Source: Deltaproteobacteria bacterium GWC2_65_14
GTDB lineage: Bacteria > Desulfobacterota > Deferrimicrobia > Deferrimicrobiales > Deferrimicrobiaceae
Direction: 5' to 3'
DNA length: 45,805 nt
Assembly (NCBI GenBank): GCA_001797615.1
Contig: MGPV01000066.1
Span: 1 to 45,805, forward strand
Part shown: piece after piece, positions 1-45,805 of the stretch
Position numbering within the stretch: the first letter of the stretch is position 1
How the letters are laid out: the number at the start of each line of letters is the position of its first letter
The notes under the pieces: generated by a model
What the model was told of the DNA's origin: nothing
Databases searched by the model: none
What the model saw: the letters and a program-made list of their open reading frames with translations, nothing else
Program-made: the position numbers and the translations under genes

Positions 1-301
1 TCCGATCTGCCTCTCCGCACTCCTCGAGGAAGGCGACGAAGGCGGCCGGGGCGGCGGCCGGAGAGAGGACCTCGGTCTCGACGATCCTCCCGGCGGGGTA
101 TCCCGCCGCTTCCGCGAAGATCGCGGCGGTCTGGAGGGCGCGCCTCTTCCCGCTCGCCGCCACCAGGTCGATCGGCCCCAGCTTTCCCGCGAGGAACCGG
201 GCGGTCTCCGAAACGGCCCGGACCCCTTCCGGGCTCAGGGGACGCGCCGGGTCCTCCCGCGCCGAAACCGCCTCCCCGTGCCGCACGAGCCAGAGGTCCA
301 T
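1..301 (-). CDS. SixA-like phosphohistidine phosphatase, partial (C-terminus beyond window)
   Basis: Translation of the minus strand from the ATG at 301 gives a protein that begins MDLWLVRHGE, the RHG signature of the histidine phosphatase (phosphoglycerate mutase-like) superfamily; the catalytic His is residue 8. The following LSPEGVRAVSETARFL segment and the small size so far resemble SixA-type phosphatases, which remove phosphate from phosphohistidine on HPt domains or PTS proteins. About 100 residues are visible before the window edge, so the second catalytic His and Glu cannot be checked. The start codon overlaps the stop of the upstream NUDIX fragment as ATGA, which suggests translational coupling. 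A cobalamin-type or other histidine phosphatase is possible, but the direct MDLWLVRHG start favours SixA. Confidence 0.75.
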   Translation of the reverse strand, partial: MDLWLVRHGEAVSAREDPARPLSPEGVRAVSETARFLAGKLGPIDLVAASGKRRALQTAAIFAEAAGYPAGRIVETEVLSPAAAPAAFVAFLEECGEADR

Positions 302-552
302 CAGTGCAGGGGATACCCGGCGGCGAAATAGAGGCCGAACGCCGCGAGTACGAGCCCGTGGGTGACGGTCCCGCCCCTGAGGGGCCTCGCCGCCTCCGAC
401 GGGGGAAGCAGCAGCACCTCGATCCGCTCGCACGGGTCCGGGGTCGGCTCTCCGGCCGGGTAGGCCCCGGTGGCAAGGTAGGTGTGGCACCGGTTGCTCT
501 GCCGCGCGGGGTTGGGGCAAAGGACTCCGAGCAGCATCCATCGGTCGCGCAT
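301..552 (-). pseudogene. 5'-truncated NUDIX hydrolase remnant (C-terminal part only)
   Basis: The 83 residues contain LCPNPARQSNRCHTYLA and then a DPCERIEVLLLPPSE segment, a pattern I recognise from the C-terminal half of NUDIX hydrolases of the ADP-ribose pyrophosphatase group, where it follows the NUDIX box. The box itself (GX5EX7REUXEEXGU) is absent. An in-frame TGA lies nine bases upstream of the ATG at 552, and only 100 bp separate it from the divergent transporter gene, so there is no room for the missing N-terminal half. I infer a deletion or rearrangement breakpoint near 553-650. The fragment is still fused by an ATGA overlap to the phosphatase gene. It could be a short expressed protein, but hydrolase activity is not expected. 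Confidence 0.55.
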
Positions 553-652
553 GATTTTTCACTTTACCATCTTTCGGGCCGGCCTGTCCGCCGCCCCCTC
601 CCCGGTGTAGAATGGCCGACAGACCCGACGACAAGGCTGCTGACCCCGTCCC

Positions 653-1852
653 TTGAACCCCCCGCGCGACATCGAACGAGCCGCCCCTCCGGGAGAGTTG
701 TCCGCGCTGAGCCCGATCCTCGCGGCCTGCGGGCTCACGCTCCTGCTCTACCTGGGAGCCTACATGCGGCTTCCCCTGGTTCCCCTGTTCGCCAGCAGGC
801 TCGGGGCGACCACGGTGCAGGTGGGACTGATCAACGCCGGATTCATGCTGGCGGCAACCCTGCTCTCCTTTCCGCTGGGGCTGGTGTCGGACCGGCTGGG
901 GCGCAGGCGGCTGATCCTGACCGGGATTATCATCTCCGCGCTCACCTCCGTCTTCCTGTTCCTGGCGCAGACCCCCGCCCAGGTCGGGGCGATCTACCTC
1001 TTCTCCGGGATCGGGCTCGCCTGCTTCTCCCCCGCGATGATGTCCTTCGTGGGAGACATGTCCCCGCCGCAGTCTCTGGGGAGGGCGTACGGCTGGTACA
1101 CCTCGGCCCTCTACCTCGGAATGGCCGCGGGGCCGGGGATCGGGGGGGCGGCGGCAACCTGGGGGTTCCGGGGCGCCTTCCTCCTCTCCGCGGCGGTCAT
1201 CGCAGCGGCGGCGGTGGCCGGCGGGCTGCGCCTGCCCTCCCCCCCGCCCGCGATCAGCCCCCCGGCCTCGACCCTGCGGTCCGACCTGCGGGAGATCGTC
1301 TCCAACCGGGCGGTCGTCGCCTGCTGGGTCGCCACCTTCTTCTCCACCTATGCCTGGGGGTCGCTCTTCGCCTTCTTCCCCCTCTACGCGCGCGACGCGG
1401 GGATCAGCATCGTCCACACCGGGCTCATCTTCACCTCCCAGGCGGCCGCCAACGCCCTCTTCCGGATCCCGGTGGGAACCCTCTCGGACCGGACGGGGCG
1501 GCGGGACCGCTACATCCTCTTCGGGAACCTCCTCTTCTCCCTCGCCATCGCGGCGGTGGGACGGTTCCGGGACACGACATCCCTCTACCTGCTGTTCGTC
1601 GCGATCGGGGGGACGATGGCCGCCACCTTCACCGCGATCGGGGCGGTCCTCTCCGAGTCGGTTCCCACGCGCATTCGCGGGCTGGCGATGGGCGGCTACA
1701 ACACCTGCATCTACGGGGGGTTCGCCTTCTCCGCCGCCACCCTCGGAATTGTGATCGCAACCTTCGGCTACGGCGCCGGGTTCGCCGTCGCCGGCGGATG
1801 CTGCGCGGCCGCCACTCTGGCGTTCGCCTTCCTGTTCCCCCGGAATCCTTGA
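653..1852 (+). CDS. MFS family transporter (drug/metabolite efflux type)
   Basis: A 399-residue hydrophobic protein with the pattern of a 12-helix major facilitator. The cytoplasmic loop 2-3 signature is visible as GLVSDRLGRRRLILTG near residue 80, and a second copy, GTLSDRTGRRDRYILFG, occurs at the start of the second half, the internal duplication typical of the superfamily. It would sit in the inner membrane and move a small solute by proton coupling; the substrate cannot be read from the sequence. The reading frame opens with TTG at 653 without a convincing ribosome binding site; a second in-frame TTG lies at 698, so the start is uncertain. The stop is two bases before the HEAT-protein frame, which suggests co-transcription. 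Confidence 0.85.
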   Translation: MNPPRDIERAAPPGELSALSPILAACGLTLLLYLGAYMRLPLVPLFASRLGATTVQVGLINAGFMLAATLLSFPLGLVSDRLGRRRLILTGIIISALTSVFLFLAQTPAQVGAIYLFSGIGLACFSPAMMSFVGDMSPPQSLGRAYGWYTSALYLGMAAGPGIGGAAATWGFRGAFLLSAAVIAAAAVAGGLRLPSPPPAISPPASTLRSDLREIVSNRAVVACWVATFFSTYAWGSLFAFFPLYARDAGISIVHTGLIFTSQAAANALFRIPVGTLSDRTGRRDRYILFGNLLFSLAIAAVGRFRDTTSLYLLFVAIGGTMAATFTAIGAVLSESVPTRIRGLAMGGYNTCIYGGFAFSAATLGIVIATFGYGAGFAVAGGCCAAATLAFAFLFPRNP

Positions 1853-1886
1853 TTTGTTCCTCCTACGGTGCGATTCTTCACCGTGG

Positions 1887-3917
1887 ATGGACGAAGCGGC
1901 GAAAGAGAGCGGCAGTCCGGAAATCGGAAGGCTCATCCTCGCTCTTGCCAAGGCCTTCCACTGGGCCGGGCTCTACGGAAGCGACCACCCCGTCCTCGCG
2001 AAGCGGGTCGGGGAGACCCACGCCGCGCTATTGGCCTGCCTCGCCTCCGAGCCCGGGGGGGAGCTTCTTCTGGGGATCGCCCGCGACAAGGTGCTTTACC
2101 GGGACACGTTCCTCGGCGCCGGACAGGATCTGGTCGTCCGCCTGACGGAGAGCCTCTACCTGCGCCAGGTGGCCACTCTGGGGTTCGGGCCGGAGGTTCG
2201 CCCGGAGGAGCTGATCTCCCTCTTCCGGTACCTCCATGTATCGCAGGGCACGGCGGCACCGCCCCCGCCGGAGGAGTTCCTCCGGCGCGAGGGGATCCGG
2301 GGGATCCGCCTCTCCCCGTACAACTACAAGGAGATGCTCTCCCGAACCCTCGTCGAGCAGCAGGAGCAGCAGCCGGACGCGAGGATGCGGGAGGATGAGC
2401 TCTGGCGCATCCTGCTCACCTCCGACCTCGCCGACGACCAGGAGAGCGAGTCGAAGCTCCTCCAAGAGATCGTGGAGTATCCCGAACTGTTCACCGCGAT
2501 CCTGTCGCGCGCCCGGGCGGCGGACGGCCGGAAGGCACCCTCCGCCTCCGCTCCCCCGGGGGAAGCTCTCTCCAGCGAGGTCCTGCGGCGGATCCTCCAG
2601 AGGACGGGGATGCTGGTCAAAAACCTCCCCGAAGACCGGAAACGGGAGATCCTGGCCGCGCTCGCCAGCGGCAGCGCCCCGGGTGGAGGCGAGGCGGAGG
2701 AAGGCGACCACCCGGTCGACATCCTGATGACCCGCTCCCTCACCGCGGAGTTCTCCGACGACGAGTTCCTCGACATCTTCGCCACGATTCTCCGCATCGA
2801 GGGGAAGGCGGGAGATCGGATCCGGAAGACCTTCGAGATCCTCGCCGCCGACCGGAACGCCGGGGGCACCCTCGCCGCAAAGGCGGGGGAGCGCCTGCGG
2901 GAAAGCCGGAAGGCGAAAGCCTACTACGACCTGAAGACCTGGGAGACGATCGAGAAGCTGCTGCTCGCCCGTTCCGAATCGACCTACCTGGGCTCGGACC
3001 ACTCCCGCTTCCTGGAGACCATCACGGCCGCCCGGAAGCCGTACGCGGACCGGCTCTGGAAAGGGACGGCCGTCGACCCCTCCCTTCTGGCTTTCCTGAA
3101 CAGCGAGGAGATGCGCCGGCGGACCACGCTCATCCAGCTGGAGCTTCTGGCGGCAGAACGGGAAGATGGGGAATTTTTCGACATTCTGGAAGAGGTCCGG
3201 AAGGTGCTGCCCAACCTCGTCTCCCGGAAGGAGATCCTCCTGCTGCTCACGGTGCTCCGGCGCCTCGGGGAGATCCAACGGGAGTCTCCGGAGGCGCGGA
3301 GGGCGGCGATCCAGGACATCGTCCAGGGGACCGACTTCGGCCAGATCGCGGACCTGGCCCTCTCCGGAGACACCCCGAGGGAGGCGAAGGAGTGCATCCC
3401 GGATCTGCTTTCGAGCTTCGCGGAGGCCGCAACGCGGCAGGTTCTGGACCGGCTTCTGACCGAGCCCGACGCGGCGAACCGGCGCGCGCTGCTCCGGCTG
3501 GCGGCACGCCTCGGCCCCCCCGGCGTCCCGGAGATGATCGAGCGGCTCTCGCACCCGAAATGGTACTTCGTCCGGAACCTCTGCATCCTGCTGGGCGAGG
3601 CCGGCGACCGGCGGGCACTTTCCGGCCTGTTGCGGGCCGCCTCCCACTCCGACCTCCGGGTCCGGCGCGAAGCCCTGCAGGCGATCGGCAAGCTGGGGGC
3701 GCAGGAGGCGGTCCCGTCCCTGGGGAAAACCCTCCTGCAGGAAAGCTTCTTTTCCTCCGTCAAGGAGGACCAGCTGCGCATCGACGCCGCGAGCGCGCTC
3801 TACCGGATCGGCGGCACGGAAGCCGTCGCCTTCCTGCACCGCGGGAAAGGAAGCCGGCGGGAGGCGGTGCGCAGGCACTGCGAGGAACTCCTTCGCAGCG
3901 CGGACCGCGTCCCGTGA
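1887..3917 (+). CDS. HEAT-repeat protein with N-terminal module shared with the next gene
   Basis: 676 residues from the ATG at 1887; the frame is open to TTG 1854, but the first residues before 1887 look non-coding. The N-terminal ~130 residues (LAKAFHWAGLYGSDHP at residues 20-35, then a region ending near IRGIRLSPYNYKEM) resemble the N-terminus of the downstream HD-GYP protein. A charged alpha-helical middle follows. The last ~170 residues carry HEAT/PBS-lyase type repeats, for example PGVPEMIERLSHPKWYFVRN and LRVRREALQAIGKLGAQEAV. There is no signal peptide or membrane segment, so it is probably a cytoplasmic scaffold. Its stop overlaps the next start as GTGA. A role in c-di-GMP or stress signalling together with the HD-GYP partner is inference from context only. 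Confidence 0.75.
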   Translation: MDEAAKESGSPEIGRLILALAKAFHWAGLYGSDHPVLAKRVGETHAALLACLASEPGGELLLGIARDKVLYRDTFLGAGQDLVVRLTESLYLRQVATLGFGPEVRPEELISLFRYLHVSQGTAAPPPPEEFLRREGIRGIRLSPYNYKEMLSRTLVEQQEQQPDARMREDELWRILLTSDLADDQESESKLLQEIVEYPELFTAILSRARAADGRKAPSASAPPGEALSSEVLRRILQRTGMLVKNLPEDRKREILAALASGSAPGGGEAEEGDHPVDILMTRSLTAEFSDDEFLDIFATILRIEGKAGDRIRKTFEILAADRNAGGTLAAKAGERLRESRKAKAYYDLKTWETIEKLLLARSESTYLGSDHSRFLETITAARKPYADRLWKGTAVDPSLLAFLNSEEMRRRTTLIQLELLAAEREDGEFFDILEEVRKVLPNLVSRKEILLLLTVLRRLGEIQRESPEARRAAIQDIVQGTDFGQIADLALSGDTPREAKECIPDLLSSFAEAATRQVLDRLLTEPDAANRRALLRLAARLGPPGVPEMIERLSHPKWYFVRNLCILLGEAGDRRALSGLLRAASHSDLRVRREALQAIGKLGAQEAVPSLGKTLLQESFFSSVKEDQLRIDAASALYRIGGTEAVAFLHRGKGSRREAVRRHCEELLRSADRVP

Positions 3918-5053
3918 AAGAGAAGACCTTCCTGTTCGAGGCAGTGATGGACCTCGCCCAGGCGATCCAGTCGGTCGCGATCTACCCCGAGTCCCACCCG
4001 AGGGTGCAGGCGCTGCTCTCCCGTCTGTCGGACCGGATCGAACGGGCGACGGCCGCGCTGGGGACCCTCCACGTCGGCATCATCGGCGACCACTTCGTCG
4101 TCGACCAGTTCCCCTTCCTGGAGATGAACCCCTCGCTGGTGAAGCTGCTCCGGGATCTCCGGGACAAGGGAATGGAAAAGATCTCCTTCCGGGAAGGGTT
4201 GACCCCCGGCGAGCTGAAGCGGTTCGTCTACTTCATCGCCACCGGCCGGGAAGACGCGGCGGGCCGGAAGTGGGAATGCATCTCCTACGGAGTCATCCAG
4301 ACGATCGGGAAGGCGGAGGCGCTCCCGGACGGCTCGGGGGACATGCTCCCCCGCTCCCACCTTCTGTTCGGAGCGGCGGACGTTCTGAAAACGATCCTGT
4401 CCGCCCTCGCCTGGGGAGGCGGGGGGAAACCTCTCTCCGAGGGGCGCGACATCGTGCAGAGCATCATGCGGGGGCTACGGGAGGACGCCTTCCTGATCCA
4501 CCGCCTCCTGCGTCTGACGAGCCACGACGACTACACGCTGACCCACTGCCTCAACGTCTGCGCGATCGTCGTGGCGGAGGCCACGGGGATGGGGGTCCCG
4601 GAGGAACGGCTGCAGGAAATCGGGCTGGCCGCCCTGCTGCACGACATCGGGAAGGAGAAGGTCCCCGCCGGGATCCTCCAAAAGCCGGGGAAGATCGACG
4701 CCGAGGAGTTCGCCCGGATGGCGGAGCACCCGGCGCTGGGGGCAAACATCCTGAGGAAGATCGACCTCGGTTCCGACCTGCCGGTGATCGTCTGCTTCGA
4801 GCACCATTTCCGGTACGACCGCTCCGGGTACCCCCGGGTCTCCTACGGGGGGGCGCTCCACCCCGTTTCCATGATGACGCAGATCGCCGACGTCTACGAC
4901 GCGCTGCGGACGAACCGCCCCTACCGGAAAGGGATGGAGATGGACACGGCGCTGTCGATCATGGAAAAGGGACGGGGAACGGAGTTCGATCCGGCGCTCT
5001 ATGACAACTTCCTGAACATCCTGTTCGCGGCTCAGGCGGACGCCGGGACGTAG
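3914..5053 (+). CDS. HD-GYP domain protein, putative cyclic-di-GMP phosphodiesterase
   Basis: 379 residues from the GTG at 3914, which overlaps the stop of the HEAT gene (GTGA). The N-terminal ~135 residues repeat the module of the preceding protein, including IYPESHP at 23-29. The C-terminal half is an HD-GYP domain: HDIGK with H243-D244, EHPALGANIL with H272, HH at 297-298, D302, GYP at 305-307 and IADVYDALRTNRPYR from 324. The family hydrolyses cyclic di-GMP at a two- or three-metal centre in the cytoplasm. The usual HHExxDGxGYP motif reads HHFRYDRSGYP here, so the Glu and the Gly after Asp are replaced; activity may be altered. The last 22 bases overlap the convergent flavoprotein gene. 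Confidence 0.88.
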   Translation: MKEKTFLFEAVMDLAQAIQSVAIYPESHPRVQALLSRLSDRIERATAALGTLHVGIIGDHFVVDQFPFLEMNPSLVKLLRDLRDKGMEKISFREGLTPGELKRFVYFIATGREDAAGRKWECISYGVIQTIGKAEALPDGSGDMLPRSHLLFGAADVLKTILSALAWGGGGKPLSEGRDIVQSIMRGLREDAFLIHRLLRLTSHDDYTLTHCLNVCAIVVAEATGMGVPEERLQEIGLAALLHDIGKEKVPAGILQKPGKIDAEEFARMAEHPALGANILRKIDLGSDLPVIVCFEHHFRYDRSGYPRVSYGGALHPVSMMTQIADVYDALRTNRPYRKGMEMDTALSIMEKGRGTEFDPALYDNFLNILFAAQADAGT

Positions 5054-6003
5054 GCGCTCTCCGCCTCGGCGACCAGGCGGTCGATCAGCTCCCGCACGGA
5101 AGGGATATCCTTGATCTTCCAGACGTTCTCTCCGGCGAAGACCAGCCCTTCCTCGGTCTCCCCCTCGCACGACATTTCCAGCCGGTCGATGATGCAGAAG
5201 GTGTGGTCGCAGCTCTTCAGGCAGCCCCGCTTGCACTCCCCGTCGTAGACGCTCCCCCCCTCGAGAAAGCGGTTCAGGAAGCGGTTCCGGATCGCCCGGC
5301 CGGGCAGACCGACCGGCGAGTGGAGCAGGGTGATATCCTCCTTCGTCGCGTTCAGGTAGGCCTTCTTGTAGGAATCCGGCATGTCGCACTCCTTCGTCAG
5401 GACGAAGCGGCTCGCCATCTGGACGCCGTCCGCGCCGTACTTCCCGATCATCTCGGCGATCTCGAACCCGTCGGTGATCCCGCCGGCTGCGATCAGGGGG
5501 ACCTTTTTGACCACCTTGCGGATCTCGGGGAAGAGCTCCCGGAGCGGCCGGTCGGTCCCCAGGTGCCCTCCGGCTTCCTTCGCCTCGACGACGATCGCGT
5601 CCGCGCCGCACCGCTCGGCCAGCTTCCCGAACTCGGGGGAGGAGACGATCGACACGATCGGGACGTTGTGGTCCTTCCCGACCTTGAAAACGTCGCGGGA
5701 GAAGCCGGCGCCGGTGACGATGATGTCCACGCCCGCCTCGATCGAGGCCTTCACGGTCTCCATGAACTGGCGGATCGCGAACATGATGTTCACCGCGACG
5801 ATCCCCCGGGTCATCCGCTTCGCCTTGCGGATATCCTCCTGCAGCTCCTCGATCGGGATGCCCGATCCGCCGATCGTCCCCACGCCGCCGCAGTCGGCCA
5901 CGGCGGAGGCGAGCGACGACGTCGAGACGCGGACGGACATCCCCCCCTGGAGCAGCGGAAGCCGCGCCGTGAGATTGCCGATCTTGAGCTCAGGAAGCTT
6001 CAC
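5032..6003 (-). CDS. Nitronate monooxygenase-like FMN oxidoreductase
   Basis: 323 residues from a GTG at 6003 preceded by a G-rich ribosome binding site. The (beta/alpha)8 flavoprotein fold of the nitronate monooxygenase / FabK-like family shows in PLLQGGMSVRVS near the N-terminus, VVEAKEAGGHLGTDRPL near 138-154, IAAGGITDG at 171-179 and GADGVQMASRF at 190-200. Family members oxidise nitronates or reduce enoyl-ACP with FMN and NAD(P)H. The C-terminal part carries an unusual cysteine cluster (C257, C261, C265, C270, C279), which could bind a metal or Fe-S centre. The gene is monocistronic, convergent with and overlapping the HD-GYP gene by 22 bp. Family assignment is firm; the substrate is unknown. 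Confidence 0.85.
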   Translation of the reverse strand: MKLPELKIGNLTARLPLLQGGMSVRVSTSSLASAVADCGGVGTIGGSGIPIEELQEDIRKAKRMTRGIVAVNIMFAIRQFMETVKASIEAGVDIIVTGAGFSRDVFKVGKDHNVPIVSIVSSPEFGKLAERCGADAIVVEAKEAGGHLGTDRPLRELFPEIRKVVKKVPLIAAGGITDGFEIAEMIGKYGADGVQMASRFVLTKECDMPDSYKKAYLNATKEDITLLHSPVGLPGRAIRNRFLNRFLEGGSVYDGECKRGCLKSCDHTFCIIDRLEMSCEGETEEGLVFAGENVWKIKDIPSVRELIDRLVAEAESAYVPASA

Positions 6004-6027
6004 CTGAATCCCCCCCCAGAGCTTTTC

Positions 6028-6033
6028 ATTGTA
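6028..6033 (-). promoter_or_regulatory. Putative -10 box for the nitronate monooxygenase-like gene
   Basis: On the minus strand this reads TACAAT, five of six matches to the sigma-70 -10 consensus, 24 bases before the GTG start. No good -35 box is visible at 16-18 bp. The call rests on sequence similarity only. Confidence 0.4.
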
Positions 6034-6139
6034 CCGGGATCCGCGGGGAAAAGGAATTCCCTACCGGAATCTTTCGCCGATCTCTTTCTTCCGGGAAAAG
6101 TCCGGAGCCTTAACGGCTGCGGCCGCCCCGCCGCGCTGG

Positions 6140-6145
6140 TATAAT
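6140..6145 (+). promoter_or_regulatory. Consensus -10 box placed for leaderless transcription of the PPC gene
   Basis: A perfect TATAAT ends seven bases before the ATG at 6153. A transcript started the usual 6-7 bases downstream of this box would begin at or within a base or two of the start codon, so no room is left for a Shine-Dalgarno site, and none is visible. The -35 region is weak. Confidence 0.5.
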
Positions 6146-6152
6146 ACCGCCA

Positions 6153-6590
6153 ATGCGGTACGGGACGGGCAGCATCGGCCGGGTGATCCTGGCCCGCTTC
6201 GACCACGGGGAGCCGATCGTCGACGCGCTCGCCGGCTTGTGCGCGAAGGAGAAGATCGCCTCCGGCTGGTTCTTCCTCTTCGGTGCGGTCACCCGCGGAA
6301 GCCTGGTCGTCGGACCGAGGACGGCGGACCTCCCGCCCGAGCCGGTGATGGAAACGTTCCCGATGCCGCACGAGATCGTGGGGATGGGAAGCGTCGCGAC
6401 GCGCGACGGGTCCCCGTCGATCCACCTGCACTCCTCCCTCGGGAGAGGGCGGGAGGTCCTGACCGGCTGCATCCGGAAGGAGGGGGAGGTGTTTCTCGTG
6501 GTGGAGGCGATGGTGCTGGAGATCGAAGGGGTTCGGGCCTCCCGCGCCCTCGACGCGCGTTTCGGGCTGGAGCTTCTCTCCGTTGACTAG
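6153..6590 (+). CDS. PPC/DUF296 domain protein
   Basis: 145 residues matching the length of single-domain bacterial PPC (plants and prokaryotes conserved, DUF296) proteins. Diagnostic stretches are GSIGRVILARFDHGEPIVD at the N-terminus, SGWFFLFGAVTRGSLVVG in the middle and SIHLHSSLGR near residue 90, where the family has its conserved His-containing strand. In plants the domain accompanies AT-hooks and binds DNA; bacterial stand-alone members form trimers and have no settled function. No AT-hook, signal peptide or membrane segment is present. The end overlaps the start of the MBL gene by eight bases, so the two are probably translated from one message. The start at 6153 may be leaderless. Confidence 0.82.
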   Translation: MRYGTGSIGRVILARFDHGEPIVDALAGLCAKEKIASGWFFLFGAVTRGSLVVGPRTADLPPEPVMETFPMPHEIVGMGSVATRDGSPSIHLHSSLGRGREVLTGCIRKEGEVFLVVEAMVLEIEGVRASRALDARFGLELLSVD

Positions 6591-7404
6591 GAATTTCTCG
6601 GTCCGGCCGCTGCGGAGCGGGAGCTCCGGAAACCTGACGCTCGTGGAGCACGGGGAGACGCGCCTGCTGGTCGACGCGGGGATCCCTTCCCGAAAGGGGC
6701 TCAACCGGGCCCTCGCCGAGGCCGGCCGCTCCTGGGACGAGATCGACGCGCTGCTGGTCTCCCACCTGCACGGGGACCATATCCACCCGGCCGCGGTCGA
6801 CTGCTGCGCCCGGCACGAAGTCCCGATCCTGCTGCACGAGAAGAACCTGCGCCCCTTTACCCGGAAGGTCCTCTCCCGCGCTGCCGCGTCGGGCCCCCTT
6901 CGTCCCTTCGACGGGACGGAGTTTCACGTGGGGGGAATCCTCGTCCGCCCCTTCCCCGTCCCCCACGACGCCGAGGGGGTTACCTGCGGCTTCGTGCTCA
7001 CCGCCCGGGCGGGAGGGCGGATGGTCCGGGTCACCCTGGCCACCGACCTGGGAACCGGCGGGAACGGGCTGTTCGAGGAATTCGTCGACAGCGACCTCAT
7101 CCTGATCGAGTCCAACTACGACCCGGAGATGCTCTCCGCCAGCATCCGCAGGGACCGGGCCCGCGTGGACTCCGACCTGGGGCACCTGTCGAACGAGCAG
7201 GCGGGAACGTTTCTCGCGCGGGTGCTGCTCGAGAGCCGGCGCCCCCCCCGGGCGGTCGTCCTGTGCCACCTGAGCTCCGACCACAACACCCCGGCCCGGG
7301 CGGTGGAGACGGTCCGGGGGATTCTCACGCGCTACGGGTTCGGGGAGGTGCCCGTCCACGCCGCCCGCCGGGACGGTCCTTCTCCCCGCTTCTCCGCGTT
7401 GTAG
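6583..7404 (+). CDS. Metallo-beta-lactamase fold hydrolase, WalJ/YycJ-like
   Basis: 273 residues from a TTG at 6583 that overlaps the previous stop. The protein starts with a SVRPLRSGSSGNLTLVEHG segment and then shows the metal-binding motif SHLHGDHI near residue 66, followed by PFPVPHDAEGVTCGFVL, ATDLG and LIESNYDPEML, the order seen in the WalJ/YycJ and PhnP branch of metallo-beta-lactamase fold proteins. HLS at the late position (GHLSNEQAG) and CHLSSDHN near the C-terminus complete the pattern. These are cytoplasmic two-metal phosphodiesterase or exonuclease-type enzymes, with WalJ tied to cell-wall and replication control in Firmicutes; the role here is unknown. The start codon is uncertain because TTG lacks a strong binding site. 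Confidence 0.85.
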   Translation: MTRNFSVRPLRSGSSGNLTLVEHGETRLLVDAGIPSRKGLNRALAEAGRSWDEIDALLVSHLHGDHIHPAAVDCCARHEVPILLHEKNLRPFTRKVLSRAAASGPLRPFDGTEFHVGGILVRPFPVPHDAEGVTCGFVLTARAGGRMVRVTLATDLGTGGNGLFEEFVDSDLILIESNYDPEMLSASIRRDRARVDSDLGHLSNEQAGTFLARVLLESRRPPRAVVLCHLSSDHNTPARAVETVRGILTRYGFGEVPVHAARRDGPSPRFSAL

Positions 7405-7428
7405 CCCCTACGAAAATGAATATATACT
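7399..7428 (+). promoter_or_regulatory. Putative sigma-70 promoter for the glycine-zipper lipoprotein gene
   Basis: TTGTAG (7399-7404) and TATACT (7423-7428) are separated by 18 bp in a short AT-rich break between genes. The -10 box matches five of six consensus bases; the -35 box is weak and overlaps the end of the MBL gene. Confidence 0.4.
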
Positions 7429-7469
7429 CGGGGAAAGACGTCTCACCGCATTACCGGCTGGAGGTCCCG

Positions 7470-8087
7470 ATGCGGAAGATCCTGTGCCTTGCGCTCGCCC
7501 TTTCCCTCGCGGGGGCCACCCTCTCCGGCTGTGCGCAGACCGGCGAGACGGTCCGGCGCAACCCCAACACCGCGATCGGCGCGGGGGCGGGGGTCGTGGG
7601 AGGGGCCGTGATCGGCGGGCTCCTCGGAGGGAAGCGCGGCGCGGTGATCGGCGGACTCCTCGGGGGGCTGGCGGGAGGCGCCATCGGCCACTACATGGAC
7701 GAGCAGGCGAAGGACCGGGACCGGACGAACCAGGAGTACGGCTACTCCGCCCGGGAAGGAATCCGGCTCCAGATCGAGACGCTGCGGGTCAACCCGGCGG
7801 CCCTCGCTCCGGGGGAAACCATCGACATCAACCTCACCTACGCGGTGCTGACCCCCACGCCCGACGCCCAGATCCTGGTCACGGAAACCCGGAAGATCCT
7901 GAGGAACGACACGCTGGTCGGCGAGACCTCGATCGACATCTCCCGGGAGGGAGGGACCTGGCGCAGCACCGTCCCCGTCACCCTTCCGCCGAACGCTGCC
8001 GCGGGCAACTACCGGGTGGTCGCGATGGTGGAGTCCCGCGGGGTCGGGAAGGACGTCCAGGAGATGTTTTTCCACGTCCGGCCCTAA
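7470..8087 (+). CDS. Glycine-zipper outer-membrane-type lipoprotein
   Basis: 205 residues. The ATG at 7470 starts a classic lipoprotein signal with the lipobox TLSGC, so C21 should be lipidated. Two tandem glycine-zipper stretches follow (AIGAGAGVVGGAVIGGLLGG and AVIGGLLGGLAGGAIGHYMD), as in small Rick_17kDa/YMGG-type lipoproteins. The remaining ~130 residues are a beta-rich domain with NPAALAPGETIDINLTYAVL and a closing VVAMVESRGVGKDVQEMFF, which could be an Ig-like or adhesive domain. Glycine zippers of this kind insert in membranes and are common in envelope stress proteins, but the function is unknown. A second glycine-zipper lipoprotein with an OmpA domain is at 36534-37223. Confidence 0.82.
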   Translation: MRKILCLALALSLAGATLSGCAQTGETVRRNPNTAIGAGAGVVGGAVIGGLLGGKRGAVIGGLLGGLAGGAIGHYMDEQAKDRDRTNQEYGYSAREGIRLQIETLRVNPAALAPGETIDINLTYAVLTPTPDAQILVTETRKILRNDTLVGETSIDISREGGTWRSTVPVTLPPNAAAGNYRVVAMVESRGVGKDVQEMFFHVRP

Positions 8088-8140
8088 GGACCCCTTTCAC
8101 AAATACGCCTGCATTCGAGCGCCGCTGAATCCGCTCCCCG
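8088..8140. repeat. Solo copy of an intergenic repeat motif shared with 19343-19364
   Basis: Bases 8105-8126 are the exact reverse complement of 19343-19364 (22 of 22). On either side the match continues with scattered differences, so about 40 bp are shared, including GCGGAT on one side and GCGTA followed by TGAAA on the other. It lies between the stop of the lipoprotein gene and the promoter of the MFS gene. A shorter relative (14 bases) occurs at 22464-22477. No coding sequence is present here. Confidence 0.6.
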
Positions 8141-8192
8141 CGAAGCTTCCTCCGGACCGGAGCCCCTCCCGCGCCCCCCTTCCGTTTTCGGA

Positions 8193-8198
8193 TACAAT
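8193..8198 (+). promoter_or_regulatory. -10 box placed for leaderless or near-leaderless transcription of the MFS gene
   Basis: TACAAT ends six bases before the ATG at 8205. The arrangement repeats that seen at 6140-6153. No Shine-Dalgarno sequence is visible between the box and the start codon. Confidence 0.45.
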
Positions 8199-8204
8199 GC
8201 TCCG

Positions 8205-9467
8205 ATGCCCCTGACACCCCTGCGGGACGGAGCGGCCGCCCCCTCTACCTTCGAAGCGCTCCGCCACCGGAACTTCCGGCTCTGGTTCTTCGGCCAGCTG
8301 GTCTCCCTGGTGGGCACCTGGATGCAGGTGATCGCCCAGAACTGGCTCGTCTACCAGCTCACCGGCTCGGCCTGGGACCTGGGGCTGGTGAATTTCGTCG
8401 GCGCCATCCCGCTCGTCCCGCTCACCCTCCACGCCGGGGCGATCGCCGACCGGCTCTCCAAGCGGCGGATCATCTTCCTGATGCAGGCCGCGATGATGGC
8501 GCTGGCCTTCATCCTCGCGATCCTCTGCTGGACCGGGACGGTCCGGCTGTGGCATGTCCTGCTCCTGGCATTCCTGCTCGGCGCCGCGCAGGCGATCGAC
8601 ACCCCCGCGCGGCAGGCCTTCGTCGTCGAGCTGGTGGGAAAGGAGCACCTCGCGAACGCGATCGCCCTGAACTCCGGCACCTTCCACGCAGCCCGGGTGG
8701 TCGGCCCCGCGGCGGCCGGCCTGCTCGTCGCCAACGTGGGGATCCCGTGGGCCTTCTTCCTGAACGGGGTCAGCTTTCTGGCGGTGTTGGGGAGTTTGTT
8801 CCGGATGGACGGCTCCCGGATCCGCAGGATCGTCCCGGACGCCGGGGACGGGAACGACCTCTGGGGAGGGGCCCGGCACATCCTCCGGCACCGTGCGGAA
8901 GGGGGAATCGTGCTGCTGATCTCCCTGTCCGCCTTCCTGGCGATGCCCTACCACGTGCTGATCCCGATCTTCGCCAAGGAGATCCTGGGGGGGAACGCCG
9001 ACGCCTACGGTGTGCTGATGACGGCGGCCGGCGTCGGCGCCGTGCTGGGCTCCCTGTTCGCGGCCTCGGGAGCGGCGACCCGCCGGCAGGGGACTCTTAT
9101 GGCGACCGGAAGCCTCTCCTTCCCCCTGGTCCTCCTCTGCTTCTCCTTCTCCCGGGACTACACGCTGTCGGTCGTGCTGCTGGCCGCCGTGGGGTTCGCC
9201 TTCGTCCTGCAGAACGCGCCGGCGAACTCCCTGCTCCAGACGCTGGCCCCGGACAACCTCCGGGGGAGGGTCCTGGCGATCTACGTATCCCTCTTCCTCG
9301 GGATGATGCGGCTGGGAAGCCTCCTCGTCGGCCTTCTGGCCTCGGCGACCTCCGCCCCGGTGGCCATGGCGGTCTGCGGAGCGGCAAGCCTGATCGCCGG
9401 ACTGGTGATCCACGGGAAATTCCCGGAACTGCGCCGGTTGGGACAGGAGTCGTCTGATCGAAATTGA
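8205..9467 (+). CDS. MFS transporter of the EntS/MFS_3 type
   Basis: 420 residues. The N-terminus FEALRHRNFRLWFFGQLVSL leads straight into the first helix, the hallmark of the EntS-like (MFS_3, enterobactin exporter-like) group. The loop 2-3 motif appears as GAIADRLSKRRIIF near residue 84, and conserved segments AIDTPARQAFVVELVG and AIALNSGTFHAARVVGPAAA follow, all typical of this family. It would be an inner-membrane proton-coupled exporter of about 12 helices; the substrate is not predictable. The gene follows its own -10 box. The stop codon overlaps the first unit of the tandem 16-bp repeat at 9455-9486, so the control region of the downstream cytochrome operon begins inside this gene. Confidence 0.88.
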   Translation: MPLTPLRDGAAAPSTFEALRHRNFRLWFFGQLVSLVGTWMQVIAQNWLVYQLTGSAWDLGLVNFVGAIPLVPLTLHAGAIADRLSKRRIIFLMQAAMMALAFILAILCWTGTVRLWHVLLLAFLLGAAQAIDTPARQAFVVELVGKEHLANAIALNSGTFHAARVVGPAAAGLLVANVGIPWAFFLNGVSFLAVLGSLFRMDGSRIRRIVPDAGDGNDLWGGARHILRHRAEGGIVLLISLSAFLAMPYHVLIPIFAKEILGGNADAYGVLMTAAGVGAVLGSLFAASGAATRRQGTLMATGSLSFPLVLLCFSFSRDYTLSVVLLAAVGFAFVLQNAPANSLLQTLAPDNLRGRVLAIYVSLFLGMMRLGSLLVGLLASATSAPVAMAVCGAASLIAGLVIHGKFPELRRLGQESSDRN

Positions 9468-9486
9468 TTCTGATCGAAATTGATTC
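9455..9486 (+). repeat. Perfect tandem duplication of a 16-bp sequence, likely operator
   Basis: The unit TGATCGAAATTGATTC occurs twice without a gap (9455-9470 and 9471-9486), ending one base before the -35 box of the next promoter. Two identical sites a little over one and a half helical turns apart directly upstream of a promoter suit an activator binding as a dimer of dimers. It is AT-rich in contrast to its surroundings. Function is inference. Confidence 0.7.
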
Positions 9487-9516
9487 TTGACAACCTTGCC
9501 ATTTACAAGGTAGAAA
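9487..9516 (+). promoter_or_regulatory. Promoter with internal dyad for the cytochrome complex operon
   Basis: A perfect TTGACA (9487-9492) is followed after 18 bp by TAGAAA (9511-9516). The spacer carries a dyad ACCTTG (9493-9498) / CAAGGT (9506-9511) separated by seven bases. A palindrome filling the spacer of a stretched promoter resembles MerR-family regulation, although 18 bp is shorter than the usual 19-20. Confidence 0.55.
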
Positions 9517-9528
9517 AAACGGTGTTTT

Positions 9529-9563
9529 GAAAGGAATCCCGGGAAAAAAAGGGATTCCCTTTG
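9529..9563 (+). other. Stem-loop in the leader of the cytochrome operon
   Basis: GAAAGGAATCCC (9529-9540) and GGGATTCCCTTT (9551-9562) pair with one bulged base around a loop that includes an A-run. No T-run follows, so it is not a clear terminator; it lies about 40 bases before the first ATG and may affect mRNA stability or translation. Confidence 0.45.
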
Positions 9564-9603
9564 TCGCGTCACCCAGAGAAACCCCGTCGGTTCCGGAGGC
9601 GCA

Positions 9604-10098
9604 ATGAAACACCGGGGACTTGTTGTCGCTCCCGCCTTTATTCTATTGTTGCTTGCCGGTTGTTCGGATTCAAAGAACTATTCCCAACCCATTGCATTTA
9701 ATCACAAGAAACATCTGGAAGCGGCCGGACTGAGTTGCTTCGACTGCCACGCTCAAGTATTGACGCATCAAAAAGCATCGATCCCGAACATATCGATTTG
9801 CAAAGACTGCCACGAAGAGGCGATGACGGAAAACAAAGAAGAAGAAAAACTCTTAAAATACATCAAAGATCAACAGCCGATCCCCTGGATTCAGGTACAC
9901 CGCGTTCCCGACCATGCCTATTTTTCCCACAGAAGGCATGTCACTCTCGGGAAGAATGCCTGCCAGGATTGCCATGGAAACGTAAACGAAATGACCCTGC
10001 CTTTTTCGAAGCCGCATACTCCGATGAATATGAAATTTTGCATCGATTGCCACGAGAAGAAACAGGTCGATACCGACTGCGCGACATGCCATCGATAG
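9604..10098 (+). CDS. Pentaheme c-type cytochrome lipoprotein, first subunit of a Qrc/ActA-like complex
   Basis: 164 residues with a lipoprotein signal (LLAGC, C20) and five CXXCH heme sites at 45-49, 66-70, 120-124, 146-150 and 159-163, plus extra His residues (FNHKKH, FSHRRH) in the positions of distal ligands in cytochrome c7/NapC-like folds. It would be anchored on the periplasmic side and pass electrons between the membrane module and soluble carriers. The next genes encode a molybdopterin-family protein, an Fe-S protein and an NrfD protein, the set found in the Qrc complex and in alternative complex III, whose ActA is also pentaheme. The gene is strikingly AT-rich (near 40% G+C in the stretches I counted), unlike every neighbour. 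Confidence 0.88.
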   Translation: MKHRGLVVAPAFILLLLAGCSDSKNYSQPIAFNHKKHLEAAGLSCFDCHAQVLTHQKASIPNISICKDCHEEAMTENKEEEKLLKYIKDQQPIPWIQVHRVPDHAYFSHRRHVTLGKNACQDCHGNVNEMTLPFSKPHTPMNMKFCIDCHEKKQVDTDCATCHR

Positions 10099-10114
10099 TT
10101 CGCAGGAGCAGGAT

Positions 10115-12499
10115 ATGAACATTTCGCGTCGTGAATTTCTTCAACTGCTGGGAGTTTCGGGGGCTGTCGCGGGGGGATTCTCCCCGGTCTGGGCGGTCCC
10201 GGACGCCTGGGCGGAGAAGCTTTTGTCCGGCCCCCGCCTCGAGACGTGGAAAGTGTCCACCTGCGGACAATGCCCGGCGGGATGCGGCATTCGCGTGCGC
10301 AGGATCGACGGCATCCCGGTCCGGATCCTCGGAAACCCGATCGCCCCGGTGAACGGCGGGTTCCTCTGCCCGATGGGAGAGGCCGGGCTGGAACTCCTCT
10401 TCCACCCCGACCGGATCGTCCAGCCGCAGATGCGGAAAGGGAAGAAGGGGGAGCGCGGCTTCGAGCCGGTCTCCTGGGACGACGCCATGAAGCGGATCTC
10501 CCAGGCGCTCCGGGACCAGAGGAATTCGAAACAGTCCGGACGGTTCGGTTTCCTGATGGGGGACCGGAACACGCTGCTGACGGAGCTCGCGGGGGAATTC
10601 ACCGCCCGCCTGGGCTCTCCCCACTTCTTTCCCTGGAGAACCCCGGGCGTCAACGAGCTGGGATTCTGGCACGGGACCGGCGATTTTTTCCCGTACGCCT
10701 TCGACCTGAAGCGGACCGACTACCTGATCACCTTCGGTGCGAACCTCCTGGAGGAGCCCCCGTCGCCGGTCTACTTCAACCGGATCTACGGGACCTTGAA
10801 GGAGAGGCGGTCGCAAACGGGGCTGAAGATGGTCCACGTGGACGCCCGGATGTCCCAGCCCGGCAGAAACGCCACCGAATGGGTCCAGGTCCGGCCCGGA
10901 AGCATGGGGGTCCTCGCCCTCGGGATGGCCTACGTGATCCTGCGGGACAACAGCTACGACAAGGAGTTCGTCGCCCGCCACACCCGGGATTTCCGGAACG
11001 GGAAGGAGGACTTTTATACCCTGGTCACCCGGGACTACTCCCCGGAGCGGGTATCCGAGGTCACCGGGGTCCCGCCCCAGACGATCCTCCGCCTGGCCCG
11101 GGAGTTCGAGGCCGCGAAGGCCCCCCTGGCCCTCTCCGGAGGCGCCTCGTCGGCCTGCGAAGCGGGGCTCTACTCCGAATGGGCCGTGGCCAGCCTCAAC
11201 GCCCTCTCCGGAGGCTTCTCCGTGAAGGGGCTGTGGCGCGAGCCGGCGGCGATCCCCTGGGGTTCTTCCCCCGCTTCGGCGTTCCACCCCCGCTCCGGGG
11301 CCTTCTCCCGCAAGGCAGGGAACGCATTCGGCTCCGACATTCCCGCATCCTGGGTCTCGGAACAGCTTCCCGACCTTGCCGCGACCGGGAAGATTCCCGA
11401 CCCGGGAATCCTGTTCCTTGCACACGCGAACCCGGTGCACCAGGCCCCGAACCAAAAAGCATGGAGGGAATGGCTCTCGAAGATCCCCCTCGTCGTCCAG
11501 TTCGCCACGCTGACGGACGACACCTCCCCCTACGCCGACCTGGTGCTTCCGCTGACCACCTACCTGGAGCAGTGGGACATCACGCTGCCCTCCCCGGGTC
11601 CGCCCTTCTCCCAGCTGGGGCTGCAGCAGCCGATCGTCGCGCCGCTGTCCGGTGCGCGACCGCTGGGCGACCTGCTCGTTCACCTCGGCCGGGAGACCGG
11701 CATCGACCTGTCCCCGGGAAAAACCGGAAAGCCCTACACGGAGTATCTCCAGGAGCGGATGCGGCAGGTCTTCGCCTCCGGGAAGGGGACGCCCTACTTC
11801 GAGGCGGTTTCCCTCGAGTTCCTGGCGGATCTGCGGAAGCGGGGGTGGCAGGTGTACAGCTACCCGGCCTTCGGAGACTTCTGGCGCCTTCTCCAGGAAA
11901 AGGGGGGATGGTGGGATCCGGGGGAATATCCGACGGTGGACTGGAAGCGGAAGCGGGCATTCCTCTTTCCGACCGCTCCGCGGCTGGCCTCCCTGCTGAA
12001 GGAGCCGGTGGTTTCGAAACCGGAGGGGGACGCAAAGCAGGGCGCCGCCACGCCACATCTGCGGCTCGAGGAGAGCATCCGGCGGCCCGGCGGCCCCGAC
12101 TCCTTCCTGCTGGTTCCCTTCGTGACGCTCATGAACATGAACGGCGAGGGGGCCAGCCAGCCCCTCCTGCAGGAACTGTTCGGGCTCTACCCGCGGCTCT
12201 ACTGGAAAACCTGGGCCGAGATGCATCCCGTGAGGGCGGCCCGCCTCGGGATCCGGGACAGGGACCTGATCCGGGTGGTCTCCGGAAACGGGACGATGAC
12301 CCTTCCGGTGCGGGTGGTCCCGACCGTTTCGGCCGAAATCCTGTCGGTCCCGTTCGGCCAGGGGCACGAGGAATCGGGGAGATATGCCAGGAACCTGGGG
12401 GCGAATCCGCTCGCGGTGCTCGACCGCCGGACGGATCCGCTGAGCGGGCGCAGCTCGTGGCAGTCGACGCTCGTCCGGGTGGAGAAGATCAAACGATGA
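10115..12499 (+). CDS. Molybdopterin-oxidoreductase family subunit (QrcB/ActB-like), TAT-exported
   Basis: 794 residues. SRREFLQ at 4-10 is a twin-arginine motif followed by a hydrophobic segment, so the folded protein should be exported. A [4Fe-4S] motif of the family follows: C50, C53, C57 and C85. The rest shows the DMSO-reductase fold: GFLCPMGEAGLELLFHPDRI, YLITFGANLLEE, a long middle, and a C-terminal domain with LGIRDRDLIRVVSGNG. In the segment where catalytic enzymes carry the Cys, SeCys or Ser ligand to Mo/W, I see none (TPGVNELGFWHGTGDFF). QrcB and ActB also lack a working Mo site and serve as structural or electron-relay subunits, so I expect the same. It lies 16 bp after the pentaheme gene. 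Confidence 0.85.
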   Translation: MNISRREFLQLLGVSGAVAGGFSPVWAVPDAWAEKLLSGPRLETWKVSTCGQCPAGCGIRVRRIDGIPVRILGNPIAPVNGGFLCPMGEAGLELLFHPDRIVQPQMRKGKKGERGFEPVSWDDAMKRISQALRDQRNSKQSGRFGFLMGDRNTLLTELAGEFTARLGSPHFFPWRTPGVNELGFWHGTGDFFPYAFDLKRTDYLITFGANLLEEPPSPVYFNRIYGTLKERRSQTGLKMVHVDARMSQPGRNATEWVQVRPGSMGVLALGMAYVILRDNSYDKEFVARHTRDFRNGKEDFYTLVTRDYSPERVSEVTGVPPQTILRLAREFEAAKAPLALSGGASSACEAGLYSEWAVASLNALSGGFSVKGLWREPAAIPWGSSPASAFHPRSGAFSRKAGNAFGSDIPASWVSEQLPDLAATGKIPDPGILFLAHANPVHQAPNQKAWREWLSKIPLVVQFATLTDDTSPYADLVLPLTTYLEQWDITLPSPGPPFSQLGLQQPIVAPLSGARPLGDLLVHLGRETGIDLSPGKTGKPYTEYLQERMRQVFASGKGTPYFEAVSLEFLADLRKRGWQVYSYPAFGDFWRLLQEKGGWWDPGEYPTVDWKRKRAFLFPTAPRLASLLKEPVVSKPEGDAKQGAATPHLRLEESIRRPGGPDSFLLVPFVTLMNMNGEGASQPLLQELFGLYPRLYWKTWAEMHPVRAARLGIRDRDLIRVVSGNGTMTLPVRVVPTVSAEILSVPFGQGHEESGRYARNLGANPLAVLDRRTDPLSGRSSWQSTLVRVEKIKR

Positions 12500-12512
12500 A
12501 GGAGTCTTCCCG

Positions 12513-13193
12513 ATGAAGTGGGGGATGGTGATCGATCTGCAGAAGTGCACCGGCTGCGGGGGCTGCGTGGCCGCATGCAAGCTGGAAAACAACGTGGCCA
12601 TCGTGGAACCCAAGGAATCGGAGATGGGCCGGACCATGCTCTGGATGGACATGCTGACCATCTACGAAGGGGAGTATCCCCGGCTCCGGGTGCGGCAGAT
12701 CCCGCGGCCCTGCATGCATTGCGATCACCCCCCCTGCACGAAGGTCTGCCCGGTGCGCGCCACCTACATCAACGAGGAAGGGATCGTGACGCAGATCTAT
12801 CCCCAGTGCATCGGGTGCCGCTACTGCATGGCCGCCTGTCCCTACACGGTGAAATCCTTCAACTGGTACAAGCCGGAATGGCCCCCTGGAATCCGACAGA
12901 CCGCCAACCCGGACGTTTCGGTCCGGCCCGTGGGCGTGGTGGAAAAATGCACCTTCTGCGTGCATCGCCTCCAGCTGGCCAAGGAGCAGGCGAAATCCGG
13001 GGCGCGGCCGCTGCGGGAAAAGGACTTCCAGCCGGCCTGCGCCGAGGCCTGCCCCACCGGGGCGATCGCCTTCGGCGACCTGGACAACGCCAGCCACGAG
13101 GTGCACCACCTCGCGCACAGTCCGCGCGCCACGAAGCTCCTCGAAGACCTGGGAACGGAGCCAAAGGTCATCTATCTGAAAGAGGTGGACTAG
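12513..13193 (+). CDS. Four-cluster [4Fe-4S] ferredoxin-like subunit (QrcC/NrfC-like)
   Basis: 226 residues with sixteen cysteines in four ferredoxin motifs: C12, C15, C18, C22; C67, C70, C75, C79; C99, C102, C105, C109; C146, C149, C176, C180. This is the arrangement of DmsB/NrfC/PsrB electron-transfer subunits, which form a wire between the catalytic or relay subunit and the NrfD membrane protein. There is no signal peptide; such subunits are usually carried out through the TAT system by their partner, here the preceding molybdopterin-family protein with its own TAT signal. The start ATG at 12513 lies 13 bp downstream of that gene with GGAG at 12501. The next gene starts two bases after its stop, so the operon is tightly coupled. 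Confidence 0.92.
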   Translation: MKWGMVIDLQKCTGCGGCVAACKLENNVAIVEPKESEMGRTMLWMDMLTIYEGEYPRLRVRQIPRPCMHCDHPPCTKVCPVRATYINEEGIVTQIYPQCIGCRYCMAACPYTVKSFNWYKPEWPPGIRQTANPDVSVRPVGVVEKCTFCVHRLQLAKEQAKSGARPLREKDFQPACAEACPTGAIAFGDLDNASHEVHHLAHSPRATKLLEDLGTEPKVIYLKEVD

Positions 13194-13194
13194 C

Positions 13195-14544
13195 ATGCAA
13201 CCCGTTTCCGCCCAAACGCCCCATCGGGACGCCGCCCTGCTGCGCCCGATCGAAAATCCCGGGCGAACCTATTACTATATCGTCGGCCTCCTCATGGCCG
13301 TCATCCTCTACACCGGATTCGTCTACTTCCGCCAGCTCCTGTACGGCCTGGGAGTCACGGGGATGGCGCAGCCGGTCACCTGGGGATTCTACATCGTCAA
13401 TTTCGTCTTTTTCATCGGGATCAGCCACGCCGGCACACTGATCTCCGCCATTCTTCGCCTGTCCAAGGCCGAATGGCGGCGGCCGATCACCCGGATGGCG
13501 GAAGTCATCACCGCGATCGTCCTCGCAATCGGGGGGCTGCACCCGATCATCGACCTGGGCCGTCCGGACCGGATGATGCATCTCTTCTACAACGGGCGTC
13601 TCCAGTCGCCGCTGCTCTGGGACGTCGCCAGCATCACCGCGTACTTCACCGCCAGCACGATCTACCTGTACATCCCCATGATCCCCGACATCGCGATTCT
13701 CCGGGACCGGGGGGTAAAACCAAGGTGGCTGTACGAATTCCTCTCCTGGGGCTGGCAGGGAACCGAGCGGCAGCACAAGGTGCTGGACCGGGCGATGAAC
13801 ATCCTGATGGTCGTGGTGATCCCCATCGCCGTCTCGGTCCACACGATCATCTCCTACATCTTCGCGATGACCGTGCAGCCCGGCTGGCACAGCACCATCT
13901 TCGGCCCCTACTTCGTGGTGGGGGCGATCTTCTCCGGGATCGCCGCGATCCTGGTCCTGATGATCGTCTTCCGGAGGGTCTTCCGGCTGGAAGGATACCT
14001 GAAGCATATCCACTTCAACTACCTGAGCATCCTGCTGCTGATCATGGCGCTGATCTGGTTCTACTTCACCTTCTCGGAATACCTGACCGGATTCTACGGG
14101 CATGAGCCCAACGAGATGCGGGTCTTCTGGTACAAGTTCTCGGGGGATTTTGCTCCCTATTTCTGGACCATGATCGCCTGCAACTTCCTGATTCCGGTCG
14201 GCATTCTCTGCAACCGGAAAACCCGCACGATCCCGGGGATCCTGATCGCCTCCATCGCCGTGATCATCGGCATGTGGCTGGAACGGCTGATCATCGTCGT
14301 CCCGTCGCTGGCCAACCCCCGCCTGCCCTACCCGACCGGCATCTACATCCCCACGCACACCGAATGGATGCTGTTCCTCGGGGGGGTGGCGGTCTTCATC
14401 CTGGGGTACATGGTCTTCGCCCGCTTCTTCCCCGTGATCTCGATCTGGGAGATCGAGGAGGGCCGCCACGAAAGCGCCAGGATCGTGACCGAGCGGATCT
14501 CCTCCTACATGCCGGACATGGAGCCCTCGGGAGGACGGGAATGA
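13195..14544 (+). CDS. NrfD/PsrC-like integral membrane quinone-interacting subunit
   Basis: 449 residues with about ten membrane helices. The first helices carry a WGFYIVNFVFFIGISHAGT segment, a hallmark of the long NrfD-like subunits (ActC/QrcD/HybB-like), followed by HPIIDLGRPDRMMHLF, which contains the conserved charged residues near the quinone site. WLERLIIVVPSLANPRLPY in the last third is also typical. The protein would sit in the inner membrane, exchange electrons with menaquinol at its periplasmic face, and hand them to the Fe-S subunit. It starts two bases after the Fe-S gene. In Qrc and alternative complex III this is the only quinone-binding subunit or one of two; here only one NrfD is in the operon. 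Confidence 0.9.
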   Translation: MQPVSAQTPHRDAALLRPIENPGRTYYYIVGLLMAVILYTGFVYFRQLLYGLGVTGMAQPVTWGFYIVNFVFFIGISHAGTLISAILRLSKAEWRRPITRMAEVITAIVLAIGGLHPIIDLGRPDRMMHLFYNGRLQSPLLWDVASITAYFTASTIYLYIPMIPDIAILRDRGVKPRWLYEFLSWGWQGTERQHKVLDRAMNILMVVVIPIAVSVHTIISYIFAMTVQPGWHSTIFGPYFVVGAIFSGIAAILVLMIVFRRVFRLEGYLKHIHFNYLSILLLIMALIWFYFTFSEYLTGFYGHEPNEMRVFWYKFSGDFAPYFWTMIACNFLIPVGILCNRKTRTIPGILIASIAVIIGMWLERLIIVVPSLANPRLPYPTGIYIPTHTEWMLFLGGVAVFILGYMVFARFFPVISIWEIEEGRHESARIVTERISSYMPDMEPSGGRE

Positions 14545-14623
14545 GAACGGGACGGCGAAAAATGTGTCGCGCGCCGGAGAGAACGTTCTATACACTGGAA
14601 GAAAGGGTGACGGAGAACCGCCG

Positions 14624-14902
14624 ATGAACAAGAAAACCATCGAGACGTTTCAGATCCTGTCGATCTCCCTGATCTGGGTGTTGTTCACCGGGATCGCCGT
14701 GTGGATCGTCACCCTGATCCGGGAATCGATCCGGCTGCACGACACTCCGGATGCCTCCGTCGGGATCAGCATCGTCGCGATTCCGGTATTTTTCCTTCTC
14801 GCCTCGGTCCTGACGTATGTGTTCTTCGGGTTGAGAAAAGGACGGAACAGGGACCCGGAACCGCAGGAAACCCCCGGCGGCAAGGCCGTCGGGCAAGGTT
14901 GA
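14624..14902 (+). CDS. Small two-helix membrane protein of the complex operon
   Basis: 92 residues from the ATG at 14624, chosen because CGGAGA lies just upstream; the frame is open from 14564 but the extra residues lack a binding site. Two hydrophobic segments are visible, one near residues 11-32 and one near 46-68, with a short charged loop (IRLHDTPDAS) between them and a charged Pro-rich tail. I do not recognise the family. Its place between the NrfD subunit and the last cytochrome, on the same strand and 79 bp after the former, suggests an accessory subunit that anchors the cytochrome or stabilises the complex, comparable in position to the small membrane subunits of alternative complex III. 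That role is inference. Confidence 0.7.
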   Translation: MNKKTIETFQILSISLIWVLFTGIAVWIVTLIRESIRLHDTPDASVGISIVAIPVFFLLASVLTYVFFGLRKGRNRDPEPQETPGGKAVGQG

Positions 14903-14918
14903 GGTCGCCGGGAAGGAG

Positions 14919-16163
14919 ATGCTCATGCAGCCTTGGAAATCCCGCTCGACAGGAGGTTCAGCTCTCGGCATCCTCTGCCTGTTTGCAGCGGTCCTTCTGA
15001 TCGGCGGGGGATGCAGCAAGAAGGAATCAGCCCCCACGGAGCGGACCCTCGCCAAGTCCGAGCCGGCTCCCTACAAGCCCCACCTCAACAGCGACCTCAT
15101 CCAGGGACGGAAGGTGTTCGAGGGGAAGCATTGCAGCCAGTGCCATTCGATCTTCGAGCGGGAGCGGAAGATCGGCCCCAAGTTGCAGTCCTCCAAGTTC
15201 TACGGGAGCTTCCTCGATATCTTTTCGTCCCTCTGGAACCATGCCCCGGAAATGGCGGTCTATATGAGGAGAGAGGTGCTGGACCGCCCGCAGTTGAGCA
15301 CCAATGAACTGAACCAGCTGATCTCGTTCCTCTACATGCTGCCCTACCTGGGCGAGCCGGGGAATCCCCGGAAGGGCGAGGCGCTGCTCGAGGAGAAAAC
15401 CTGCTTCCGGTGCCATCATCTGGGGAGGAAAGGAAGAAAGGACGGGGTGCCGCTGGACACCCTCGCCGTCTACCAGTCCCAGGTCGTCCTGCTGCAGCGG
15501 ATGTGGAACCACGGGCCGGAGATGATCCTCCGGATGGCGCAGACCGGCTCGCCCATCCCGACATTTTCCGGAAACGACATGACCGACATCTTCGCCGCGC
15601 TGACGGAATCGGCGACAGAAAAAAGCCGGAAGGTGTTCCTCGGGGTCGGAAACGTGGAAAACGGGTTCAAGGTCCTTACGGAAAAGGGATGCATCAAGTG
15701 CCACGCCATCCTGGGAAGCGGCGGAAAGGACGGGCCGGACCTGGGGAAGGCCGTTTCCAGGGCCAACGTCACGACCCTGATCACCAAGATCTGGAACCAC
15801 GCCGGAAAGATGCAGGAACGGTTCCGGCAGAAGAAGCTGGAATGGCCCAACTTCCACGAGACGGAGATGAACGACCTGGTCGTGTTCCTCTACTCGCTTA
15901 CGTACGAGGACAAGCCGGGAGATCCCCGGAAAGGGGAAGCCATCTTCCGCAAGAACCGGTGCGTAGACTGCCATTTCAAGACCGACGCGGACAGGCAGAA
16001 GATCGTGCGGGACATCAAGACGGCCGACGCCATCCTGTTCGCCACCCAGATGTGGAACCACATCCCGGCGATGGAGGCCGCGATGGTGACGCAGGCGGTG
16101 CCGTGGCCCAACATGAGCGGTCAGGACTTTCGGGACGTTCTGGAGTATCTCCGCAGCCAGTAG
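14919..16163 (+). CDS. Tetraheme cytochrome c built of four tandem monoheme domains
   Basis: 414 residues with a lipoprotein-type leader ending GGGC (C32; the lipobox is weak). Four CXXCH sites lie at 72-76, 162-166, 258-262 and 348-352, so one every 86-96 residues. Each is followed 30-32 residues later by a WNH motif (106, 196, 292, 379) and a Met four residues after the His (112, 202, 298, 385), then in three cases by a PGDPRKGEA-like linker that starts the next unit. This is a string of class I-like cytochrome c domains with probable His-Met ligation; the Met assignment is inference. It would hang in the periplasm as the electron exit or entry of the complex. It is the last gene, ending before a strong terminator. 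Confidence 0.88.
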   Translation: MLMQPWKSRSTGGSALGILCLFAAVLLIGGGCSKKESAPTERTLAKSEPAPYKPHLNSDLIQGRKVFEGKHCSQCHSIFERERKIGPKLQSSKFYGSFLDIFSSLWNHAPEMAVYMRREVLDRPQLSTNELNQLISFLYMLPYLGEPGNPRKGEALLEEKTCFRCHHLGRKGRKDGVPLDTLAVYQSQVVLLQRMWNHGPEMILRMAQTGSPIPTFSGNDMTDIFAALTESATEKSRKVFLGVGNVENGFKVLTEKGCIKCHAILGSGGKDGPDLGKAVSRANVTTLITKIWNHAGKMQERFRQKKLEWPNFHETEMNDLVVFLYSLTYEDKPGDPRKGEAIFRKNRCVDCHFKTDADRQKIVRDIKTADAILFATQMWNHIPAMEAAMVTQAVPWPNMSGQDFRDVLEYLRSQ

Positions 16164-16221
16164 CCGGGCGGGGGCCCGCCGGCTGCCTATATCCCCGGGG
16201 TAGTTCGATCCGCGGGGGCAC

Positions 16222-16256
16222 GACGGAAACGGCCGGGGATCCCGGCCGTTTCCGTC
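16222..16256. terminator. Bidirectional rho-independent terminator-like palindrome
   Basis: GACGGAAACGGCCGGG (16222-16237) and its perfect complement CCCGGCCGTTTCCGTC (16241-16256) enclose a three-base loop. The palindrome sits between two convergent operons and overlaps the stop codon of the minus-strand gene. There is no T-run on either side, so its strength would come from the 16-bp stem. Confidence 0.8.
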
Positions 16257-17550
16257 ACTGCGCCAACAGGTCCGCCTCCGGATCCGCTTCCTCCCGACTC
16301 CGGACGAGGAACAGGTCGTCGCCGATGTGGGGGTTCACCCCGTCCTCGCTCACGTGGAAGTCGCCGTTCATGATCGGGATGGCGATCCGCAGCAACATCG
16401 TGTAGACCAGAAGCCCCGTCGCCCAGATCCCGATGGTGACCAGCATCTCGGTACTGGTCGGGGAGTACTCGTAGAAATCCCCGAGCACGTCCGGGACGAA
16501 CCCCGGGATCACCAGCCCCATCCCCTTCTCGATGTACACGCCGATGAAAATGAGGACGCATCCGATGTTGAGGGTGATCTGGTTCTCCCGCGTCTGGGGG
16601 ATCAGGAAGAGGAAGAAGGCGGTCAGGTTGAACAGGGTCGCGGTCCAGATCCAGGAGACCAGGTCCGAGTGCCCCTCGAGCCCCTGGTAGAGATACTTCA
16701 TCGGGGCCAGGTGGGAGGTGTCGGAGTAGTACTCCTTGAAGATCTCCGCGCCGAGCAGGAACAGGTTGAGGAACATCGCGTAGGCGATGAGCTCCGCGAT
16801 CTTGAAGATCGCCTCGTCCGTGATCCGGAACTTCGTCCACTTCCGGATGACCTGGAACATGAGGATCATCCCGGCCGGGCCGGAGCAGAACGCCGAAGCG
16901 AGGAACCGGGGGGCGAGGATCGACGCGTTCCAGAACGGCCTTGCGGCGAGGCCGTTGTAGAGGAAGGCGGTCACCGTGTGGATGGAGATCGCCGCCGGGA
17001 TCGAGAACAGCAGGAGCGGCGTGACGTATTTCATGTTCGGTTCGCGCTTGTAGTAATAGCTGTACAGCATGTACCCCGCGATGGTGAAGTTCAGGACCAG
17101 GTAGGTGTTCAGGACGACGACGTCCCAGGCCAGAAGGGACTGGGGGAAGTTGAGGATCCCGACCTTCGGGATCAGGTGCCAGAACCGGTCCGGACGGCCG
17201 AGGTCGACCGTGACGAAGAGCAGGCACATCACCATCGCCGACACGGCCACCAGCTCCCCCAGGATCGCGATCTCCTTGATCGGCTTCCACTGGTATACGT
17301 AGGCCGGGATGACGAGCAGGACGGCGGCGGCCGCCACGCCGACCATGAACGTGAAGTTCGCGATGTAGAACCCCCACGACACCTGGTCCCGCATGGCGGT
17401 GGTGATCAGCCCGCCGTACAGCTGGTTCGCATACGCGAGGACCCCGACGACCACCAGGGCCAGGAGGAAATAGATCCAGACGTAGTAGAGCTTGCTCCCC
17501 CGCCGGAGGAGGATGAAACATCCCTTGACGAATGCCCAGACTTTCCTCAT
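16255..17550 (-). CDS. NrfD-like membrane subunit of a second quinone-linked complex
   Basis: 431 residues with roughly ten membrane helices and the NrfD/DsrP signatures WGFYIANFTFMVGVAAAAV in the second helix, VTVDLGRPDRFWHLIP near residue 115, and IPAAISIHTVTAFLYNGLAA in the middle. It should bind menaquinone in the inner membrane and exchange electrons with the Fe-S subunit encoded just upstream, 19 bp away. The trio cytochrome, Fe-S protein, NrfD matches the gene set of the Cbc4 (CbcS, CbcT, CbcU) menaquinol oxidoreductase described in Geobacter, but the match is based on gene order and domain type only. The C-terminal ~40 residues are charged and cytoplasmic or periplasmic. The gene ends in the terminator shared with the convergent operon. 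Confidence 0.9.
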   Translation of the reverse strand: MRKVWAFVKGCFILLRRGSKLYYVWIYFLLALVVVGVLAYANQLYGGLITTAMRDQVSWGFYIANFTFMVGVAAAAVLLVIPAYVYQWKPIKEIAILGELVAVSAMVMCLLFVTVDLGRPDRFWHLIPKVGILNFPQSLLAWDVVVLNTYLVLNFTIAGYMLYSYYYKREPNMKYVTPLLLFSIPAAISIHTVTAFLYNGLAARPFWNASILAPRFLASAFCSGPAGMILMFQVIRKWTKFRITDEAIFKIAELIAYAMFLNLFLLGAEIFKEYYSDTSHLAPMKYLYQGLEGHSDLVSWIWTATLFNLTAFFLFLIPQTRENQITLNIGCVLIFIGVYIEKGMGLVIPGFVPDVLGDFYEYSPTSTEMLVTIGIWATGLLVYTMLLRIAIPIMNGDFHVSEDGVNPHIGDDLFLVRSREEADPEADLLAQ

Positions 17551-17569
17551 CGATTGCCTCCGCCGCAGG

Positions 17570-18496
17570 TCATACCGAGTAGAAATAGTAGAACTTCGGC
17601 TGGGTGTTCAGCTCCTCCTTGAGGATGAACACCCGCTTGTTCTCGATCACGTAGCGGATTTCGCTCGCCGGGTCGAGGAGATTCCCGAACTTGCGCGCCC
17701 CCACCGGGCAGACCTCGACGCAGGCCGGGTACTTCCCGTCCGGTTCCCGAGTGCGCTGCATGCAGAAGGTGCACTTTTCCACGACCCCGACCGGCCTCGG
17801 CCGGTTCCCCATGAAATGGGTGTCGGGGTTCATCTCTCCGGCCGGCAGGCCGGGCTTCTTCCAGTTGAATCGTCTCGCTCCATACGGGCAGGCCGCCATG
17901 CAGTAGCGGCACCCGATGCACCAGTTGTAGTCCACGACCACGATCCCGTCGTTCTCCTTCCAGGTCGCCTGGACCGGGCACACCTTCGTGCACGGCGCAT
18001 TCTCGCACTGGTGGCACTGGACCGGCATGTAGAAGTACCCATCCTCCGGAACCTTCGCCGGGTTGTAGTACCGCTCCGAGTGCTCCAGGTCCACTCCTCT
18101 CTCCTTGCTGAGCCGGAGCACCGTGATCCAGTGAACCTGGGGATCGCGGGACTGGTTGTTCTCGGTCACGCACCCGTACACGCACCTTCGGCACCCGACG
18201 CAGCGGGACAGGTCGAGGCCGTACCCGTACAGCACCCCCTCCATGGGAGGTGTCGTCTTGACCTTCACCGGCTTGCCGTAGGTGGCGCTGTATTCCTTTT
18301 CGAGCCGGGACACGACGTCCTGGATCTCGGACTTGCTCAGTTCCCGGAAATTCTTCTGGAAGAACGATTCCCAGAGGGCGGCGGATGCGTCCTTCCCCGG
18401 CAGCGCCAGAGCACCCAGGCCCACGGCCATTCCCTTGAGCGCTTTCCGGCGAGAGAGCCGGAAGACGCGTTCGTTTCGTGTTTCCGTATCCGACAT
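17570..18496 (-). CDS. TAT-exported four-cluster [4Fe-4S] subunit (CbcT/DsrO/HmcB-like)
   Basis: 308 residues. SRRKALKG at 15-22 with a following hydrophobic stretch and an ASA cleavage-type site near 38-40 is a twin-arginine signal. Sixteen cysteines form four [4Fe-4S] motifs: C99, C102, C105, C109; C161, C164, C169, C173; C193, C196, C199, C203; C242, C245, C259, C263. Such proteins link periplasmic cytochromes to NrfD membrane subunits. Unlike the Fe-S subunit of the other complex at 12513-13193, this one carries its own export signal, as expected when no TAT-borne molybdopterin partner is present. It lies 41 bp downstream of the tetraheme gene and 19 bp upstream of the NrfD gene. Confidence 0.92.
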   Translation of the reverse strand: MSDTETRNERVFRLSRRKALKGMAVGLGALALPGKDASAALWESFFQKNFRELSKSEIQDVVSRLEKEYSATYGKPVKVKTTPPMEGVLYGYGLDLSRCVGCRRCVYGCVTENNQSRDPQVHWITVLRLSKERGVDLEHSERYYNPAKVPEDGYFYMPVQCHQCENAPCTKVCPVQATWKENDGIVVVDYNWCIGCRYCMAACPYGARRFNWKKPGLPAGEMNPDTHFMGNRPRPVGVVEKCTFCMQRTREPDGKYPACVEVCPVGARKFGNLLDPASEIRYVIENKRVFILKEELNTQPKFYYFYSV

Positions 18497-18537
18497 GGAG
18501 GGGTCTCCTCAGTAGGGTGGATGCGAAAAACCCGCGC

Positions 18538-19083
18538 CTACCGGATGTTCTCCGGGCGCTCGGGGGGCGGCTTCAGCGCAATCGGCTCGAACCGGGGGTT
18601 GTGCGGGTTATGGCAATGGGCGCACAGGAGGTACTCCTTCCTCCCGTTCCACTCCCCCGTGCGCTTTCCATGGATGCCCATCCTCCAGTCCCGGTACTTG
18701 TCCCCGTGGCACTGGCCGCACAGGCGGTAGCTGTGATTGAAGTCGATCTGCTCCCCGGACACCAGCCGCAGCCTGTCGCGATTCTTGAGATCGTGGCAGT
18801 CGAGGCACCATCGTTCATGTTCGGCATGGTTCTTCAGCTGGATATTCGTGTGCTCTTCCTTGAGCACCCGCCGCCGGGGATCCGGCTTCATGCCGGAATG
18901 ACATTCGGAGCAGGGGAAGATCCCCTCCGTGAACGGGGGGGGCGGGACCATGTATTCCTCGGTATCCGATTTCGGGGGGGTCAGCCAGAACTCCCGGCGC
19001 CCGGCATGCCCCGCAACCGCCCCGAGGAACAGGACGACCGCCACCCCGAAGAGGGTCAGGACCTGCATTCTGCGACTGTTCAT
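18538..19083 (-). CDS. Tetraheme periplasmic cytochrome c, first gene of the second complex
   Basis: 181 residues. A membrane-spanning or cleavable N-terminal segment (MQVLTLFGVAVVLFLGAVAG) is followed by four CXXCH sites: CSECH, CLDCH, CGQCH and CAHCH. Between them, NHAEHERW and FNHSYRL offer His residues in distal-ligand positions. The fold is probably of the cytochrome c7/NrfH-like multiheme type. Placed before a TAT Fe-S protein and an NrfD protein, it is the likely periplasmic electron acceptor of a menaquinol oxidase module (Cbc4-like), or its donor if the complex runs in reverse. The initiator ATG at 19083 lies 115 bp beyond the end of the repeat element. Confidence 0.85.
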   Translation of the reverse strand: MNSRRMQVLTLFGVAVVLFLGAVAGHAGRREFWLTPPKSDTEEYMVPPPPFTEGIFPCSECHSGMKPDPRRRVLKEEHTNIQLKNHAEHERWCLDCHDLKNRDRLRLVSGEQIDFNHSYRLCGQCHGDKYRDWRMGIHGKRTGEWNGRKEYLLCAHCHNPHNPRFEPIALKPPPERPENIR

Positions 19084-19197
19084 TCCGCGCCTCGCCTTGT
19101 CGTCCTAAATTTGTGCGTTATCGCCCTGCCGCGAAACGGACCGCCGGCCGTGCGCCGACCCCCTGTCGTCGCACGGACCGCTGCCCCCCCGGTCCTG

Positions 19198-19387
19198 CCT
19201 AAGTGCTGCGCTTCATAATTACGGCGACGTATTTGTTTTCGGCACGGCACCGAGAGCGTCGATGCGCCGGCCCGGCAAGGCGCGCGACTGAGGCGTACTG
19301 TTAAGTACGGCGCAAGGAGCGCAACGCAGCCGGGGCGGATGCAGCGGCGCTCGAATGCAGGCGTAATCATGAAACGCAGCACTAAGG
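19198..19387. repeat. 190-bp intergenic element with terminal inverted repeats and an internal hairpin
   Basis: The ends 19198-19223 and 19362-19387 are inverted repeats matching at 23 of 26 positions. Inside are a perfect hairpin CGTACT-GTTA-AGTACG (19294-19309) and a segment (19343-19364) whose exact complement occurs at 8105-8126. No gene of its own is visible; the short minus-strand frame across it reads like non-coding DNA. The 309-bp gap between the tetraheme cytochrome gene (start 19083) and the rubrerythrin-like gene (stop 19393) therefore holds this element plus about 110 bp that must contain the cytochrome promoter, in which I cannot pick a convincing box. Confidence 0.65.
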
Positions 19388-19392
19388 GTCCC

Positions 19393-19908
19393 TCAGCCAT
19401 CCTGCATCCGGAGGCCCCGGTTCTCCAGGAAGTCGAGGTACTCGTAAATAATCATGAAGTGGCTGTTCTCCTCCCCGGAGAGCAGCCGGAAGAACTTCTT
19501 CTCCTGCGGGTGGGCGGCGGCCTTCGACATCCGGTCGTACATCTCGCGCCCCGCGGCCTCGAAGGCGAGCGCCTTCCGCATGACGTCGGCCGCGTCGCCG
19601 GAGATCACCTTCTCCTTGCGGATCCGGTTGTACTCCTTCCGGAACATCTTCATCCTCTCGTCGGAAGGCGCGTTCGACACCTTGGGGAATTTCCCCTTCT
19701 CCTCGAGCGCCTTCGCGATCGCCAGGATATCCTCGCAGTGCTTCTCCTCCATCCGGGCCAGCAGTTCGAACAGCTGGCGCGCGAAGGGATCCGCGCTCCG
19801 CTTCGCCGCCGAGGAGAACAGCCGCTTCCCGTCCTTCTCGAACTTCAACGCCCTCGCCAGCGCGGCTTCGGTGCCGCCCTTCGCCCGGGCGGGCCTGGCC
19901 TTCTTCAT
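19393..19908 (-). CDS. Rubrerythrin/ferritin-like di-iron protein
   Basis: 171 residues, all helical, with two related halves. Candidate di-iron ligands occur in the expected order: E24 in FEKDG, E54/E55 and H57 in MEEKH, E117 in FEAAG, and E146/E147 with H150 in GEENSH. This is the ExxH-type four-helix bundle of the ferritin-like superfamily, in the branch of rubrerythrin-like proteins without a rubredoxin domain; no CXXC pair is present. Members detoxify peroxide or handle iron in the cytoplasm of anaerobes. The N-terminus is Lys/Arg-rich. The gene stands alone on the minus strand between the repeat element and bipA, 106 bp from the latter. Confidence 0.82.
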   Translation of the reverse strand: MKKARPARAKGGTEAALARALKFEKDGKRLFSSAAKRSADPFARQLFELLARMEEKHCEDILAIAKALEEKGKFPKVSNAPSDERMKMFRKEYNRIRKEKVISGDAADVMRKALAFEAAGREMYDRMSKAAAHPQEKKFFRLLSGEENSHFMIIYEYLDFLENRGLRMQDG

Positions 19909-20014
19909 GGCATCCCCCTGTCCCGTTTCCGGTTGCTCCTATCCATTTTGCCTTCCCGCACTCCGGTTTTCCACCATTTTCCGCCTGCGGAGAGCCGCCG
20001 GGCGACCTTCCCGC

Positions 20015-21820
20015 TCACTCCCGCCTCTTGGGACGGCGACCGGCCTGGAGGATCTTCTTCCGGATCCGGACCGCGGAAGGGGTCACCTCGACCAGCTCGT
20101 CCTCGTTGATGAACTCGATCGCCTTCTCCAGCAGCATCGCCCGGGGAGGGATCAGCCGGAGCGCCTCGTCGGCCCCCGCCGCCCGGATGTTCGTGAGCTT
20201 CTTCTCCTTGGTCGCGTTCACGTCCATGTCCACCGGGCGGGAGTTCTCGCCGATCACCATCCCCTCGTACACCCGCTCCCCCTCCCCGATGAAGAGGGTC
20301 CCCCGCGGCTGGAGGTGGAAGAGGGCGTATGCGGTGGCGCGGCCGGCCCGGTCGGCGACCAGGGTCCCCGCGACCCGGTCCCGGATGGCCCCCGTCCAGG
20401 GCTCGTAGGCGTCGAACAGGTGGTTCATCAGTCCCGTCCCCCGCGTCTCGGTCAGGAATTCGGAGCGGAAGCCGATCAGCCCCCGGGAGGGGATCCGGTA
20501 TTCGAGCCGCACCCGCCCCCGCCCCGGGTTCGCCATCTTCGTCATCCTCCCCTTCCGGGCCCCCAAACTCTGCGTCACCGCCCCCAGGTAGCCCTCCGGG
20601 ATGTCGAGGAAGAGGGTCTCGACCGGCTCCAGGAGAGTCCCGCCCACCGACCTCGTGACCGCCTCCGGGCGGGAAACGGAGAGCTCGAACCCCTCCCGGC
20701 GCATCATCTCGACCAGGATCGCCAGCTGGAGCTCCCCCCGTCCCATCACCGTGAAGGAGTCGGTCCCGGAGAAATCGACCCGCAGCGCCACGTTCCCCAG
20801 CAGCTCCCGCTCCAGCCGCTCCCGCAGCTGCCGCGACGTGAGCAGGCTGCCCTCCTGCCCGGCGAAGGGGGAGCTGTTGATCGAGAAGACCATGGACACC
20901 GTCGGCTCGTCCACGGCGATCCGCGGGAGCGCCGCCGGGCGCTCCGGGTCGGACACCGTGTCGCCGATCGTGGCCCGCTCCGCGCCGGCCATCGCCACGA
21001 TGTCCCCGGCGGAGGCCTCCCGGACCTCTTTCCTCGCCAGCCCCTCGTAGACGTACAGCGGGGACGCCTTGACCGTCTCCACGGCCCCCTCCGGACCGCA
21101 GACCGCGACGGTCTGACCGGAACGGACCGTCCCCCGGAAGATCCGTCCCACCGCCAGCCGCCCGACATACTCGCTGTATTCGAGGTGGGTGACCAGCAGT
21201 TGCAGGGTCCCCGCCGGGTCGCCGGAAGGGGGAGGGATGCCGGAAAGGATCCGCTCGAACAGCGGCCTCAGGTCGAAGGAATCCCCCCCCTCCCGCTCCC
21301 GGGCCGTCCCCGCGCGGGCGTTCGTGAGCAGGATCGGAAACTCCAGCTGCTCCTCGATCGCGTCCAGGTCGATGAAGAGGTCGTAGACCTCGTTGATCAC
21401 CTCGCCGATCCGGGCGTCGGGGCGGTCCACTTTGTTCACCACGAGGACGATGGGGAGGGAGCGCTCGAGCGCTTTTTTCAGGACGAAGCGGGTCTGCGGG
21501 AGGGGCCCCTCGGAGGCGTCGACGAGGAGGAGCGCCCCGTCGACCATCTTGAGCGTCCGCTCCACCTCACCCCCGAAGTCGGCGTGTCCGGGGGTGTCGA
21601 CGATGTTGATCTTCACGCCCCGGTAGACCACCGAGGCGTTCTTCGCCATGATCGTGATCCCCTTCTCCCGCTCCAGGTCGATGGAGTCCATCACCCGGTC
21701 GGGGACCGCCTGGTGCTGCCGGAAGATCCCGCTCTGCCAGAGCATCGCGTCGACCAGCGTGGTCTTTCCGTGGTCGACGTGGGCGATGATCGCCACGTTC
21801 CGGATGGGGGGGGTGGACAT
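20015..21820 (-). CDS. bipA: Ribosome-associated GTPase BipA/TypA
   Basis: 601 residues from the ATG at 21820; the frame is open further upstream, but the sequence before MSTPPIRN is Ser/Arg-rich non-coding read-through. G-domain motifs are HVDHGKTT (14-21), [26 protein letters not shown] and NKVDRPDAR, and the C-terminal half has the BipA-specific [19 protein letters not shown] and an [20 protein letters not shown] segment. BipA binds the 70S ribosome at the EF-G site and supports 50S assembly and stress or low-temperature growth. Length and motifs are normal. The start lies 16 bp after the stop of the SLOG-like gene, with which it is probably co-transcribed. Confidence 0.96.
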
Positions 21821-21836
21821 CGGCCGCGGGGATCCC

Positions 21837-22397
21837 TTACGCGAAGGAGCGCTCGAACAGCTCCCGGATCGCCTTCCGGCCGTTCTCCTCGAGGAAGCGG
21901 GTGCCGGTCCCGGCGAAGCGGGCGCCGCGGATCCTCGGCTCCCCCGGCTCCTCCACCCGGACCCAGTGGTCCTCCTTCCAGGAGAACCAGCCGTCGGCGT
22001 CCTGGTCGAAGACGAAGATCGGCTTGTTGCAGAGCTTGGCGAACTCGGCGCCCCAGCCGGTGCCGCCGCGGACCGTCCCGTCCTCGAGGATCTTCCCGAC
22101 GACATAGACCTCCTCCCCCGCGTTCACCATATACCAGATCGTCTGGAGCACCTTCCGGATCCGGGGAGCGTCCGAGAAGGTCCGGTTCATCAGGCGGGAA
22201 ACGTAGGAGAGGCTGACATCCCCGTTGCGCAGCTCCTCCCGGGTCAGGACCCGGACCCCCCGGGTCCGGGAGGATCCGCTCTCCCCGAAAGTGAAGTTCG
22301 TCTCCTCGATTCCGAACCGCTCCGCCTGGACGCCGAACTCGTACTCGGCCCCGTTCGCGCCGCCGCTGAACAGAACGCTCTCTTCCCGTTTGGGCAT
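21837..22397 (-). CDS. SLOG-like Rossmann-fold protein of unknown function
   Basis: 186 residues from the ATG at 22397, preceded by GAGGGA. The N-terminus [20 protein letters not shown] has the glycine-rich turn and following acidic helix of the SLOG/YpsA/molybdenum-carrier-like Rossmann family, and the later [20 protein letters not shown] followed by [12 protein letters not shown] fits a nucleotide-sugar-binding strand-turn-helix. I do not recognise a named protein. SLOG proteins often bind or process nucleotide derivatives such as ADP-ribose or cytokinin-type adducts. It is the first gene of a two-gene unit with bipA. The SLOG assignment is from motif pattern only and could be wrong at subfamily level. 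Confidence 0.6.
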
Positions 22398-22428
22398 CGC
22401 TCCCTCCTTGCCGTGGTGAGGAAACGCT

Positions 22429-22437
22429 ACTATAGCA
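22429..22437 (-). promoter_or_regulatory. Extended -10 promoter for the SLOG-like gene and bipA
   Basis: On the minus strand this reads TGCTATAGT, a TGn extension plus a five-of-six -10 box, 31 bases before the ATG at 22397. The extension can compensate for the absence of a clear -35 box. Confidence 0.5.
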
Positions 22438-22499
22438 TGGACGATTCCGCGCGCGGCGGCGGGGGCGCTCGAATGCACCTGGTTTTTCGAAACGATGTC

Positions 22500-24362
22500 C
22501 TAGGGGAGAAACGCCGTGGTGAGGGCGGGGATGTACGTGATGGCGAGCACGCCCAGGAGCAGGATCAGGAGGAAGGGGAGAACCGACCGGTAGATATCCC
22601 CCAGGGAGCGGTCGAACCGGTAGGCGGAGAGGAACAGGTTCATCCCCGCCGGGGGCATCAGGAACCCGAGCTCGAGATTTGCGAGAAAGATGATCCCGAG
22701 GTGAACCGGGTGGACATCGAATGCCGCTGCCATGGGAGCGATGATCGGAACGACGACGACGATCGCCGAGAAAATGTGCATGAAGCAGCCGACGGCGAGC
22801 AGAAACAGGTTCAGGATGAGGAGAAAGACGAAACGGGAGTGAATCGTCTGGCGGACCCACTGGAAGATCGTCTGCGGCACCCCCGCGTCGATCAGGTACG
22901 CCGTGAGTCCGGTCGCCACGGCGAAAAGGATGAGGAATCCCCCCACGAGCCGCGCGGACTCGGTCCCAGCCTCGGGGAACTGCCTGCGCAGGCCGACGTC
23001 TCGGTGGACGAAACCCCCGACAAAGAAGGCGTACAGGACCGTCATCGCGGCCGCTTCCACGGTCGTGGCGAACCCGCCGAAGATCCCGAGAAGAACGATC
23101 ACCGGAAGAAGGATGTCCCATTTCGCATCCCAGGCCGCCGCGCCGAGCTCCGTCAGCGAAAAAGCGGTTCGCCTCGCGCCGGAGAGGATCCCCGTGCGCA
23201 CCCCCCACCCCGCCATGAGCAGGACGAGCAGGACCCCGGGGAGAACCCCCCCGAGGAACATCTTGTCCACGGGGATCCCCGCGACCACCGCGTACAGGAT
23301 CACCGGCAGGCACGGCGGGAACAGGAGCCCGAGCGACCCCGAGGCCGTGAGGAGCCCGAACGAGAACCTCTCGGGGTATCGCTCCGCGAGAAGGGCCGGC
23401 AGCAGGATTCCTCCCAGCGCCACGATCGTCACGCCCGATGCGCCCGTGAAGGTCGTGAAGAACGTGCAGACGAGCACCGTGACCACGGCGATCGCGCCGG
23501 GCATCCATCCCACCATCGCCCGAAAGAGCCGGACGAGCCGTCCCGACGTGTTCCCCGCCGTGAGGAGATACCCCGCGAAGGTGAACAGCGGGATCGTGGG
23601 CAGGGTCGGGGAGGTCACCATCCGGTAGATCTCCGCCGGGATGGAGGCGATGGGAACCTGGGAATACCGGAAGAGGAGGACCGCCAATCCTCCCAGGACC
23701 GCGAACAGGGGAGCGCCGAGAACCACGGCCGCGGCGAGGATCACGAGGGACGCCGCGAAGGGGGCGCTCAGGAACAACAGGTCCGACGAAACGACGAGGG
23801 CGCCTGCCACCGCGAGAACCGCCGCCGCCGCACGCCCCCCCCACGTATCGGAGGAAAGCCTCACCAGCCGCCATGCCACCAGGGCGAATCCCAGGGGGAT
23901 CGCGGCCTCCCCAAGCCACACGGGAAGGTAGGGAAGGAGGTACCTGCCGTCGGCCCATTCGATCCGGACGAGGGTGATCCCCGCGTAGCAGAGAAGCAGG
24001 GAAACGGAGGCGGACACGGACGCGGTGAAGATCAAGGCGGGCTTCCGGAAGGACTGCGGGAGCAATCCCGTGAGCGCCCCGATGGACAGGTGACCGCCGT
24101 CCCGGGCCGTGATCGCTCCCCCCAGGAACCCGATCCAGAGCGTCCCGTGCTGGACGAGGGTCGTCGAACCGGGGATCCCGGTCCTCCATAGCCACCTGCC
24201 GACGATCTCCAGGATCGGCAACAGAGCCATCGCGCAGAGCATCGCGACGGACAGGGCGTTTTCCGCCCGGTGCAGAAACGAAAACCCGCCCGCCTTCGCC
24301 GGGGGGCGTCCCGCGGCGTTTCCTGCCGGGGGCACCGCGCCGTCCCTCTTCTCCGGGATCAC
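22500..24362 (-). CDS. TRAP transporter fused permease DctQM
   Basis: 620 residues from the GTG at 24362, which overlaps the stop of dctP (GTGA). The N-terminal ~170 residues form the four-helix small subunit DctQ (for example VEIVGR-like EIVGRWLWRTGIPGS and QHGTLWIGFLGGAITARDGG). The remainder is the large DctM subunit with some twelve helices, including IPLFTFAGYLLTAGNTSGRL, TGASGVTIVALGGILLPAL, FPPCLPVILYAVVAGIPVDK and LANLELGFLMPPAGMNLFL. Fusion of Q and M is common in one TRAP branch. The protein is a sodium-driven importer of an organic acid or related solute brought by DctP. The substrate is not predictable. Confidence 0.92.
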   Translation of the reverse strand: MIPEKRDGAVPPAGNAAGRPPAKAGGFSFLHRAENALSVAMLCAMALLPILEIVGRWLWRTGIPGSTTLVQHGTLWIGFLGGAITARDGGHLSIGALTGLLPQSFRKPALIFTASVSASVSLLLCYAGITLVRIEWADGRYLLPYLPVWLGEAAIPLGFALVAWRLVRLSSDTWGGRAAAAVLAVAGALVVSSDLLFLSAPFAASLVILAAAVVLGAPLFAVLGGLAVLLFRYSQVPIASIPAEIYRMVTSPTLPTIPLFTFAGYLLTAGNTSGRLVRLFRAMVGWMPGAIAVVTVLVCTFFTTFTGASGVTIVALGGILLPALLAERYPERFSFGLLTASGSLGLLFPPCLPVILYAVVAGIPVDKMFLGGVLPGVLLVLLMAGWGVRTGILSGARRTAFSLTELGAAAWDAKWDILLPVIVLLGIFGGFATTVEAAAMTVLYAFFVGGFVHRDVGLRRQFPEAGTESARLVGGFLILFAVATGLTAYLIDAGVPQTIFQWVRQTIHSRFVFLLILNLFLLAVGCFMHIFSAIVVVVPIIAPMAAAFDVHPVHLGIIFLANLELGFLMPPAGMNLFLSAYRFDRSLGDIYRSVLPFLLILLLGVLAITYIPALTTAFLP

Positions 24363-25399
24363 CGGGCCATCGCCCTTCCCGCGGCCGGGGAACGCCGGAA
24401 CTCGTCCCGGTACCTTCGCACCTCGTCGAAGACGTCGGCCGGGATGATCCTCCCCCGGATTCGCGGGTGGGTGTCCTCGACGATTTTCCTCCACTCCGCC
24501 TCGGTGGCAGGGGAAATGTGTTCAACCTTCAAACCGTTTTTCGCCATCACCTTCAACGCTTCCTCGTTCAGGTTGCGGATCTCGCGCCGAAGCCTCTGGC
24601 TGGCGTTCCGGGACACTTCCAGAATCCTTTGCCTCAGATCCTCGGGGATCCTCTCCCATGCCCTCTTGTCGATGATCGTGGCGCCGGTGAGCGGCGCCCA
24701 CTTGAGGTCCGCCATATGCGGGGCGAGTGCGAACCACTGGAAGGCCAGGGCGGCAAGGGGCGTCGCGTTGAAGGCGTCGATCAGCCCCGTCTGCAGGCCG
24801 GGGAGGATGTCCACGACCGAAATCGGGACGGGACGGAACCCCGCCTCCTTGTAAAGTTGCGTGAGGGAGTCGTCCCCGGCGCCGACGTACAGCTTCATCG
24901 CCTTCATCTCCGCCGGATGCGTGAAGGCCTCCCTGGCGAAGAAGTGGACCCACCCCGCGTCACCCCAGTTCAGCACGATATACCCTTTCTCCTCCAGGCG
25001 CGCTTCGAGCATCGGGGCGATCCGGTCGCGGACGTAGTCGAACTCCTCGTCGGAGGCGTACATCATCGGCACGTGGAGGCCGTAGAAGGAACGGTCGAGA
25101 AAGGCCAGGCCCATGCCGGTGATCGCCGCCGCGTGGAGCTGCCCCACCCGCATTTTCCGGAGCATCGTATCCTCGTCCCCCACCACTCCTCCGGGGTAGA
25201 TGCGCAGGGTGACCTTCCCGCCGGAGACCTTCTCCCATTCTTCCCCCATCTCCTGCAGGACACGGTGCCACGACGACCCTTCCGGGGCGAGGGTCGCCAT
25301 CTTGACAACGACGGGCCCGGCGTGCGCAGGGACGCTGAAGGGGGACAGGAAAAGAAGGGCCGCACCGCAAGCCGCCGCCCTATTCCAGAAAGAACTCAT
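24359..25399 (-). CDS. dctP: TRAP transporter periplasmic binding protein DctP
   Basis: 346 residues with a Sec signal ending AHA near residue 27. The mature start VVVKMATLAPEGSSWHRVLQ is the classic opening of TAtT-associated DctP proteins. Later motifs are IYPGGVVGDEDTMLRKMRVGQ, FLDRSFYGLHVPMMYASDEE, VPISVVDILPGLQTGLIDAF and NASQRLRREIRNLNEEALK. It captures the substrate in the periplasm and delivers it to the DctQM permease. Its start overlaps the end of the TatT gene by 20 bp and its stop overlaps the dctQM start, so the three components are translationally coupled. The variant found with TatT lipoproteins (TPAT systems) may use dimeric or trimeric assemblies. Confidence 0.93.
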   Translation of the reverse strand: MSSFWNRAAACGAALLFLSPFSVPAHAGPVVVKMATLAPEGSSWHRVLQEMGEEWEKVSGGKVTLRIYPGGVVGDEDTMLRKMRVGQLHAAAITGMGLAFLDRSFYGLHVPMMYASDEEFDYVRDRIAPMLEARLEEKGYIVLNWGDAGWVHFFAREAFTHPAEMKAMKLYVGAGDDSLTQLYKEAGFRPVPISVVDILPGLQTGLIDAFNATPLAALAFQWFALAPHMADLKWAPLTGATIIDKRAWERIPEDLRQRILEVSRNASQRLRREIRNLNEEALKVMAKNGLKVEHISPATEAEWRKIVEDTHPRIRGRIIPADVFDEVRRYRDEFRRSPAAGRAMAR

Positions 25400-26285
25400 C
25401 CACCCTCCCTGTCAGCCATCTCGCCTTGCGTTGCGCGAGAAGATTGGCAAGACGGAACTCCGGGGCCTCCCCCCGGGCGTCGAAGCGGAGCGCCCGGTCG
25501 AGCAGACCGAGGAACTCCGCCCGGTTCTGCGTTCGGACCGACACGGTCTCCGCGAAGGTGACCATCGGGGAGATCCTCCGCCCCGCGGCAAGCTCCATCG
25601 CCCGTTCGTAGTGACGCTTCGCCCGCTCCACCGACCCTCCCATCGCTTCGGGACGCCCCCCCTCGAAGGCGATGTAGTACTCGTGGATCGCCCCCGCGTC
25701 GTACCCCTCCTCGAGCTCCAGCGCCCTGCGCACCAGCGCCTCGCTCCGGGGAAGGTCCGCCAGCAGCATCGGGTCGTTCGGGGAAGATGCTACCGCGAGG
25801 CTCCACGATGCGCCGGTCCAGAACAGGAAGGGGACATCCTCCTTCCGCGCCATGGAGACGGCTGCCGCGGGGTCGGCCGCGAACCGCTCCCGGAATCCCG
25901 GCCGCGCCGCCGCAAGCCCCCGGAGCCCGTACTCCTTCGACCTCAGGAAGAGGCGGCGAGCCCGCTCCTTCCCCGCCTCGGCCGCCCCGCGGTCCTTCTC
26001 CTCCACCGCCTCCTGCCACACGAAGGCGGAGGCGTACTGGGCGAACCCCTTGCAAAGCGACAGCAGCAACCCCCGGTGATCGGGATTCCCTGAAAGGAGA
26101 ACTTCCTCCGCCTTGAGCGCGAAGGGGACCGCGTCCCGGATCAGCTCCGGATCGTCGTCGGTGCCGAAGATCTCTCCCCCGGCGGACACCGAGTCGGCCA
26201 CCCGGTGCGCGAGGTAGGCCCTGGGGGAGCAGCCGGCCAGAAGCGCCGCCGCGAGCAGCGGAAGGATCGCACCCGCAACGCGCAT
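25380..26285 (-). CDS. TatT-type TPR lipoprotein of a TRAP transporter
   Basis: 301 residues from the ATG at 26285. The signal ends in the lipobox LLAGC (C19), so the protein should be lipid-anchored. The mature part is helical with TPR-like repeats: YLAHRVADSVSAGGEIFGTD near the start, then YASAFVWQEAVEEKD, FLFWTGASWSLAVASS, HEYYIAFEGGRPEAMGG and KRHYERAMELAAGRR. These are features of the TAtT component that accompanies DctP in tetratricopeptide-associated TRAP transporters, where it forms a trimer with a pore near the binding protein. One base separates it from the histidine kinase stop (TGA-C-ATG), and it overlaps dctP, so the four genes form one operon. Confidence 0.88.
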   Translation of the reverse strand: MRVAGAILPLLAAALLAGCSPRAYLAHRVADSVSAGGEIFGTDDDPELIRDAVPFALKAEEVLLSGNPDHRGLLLSLCKGFAQYASAFVWQEAVEEKDRGAAEAGKERARRLFLRSKEYGLRGLAAARPGFRERFAADPAAAVSMARKEDVPFLFWTGASWSLAVASSPNDPMLLADLPRSEALVRRALELEEGYDAGAIHEYYIAFEGGRPEAMGGSVERAKRHYERAMELAAGRRISPMVTFAETVSVRTQNRAEFLGLLDRALRFDARGEAPEFRLANLLAQRKARWLTGRVDEFFLE

Positions 26286-26286
26286 G

Positions 26287-28425
26287 TCAACTCTCCCCGG
26301 AGGTCCCGCGGGACCCGGATCCCAGCGCCTCGCCCACCTTCCGGCCGAGCTCCCCCCTCCGGAACGGCTTCTGGAGAAAGGCGGAAAACCCCCGGGAGGC
26401 GAACTCGCGGCCCGCCCCCTGCACGTCGTATCCGCTGGCGAGAATCGCACGCGCGCCGGGGGAGATCCGCCGGATCTCGGCGAAGGCCTCGGCCCCTGTC
26501 ATCCGGGGCATCATCATGTCGAGCAGGATCAGGTCCACCTCCCCCGCCCGCTCCCGGAAGATCTCCACCGCCTCCTGCCCGTCCCTCGCCGTCACCACGG
26601 TGTAGCCGAACGATTCGAGCATGGCGCGCACCACGTCCCGGACATCCTCCTCGTCGTCGGCCAGCAGGATCGTCCCCTCTCCGCAGAGGGGGGGCGGCTC
26701 CCGCGGCTCCTCGGCGGCGGGCGTCCCCTCCGCGCCGAGGAACCCGATCGAAAAGACGGTCCCCTTCCCGGGCTCCGTGTACACCCGGATCGCGCCGCCG
26801 TGGTTTTCCACGATCCCACGGACCGCCGCCAGCCCCATGCCGCGCCCGATGAACTTCGTGGAGAAGAACGGCTCGAAGATCCGCTTCAGCGTGGCCTCCT
26901 CCATCCCGGCGCCGCTGTCGGCCACATCGAGGAACGTCCACGGGCCCGGGAATTCCCCGCCGGAGAAGAGCCTCCTCTCGATCCCGTCCCCCGAGGGTCC
27001 CGTCGCGTCCCGGGGGCCCTCCGGAACGGTATCCTCCTGCCGGGTCCGGATCGTGAGGGTCCCGCCGCACGGCATCGCCTCCGCTGCGTTCAGGCAGAGG
27101 CTCACGATCACCTGCTTCAGCTGGAAGAGGTCCACCCGGACGGGGGGGACCCCCTCGTCCAGCTCCAGGCGGATCTCCACGGAGGACGGAAGGGCCGCCC
27201 GCAGCGCGGGGAAGTCCTCCGTGACCAGGCGGGGAAGGGAGAGGAGCTCCGGGGTGCGGACCCCCTGCCGGGCATAGGCGAGCAGCTGCCGGGTCAGTTC
27301 CACGGCGCGGTTTCCCAGCCGCTCGATCGTGGAGAGGTACTGGAGCGCCTCCTCGTTCCCCGAGAGGAGCAGGGAGAGCATCTCCGCCGTTCCGTTGATC
27401 CCCACGAGCAGGTTGTTGAACTCGTGGGCGACCCCGCCCGCCAGCAGGGCGATCGTCTCCTGCTGCTGCCCCTCGAAGATCCGGCTTTCCATCTGCTTGC
27501 GCTCGGTGATGTCGCGGGTGATCCGGAGGATCCGGCGGACCTCCCCGCCGCCGACCGTCACCGGGGAGGAGACGGTTTCCACCTCCCGGAAACTTCCGTC
27601 CTTGCACCGGAGACGGTGCTGGACCGTAACCGACAAGCCCTCCCCCGCCGCGAGCCGCCGGTTCCCCTCGCGCAGCTTCGGGAGGTCGTCGGGATGATGG
27701 AAGGCATCGGCCGCCACGCCGGTCATCTCCTCCGGCCGGTACCCGAGCATCCTCCGGGAGGCCGGGCTGGCGTAGAGATAGCTTCCCTCAAGATCATGCA
27801 GGGAAATGAAGTCGAGCGCGTTGTCTGCGAGAAACCGGTAGCGCGCCTCGGAGGCCAGCAGCCTCTCCTCCATCGTTTTCCGCTCGAGGGCCGCGGCCAG
27901 GATCGGGGCCGCCTCCTCGGCCAGCCGGCGCTCCCCGTCTTCCCAGGAGCGGGGCGATCCGATCGCATGAAAGGCGAGCAGTCCGTTCAGCGCCGTGCCG
28001 ATCCGCAGGGGGACGACCAGCAGGGAACGGACGGAGGCCGGCTCGAAGAGTGCCCGGACCGGATCGTCCGGGGAAAGGGCGGAAAGATCGGGAACGGCCA
28101 GCGGCCCCTCGTCGCGGAGCCGGGAGAGAATCTCCTCCCTGAGGCAGAGCTCCCGGTAGACATCCCGCAGCCCGGCGGTTTCCCCGCCTCCGGGGAACCG
28201 TCGGACCTCCACGGGGGCGCCGCCGGCCGGAATGGCGACGAGGCAGCAGCACTCCGTTCCGAAGAGCGCCGCGACTTCCCGGCAGATCTCGTCCAGGAGC
28301 TCCGGAAGGCCCAGCCCGAGCGCGCAGATTCGGGCGACCCCCGGAATGACGCTTTCCGGGAGCTCGACCGGTTTTTCCGCGGCGCCCCCCGTTCCGCGCC
28401 TGTGGAACCGAACCGTTTCCCCCAC
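26287..28425 (-). CDS. Hybrid histidine kinase: GAF, PAS, HisKA, HATPase, receiver
   Basis: 712 residues from the GTG at 28425, chosen because GGAGG lies six bases upstream and the promoter at 28463-28490 leaves a 31-base leader. Domains in order: a GAF-type sensor (roughly 20-185, ending VRSLLVVPLRIGTALNGLLA), a PAS domain (ARYRFLADNALDFISLHDLE to ITRDITERKQ), HisKA with the phospho-His in LAGGVAHEFNNLL, the HATPase with LCLNAAEAMP, DSGAGM and GMGLAAVRGIVENHGG, and a C-terminal receiver from residue 584 with phospho-acceptor D636 (LILLDMMMPRMTG). No membrane segment is present, so it senses a cytoplasmic signal. It heads the TRAP operon, and no cognate DNA-binding regulator lies nearby. Confidence 0.92.
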   Translation of the reverse strand: MGETVRFHRRGTGGAAEKPVELPESVIPGVARICALGLGLPELLDEICREVAALFGTECCCLVAIPAGGAPVEVRRFPGGGETAGLRDVYRELCLREEILSRLRDEGPLAVPDLSALSPDDPVRALFEPASVRSLLVVPLRIGTALNGLLAFHAIGSPRSWEDGERRLAEEAAPILAAALERKTMEERLLASEARYRFLADNALDFISLHDLEGSYLYASPASRRMLGYRPEEMTGVAADAFHHPDDLPKLREGNRRLAAGEGLSVTVQHRLRCKDGSFREVETVSSPVTVGGGEVRRILRITRDITERKQMESRIFEGQQQETIALLAGGVAHEFNNLLVGINGTAEMLSLLLSGNEEALQYLSTIERLGNRAVELTRQLLAYARQGVRTPELLSLPRLVTEDFPALRAALPSSVEIRLELDEGVPPVRVDLFQLKQVIVSLCLNAAEAMPCGGTLTIRTRQEDTVPEGPRDATGPSGDGIERRLFSGGEFPGPWTFLDVADSGAGMEEATLKRIFEPFFSTKFIGRGMGLAAVRGIVENHGGAIRVYTEPGKGTVFSIGFLGAEGTPAAEEPREPPPLCGEGTILLADDEEDVRDVVRAMLESFGYTVVTARDGQEAVEIFRERAGEVDLILLDMMMPRMTGAEAFAEIRRISPGARAILASGYDVQGAGREFASRGFSAFLQKPFRRGELGRKVGEALGSGSRGTSGES

Positions 28426-28462
28426 CCCATTGCCTCCGGAACGAAATTCCCCCGATTTTTCT

Positions 28463-28490
28463 ATTATGTGGGACCCGCCGGGGTTGTCAA
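28463..28490 (-). promoter_or_regulatory. Strong sigma-70 promoter for the kinase-TRAP operon
   Basis: Minus strand: a perfect TTGACA (28490-28485), a 16-bp spacer and CATAAT (28468-28463, five of six). A small dyad GGTTG/CAACC overlaps the -35 box and could be an operator. The promoter lies in the 78-bp gap after rpiB, so the kinase and TRAP genes can be expressed independently of the pentose phosphate operon. Confidence 0.7.
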
Positions 28491-28503
28491 CCAACCGGGG
28501 CCT

Positions 28504-28980
28504 TCACTCCTTCCAGTGGTCCGTTTCGAAGCGCCGGATCTTGTCGATCCGGCGGCTGTGGCGACCCCCGTCGAAGGGGGCCGCAAGCCACGCCTCGACG
28601 ATCCGGAAGGCTTCCTCGGCGGCGGTCCCGACCGCCGGGAGGACCAGGACGTTCGCGTCGTTGTGCCGCCGGGACAGCTCGGCCTCCTGCACGCTGGAGA
28701 CGAGGGCCGCGCGCACGCCGAGCACCTTGTTCGCCGCGATCGCCATCCCGATTCCCGACTTGCAGAGCAGCACGGCCCGGTCGGCCTCCCCCCGGCGCAG
28801 CTCCATGGCGGCGGCGAACCCGTAGTCCGGGTAATCGACCGGGTCGGCGGTGCCGGTTCCCAGGTCCCGCACCGGATATCCCGCCCGGGACAGGAACCCG
28901 GCCAGCGCCTCTTTCAGCTCCACCCCCCCGTGATCGGCGGCCAGCACGATCCGGAACCGATTCCGGGATATTCCCGTCAT
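28504..28980 (-). CDS. rpiB: Ribose-5-phosphate isomerase B
   Basis: 158 residues, starting with the ATG at 28980 that overlaps the glucokinase stop as ATGA. RpiB/LacAB signatures are IVLAADHGGVELKEAL near the N-terminus, DYPDYG, LLCKSGIGMAIAANKVLGVRAAL with the active-site Cys, SRRHNDANVLVLPAV, and the C-terminal FDGGRHSRRIDKI. The enzyme interconverts ribose-5-phosphate and ribulose-5-phosphate in the cytoplasm. The loop after the Cys reads KSGIGM instead of the more usual GTGIGM; this is within family variation. It closes the pentose phosphate operon. Length is typical. Confidence 0.95.
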   Translation of the reverse strand: MTGISRNRFRIVLAADHGGVELKEALAGFLSRAGYPVRDLGTGTADPVDYPDYGFAAAMELRRGEADRAVLLCKSGIGMAIAANKVLGVRAALVSSVQEAELSRRHNDANVLVLPAVGTAAEEAFRIVEAWLAAPFDGGRHSRRIDKIRRFETDHWKE

Positions 28981-29960
28981 TCCCTTCCCCCTTTTTCCAG
29001 CGCATATCGGGCCGCGCCCATCAGGGCCGCCTTGTCGTCCAGGATCACCCGGACGGGGAGGCCGGAGAGAACCCCCCTGAACCGGCCCTTCGACACGAAC
29101 GCCTCCTGGAACTCCCCCGCCGCAAGCGCCGGGAGGATCGCGGGGGCGATCCCGCCCCCGAGATAGACCCCCCCGGTCGCCAGCACCTGCAGGGCGAGGT
29201 TCCCGGCGGCCGCCCCGTAGAGGGAGGCGAAGATCCGCAGCGCCTCCCGGCAGGTCTTCGATCCTCCGGAGAGCCCCTCCTCCGAAACGATCCGCGAGGG
29301 ATCCTCCCGCGCCATCCTCTCCTCGATCCCCGGAGATTCCGCCATCCCCTCCGACTCCCGGAGGAACCGGTAGACCGCATGCAGCCCCGGACCGGATACC
29401 GCCCTCTCCACGCTCACCCGGCCATGCTCCGCCGCGAGGAAGGCGTGCAGCCGCGCCTCCCGCGGGTTCCGGGGGGCGAAATCGGCATGCCCGCCCTCGG
29501 AGGCGACCGGGAGATGCCCCGTCCCGTCCCACACCAGGAACGACGCCCCCAGCCCGGTCCCCGCGGCGAGAACCGCGACCGTCCCTTCCGGGTCCCCCTC
29601 CCCCTCCTGCAGCACCGCGAGGCTCTTCGCGGGAAGAGCCGGAACGGAGAAGGCGGTCGCCTGGAGGTCGTTGACGAGAAACCCCCGTTTCGCCCCGCAG
29701 GCGCGTCGGATCGACTCCCGGTCCACCTCCCACGGCAGGTTCGTCACCCGGCTGCGTCCACCGGCCACCGGGCCCGCCACCCCGATGCAGACCGTATCCA
29801 CGGCGGCACCTCCGGCGAGGAACTCGCCGAGGATCTCCTCCAACCCCCCGTACTCCCGGCTCGGGAAGGAGCGCAGCCCCAGCCGGGAGAGCCGGGCTCC
29901 TTCGGCCCGGAAGAGGGCAAGGTTGGTCTTCGTGCCGCCGACGTCGCCCGCCAGGATCAT
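28977..29960 (-). CDS. glk: Glucokinase
   Basis: 327 residues from the ATG at 29960, overlapping the pgl stop as ATGA. The phosphate-binding loop is LAGDVGGTKTNLALF at the N-terminus. Further Glk family segments are VCIGVAGPV, LPWEVDRESIR, VNDLQATAFSVPAL, VLAAGTGLGASFL with the ATP-site glycines, SEGGHADFAPRNPREARL with the conserved Glu and His, and a GGVYLGGGIAPAILPAL segment near the C-terminus. It makes glucose-6-phosphate, the substrate of the zwf product encoded two genes upstream, so the operon can start from free glucose or from recycled internal glucose. No PTS genes are present in the window. Confidence 0.94.
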   Translation of the reverse strand: MILAGDVGGTKTNLALFRAEGARLSRLGLRSFPSREYGGLEEILGEFLAGGAAVDTVCIGVAGPVAGGRSRVTNLPWEVDRESIRRACGAKRGFLVNDLQATAFSVPALPAKSLAVLQEGEGDPEGTVAVLAAGTGLGASFLVWDGTGHLPVASEGGHADFAPRNPREARLHAFLAAEHGRVSVERAVSGPGLHAVYRFLRESEGMAESPGIEERMAREDPSRIVSEEGLSGGSKTCREALRIFASLYGAAAGNLALQVLATGGVYLGGGIAPAILPALAAGEFQEAFVSKGRFRGVLSGLPVRVILDDKAALMGAARYALEKGGRE

Positions 29961-30774
29961 CCGGCCCCTCCCTCTCCACCCGGATACGCGGCCTCCGCCG
30001 GGGGGATCCGGGAGGCAGCGTCGGCATCGGCCAGGAAAGTGACCTTCCCCCTCTTCGGGGCAACCAGCGCCGCCGGGTGCCCGCCCCCGCCTTTTCCGAG
30101 CAGCAGCTCCCTCAGGACGCCCGCCTTCCCGGCCCCGCTGACCAGGAAGATCACCCGGAAGGCGGCGTTGAGGACCGGCAGCGTCAGGGTGACCCGGGAG
30201 GTCCGGGGAGACCCCCCTACCGCGTGGGTCACCCAGGCATTCTCCTCCTCCAGGGCCGGCGAACCGGGGAACAGCGACGCCGTATGCCCGTCCTCCCCCA
30301 GGCCGAGAAAGACCGCGTCGAAGCGGGGGACCCCCCCCGGTGGGTCCGGGAAAAAGCGCCTCAGATGATCCTCGTACCGTTTCGCCCCCTCGACCGGATC
30401 CGGCTGGGAGGTGTCCACCGGGTGGAAGTTCCTCTCCGGGACCGGCCCCTTGTCGACGAGGCACGCACGGAGCATCCGCTGGTTGCTGCGCGGGTCGTCC
30501 GGGGGAACCCAGCGCTCGTCGACCTGGAAAAAATGGACGAAGCCCCAGGGGAACCGCTCCCGGTAAGGCGGCCCGGCAAGCGCCTGCAGGAAGGACCGGG
30601 GGGTCTTCCCGCCGGAGAGCGCCACGGTGACGGGGCGGGGAGATCCGCCACCCCCTCCCGGCGGGGCCGCCCGCTCGCGGACGATCCCCCAGAGCCGCCC
30701 CGCGGCGGCCCGCGCAAGCTCCTCCGGGGAGACGCAGACGAACAGCCGTCCCGCCCCGGCCCCTGCCGCCCCCG

Positions 30775-30778
<4 letters not shown>
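29957..30778 (-). CDS. pgl: 6-phosphogluconolactonase
   Basis: 273 residues from the GTG at 30778, which overlaps the zwf stop as GTGA; the open frame continues upstream but has no other supported start. DevB/Pgl-type motifs are VTVALSGGKTPRSFLQAL, FFQVDERWVPPDDPRSNQRM, VFLGLGEDGHTASLFPGSP with the catalytic His, and VTLTLPVLNAAFRVIFLVSG. The enzyme hydrolyses 6-phosphogluconolactone to 6-phosphogluconate in the oxidative pentose phosphate pathway. The N-terminal 40 residues are Gly/Ala/Pro-rich. Overlaps at both ends show tight coupling with zwf and glk. Confidence 0.94.
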
Positions 30779-32328
<1,550 letters not shown>

Positions 32329-32332
32329 CGCG

Positions 32333-33250
32333 TTACCCCTTCTTCCTTTCGGGGGTGGCGGTCTTCACCGCATGCCCACCGAACTCGTTCCGCAGGGCGG
32401 CCAGCATCCGCATCGCGAAGGAGTTCTCCTGCCGGGAGAAAAAGCGCATGTAGAGGGAGAGGGCGATGGAGGGGAGGGGAACCCCCGCCTCGATCGACCG
32501 CTCGACGGTCCAGCGCCCTTCGCCGGAATCCTCCACGTAGGGGGAGAGCGAGGAGAGCTTCGGGTCCTTTTCCAGCGCCCTTTCCGCCAGTTCCAGCAGC
32601 CAGGAGCGAACCACGCTCCCCCGGTTCCAGAGGGAGGCGACGGCGCGCAGGTCGAGCGGATAGGGGGCGGAGGAGAGCAGGTCGAACCCCTCGGCGTAGG
32701 ACTGCATCATCCCGTACTCGATCCCGTTGTGGACCATCTTGACGAAGTGGCCCGCCCCGTGCGGCCCCATGTAGGCGTGGCCGTCCGGGGGGGCCAGGGT
32801 GGTGAGGATGGGGGAGATCGTCCGGTAGGCCTCCGCGTCCCCCCCCAGCATGAGGCAGTATCCTTCCGCGAGTCCCCAGATCCCGCCGCTGGTCCCGGCG
32901 TCCAGGAAACGGATCCCCTTCGCCCCGAGCCGTTCCGCGCGGGGCGGGGCATCCTTGTAGAGGGAGTTCCCCCCGTCGATGACGATATCCCCGGAGGAGA
33001 GGCTTCCGGCGAGCAGCGCCACATTCTCGTCCACCGGCGCGCCGGCGGGGACCATGAGCCAGACCACTCTCGGGGGGGACAGCTTCGCGGCGGCGTCGGG
33101 GATCGAGGCCGCGGGAATCGCCCCTTCCCGGGCGGCGGCGTCGACCGCGGCCGGGGAACGGTCCAGGGCGACCACCTCGTGCCCGCCGCGCATCAGGCGG
33201 CGGGTCATGTTCAGGCCCATCTTCCCCAGTCCCACCATCGCCAGTCGCAT
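32333..33250 (-). CDS. gnd: 6-phosphogluconate dehydrogenase, decarboxylating, short type
   Basis: 305 residues. MRLAMVGLGKMGLNMTRRL is the N-terminal NAD(P) site, VIDGGNSLYKDAPPRAERL the conserved substrate region, FLDAGTSGGIWGLAEGYCLM the 6PGDH signature, and GHFVKMVHNGIEYGMMQSYA holds the catalytic Lys and Asn. At about 300 residues it belongs to the short GndA/YqeC-like type, which in characterised cases prefers NAD over NADP; cofactor use here is inference. It converts 6-phosphogluconate to ribulose-5-phosphate and CO2. The gene is 40 bp after tal and four bases before zwf. The C-terminus (VKTATPERKKG) lacks the long tail of the 470-residue type. Confidence 0.95.
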   Translation of the reverse strand: MRLAMVGLGKMGLNMTRRLMRGGHEVVALDRSPAAVDAAAREGAIPAASIPDAAAKLSPPRVVWLMVPAGAPVDENVALLAGSLSSGDIVIDGGNSLYKDAPPRAERLGAKGIRFLDAGTSGGIWGLAEGYCLMLGGDAEAYRTISPILTTLAPPDGHAYMGPHGAGHFVKMVHNGIEYGMMQSYAEGFDLLSSAPYPLDLRAVASLWNRGSVVRSWLLELAERALEKDPKLSSLSPYVEDSGEGRWTVERSIEAGVPLPSIALSLYMRFFSRQENSFAMRMLAALRNEFGGHAVKTATPERKKG

Positions 33251-33290
33251 GAGGCGCCTCCCCCGTATCGTCCGCCGGGACCTTCCGGCT

Positions 33291-34427
33291 TCAGCGTTTC
33301 TTCGTTTCCGACAACCTCCGCTCGACCGCGGCGAGGAGCTTCCGGAAGGAATCGGAGAAACTTTCCACCCCGTCCGCGGTGAGTGTTTCGCAGACCTCCT
33401 CGATCCCGATGTCCAGGAGGCCGAGGTCGTCCAGCACCTCCCGCGCCTCCGCCTCCCTCCCGGTGAGGGCGTCGGCCACCGTCCCGTGGTCGCGGAAGGC
33501 CTCGATCGTCGCCGTCGGCATCGTGTTCACCGTGTCGGGACCGATCAGCTCCTCCACGTAGAGCACGTCCGAATAGGCCGGGTTCTTCGTCCCCGTGCTC
33601 GCCCACAGGGGCCTCTGGGACCGTCCGCCCTTCCCCGCGAGCTCCTTCCACCGCGGAGTCGAGAAGATCTCCCGGAACCGGGCGTAGGCCAGCCGCGCGT
33701 TCGCGATCGCCACCTTCCCCTTCAGGGAGATCGCCGTCTGCGCCTTGGGGGAGCCCGGCCACCGCGGGATCACCGCGTCGAGCAGCCTGTCCACCGCCGT
33801 GTCCACGCGGGAGACGAAAAAGGAGGCGACGGAGGCGACCGCGCGGGGATCCTTTCCCGAGGCGGCCAGCCTCTCCACCCCCCGGATGTAGGCCTGCGCG
33901 ACCTCCTCGTACCGCTTCACCGAGAAGATCAGCGTCACGTTCACCGGGATCCCGCGGGAGATCGTCTCCTCGATGGCGGGAAGCCCCTCGACGGTGGCGG
34001 GGATCTTGATCAGCACGTTCGGGCGGCCGACCGCCCGGAAGAGTTCCTCCGCCCGCTCCACCGTGCGCCCCGTATCGTGGGCCATGTCGGGATCGACCTC
34101 GAGGGAGACATGCCCGTCTCCCCCCCCCGAGGCGTCGAAGACCGGCCGCAGCACGTCCGCCGCGCGGCGGATATCCTCGGTGACCAGCTCCTTGTAGGCC
34201 TCCATCACGCCGGCCCCCCTTCCCGCGAGGGTCCGGATCTGGCCGTCGTAGGCCTTCCCGCCGGAGATCGCCTTCTCGAAGATCGTCGGGTTGGAGGTGA
34301 CGCCCCGGATCCCGTCGTCGGAGACCAGGCGCGCCAGTTCCCCCGACTCGATCAGCCCCCGCTCGATGAAATCGAGCCAGGGGCTCTGACCCAGCGTCCC
34401 GAGCTGCACCAGTGGATTCCTCGTCAT
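33291..34427 (-). CDS. tal: Transaldolase, long (~375-residue) type
   Basis: 378 residues from the ATG at 34427, preceded by AAAGGGG. The transaldolase motifs are DGIRGVTSNPTIFEKAI near residue 40, VSLEVDPDMAHDT, NVLIKIPATVEGLPAI with the Schiff-base Lys, and IPVNVTLIFSVKRYEEVAQA. SVASFFVSRVDTAVDRLLD and LWASTGTKNPAYSDVLYVEE confirm the long Tal type found in Actinobacteria, Cyanobacteria and some Proteobacteria. It moves a dihydroxyacetone unit between sugar phosphates in the non-oxidative pentose phosphate pathway. It lies 35 bp after tkt. The upstream open frame does not look coding. Confidence 0.95.
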   Translation of the reverse strand: MTRNPLVQLGTLGQSPWLDFIERGLIESGELARLVSDDGIRGVTSNPTIFEKAISGGKAYDGQIRTLAGRGAGVMEAYKELVTEDIRRAADVLRPVFDASGGGDGHVSLEVDPDMAHDTGRTVERAEELFRAVGRPNVLIKIPATVEGLPAIEETISRGIPVNVTLIFSVKRYEEVAQAYIRGVERLAASGKDPRAVASVASFFVSRVDTAVDRLLDAVIPRWPGSPKAQTAISLKGKVAIANARLAYARFREIFSTPRWKELAGKGGRSQRPLWASTGTKNPAYSDVLYVEELIGPDTVNTMPTATIEAFRDHGTVADALTGREAEAREVLDDLGLLDIGIEEVCETLTADGVESFSDSFRKLLAAVERRLSETKKR

Positions 34428-34462
34428 GGACACCCCTTTCCGGTTCCTTGCCGCGTCGGGCG

Positions 34463-36481
34463 TCACCCTCTGCCCAGGAGCGACTTCACCCGGGCCGCCA
34501 CGTTCCCGGGGGTGAATCCGAATTCCCGGAAGAGCCGGGAGCCCGGGGCGGAGGCGCCGAACCGGTCGATCCCGACCGCCGCGCCCCCCTCTCCCACGTA
34601 CCGGTCCCATCCGAAGGTCGTCCCCGCCTCCACCGACACCCTCGCCCGGACGGAAGGAGGGAGCACCGCCCTGCGGTACTCCTCCGGCTGCTCCTCGAAC
34701 CGCTCCAGGCAGAGGGCGCTGACCACCCGTGTGGAGATCCCCTCCGTTTCCAAGAGCTTCCTCGCCTCCACCGCGACATGGACCTCTGAGCCGGTGGCCA
34801 ACAGGATCGCTTCGGGGCGGTTGTTCCCCCCTTCCAAGAGGATGTAGGCGCCGCGATATACGTTTCCTCCGTGGAACACGGAGTCGGGGGAAAGTACCGG
34901 CAGGTTCTGCCGGGTCAGCGCGATCGCGCTCGGGCCCGCGGTGCGCTCCAGCGCGATCCTCCAGGCCGCCGCCGTCTCGTTCGCGTCGGCGGGCCTTAAG
35001 ACATAGAGGTTCGGCATCGCCCGCAGGGAGGCCAGATGCTCGACCGGCTGGTGCGTCGGCCCGTCTTCCCCGAGCCCGATCGAATCATGGGTGAAGACGT
35101 AGATCACCCGCAGCCCCATCAGGGCGGCCAGCCGGATGGAGGGGCGCATGTAGTCGGAGAAGATGAGGAAGGTGGCCCCGTACGGGACGACTCCCCCGTG
35201 GCGGGCCATCCCGTTCAGGATCGCTCCCATCCCGTGCTCCCGCACGCCGAAGTGGAAATTCCGCCCCCCGGGGGGTGCGTCCGGGAGAAACTCCCCCCCG
35301 CCTTCGATCTCGGAATTGTTCGAGGGCCCCAGGTCCGCCGACCCCCCCGCCAGTTCGGGGAGAAGCTTCGCGACCGCGTTGATCACCTTCCCGGAGGCCT
35401 TCCGGGTGGCGACCCCCTGGTCGCCCTCCGGGAACCGGGGAAGCGCCTCCGCCCACTTCTCGGGGAGATCCCCCCAGGCCACCCGCTCCCACTCCAGCGC
35501 CAGGTCGGGATGGGCCACTGCGTAGGCTGTCATCCGGAGCCGCCATTCCCGCTCCAGCCGTTCCCCGCGGGGGACCGCCTCCCGGAAGTGGTCAAGGACA
35601 TCCCCGGGGACGAGGAAGTCCGGCTCCTTCGGCCAGCCCAGCGCCTCCTTGGTGAGCGCCACTTCCTTCTCGCCCAGCGGAGATCCGTGGGCCTCCGCCG
35701 TGTCCTGCTTGTTCGGGGAGCCGAACCCGATGCGGGTCCGCACGATCACCAGCGTGGGACGCTCCGTGTGGGCGAAGGCGGTCCCGATCGCCCGGTCGAG
35801 GCCGTCGAGGTCGGTGTTTCCGTCCGCGACGGAGAGGACGTTCCACCCGTAGGCGCGGAACCGTCCCGCTACATCCTCGGAGAAGGCGAGGTCGGTCGAG
35901 CCCTCGATCGTGATCCGGTTGTCGTCGTAGAAGGCCACCAGGTTCCCCAGCCGGTGGAACCCGGCGAGGGAGGCGGCCTCGGAGGCGACCCCCTCCATCA
36001 GGTCCCCGTCGGAGCAGACCGCCACGACACGGTGCGACACGATTTCGTGCCCCGGCCGGTTGAACCGGTGGGCCAGGAGGCGCGACGCCATCGCCATCCC
36101 CACCGCGTTGCCGATCCCCTGCCCCAGGGGACCGGTCGTCACCTCGACGCCGGGGGTATGCCCGGCCTCCGGGTGGCCGGGCGTTTTGCTCCCCCACTGG
36201 CGGAAGGCCCGGATCTCCTCCAGCGGGAGGTCGTACCCGGTCAGGTGCAGGAGCGAGTAGAGCAGCATCGAGGCGTGGCCGCAGGAGAGGACGAAGCGGT
36301 CCCTCCCGGGCCAGTCGGGATTCTTCGGATGGTAGCGGAGGTGCTTCGTCCACAGCAGGTAGGCGAGGGGGGCCAACCCCATCGGGGTCCCGGGATGGCC
36401 CGAATTCGCCTTCTGGACGGCATCTACCGAAAGAAAGCGGATGGTGTTGATGGCGCGCGACGCGATGGACGCTGGTTCCAC
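34463..36481 (-). CDS. tkt: Transketolase
   Basis: 672 residues from a GTG at 36481. The N-terminal thiamine diphosphate domain shows [38 protein letters not shown] and GDGDLMEG-like [20 protein letters not shown] with [13 protein letters not shown]. The middle domain has [16 protein letters not shown], and [20 protein letters not shown] is the transketolase signature 2 region. The C-terminal domain follows with [15 protein letters not shown]. It transfers two-carbon units between pentose, triose, hexose and tetrose phosphates. As first gene of the pentose phosphate operon it starts 52 bp after the OmpA-type lipoprotein gene; the gap has a GC-rich inverted repeat (CCGGCG/CGCCGG) but no clear promoter. 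Confidence 0.97.
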
Positions 36482-36533
36482 GAGAAGTGCCCCCTGTCGG
36501 TGTTTTCGTTCCGGCGAACCGCCGCCCCGCCGG

Positions 36534-37223
36534 CTACCCCCCCTGCCGCTGCTGTGCCTGCAGCTTCTCGTTGGGACGGATCTCCAGCTGGACCCGCCGG
36601 TTCAGCTGCCGCCCCTCCGGCGTGGCGTTGTCGGCGATCGGGTCGGTCTCCCCGTAGCCGCGGACGGAAAGCCGCCCGGCGGGAACCCCGCTGTCCAGGA
36701 GGACGTCGCGGACCCGCATCGCCCGACGCTCGGAGAGCGACTGGTTGTGGTCGTGGGAGCCGGTGGAGTCGGTGTGCCCCTCGACCGTCACGTAGGTGTC
36801 CGGGTACTTGACGAGCACCTCCGCGGCGGTCACCAGCGGATTCCGGGCCTCGGAACGAACCTGGTCGCGGTCGACGTCGAAGAGGATCCCGGATGGGAGA
36901 GCCACGTAGAGCTTGTCCCCCTGGCGCTCCACCGCGGCCTCGGGAATCCGCCGCTTCAGCTCCGCCGCCTGCCGGTCCATGTAGTTGCCGATCGCTCCGC
37001 CGACCACCGCCCCGGCCACGCCGCCGATCAGCGCACCCCGGCCCGCCTTCTTTCCGCCGATCAGCGCGCCGGCCCCGGCCCCGACCGCCCCCCCCGCAAG
37101 GGCCCCGATCGCGGTCCGCTTGTACTCCGTGGTCCCGTCCGGGTTGGTGGCGCAGCCTGCGGGCAGCGCGAGGAGCACGGCCAGGGAAATCCCGAGCTTC
37201 CGGGTTCGCGTCTTTTTCTTCAT
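36534..37223 (-). CDS. OmpA family lipoprotein with glycine zipper (YiaD-like)
   Basis: 229 residues. The signal [20 protein letters not shown] ends in PAGC, so C24 is probably lipidated. A glycine-zipper stretch of about 50 residues follows ([20 protein letters not shown] and [20 protein letters not shown]), then an OmpA C-terminal peptidoglycan-binding domain with [44 protein letters not shown] and [20 protein letters not shown]. It should tie the outer membrane to peptidoglycan through diaminopimelate binding. The zipper resembles that of the lipoprotein at 7470-8087, but the downstream domains are unrelated. A ribosome binding site (AGGAAAGGGG) precedes the ATG at 37223. Confidence 0.93.
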
Positions 37224-37303
37224 GGTGTTTCCCCTTTCCTGAACTGGTGATCCTCCGATGCGTTCCGCGCAGAAAAACCGGGCGGACGCACCCTGTTATC
37301 TTA

Positions 37304-38224
37304 TCACCGCACGGGACGAAGCCAGGAGAGAAGGACCGACCCCCCGAGCACCGCCACGACGACCAGGAGGGAGAGCTCGATCGGGATATGGACCCATTCC
37401 GAGATCACCATCTTCACCCCGACGAAGAGGAGCACGACCCCCAGCCCGACCTTGAGGTAGCGGAACTTCCCCATGACGGAGGCCAGCAGGAAGTAGAACG
37501 AGCGCAGCCCCAGGATCGCGAAGATGTTCGAGGTGTAGACGATGAACGGGTCCTTCGTCACGGCGAAGATCGCGGGGATCGAGTCGACGGCGAACACCAC
37601 GTCGGTCGCCTCGACCACCAGCAGCACGGGGAGAAGCGCCGTCGCGACCCGCCGCCCGTTCCTCCGGGTGATGAACTTGGCTCCGTCGAACTCCGGAATG
37701 CTGGGGATCACCTTCCCGAAGAGCTTGAGGACGGGGTTCCTTTCGGGGTGGACCTCGGTCCCGCGGGAGAAGAGGATCTTCACGCCGGTGTAGACCAGGA
37801 ACCCCCCGAAGACGAAGATGATCCAGTGGAAGGACTGCAACAGGGCCGCCCCGAGCAGGATGAAGACCGCCCGCATGACCTGCGCCCCGAGAATCCCCCA
37901 GAAGAGGACCCGGTGCTGGTAGGCCTTCGGGACGCCGAAGGTGGAGAAGATCAGGATGAAGACGAAGAGGTTGTCGACCGACAGGGCGAGCTCGATCAGG
38001 TACCCGGTGAGGAACTCCAGCCCCCGCTGCGGGCCGAATCCCCGGTAGACGCCGAGGTTGAAGAGCAGCGCGAGCGAGACCCAGCCGACGCTCCAGGCGA
38101 GCGCCTCCCGGTGGCTGACCTCGTGCGCCCTCCGGTGGAAGACGAGCAGGTCGAGCGCGAGGAGCGCGATGACGGCCAGCGTGAAGCCCGCCCACAGCAG
38201 CGGGGTCCCGACGGTTTCCAGCAA
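37304..38224 (-). CDS. TerC family integral membrane protein (Alx-like)
   Basis: 306 residues from the TTG at 38224, which is preceded by GGGAGGAG; the open frame continues 54 codons upstream, but that part is Pro/Arg-rich and not membrane-like. About nine helices are visible. Signature stretches are LTGYLIELALSVDNLFVFIL with conserved Asp and Asn, VLFWGILGAQVMRAVFIL, VEATDVVFAVDSIPAIFAVT and NIFAILGLRSFYFLLASVM. TerC/Alx proteins are inner-membrane proteins linked to manganese export and tellurite or alkaline-pH response. In several bacteria related genes have a manganese riboswitch; I see no clear one in the ~200 bp upstream. The TTG start is the weakest part of the call. Confidence 0.9.
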   Translation of the reverse strand: MLETVGTPLLWAGFTLAVIALLALDLLVFHRRAHEVSHREALAWSVGWVSLALLFNLGVYRGFGPQRGLEFLTGYLIELALSVDNLFVFILIFSTFGVPKAYQHRVLFWGILGAQVMRAVFILLGAALLQSFHWIIFVFGGFLVYTGVKILFSRGTEVHPERNPVLKLFGKVIPSIPEFDGAKFITRRNGRRVATALLPVLLVVEATDVVFAVDSIPAIFAVTKDPFIVYTSNIFAILGLRSFYFLLASVMGKFRYLKVGLGVVLLFVGVKMVISEWVHIPIELSLLVVVAVLGGSVLLSWLRPVR

Positions 38225-38422
38225 CGGCTCCTCCCGGGCGGCCCCCGGGGGGCCGGAAATGGAACGGGTACGATGATACCCCCCGCGTGCGTTTTGCGGA
38301 AGCGGGAAGAGGGCCTCTCCCCTCTCCTGCCGCCGGAGCCGGATGCGCGGGCCGGGGGATCGTGAGAGGATATCGGTCTCTCCCACGAGGATCGCCGGGA
38401 GGAATCCTGATGAAGGTCCGGG

Positions 38423-39073
38423 TTACTTCCCTCCGCGGATCGTCGCAAGCGTCGCGAGGATCTCCTCGATATCCATCCGGACCGTGTGGTCCGGGTCCGC
38501 CACTCCCGCGCGGACGATCCCCTGCCCGTCCAGCACGTACGTGGCCGGCACGGGCAGCTCCCACCTTCCCTCCCCGTTGTACTTGTCCAGTTGGATGCCG
38601 AACTTGTCCCGGTAGAGTTCCTTGATCTCGGCCGAAACGGCGAACCAGAGCCGGTACTTCTTGAGCACTTCCCCGGTGCCGTCGCTTACGACATCGATCG
38701 GGATCTTGTGCTTCTCCGCCATCGTCAGGGTGTGGTCGGGAAGTTCCGGGCTGATCGCGATCAGATCCGCCCCGAGCTCCTTGATCCGCGGCAACGCCTT
38801 CGCCAGAGCTGCCAGCTCCAGGTTGCAGTACGGTCACCAGACCCCCCGGTAGAAGGAGAGGACCGCCGGCCCCGCGGCGAGCCGGTCGGCCAGACGGACC
38901 ATCTTCCCTGTCTGGTTCGGGAGGGTGAAGTCGGGCGCCCGCTCTCCGACCGAAAGCCCCGATGCCCCGGAGTTCCGGACGCTTTCGACCCCCCGCTGCA
39001 TCTTCGCCGCGATCTCCGGCGGCAGCGTCGGCCTGCCCGCCTTGAACTGCGCGATCTGTTCGCTGAGCTTCAT
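38423..39073 (-). CDS. Peroxiredoxin-like selenoprotein (UxxC), UGA at codon 80 read as selenocysteine
   Basis: The frame from ATG 39073 (preceded by GGGAGG) runs to 38423 with a single in-frame TGA at 38836-38834. Read as selenocysteine it gives 216 residues. The N-terminal part has [31 protein letters not shown] and [11 protein letters not shown]80 then starts the active site U-P-Y-C (C83), and [20 protein letters not shown] and [20 protein letters not shown] continue the AhpC/TSA thioredoxin fold without a break. Cys-containing relatives carry CPYC here. A SECIS-like hairpin follows at the right distance (38803-38821). The enzyme would reduce peroxides or act as a thiol oxidoreductase. An ordinary gene caller would report two fragments split at the TGA. 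Confidence 0.85.
38803..38836 (-). promoter_or_regulatory. Bacterial SECIS-like element directly after the UGA codon
   Basis: On the mRNA, the UGA (38836-38834) is followed by 12 bases and then a hairpin: CTGGAGCT (38821-38814), loop GGC (38813-38811), AGCTCTGG (38810-38803). Eight pairs form, two of them G-U. The loop begins 21 bases after the UGA and its first base is G. The bacterial SECIS rule asks for a short stem, a 3-14 base loop with G at one of the first two positions, and 16-37 bases from the UGA; all are met. Confidence 0.75.
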
Positions 39074-39191
39074 CCTGCAACCTCCCTTCGGTTCATGCGG
39101 TTCCATGCATGGGATGCCCGGCCCCGCGGGTCGATTCCCCTTTTCCACGGCGGAATCCCGCAATCTCCTGCAGGCGTCTAAAGATACAGGG

Positions 39192-39221
39192 CGATTTGCG
39201 GGAAAATCGTTATGTTACAAT
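39192..39221 (+). promoter_or_regulatory. Putative acnA promoter with dyad
   Basis: TACAAT (39216-39221) lies 28 bases before the ATG at 39250. Upstream, CGATTT (39192-39197) and AAATCG (39204-39209) form a dyad with a six-base centre over the -35 position, a possible operator. No good -35 box is visible. The stretch is AT-rich compared with its flanks. Confidence 0.45.
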
Positions 39222-39249
39222 ATCGTACCACCGGACGAGGGAGGGGGCC

Positions 39250-42030
39250 ATGGGCAAGACGGCAGGAGGATCTTTCGGCGCGAAAACACGGAAGACGATC
39301 GGCGGGAAACCGTACGAGATCTTTTCCCTTCCCGCCCTGGAACGGCGCGGGGTCGGCAAGGTCTCCCGGCTGCCGAGATCGATCAAGGTGCTGCTGGAGA
39401 ACCTGCTGCGCCACGAGGACGGCGTCTCCGTGACGGCGGAGGATATCGAATCGGTCGCACGATGGTCCCCGAAGGCCGCCTCCGGGAAGGAGATCGCCTT
39501 CCGCCCGGCCCGGATCCTCCTTCAGGATTTCACCGGAGTCCCGGCGCTGGTCGACCTCGCCGCCATGCGCGACGCCGCAAAGGAGATGGGGGCCGACCCG
39601 AAGAAGATCAACCCCCTCATGCCGGCGGACCTGGTGATCGACCACTCGGTCCAGGTGGACCGGTTCGGCTCCACCGGCTCGTTTCTGGCCAACGTCGGGC
39701 GGGAGATGGAGCGAAACGGCGAACGGTACGCCTTTTTACGGTGGGGGAAGGAGTCCTTCCGCAACTTCCGCGTGGTCCCTCCGGGGACCGGAATCTGCCA
39801 CCAGGTCAACCTCGAGTACCTGGCGCCGGTGGTCTTCCGGAAGAAGGTCGGGCGCGTCACCCAGGCCTTCCCCGACACGCTGGTCGGGACCGACTCCCAC
39901 ACCCCGATGATCAACGGGCTGGGGGTGGTCGGCTGGGGGGTCGGCGGGATCGAGGCGGAGGCGGCGATGCTAGGCCAGCCGCTCTCGATGCTCACGCCGC
40001 AGGTGGTGGGGTTCAAGCTCTCCGGGTCGCTTCCCCCGGGGGCGACGGCGACCGACCTGGTGCTGACCGTGACGCAGATGCTGCGGGCCAAGGGGGTCGT
40101 CGGGAAGTTCGTCGAGTTCTACGGGAAGGGGCTTTCCTCCCTCTCGCTGCCCGACCGGGCGACGATCTCGAACATGTCGCCGGAGTACGGGGCGACGATC
40201 GGCTTTTTCCCGGTCGATCGGGAAACGCTCTCCTACCTGCTCTTCACCGGCCGCAGCAGGGAGCAGGTCCGGGTGGTGGAGGCCTACTGCAAGGCGCAGG
40301 GGCTCTTCCGCACCGACGACTCGCCGGACCCGGTCTTCTCGGACACCCTGTCGCTCGACCTCTCCACCGTGCAGGCGAGTCTGGCCGGCCCGAAGCGCCC
40401 CCAGGACCGGGTGCCGCTCGCGGAGGCGAAGGCCTCCTTCCGGGAGGTGCTCGCCGGGCTGGGGAAGGAACCGGCTCCCCCCGCTCCGGAGAACCATGGC
40501 CGCTGGCACGCGGAGGGTGGATGCACCCCGGAAGGGGCCTCGCTGCCCGCGGAGAACGCGGGGGAACCGGGCGGGGTCCCGGTGACTCACGCGGGGACTT
40601 CATTCACCCTGCACGACGGGTCGGTGGTGATCGCGGCGATCACCAGCTGCACGAACACCTCCAACCCGGCGGTGATGATCGGCGCGGGGCTGCTGGCGAA
40701 GAAAGCGGTCGAGCGGGGGCTCAGATCGAAGCCGTGGGTCAAGACCAGTCTCGCCCCCGGGTCGAAGGTCGTGACCCGCTACCTCGACCGCGCGGGGCTC
40801 ACCCCCTACCTCGAGGGGCTCGGGTTCCACCTGGTGGGGTACGGCTGCACCACCTGTATCGGCAACTCGGGACCGCTGCCCAAGCCGATCGAGGAAGGGA
40901 TCCGCAAGGGAAATCTCTTCGTCGCCTCCGTGCTGTCGGGAAACCGCAACTTCGAGGGACGGATCCACCCGATGAGCCGGGCGAACTACCTCGCCTCCCC
41001 GCCGCTGGTGGTGGCTTACGCCCTCGCGGGGAGGATGGACGTCGACCTGTACAACGAACCGGTGGGGCTGGACCCGAACGGTGAGCCGGTCTTCCTGAAG
41101 GAGCTCTGGCCCTCCCCCAGGGAGATCGAGGAGACGGTGCGGGCCTCGGTCGGCGCCGACATGTTCCGGAAGGAGTATGCGCAGGTGTTCGAGGGGGACG
41201 AGGAGTGGAAGAGCCTCCCGGTCCCCAAATCGGAGACCTTCGCCTGGGACCCGGACTCGACCTACGTCAAGCACCCGCCCTTCTTCGAGGGGCTCTCCCC
41301 TTCTCCGGAGCCGCTGAAGGATCTTTCCGGCCTGCGTGTACTGGCGATCCTGGGCGACTCGGTGACCACCGACCATATCTCCCCCGCGGGGGACATCGCC
41401 GAGGAGAGCCCCGCCGGGAAATACCTGCGGGAGCACGGGATCGAGAAGCGCGACTTCAACTCCTACGGAAGCCGCCGGGGGAACCACGAGGTGATGATGC
41501 GGGGGACCTTCGCGAACATCCGGCTGCGGAACCTGCTCGTCCCGGGCACCGAAGGGGGGTGGACGGCCCGTCTGCCGGACGGGGAGACGACGACGATCTA
41601 CGACGCGGCGATGCAGTATGCCTCCGAAGGGGTGCCCCTGATGATCCTCGCCGGAAAGGAATACGGCTCCGGATCCTCGCGCGACTGGGCGGCCAAGGGG
41701 CCTCGGCTCCTCGGCGTCCAGGCGGTGCTGGCGGAGAGTTTCGAGCGGATCCACCGGAGCAACCTGGTCGGGATGGGGATCCTCCCGCTCCAGTTCGAGC
41801 CGGGGGAGACCCGGGAGACGCTGGGGCTTTCCGGGAAGGAGCTCTTCGCGGTGGAAGGGATCGCCGGAGGGATCGCCCCGCGGAAGAAGCTGACCGTCCG
41901 GGTCACGGGGAATGGAGCGGAGAAGCGCTTCACCGCGGTCGCCCGGATCGACACGCCGGAGGAGGTGCACTACTACGGCCACGGCGGGATCCTGCAGTAC
42001 GTCCTGCGCCGTCTGGCGGGGGCTCGATGA
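39250..42030 (+). CDS. acnA: Aconitate hydratase, AcnA/IRP type
   Basis: 926 residues from the ATG at 39250, preceded by GAGGGAGGG; the frame is open from 39109 but the earlier part is non-coding. The [4Fe-4S] ligands lie in [10 protein letters not shown] and in [11 protein letters not shown]. Other family segments are [82 protein letters not shown] and [20 protein letters not shown]. It isomerises citrate and isocitrate in the TCA cycle. A poorly conserved, Pro/Glu-rich linker sits between roughly residues 410 and 450, ahead of the swivel region. The gene stands alone, divergent from the selenoprotein gene, and ends before an inverted-repeat element. Confidence 0.96.
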
Positions 42031-42034
42031 GATC

Positions 42035-42132
42035 AGGGACGGTCCTGGAGAACGCGCCCACCCTACATCTCCCTCCGTCGTGGACCGCGGTCCCCTGTGC
42101 CATCAACCCAACCTGACCACAGGACCGTCCCT
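42035..42132. repeat. REP-like palindromic element; possible acnA terminator
   Basis: AGGGACGGTCCTG (42035-42047) and its perfect complement CAGGACCGTCCCT (42120-42132) enclose 72 bases, which themselves contain a perfect 12-bp palindrome GGACCGCGGTCC (42082-42093). TTTT follows the right arm. The core GGACGGTCC is repeated within the arms. Long-armed palindromes of this type are typical of REP or BIME-like elements mobilised by RAYT transposases; none is in the window. It fills the space between acnA and the convergent CBS gene and could stop transcription from both. Confidence 0.6.
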
Positions 42133-42136
42133 TTTC

Positions 42137-42781
42137 CTACAGGGAGTCGGCGCCGGGATCCAGGACCTCGAACTTTTTCGCCCGGAGCGCCCCGCGCACC
42201 ATCGGGCCGTTCACCGTGTCGAACCGCAGGAGGACCACCATCCGGCCCGACTCGTTCCTCTCGGGGGAGATGAGGCCGCTGCGCAGCTCCACCCCGAGGT
42301 CCCGGACGGCGCCGACCAGCTCCTCGAACCGCTCGAGCGACCGGGGCAGGATCACCTCGAGCCGCACCCCCACCCCGTCGATGTCCAGGACGTCGATGAA
42401 GGTGTTGATCAGGTCGATCTTCGTGATGATCCCCACCAGCCGGTCGCCCGAGAGGACCGGCAGGGACCCGAACTTCTTCCGCCGGATGATGAGCAGCGCG
42501 TCCTCCACCGAATCCTCCGGGGTGAGCGACCAGACCTCGGTCTTCATCACCTCGCCCACCTTCCGGTCGGTCACCGGAAGCTCCCCGGGGAGGGAAGTCC
42601 GCCCCGCCGCGAGCGCGGCGTTGCGGAGGTCGGTGTCCGTCAGGATGCCGACCAGCTTCCCTTCCTCCACGACGGGAAGGTGGTGGATCCGGAAAGTGCG
42701 CATGATCTCCGCGGCGCGCGCCAGGGAGTCGCCGGGGCCGACCGTCTTCGGGTCCCTCGTCATCCTCCTGCCGACCAGCAT
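42137..42781 (-). CDS. CBS-pair protein with C-terminal ACT-like domain (AcuB-like)
   Basis: 214 residues. Two CBS motifs are visible: MTRDPKTVGPGDSLARAAEI to LVGILTDTDLRNAAL, and VMKTEVWSLTPEDSVEDALL to LVGIITKIDLINTFIDVLD. The last ~75 residues (RLEVILPRSLERFEELVGAV, then GRMVVLLRFDTVNGPMVRGA) look like an ACT-type ligand-binding domain, as in AcuB-like proteins. CBS pairs bind adenosine nucleotides and act as energy sensors. No enzyme domain, membrane segment or DNA-binding motif is seen, so the protein is probably a small cytoplasmic regulator acting through a partner. The gene stands alone, transcribed away from the -10 box at 42847-42854. Confidence 0.88.
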   Translation of the reverse strand: MLVGRRMTRDPKTVGPGDSLARAAEIMRTFRIHHLPVVEEGKLVGILTDTDLRNAALAAGRTSLPGELPVTDRKVGEVMKTEVWSLTPEDSVEDALLIIRRKKFGSLPVLSGDRLVGIITKIDLINTFIDVLDIDGVGVRLEVILPRSLERFEELVGAVRDLGVELRSGLISPERNESGRMVVLLRFDTVNGPMVRGALRAKKFEVLDPGADSL

Positions 42782-42846
42782 GACCCACCCCCAGGGTTCA
42801 AGAGGTTCACCGCGAGCGGCCCGATGGAGCCAGGGCCACGATCCCC

Positions 42847-42854
42847 ATTATAAT
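42847..42854. promoter_or_regulatory. Self-complementary ATTATAAT containing a consensus -10 box on both strands
   Basis: The octamer reads the same on both strands, so TATAAT is present for the minus-strand CBS gene (start 42781) and for the plus-strand gene at 42993. It lies in the only AT-rich patch of the gap between them. Use in both directions is inference; -35 boxes are not convincing on either side. Confidence 0.45.
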
Positions 42855-42992
42855 GCCTGCCTGCCCCGATGCACCGCGGAAAGGATCCCCGCCTCCCTCC
42901 GGAAAACGGAGTAGACTGGTGTCCGGGGAACGCGGACGCCCCTTCCCCCGGAATCCAAATCGCACGGAAACTACGGAACAGGAGGAACTCAC

Positions 42993-43697
42993 ATGAAGCG
43001 GTACGGAAAATGGGCGGTCACCGCAGCCGTTGCGATGGGTCTTCTCTTCGCCGCCGGGAAACCGGCCGACGCGACGCCCGCCTACGCGAAGGCCGAAAAA
43101 AAATCGTGCAGCTTCTGCCACGTAGGGAAAACGGGCGACAAGGTCTTCACGGACGCCGGGAAGTTCTACGGTCGCCACCACTCTCTCACCGGGTTTGCGG
43201 AAGAGGCCAAGGCACCGGCGAAGCCCGCTCCTGCACCCGTCTCCGTCCCCGCCGCGACCGCCGAGGCACCCCCCCCCGGGGAAGACGCCCGGATGGACAA
43301 GCCGATGGCGGATTCCGGCACTCCATGCCCCTGCGGTCGCGAATGCTGCATGAAGAAGTGCGGCAAGCGCCAAGGGCACATGCCAGGCGAGGGAGAGATG
43401 CCCCCGATGATGGAGAAGATGAAGGGGCATCTCGAGGAGATGAAGAAGGCGGTTTCGGACCTGCGCGAGAGCGAGAAGAAGCTGGAAGCGTCAACCGGTT
43501 CCGACCCGTTCCGCTCCGCCGTCCTGGATCACCTGAAGAAACTGGACGACCTCCAGGCCTCCCACCTCGGGCACATGGAATCGATGATGGGACGGATGCA
43601 CGGGGGCAAGGAGGGGATGGGGAGCGGAAAGGACGGCCGGCACGGCTGCAGGGAGAAACACGGCTGCGACTGCCCCTGCGGCGGAATGAAACCGTAG
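42993..43697 (+). CDS. Secreted Cys/Met/His-rich protein with one c-type heme motif
   Basis: 234 residues with a Sec signal (cleavage probable near PADA-T, residues 25-29). One CXXCH heme motif (CSFCH, 39-43) follows within a KKSCSFCH-VGKTGDKVFTDA stretch like that of small cytochromes. A Pro/Ala-rich linker leads to a Cys cluster (C112, C114, C118, C119, C123), a Met- and charge-rich helical section with a likely coiled coil (KGHLEEMKKAVSDLRESEKK), and a C-terminal tail with GHMESMMGRMHGG and four more cysteines (C219, C225, C227, C229). I do not recognise the family. The metal-ligand richness suggests copper or other metal binding in the periplasm beside the heme. RBS GGAGGA is nine to ten bases before the ATG. 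Confidence 0.72.
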   Translation: MKRYGKWAVTAAVAMGLLFAAGKPADATPAYAKAEKKSCSFCHVGKTGDKVFTDAGKFYGRHHSLTGFAEEAKAPAKPAPAPVSVPAATAEAPPPGEDARMDKPMADSGTPCPCGRECCMKKCGKRQGHMPGEGEMPPMMEKMKGHLEEMKKAVSDLRESEKKLEASTGSDPFRSAVLDHLKKLDDLQASHLGHMESMMGRMHGGKEGMGSGKDGRHGCREKHGCDCPCGGMKP

Positions 43698-43748
43698 CCC
43701 CGGCGGCGGACCGGCAGCCCCCCCGGGCCGAAGAGGGCCGATAAACAC

Positions 43749-43778
43749 GGGGGGGCGCCCCGCGCGGGGCGCCCCCCC
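43749..43778. terminator. Perfect 30-bp GC palindrome between convergent genes
   Basis: Fifteen bases (seven G, then CGCCCCGC) are followed at once by their exact complement. In RNA this folds into a very stable hairpin from either strand. It lies between the stop codons of the heme-motif gene (43697) and the convergent gdhA (43813), so it probably ends transcription in both directions. No T-run is present. Confidence 0.75.
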
Positions 43779-43812
43779 TGCCTTCCTGCGCCGACCGATC
43801 GTTCCGGCCGCG

Positions 43813-45805
<1,993 letters not shown>

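Follow-up and report, generated by a model that had tools for sequence, protein, structure and literature searches.

A conserved in-frame TGA very probably encodes selenocysteine in a peroxiredoxin-like UxxC protein of an uncultured deltaproteobacterial lineage

Results

Gene organization at the locus

The minus strand between positions 39073 and 38423 of the window, i.e., of the entire 45,805-nucleotide stretch analyzed here, carries a single reading frame with TAA as terminal codon and a sole in-frame TGA at codon 80 (38836-38834). The frame holds no further stop besides this TGA. A preceding sequence-only reading had described two halves of one protein sharing a frame and split only by a TGA at the first position of a CxxC motif, and the translation agrees with this description. 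The features of the locus are as follows.

38423..39073, minus strand: predicted UxxC peroxiredoxin-like selenoprotein gene, 216 codons including Sec80, ATG start, TAA stop, TGA translated as U
38834..38836, minus strand: in-frame TGA, putative Sec80, first position of U-P-Y-C; TGA in orthologues, Cys in distant relatives
38803..38821, minus strand: candidate bacterial SECIS (bSECIS) hairpin CTGGAGCT-GGC-AGCTCTGG, assigned by fold, synonymous-site invariance, a compensatory outermost pair and the rules of PMC13188914; 5' arm 38821-38814 (CTGGAGCT), loop 38813-38811 (GGC), 3' arm 38810-38803 (AGCTCTGG)
39081..39087, minus strand: likely Shine-Dalgarno sequence AGGGAGG, 7 nt upstream of the ATG, read from the sequence
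37304..38386 (listed ORF), minus strand: TerC-family membrane protein, downstream neighbour in the same direction (PF03741, 180 bits)
39109..42030 (listed ORF), plus strand: aconitate hydratase, divergent neighbour (PF00330, 547 bits)

For both neighbours the true start probably lies inside the listed ORF, at about 38224 for the TerC-family gene and at an ATG at about 39250 for the aconitate hydratase gene. The TerC-family gene is linked to the selenoprotein gene by co-directional adjacency. The aconitate hydratase gene adjoins the selenoprotein gene only in the closest relatives (synteny at loci L002-L004 and L083-L085). Standard gene calling would yield a 79-residue stub plus a fragment from the selenoprotein gene.

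Protein family, motif, and fold

The joined protein of 216 residues matched the AhpC-TSA family PF00578 with 101.9 bits (gathering score 26) over residues 42-189, so that the match runs across TGA80. The AhpC/TSA assignment of the sequence-only reading thus stands with PF00578 as the best family, whereas the AhpC-TSA_2 family also named there (PF13911) reached only 16.5 bits, below its Pfam gathering cut-off of 27. An AlphaFold model, in which Sec was read as Cys (33 alignment rows), had a mean pLDDT of 93.6 and a pTM of 0.91. The solved folds closest to it are peroxiredoxins of the BcpB, Bcp4, AhpE, and PrxQ type, and ResA thiol-disulfide oxidoreductases are found within the top 50. The product is accordingly predicted to adopt a thioredoxin/peroxiredoxin-type fold of the AhpC/TSA group with an N-terminal helical extension.

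The protein contains the UxxC motif U80-P-Y-C83. When the protein is aligned to the Aeropyrum Bcp structure, which also provided the motif register for evaluating the classical peroxiredoxin motif TxxC/TxxU, C83 falls on the position of the peroxidatic Cys and Sec80 three residues earlier, which argues for a thioredoxin-like (TRX-like) centre and not for the TxxU type found in Sec peroxiredoxins. TxxC/TxxU itself was not found in this register, the first motif residue being Sec, or Cys in relatives. As judged from this alignment, Sec80 stands in for the leading Cys of a TRX-like CxxC and occupies the thioredoxin-like position rather than the peroxidatic one.

Work on the Sargasso Sea in 2005 already described Sec-containing peroxiredoxin-like UxxC proteins (PMC1088965); they were counted as Prx-like 1 in the GOS data (PMC2398784), and a further paper lists them for Geobacter, Syntrophus, and Desulfotalea (PMC1794560). 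The present protein, with PF00578 above cut-off and Sec as first residue of a TRX-like UxxC, shares the features of this peroxiredoxin-like thiol:disulfide oxidoreductase or Prx-like 1 type (PMC1088965, PMC2398784, PMC1794560, PMC13188914). It is likened to the Prx-like UxxC class (type sequence WP_010940744.1), which is listed for several deltaproteobacteria, by PF00578 and UxxC on the basis of the class descriptions only. Since such selenoproteins have been known since 2005, it adds to an established type. A 2026 review also contains a peroxiredoxin-like selenoprotein entry, cd02970 (PMC13188914), compared here by description, the motif of which is UxxS as opposed to UPYC. Sec peroxiredoxins of the TxxU type share the domain family PF00578 and the fold, but carry Sec as the second, peroxidatic motif residue, in contrast to Sec first and Cys second in the present protein. 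Similarity to SelL-related redox proteins (NF040769) was restricted to a weak match of the thioredoxin domain with 29.9 bits, far below the NCBIfam cut-off of 120 bits for membership. Plasmid homologues of the UPYC protein bear the name "peroxiredoxin-like family protein".

Conservation of the in-frame TGA

When 59 genomes, namely 58 relatives plus that of the window, were searched with tolerance for stops, nine orthologues with 65-85% identity emerged, all within the window's own family and with matches covering residues 1-215. Together with the window's copy, these ten family copies represent seven genera. Each of the nine carries exactly one TGA, located at the same codon as TGA80; three of them (L002-L004) are also found in public MAG contigs named "Deltaproteobacteria bacterium". 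Extension of the search to 395 genomes of the phylum, likewise reading through stops and thus allowing a fair Sec/Cys count, yielded 17 more loci with roughly 36-45% identity in other families, 16 with TGA and one with TGT at this codon. UPYC is the usual motif of the Sec copies, with UPFC in L123 and L128 and UVFC in L129. One genome (G395) harbors two Sec copies of the UxxC family (L113 and L129), and in L119 (genome G342) the genome-search match contained two TGAs and the tblastn alignment one.

More distant relatives carry TGC or TGT within the motif FYRGxWCPYCNLEL, as expected from the earlier proposal that Cys homologues read CPYC. They belong to the cyanobacteria, Bacillota, Actinomycetota, Pseudomonadota, and others, in a sample leaning toward Cys because one of the search peptides contained WCPYC. 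For protein alignment, ranges were shortened and some rows dropped, since chosen Cys loci contained a stop.

Nei-Gojobori dN/dS ratios against the orthologues ranged from 0.20 to 0.47 in the part before the TGA and from 0.12 to 0.27 in the part after it. These low values on either side argue that both halves of the gene are under purifying selection, and, with no additional stop present, the gene does not have the appearance of a decayed pseudogene.

A SECIS-type hairpin behind the TGA

The hairpin consists of an 8-bp stem, two pairs of which are G-U, and has a minimum free energy (MFE) of -8.7 kcal/mol. The 8-bp stem and the G-first loop of three nucleotides had been noticed before; the distance of 20 bases after the TGA given at that time holds for the start of the loop, whereas the stem already begins after 12 nt. 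The published bacterial SECIS model demands a loop of 3-9 nt, a stem of 4-16 bp, a G within the first two loop bases, a distance of 16-37 nt from the UGA, and an MFE of at most -7.5 (PMC13188914). With GGC, 8 bp, 20 nt, and -8.7, the hairpin lies within all of these constraints, in line with the earlier statement on distance and loop rule. In the GC-rich window, 23 of 785 TGAs (2.9%) are followed by a rule-obeying hairpin of at least 8 bp, and when the peptide was recoded at random with synonymous codons, the 8-bp stem arose in 0.23% of the draws. By itself, the hairpin is weak evidence for Sec. An Rfam scan of the window gave no match at gathering scores, so that Rfam neither backs nor opposes the SECIS assignment.

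What decides the matter is the comparison with relatives, namely the TGA in every family orthologue combined with the invariance of the hairpin on nucleotide level. Codons 83-90 are identical in the ten family copies even at synonymous sites, with all eight amino acid-invariant degenerate codons unchanged. They form the longest run without synonymous change; elsewhere in the gene, 16% of such codons are fixed. Third-position diversity over nine codons is likewise lowest at the hairpin (0.05, with 0.20 in the next separate window; ten family copies). The outermost pair, compared over twelve distinct Sec sequences, reads C-G six times and G-C four times, a compensatory change in distant copies, and this is the only pair of the covariation set with two-sided changes. 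Within this set 93.8% of the cells were paired compared with 33-49% when the register was slid, a test that is conditional because rows had been picked for copies with a hairpin in this register. In six other Sec copies the hairpin is shifted downstream (GAGCTGC...GCAGCTC-like), and L114 has a different one. Folding energies were -8.7 kcal/mol or lower in all 25 non-window Sec copies, compared with -3.8 in the sole Cys copy of the phylum search.

Selenocysteine machinery of the genome

The genome holds selA (476 bits), selB (292 bits, 643 codons in an uninterrupted open frame), the tRNA-Sec gene selC (74 bits, anticodon tca), and two selD genes (393 and 326 bits), each with its own in-frame TGA at SSCAG-U. 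The presence of SelA, SelB, and SelC had been postulated from the window, and the possibility of a genome devoid of Sec machinery is thereby removed. The selD genes are situated at C52:815-1738 (L108) and C62:52685-53494 (L109), with short-loop hairpins after the TGA. On family level, SelA was found in 21 of 24 genomes, including all ten bearing the selenoprotein gene. Among the distant genomes, 15 have the Sec form; every one of these encodes selB, and 14 encode selA (in one case a contig-edge fragment); the sole genome lacking selA is 82% complete.

Within genus g6 (G005, G012, G017, G020, and G023), the SelA match falls into two adjacent pieces of one open frame, pointing to an inserted stretch in the C-terminal portion of SelA. 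A second AhpC/TSA protein of the window's own genome (L133; C33:1746-2048, minus strand) likewise has a UxxC motif, FHRHLG-U-LPC, the U of which is an in-frame TGA at 1695-1693; it is probably another AhpC-TSA-type selenoprotein.

Discussion

Decoding of TGA80 and proposed function

The conserved TGA, the SECIS features, the Sec machinery, and purifying selection together render it very probable that TGA80 is decoded as selenocysteine, giving a Sec-containing peroxiredoxin-like thiol oxidoreductase with the motif U80-P-Y-C83, as the sequence-only reading had inferred. What the computation shows is the conservation of the Sec codon, the features of a SECIS, the presence of the Sec genes, and the class of fold. 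Judging from the sequence, the hairpin just behind the UGA would recruit SelB with Sec-tRNA-Sec (anticodon UCA) once codon 80 is reached, and Sec would be inserted in place of termination in a SelB-dependent manner. Sec80-Pro-Tyr-Cys83 would then act like a thioredoxin CxxC: the selenolate of Sec80 would be the nucleophile attacking a peroxide or disulfide, Cys83 the resolving residue forming a selenenylsulfide, and a thioredoxin-type reductant would regenerate the Sec80-Cys83 centre.

Compatible with Sec decoding is the possibility that the protein functions mainly as a peroxidase rather than as a thiol:disulfide oxidoreductase. The peroxiredoxins among the nearest solved folds and the alignment of C83 with the peroxidatic Cys speak in favor of it; the replacement of the peroxiredoxin TxxC signature by a TRX-like UxxC, as well as matches to ResA-type oxidoreductases by both sequence and fold, weigh against it. 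We regard the two functions as almost balanced, with the peroxidase slightly behind.

Sec insertion at TGA80 has also to be held against other fates of this codon. In other organisms, Cys is known to be inserted at Sec UGA codons when selenium is short, and the homologues of the present protein have Cys at this position, both of which would fit a read-through of the UGA in which a suppressor tRNA or a mischarged tRNA-Sec inserts Cys or Trp. Yet the full Sec machinery is encoded, the selD genes themselves have TGA at the Sec site, and only SelB-dependent decoding would call for a hairpin of the SECIS type; we therefore consider such read-through very improbable. Even less credit can be given to the TGA having arisen by faulty sequencing or assembly, or through a nonsense mutation that recently hit a Cys gene. 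Although the window stems from a draft assembly of 67 contigs, and TGC and TGT are each one base away from TGA, the same TGA recurs in nine further family genomes and at 16 loci from other families of the phylum and is therefore not a sequencing error, which had already been thought unlikely. In addition, selection downstream of the TGA and the synonymous-site freeze at the hairpin contradict a pseudogene, and on account of the independent conserved copies this explanation was rejected. Equally negligible are two separate proteins, a 79-residue one terminated by the TGA and a 123-residue one restarted at a TTG (38794), as the mechanical ORF list (38423-38794, TTG start) would have it: the TTG is missing in two of ten copies, one of them without any start codon within 30 codons from the TGA, the break would cut the active site and the thioredoxin fold, and neither the conserved hairpin nor the exact coincidence of the TGA with the Cys site would be explained.

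Sec and Cys forms within the family

The ten Sec copies of the family formed one fully supported clade in a maximum-likelihood tree built from 104 rows, for which the Cys rows were sampled with bias. This clade groups with twelve Cys relatives (97% support) and lies apart from the remaining Sec groups. The tree requires five or more Sec/Cys changes, in whichever direction, two of them forced by well-supported branches. L116 (genome G221, with selA and selB present) is a Cys copy (TGT) that lacks the hairpin; its long branch lies next to Sec copies, and a Sec-to-Cys change is possible there. We tentatively suggest, with confidence somewhat short of even, that the FYRGxW-U-PYC proteins constitute Sec-using branches of a peroxiredoxin-like family in this phylum that are uncatalogued as a selenoprotein subfamily of their own, with several Sec/Cys exchanges and with SECIS elements in at least two registers within the conserved NLEL helix codons.

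The general picture of selenoproteins is unchanged by the present protein, which adds a well-supported selenoprotein to the genomes of an uncultured lineage. As a group with interleaved Sec and Cys forms, its family is suited for tests of when bacteria gain from Sec over Cys.
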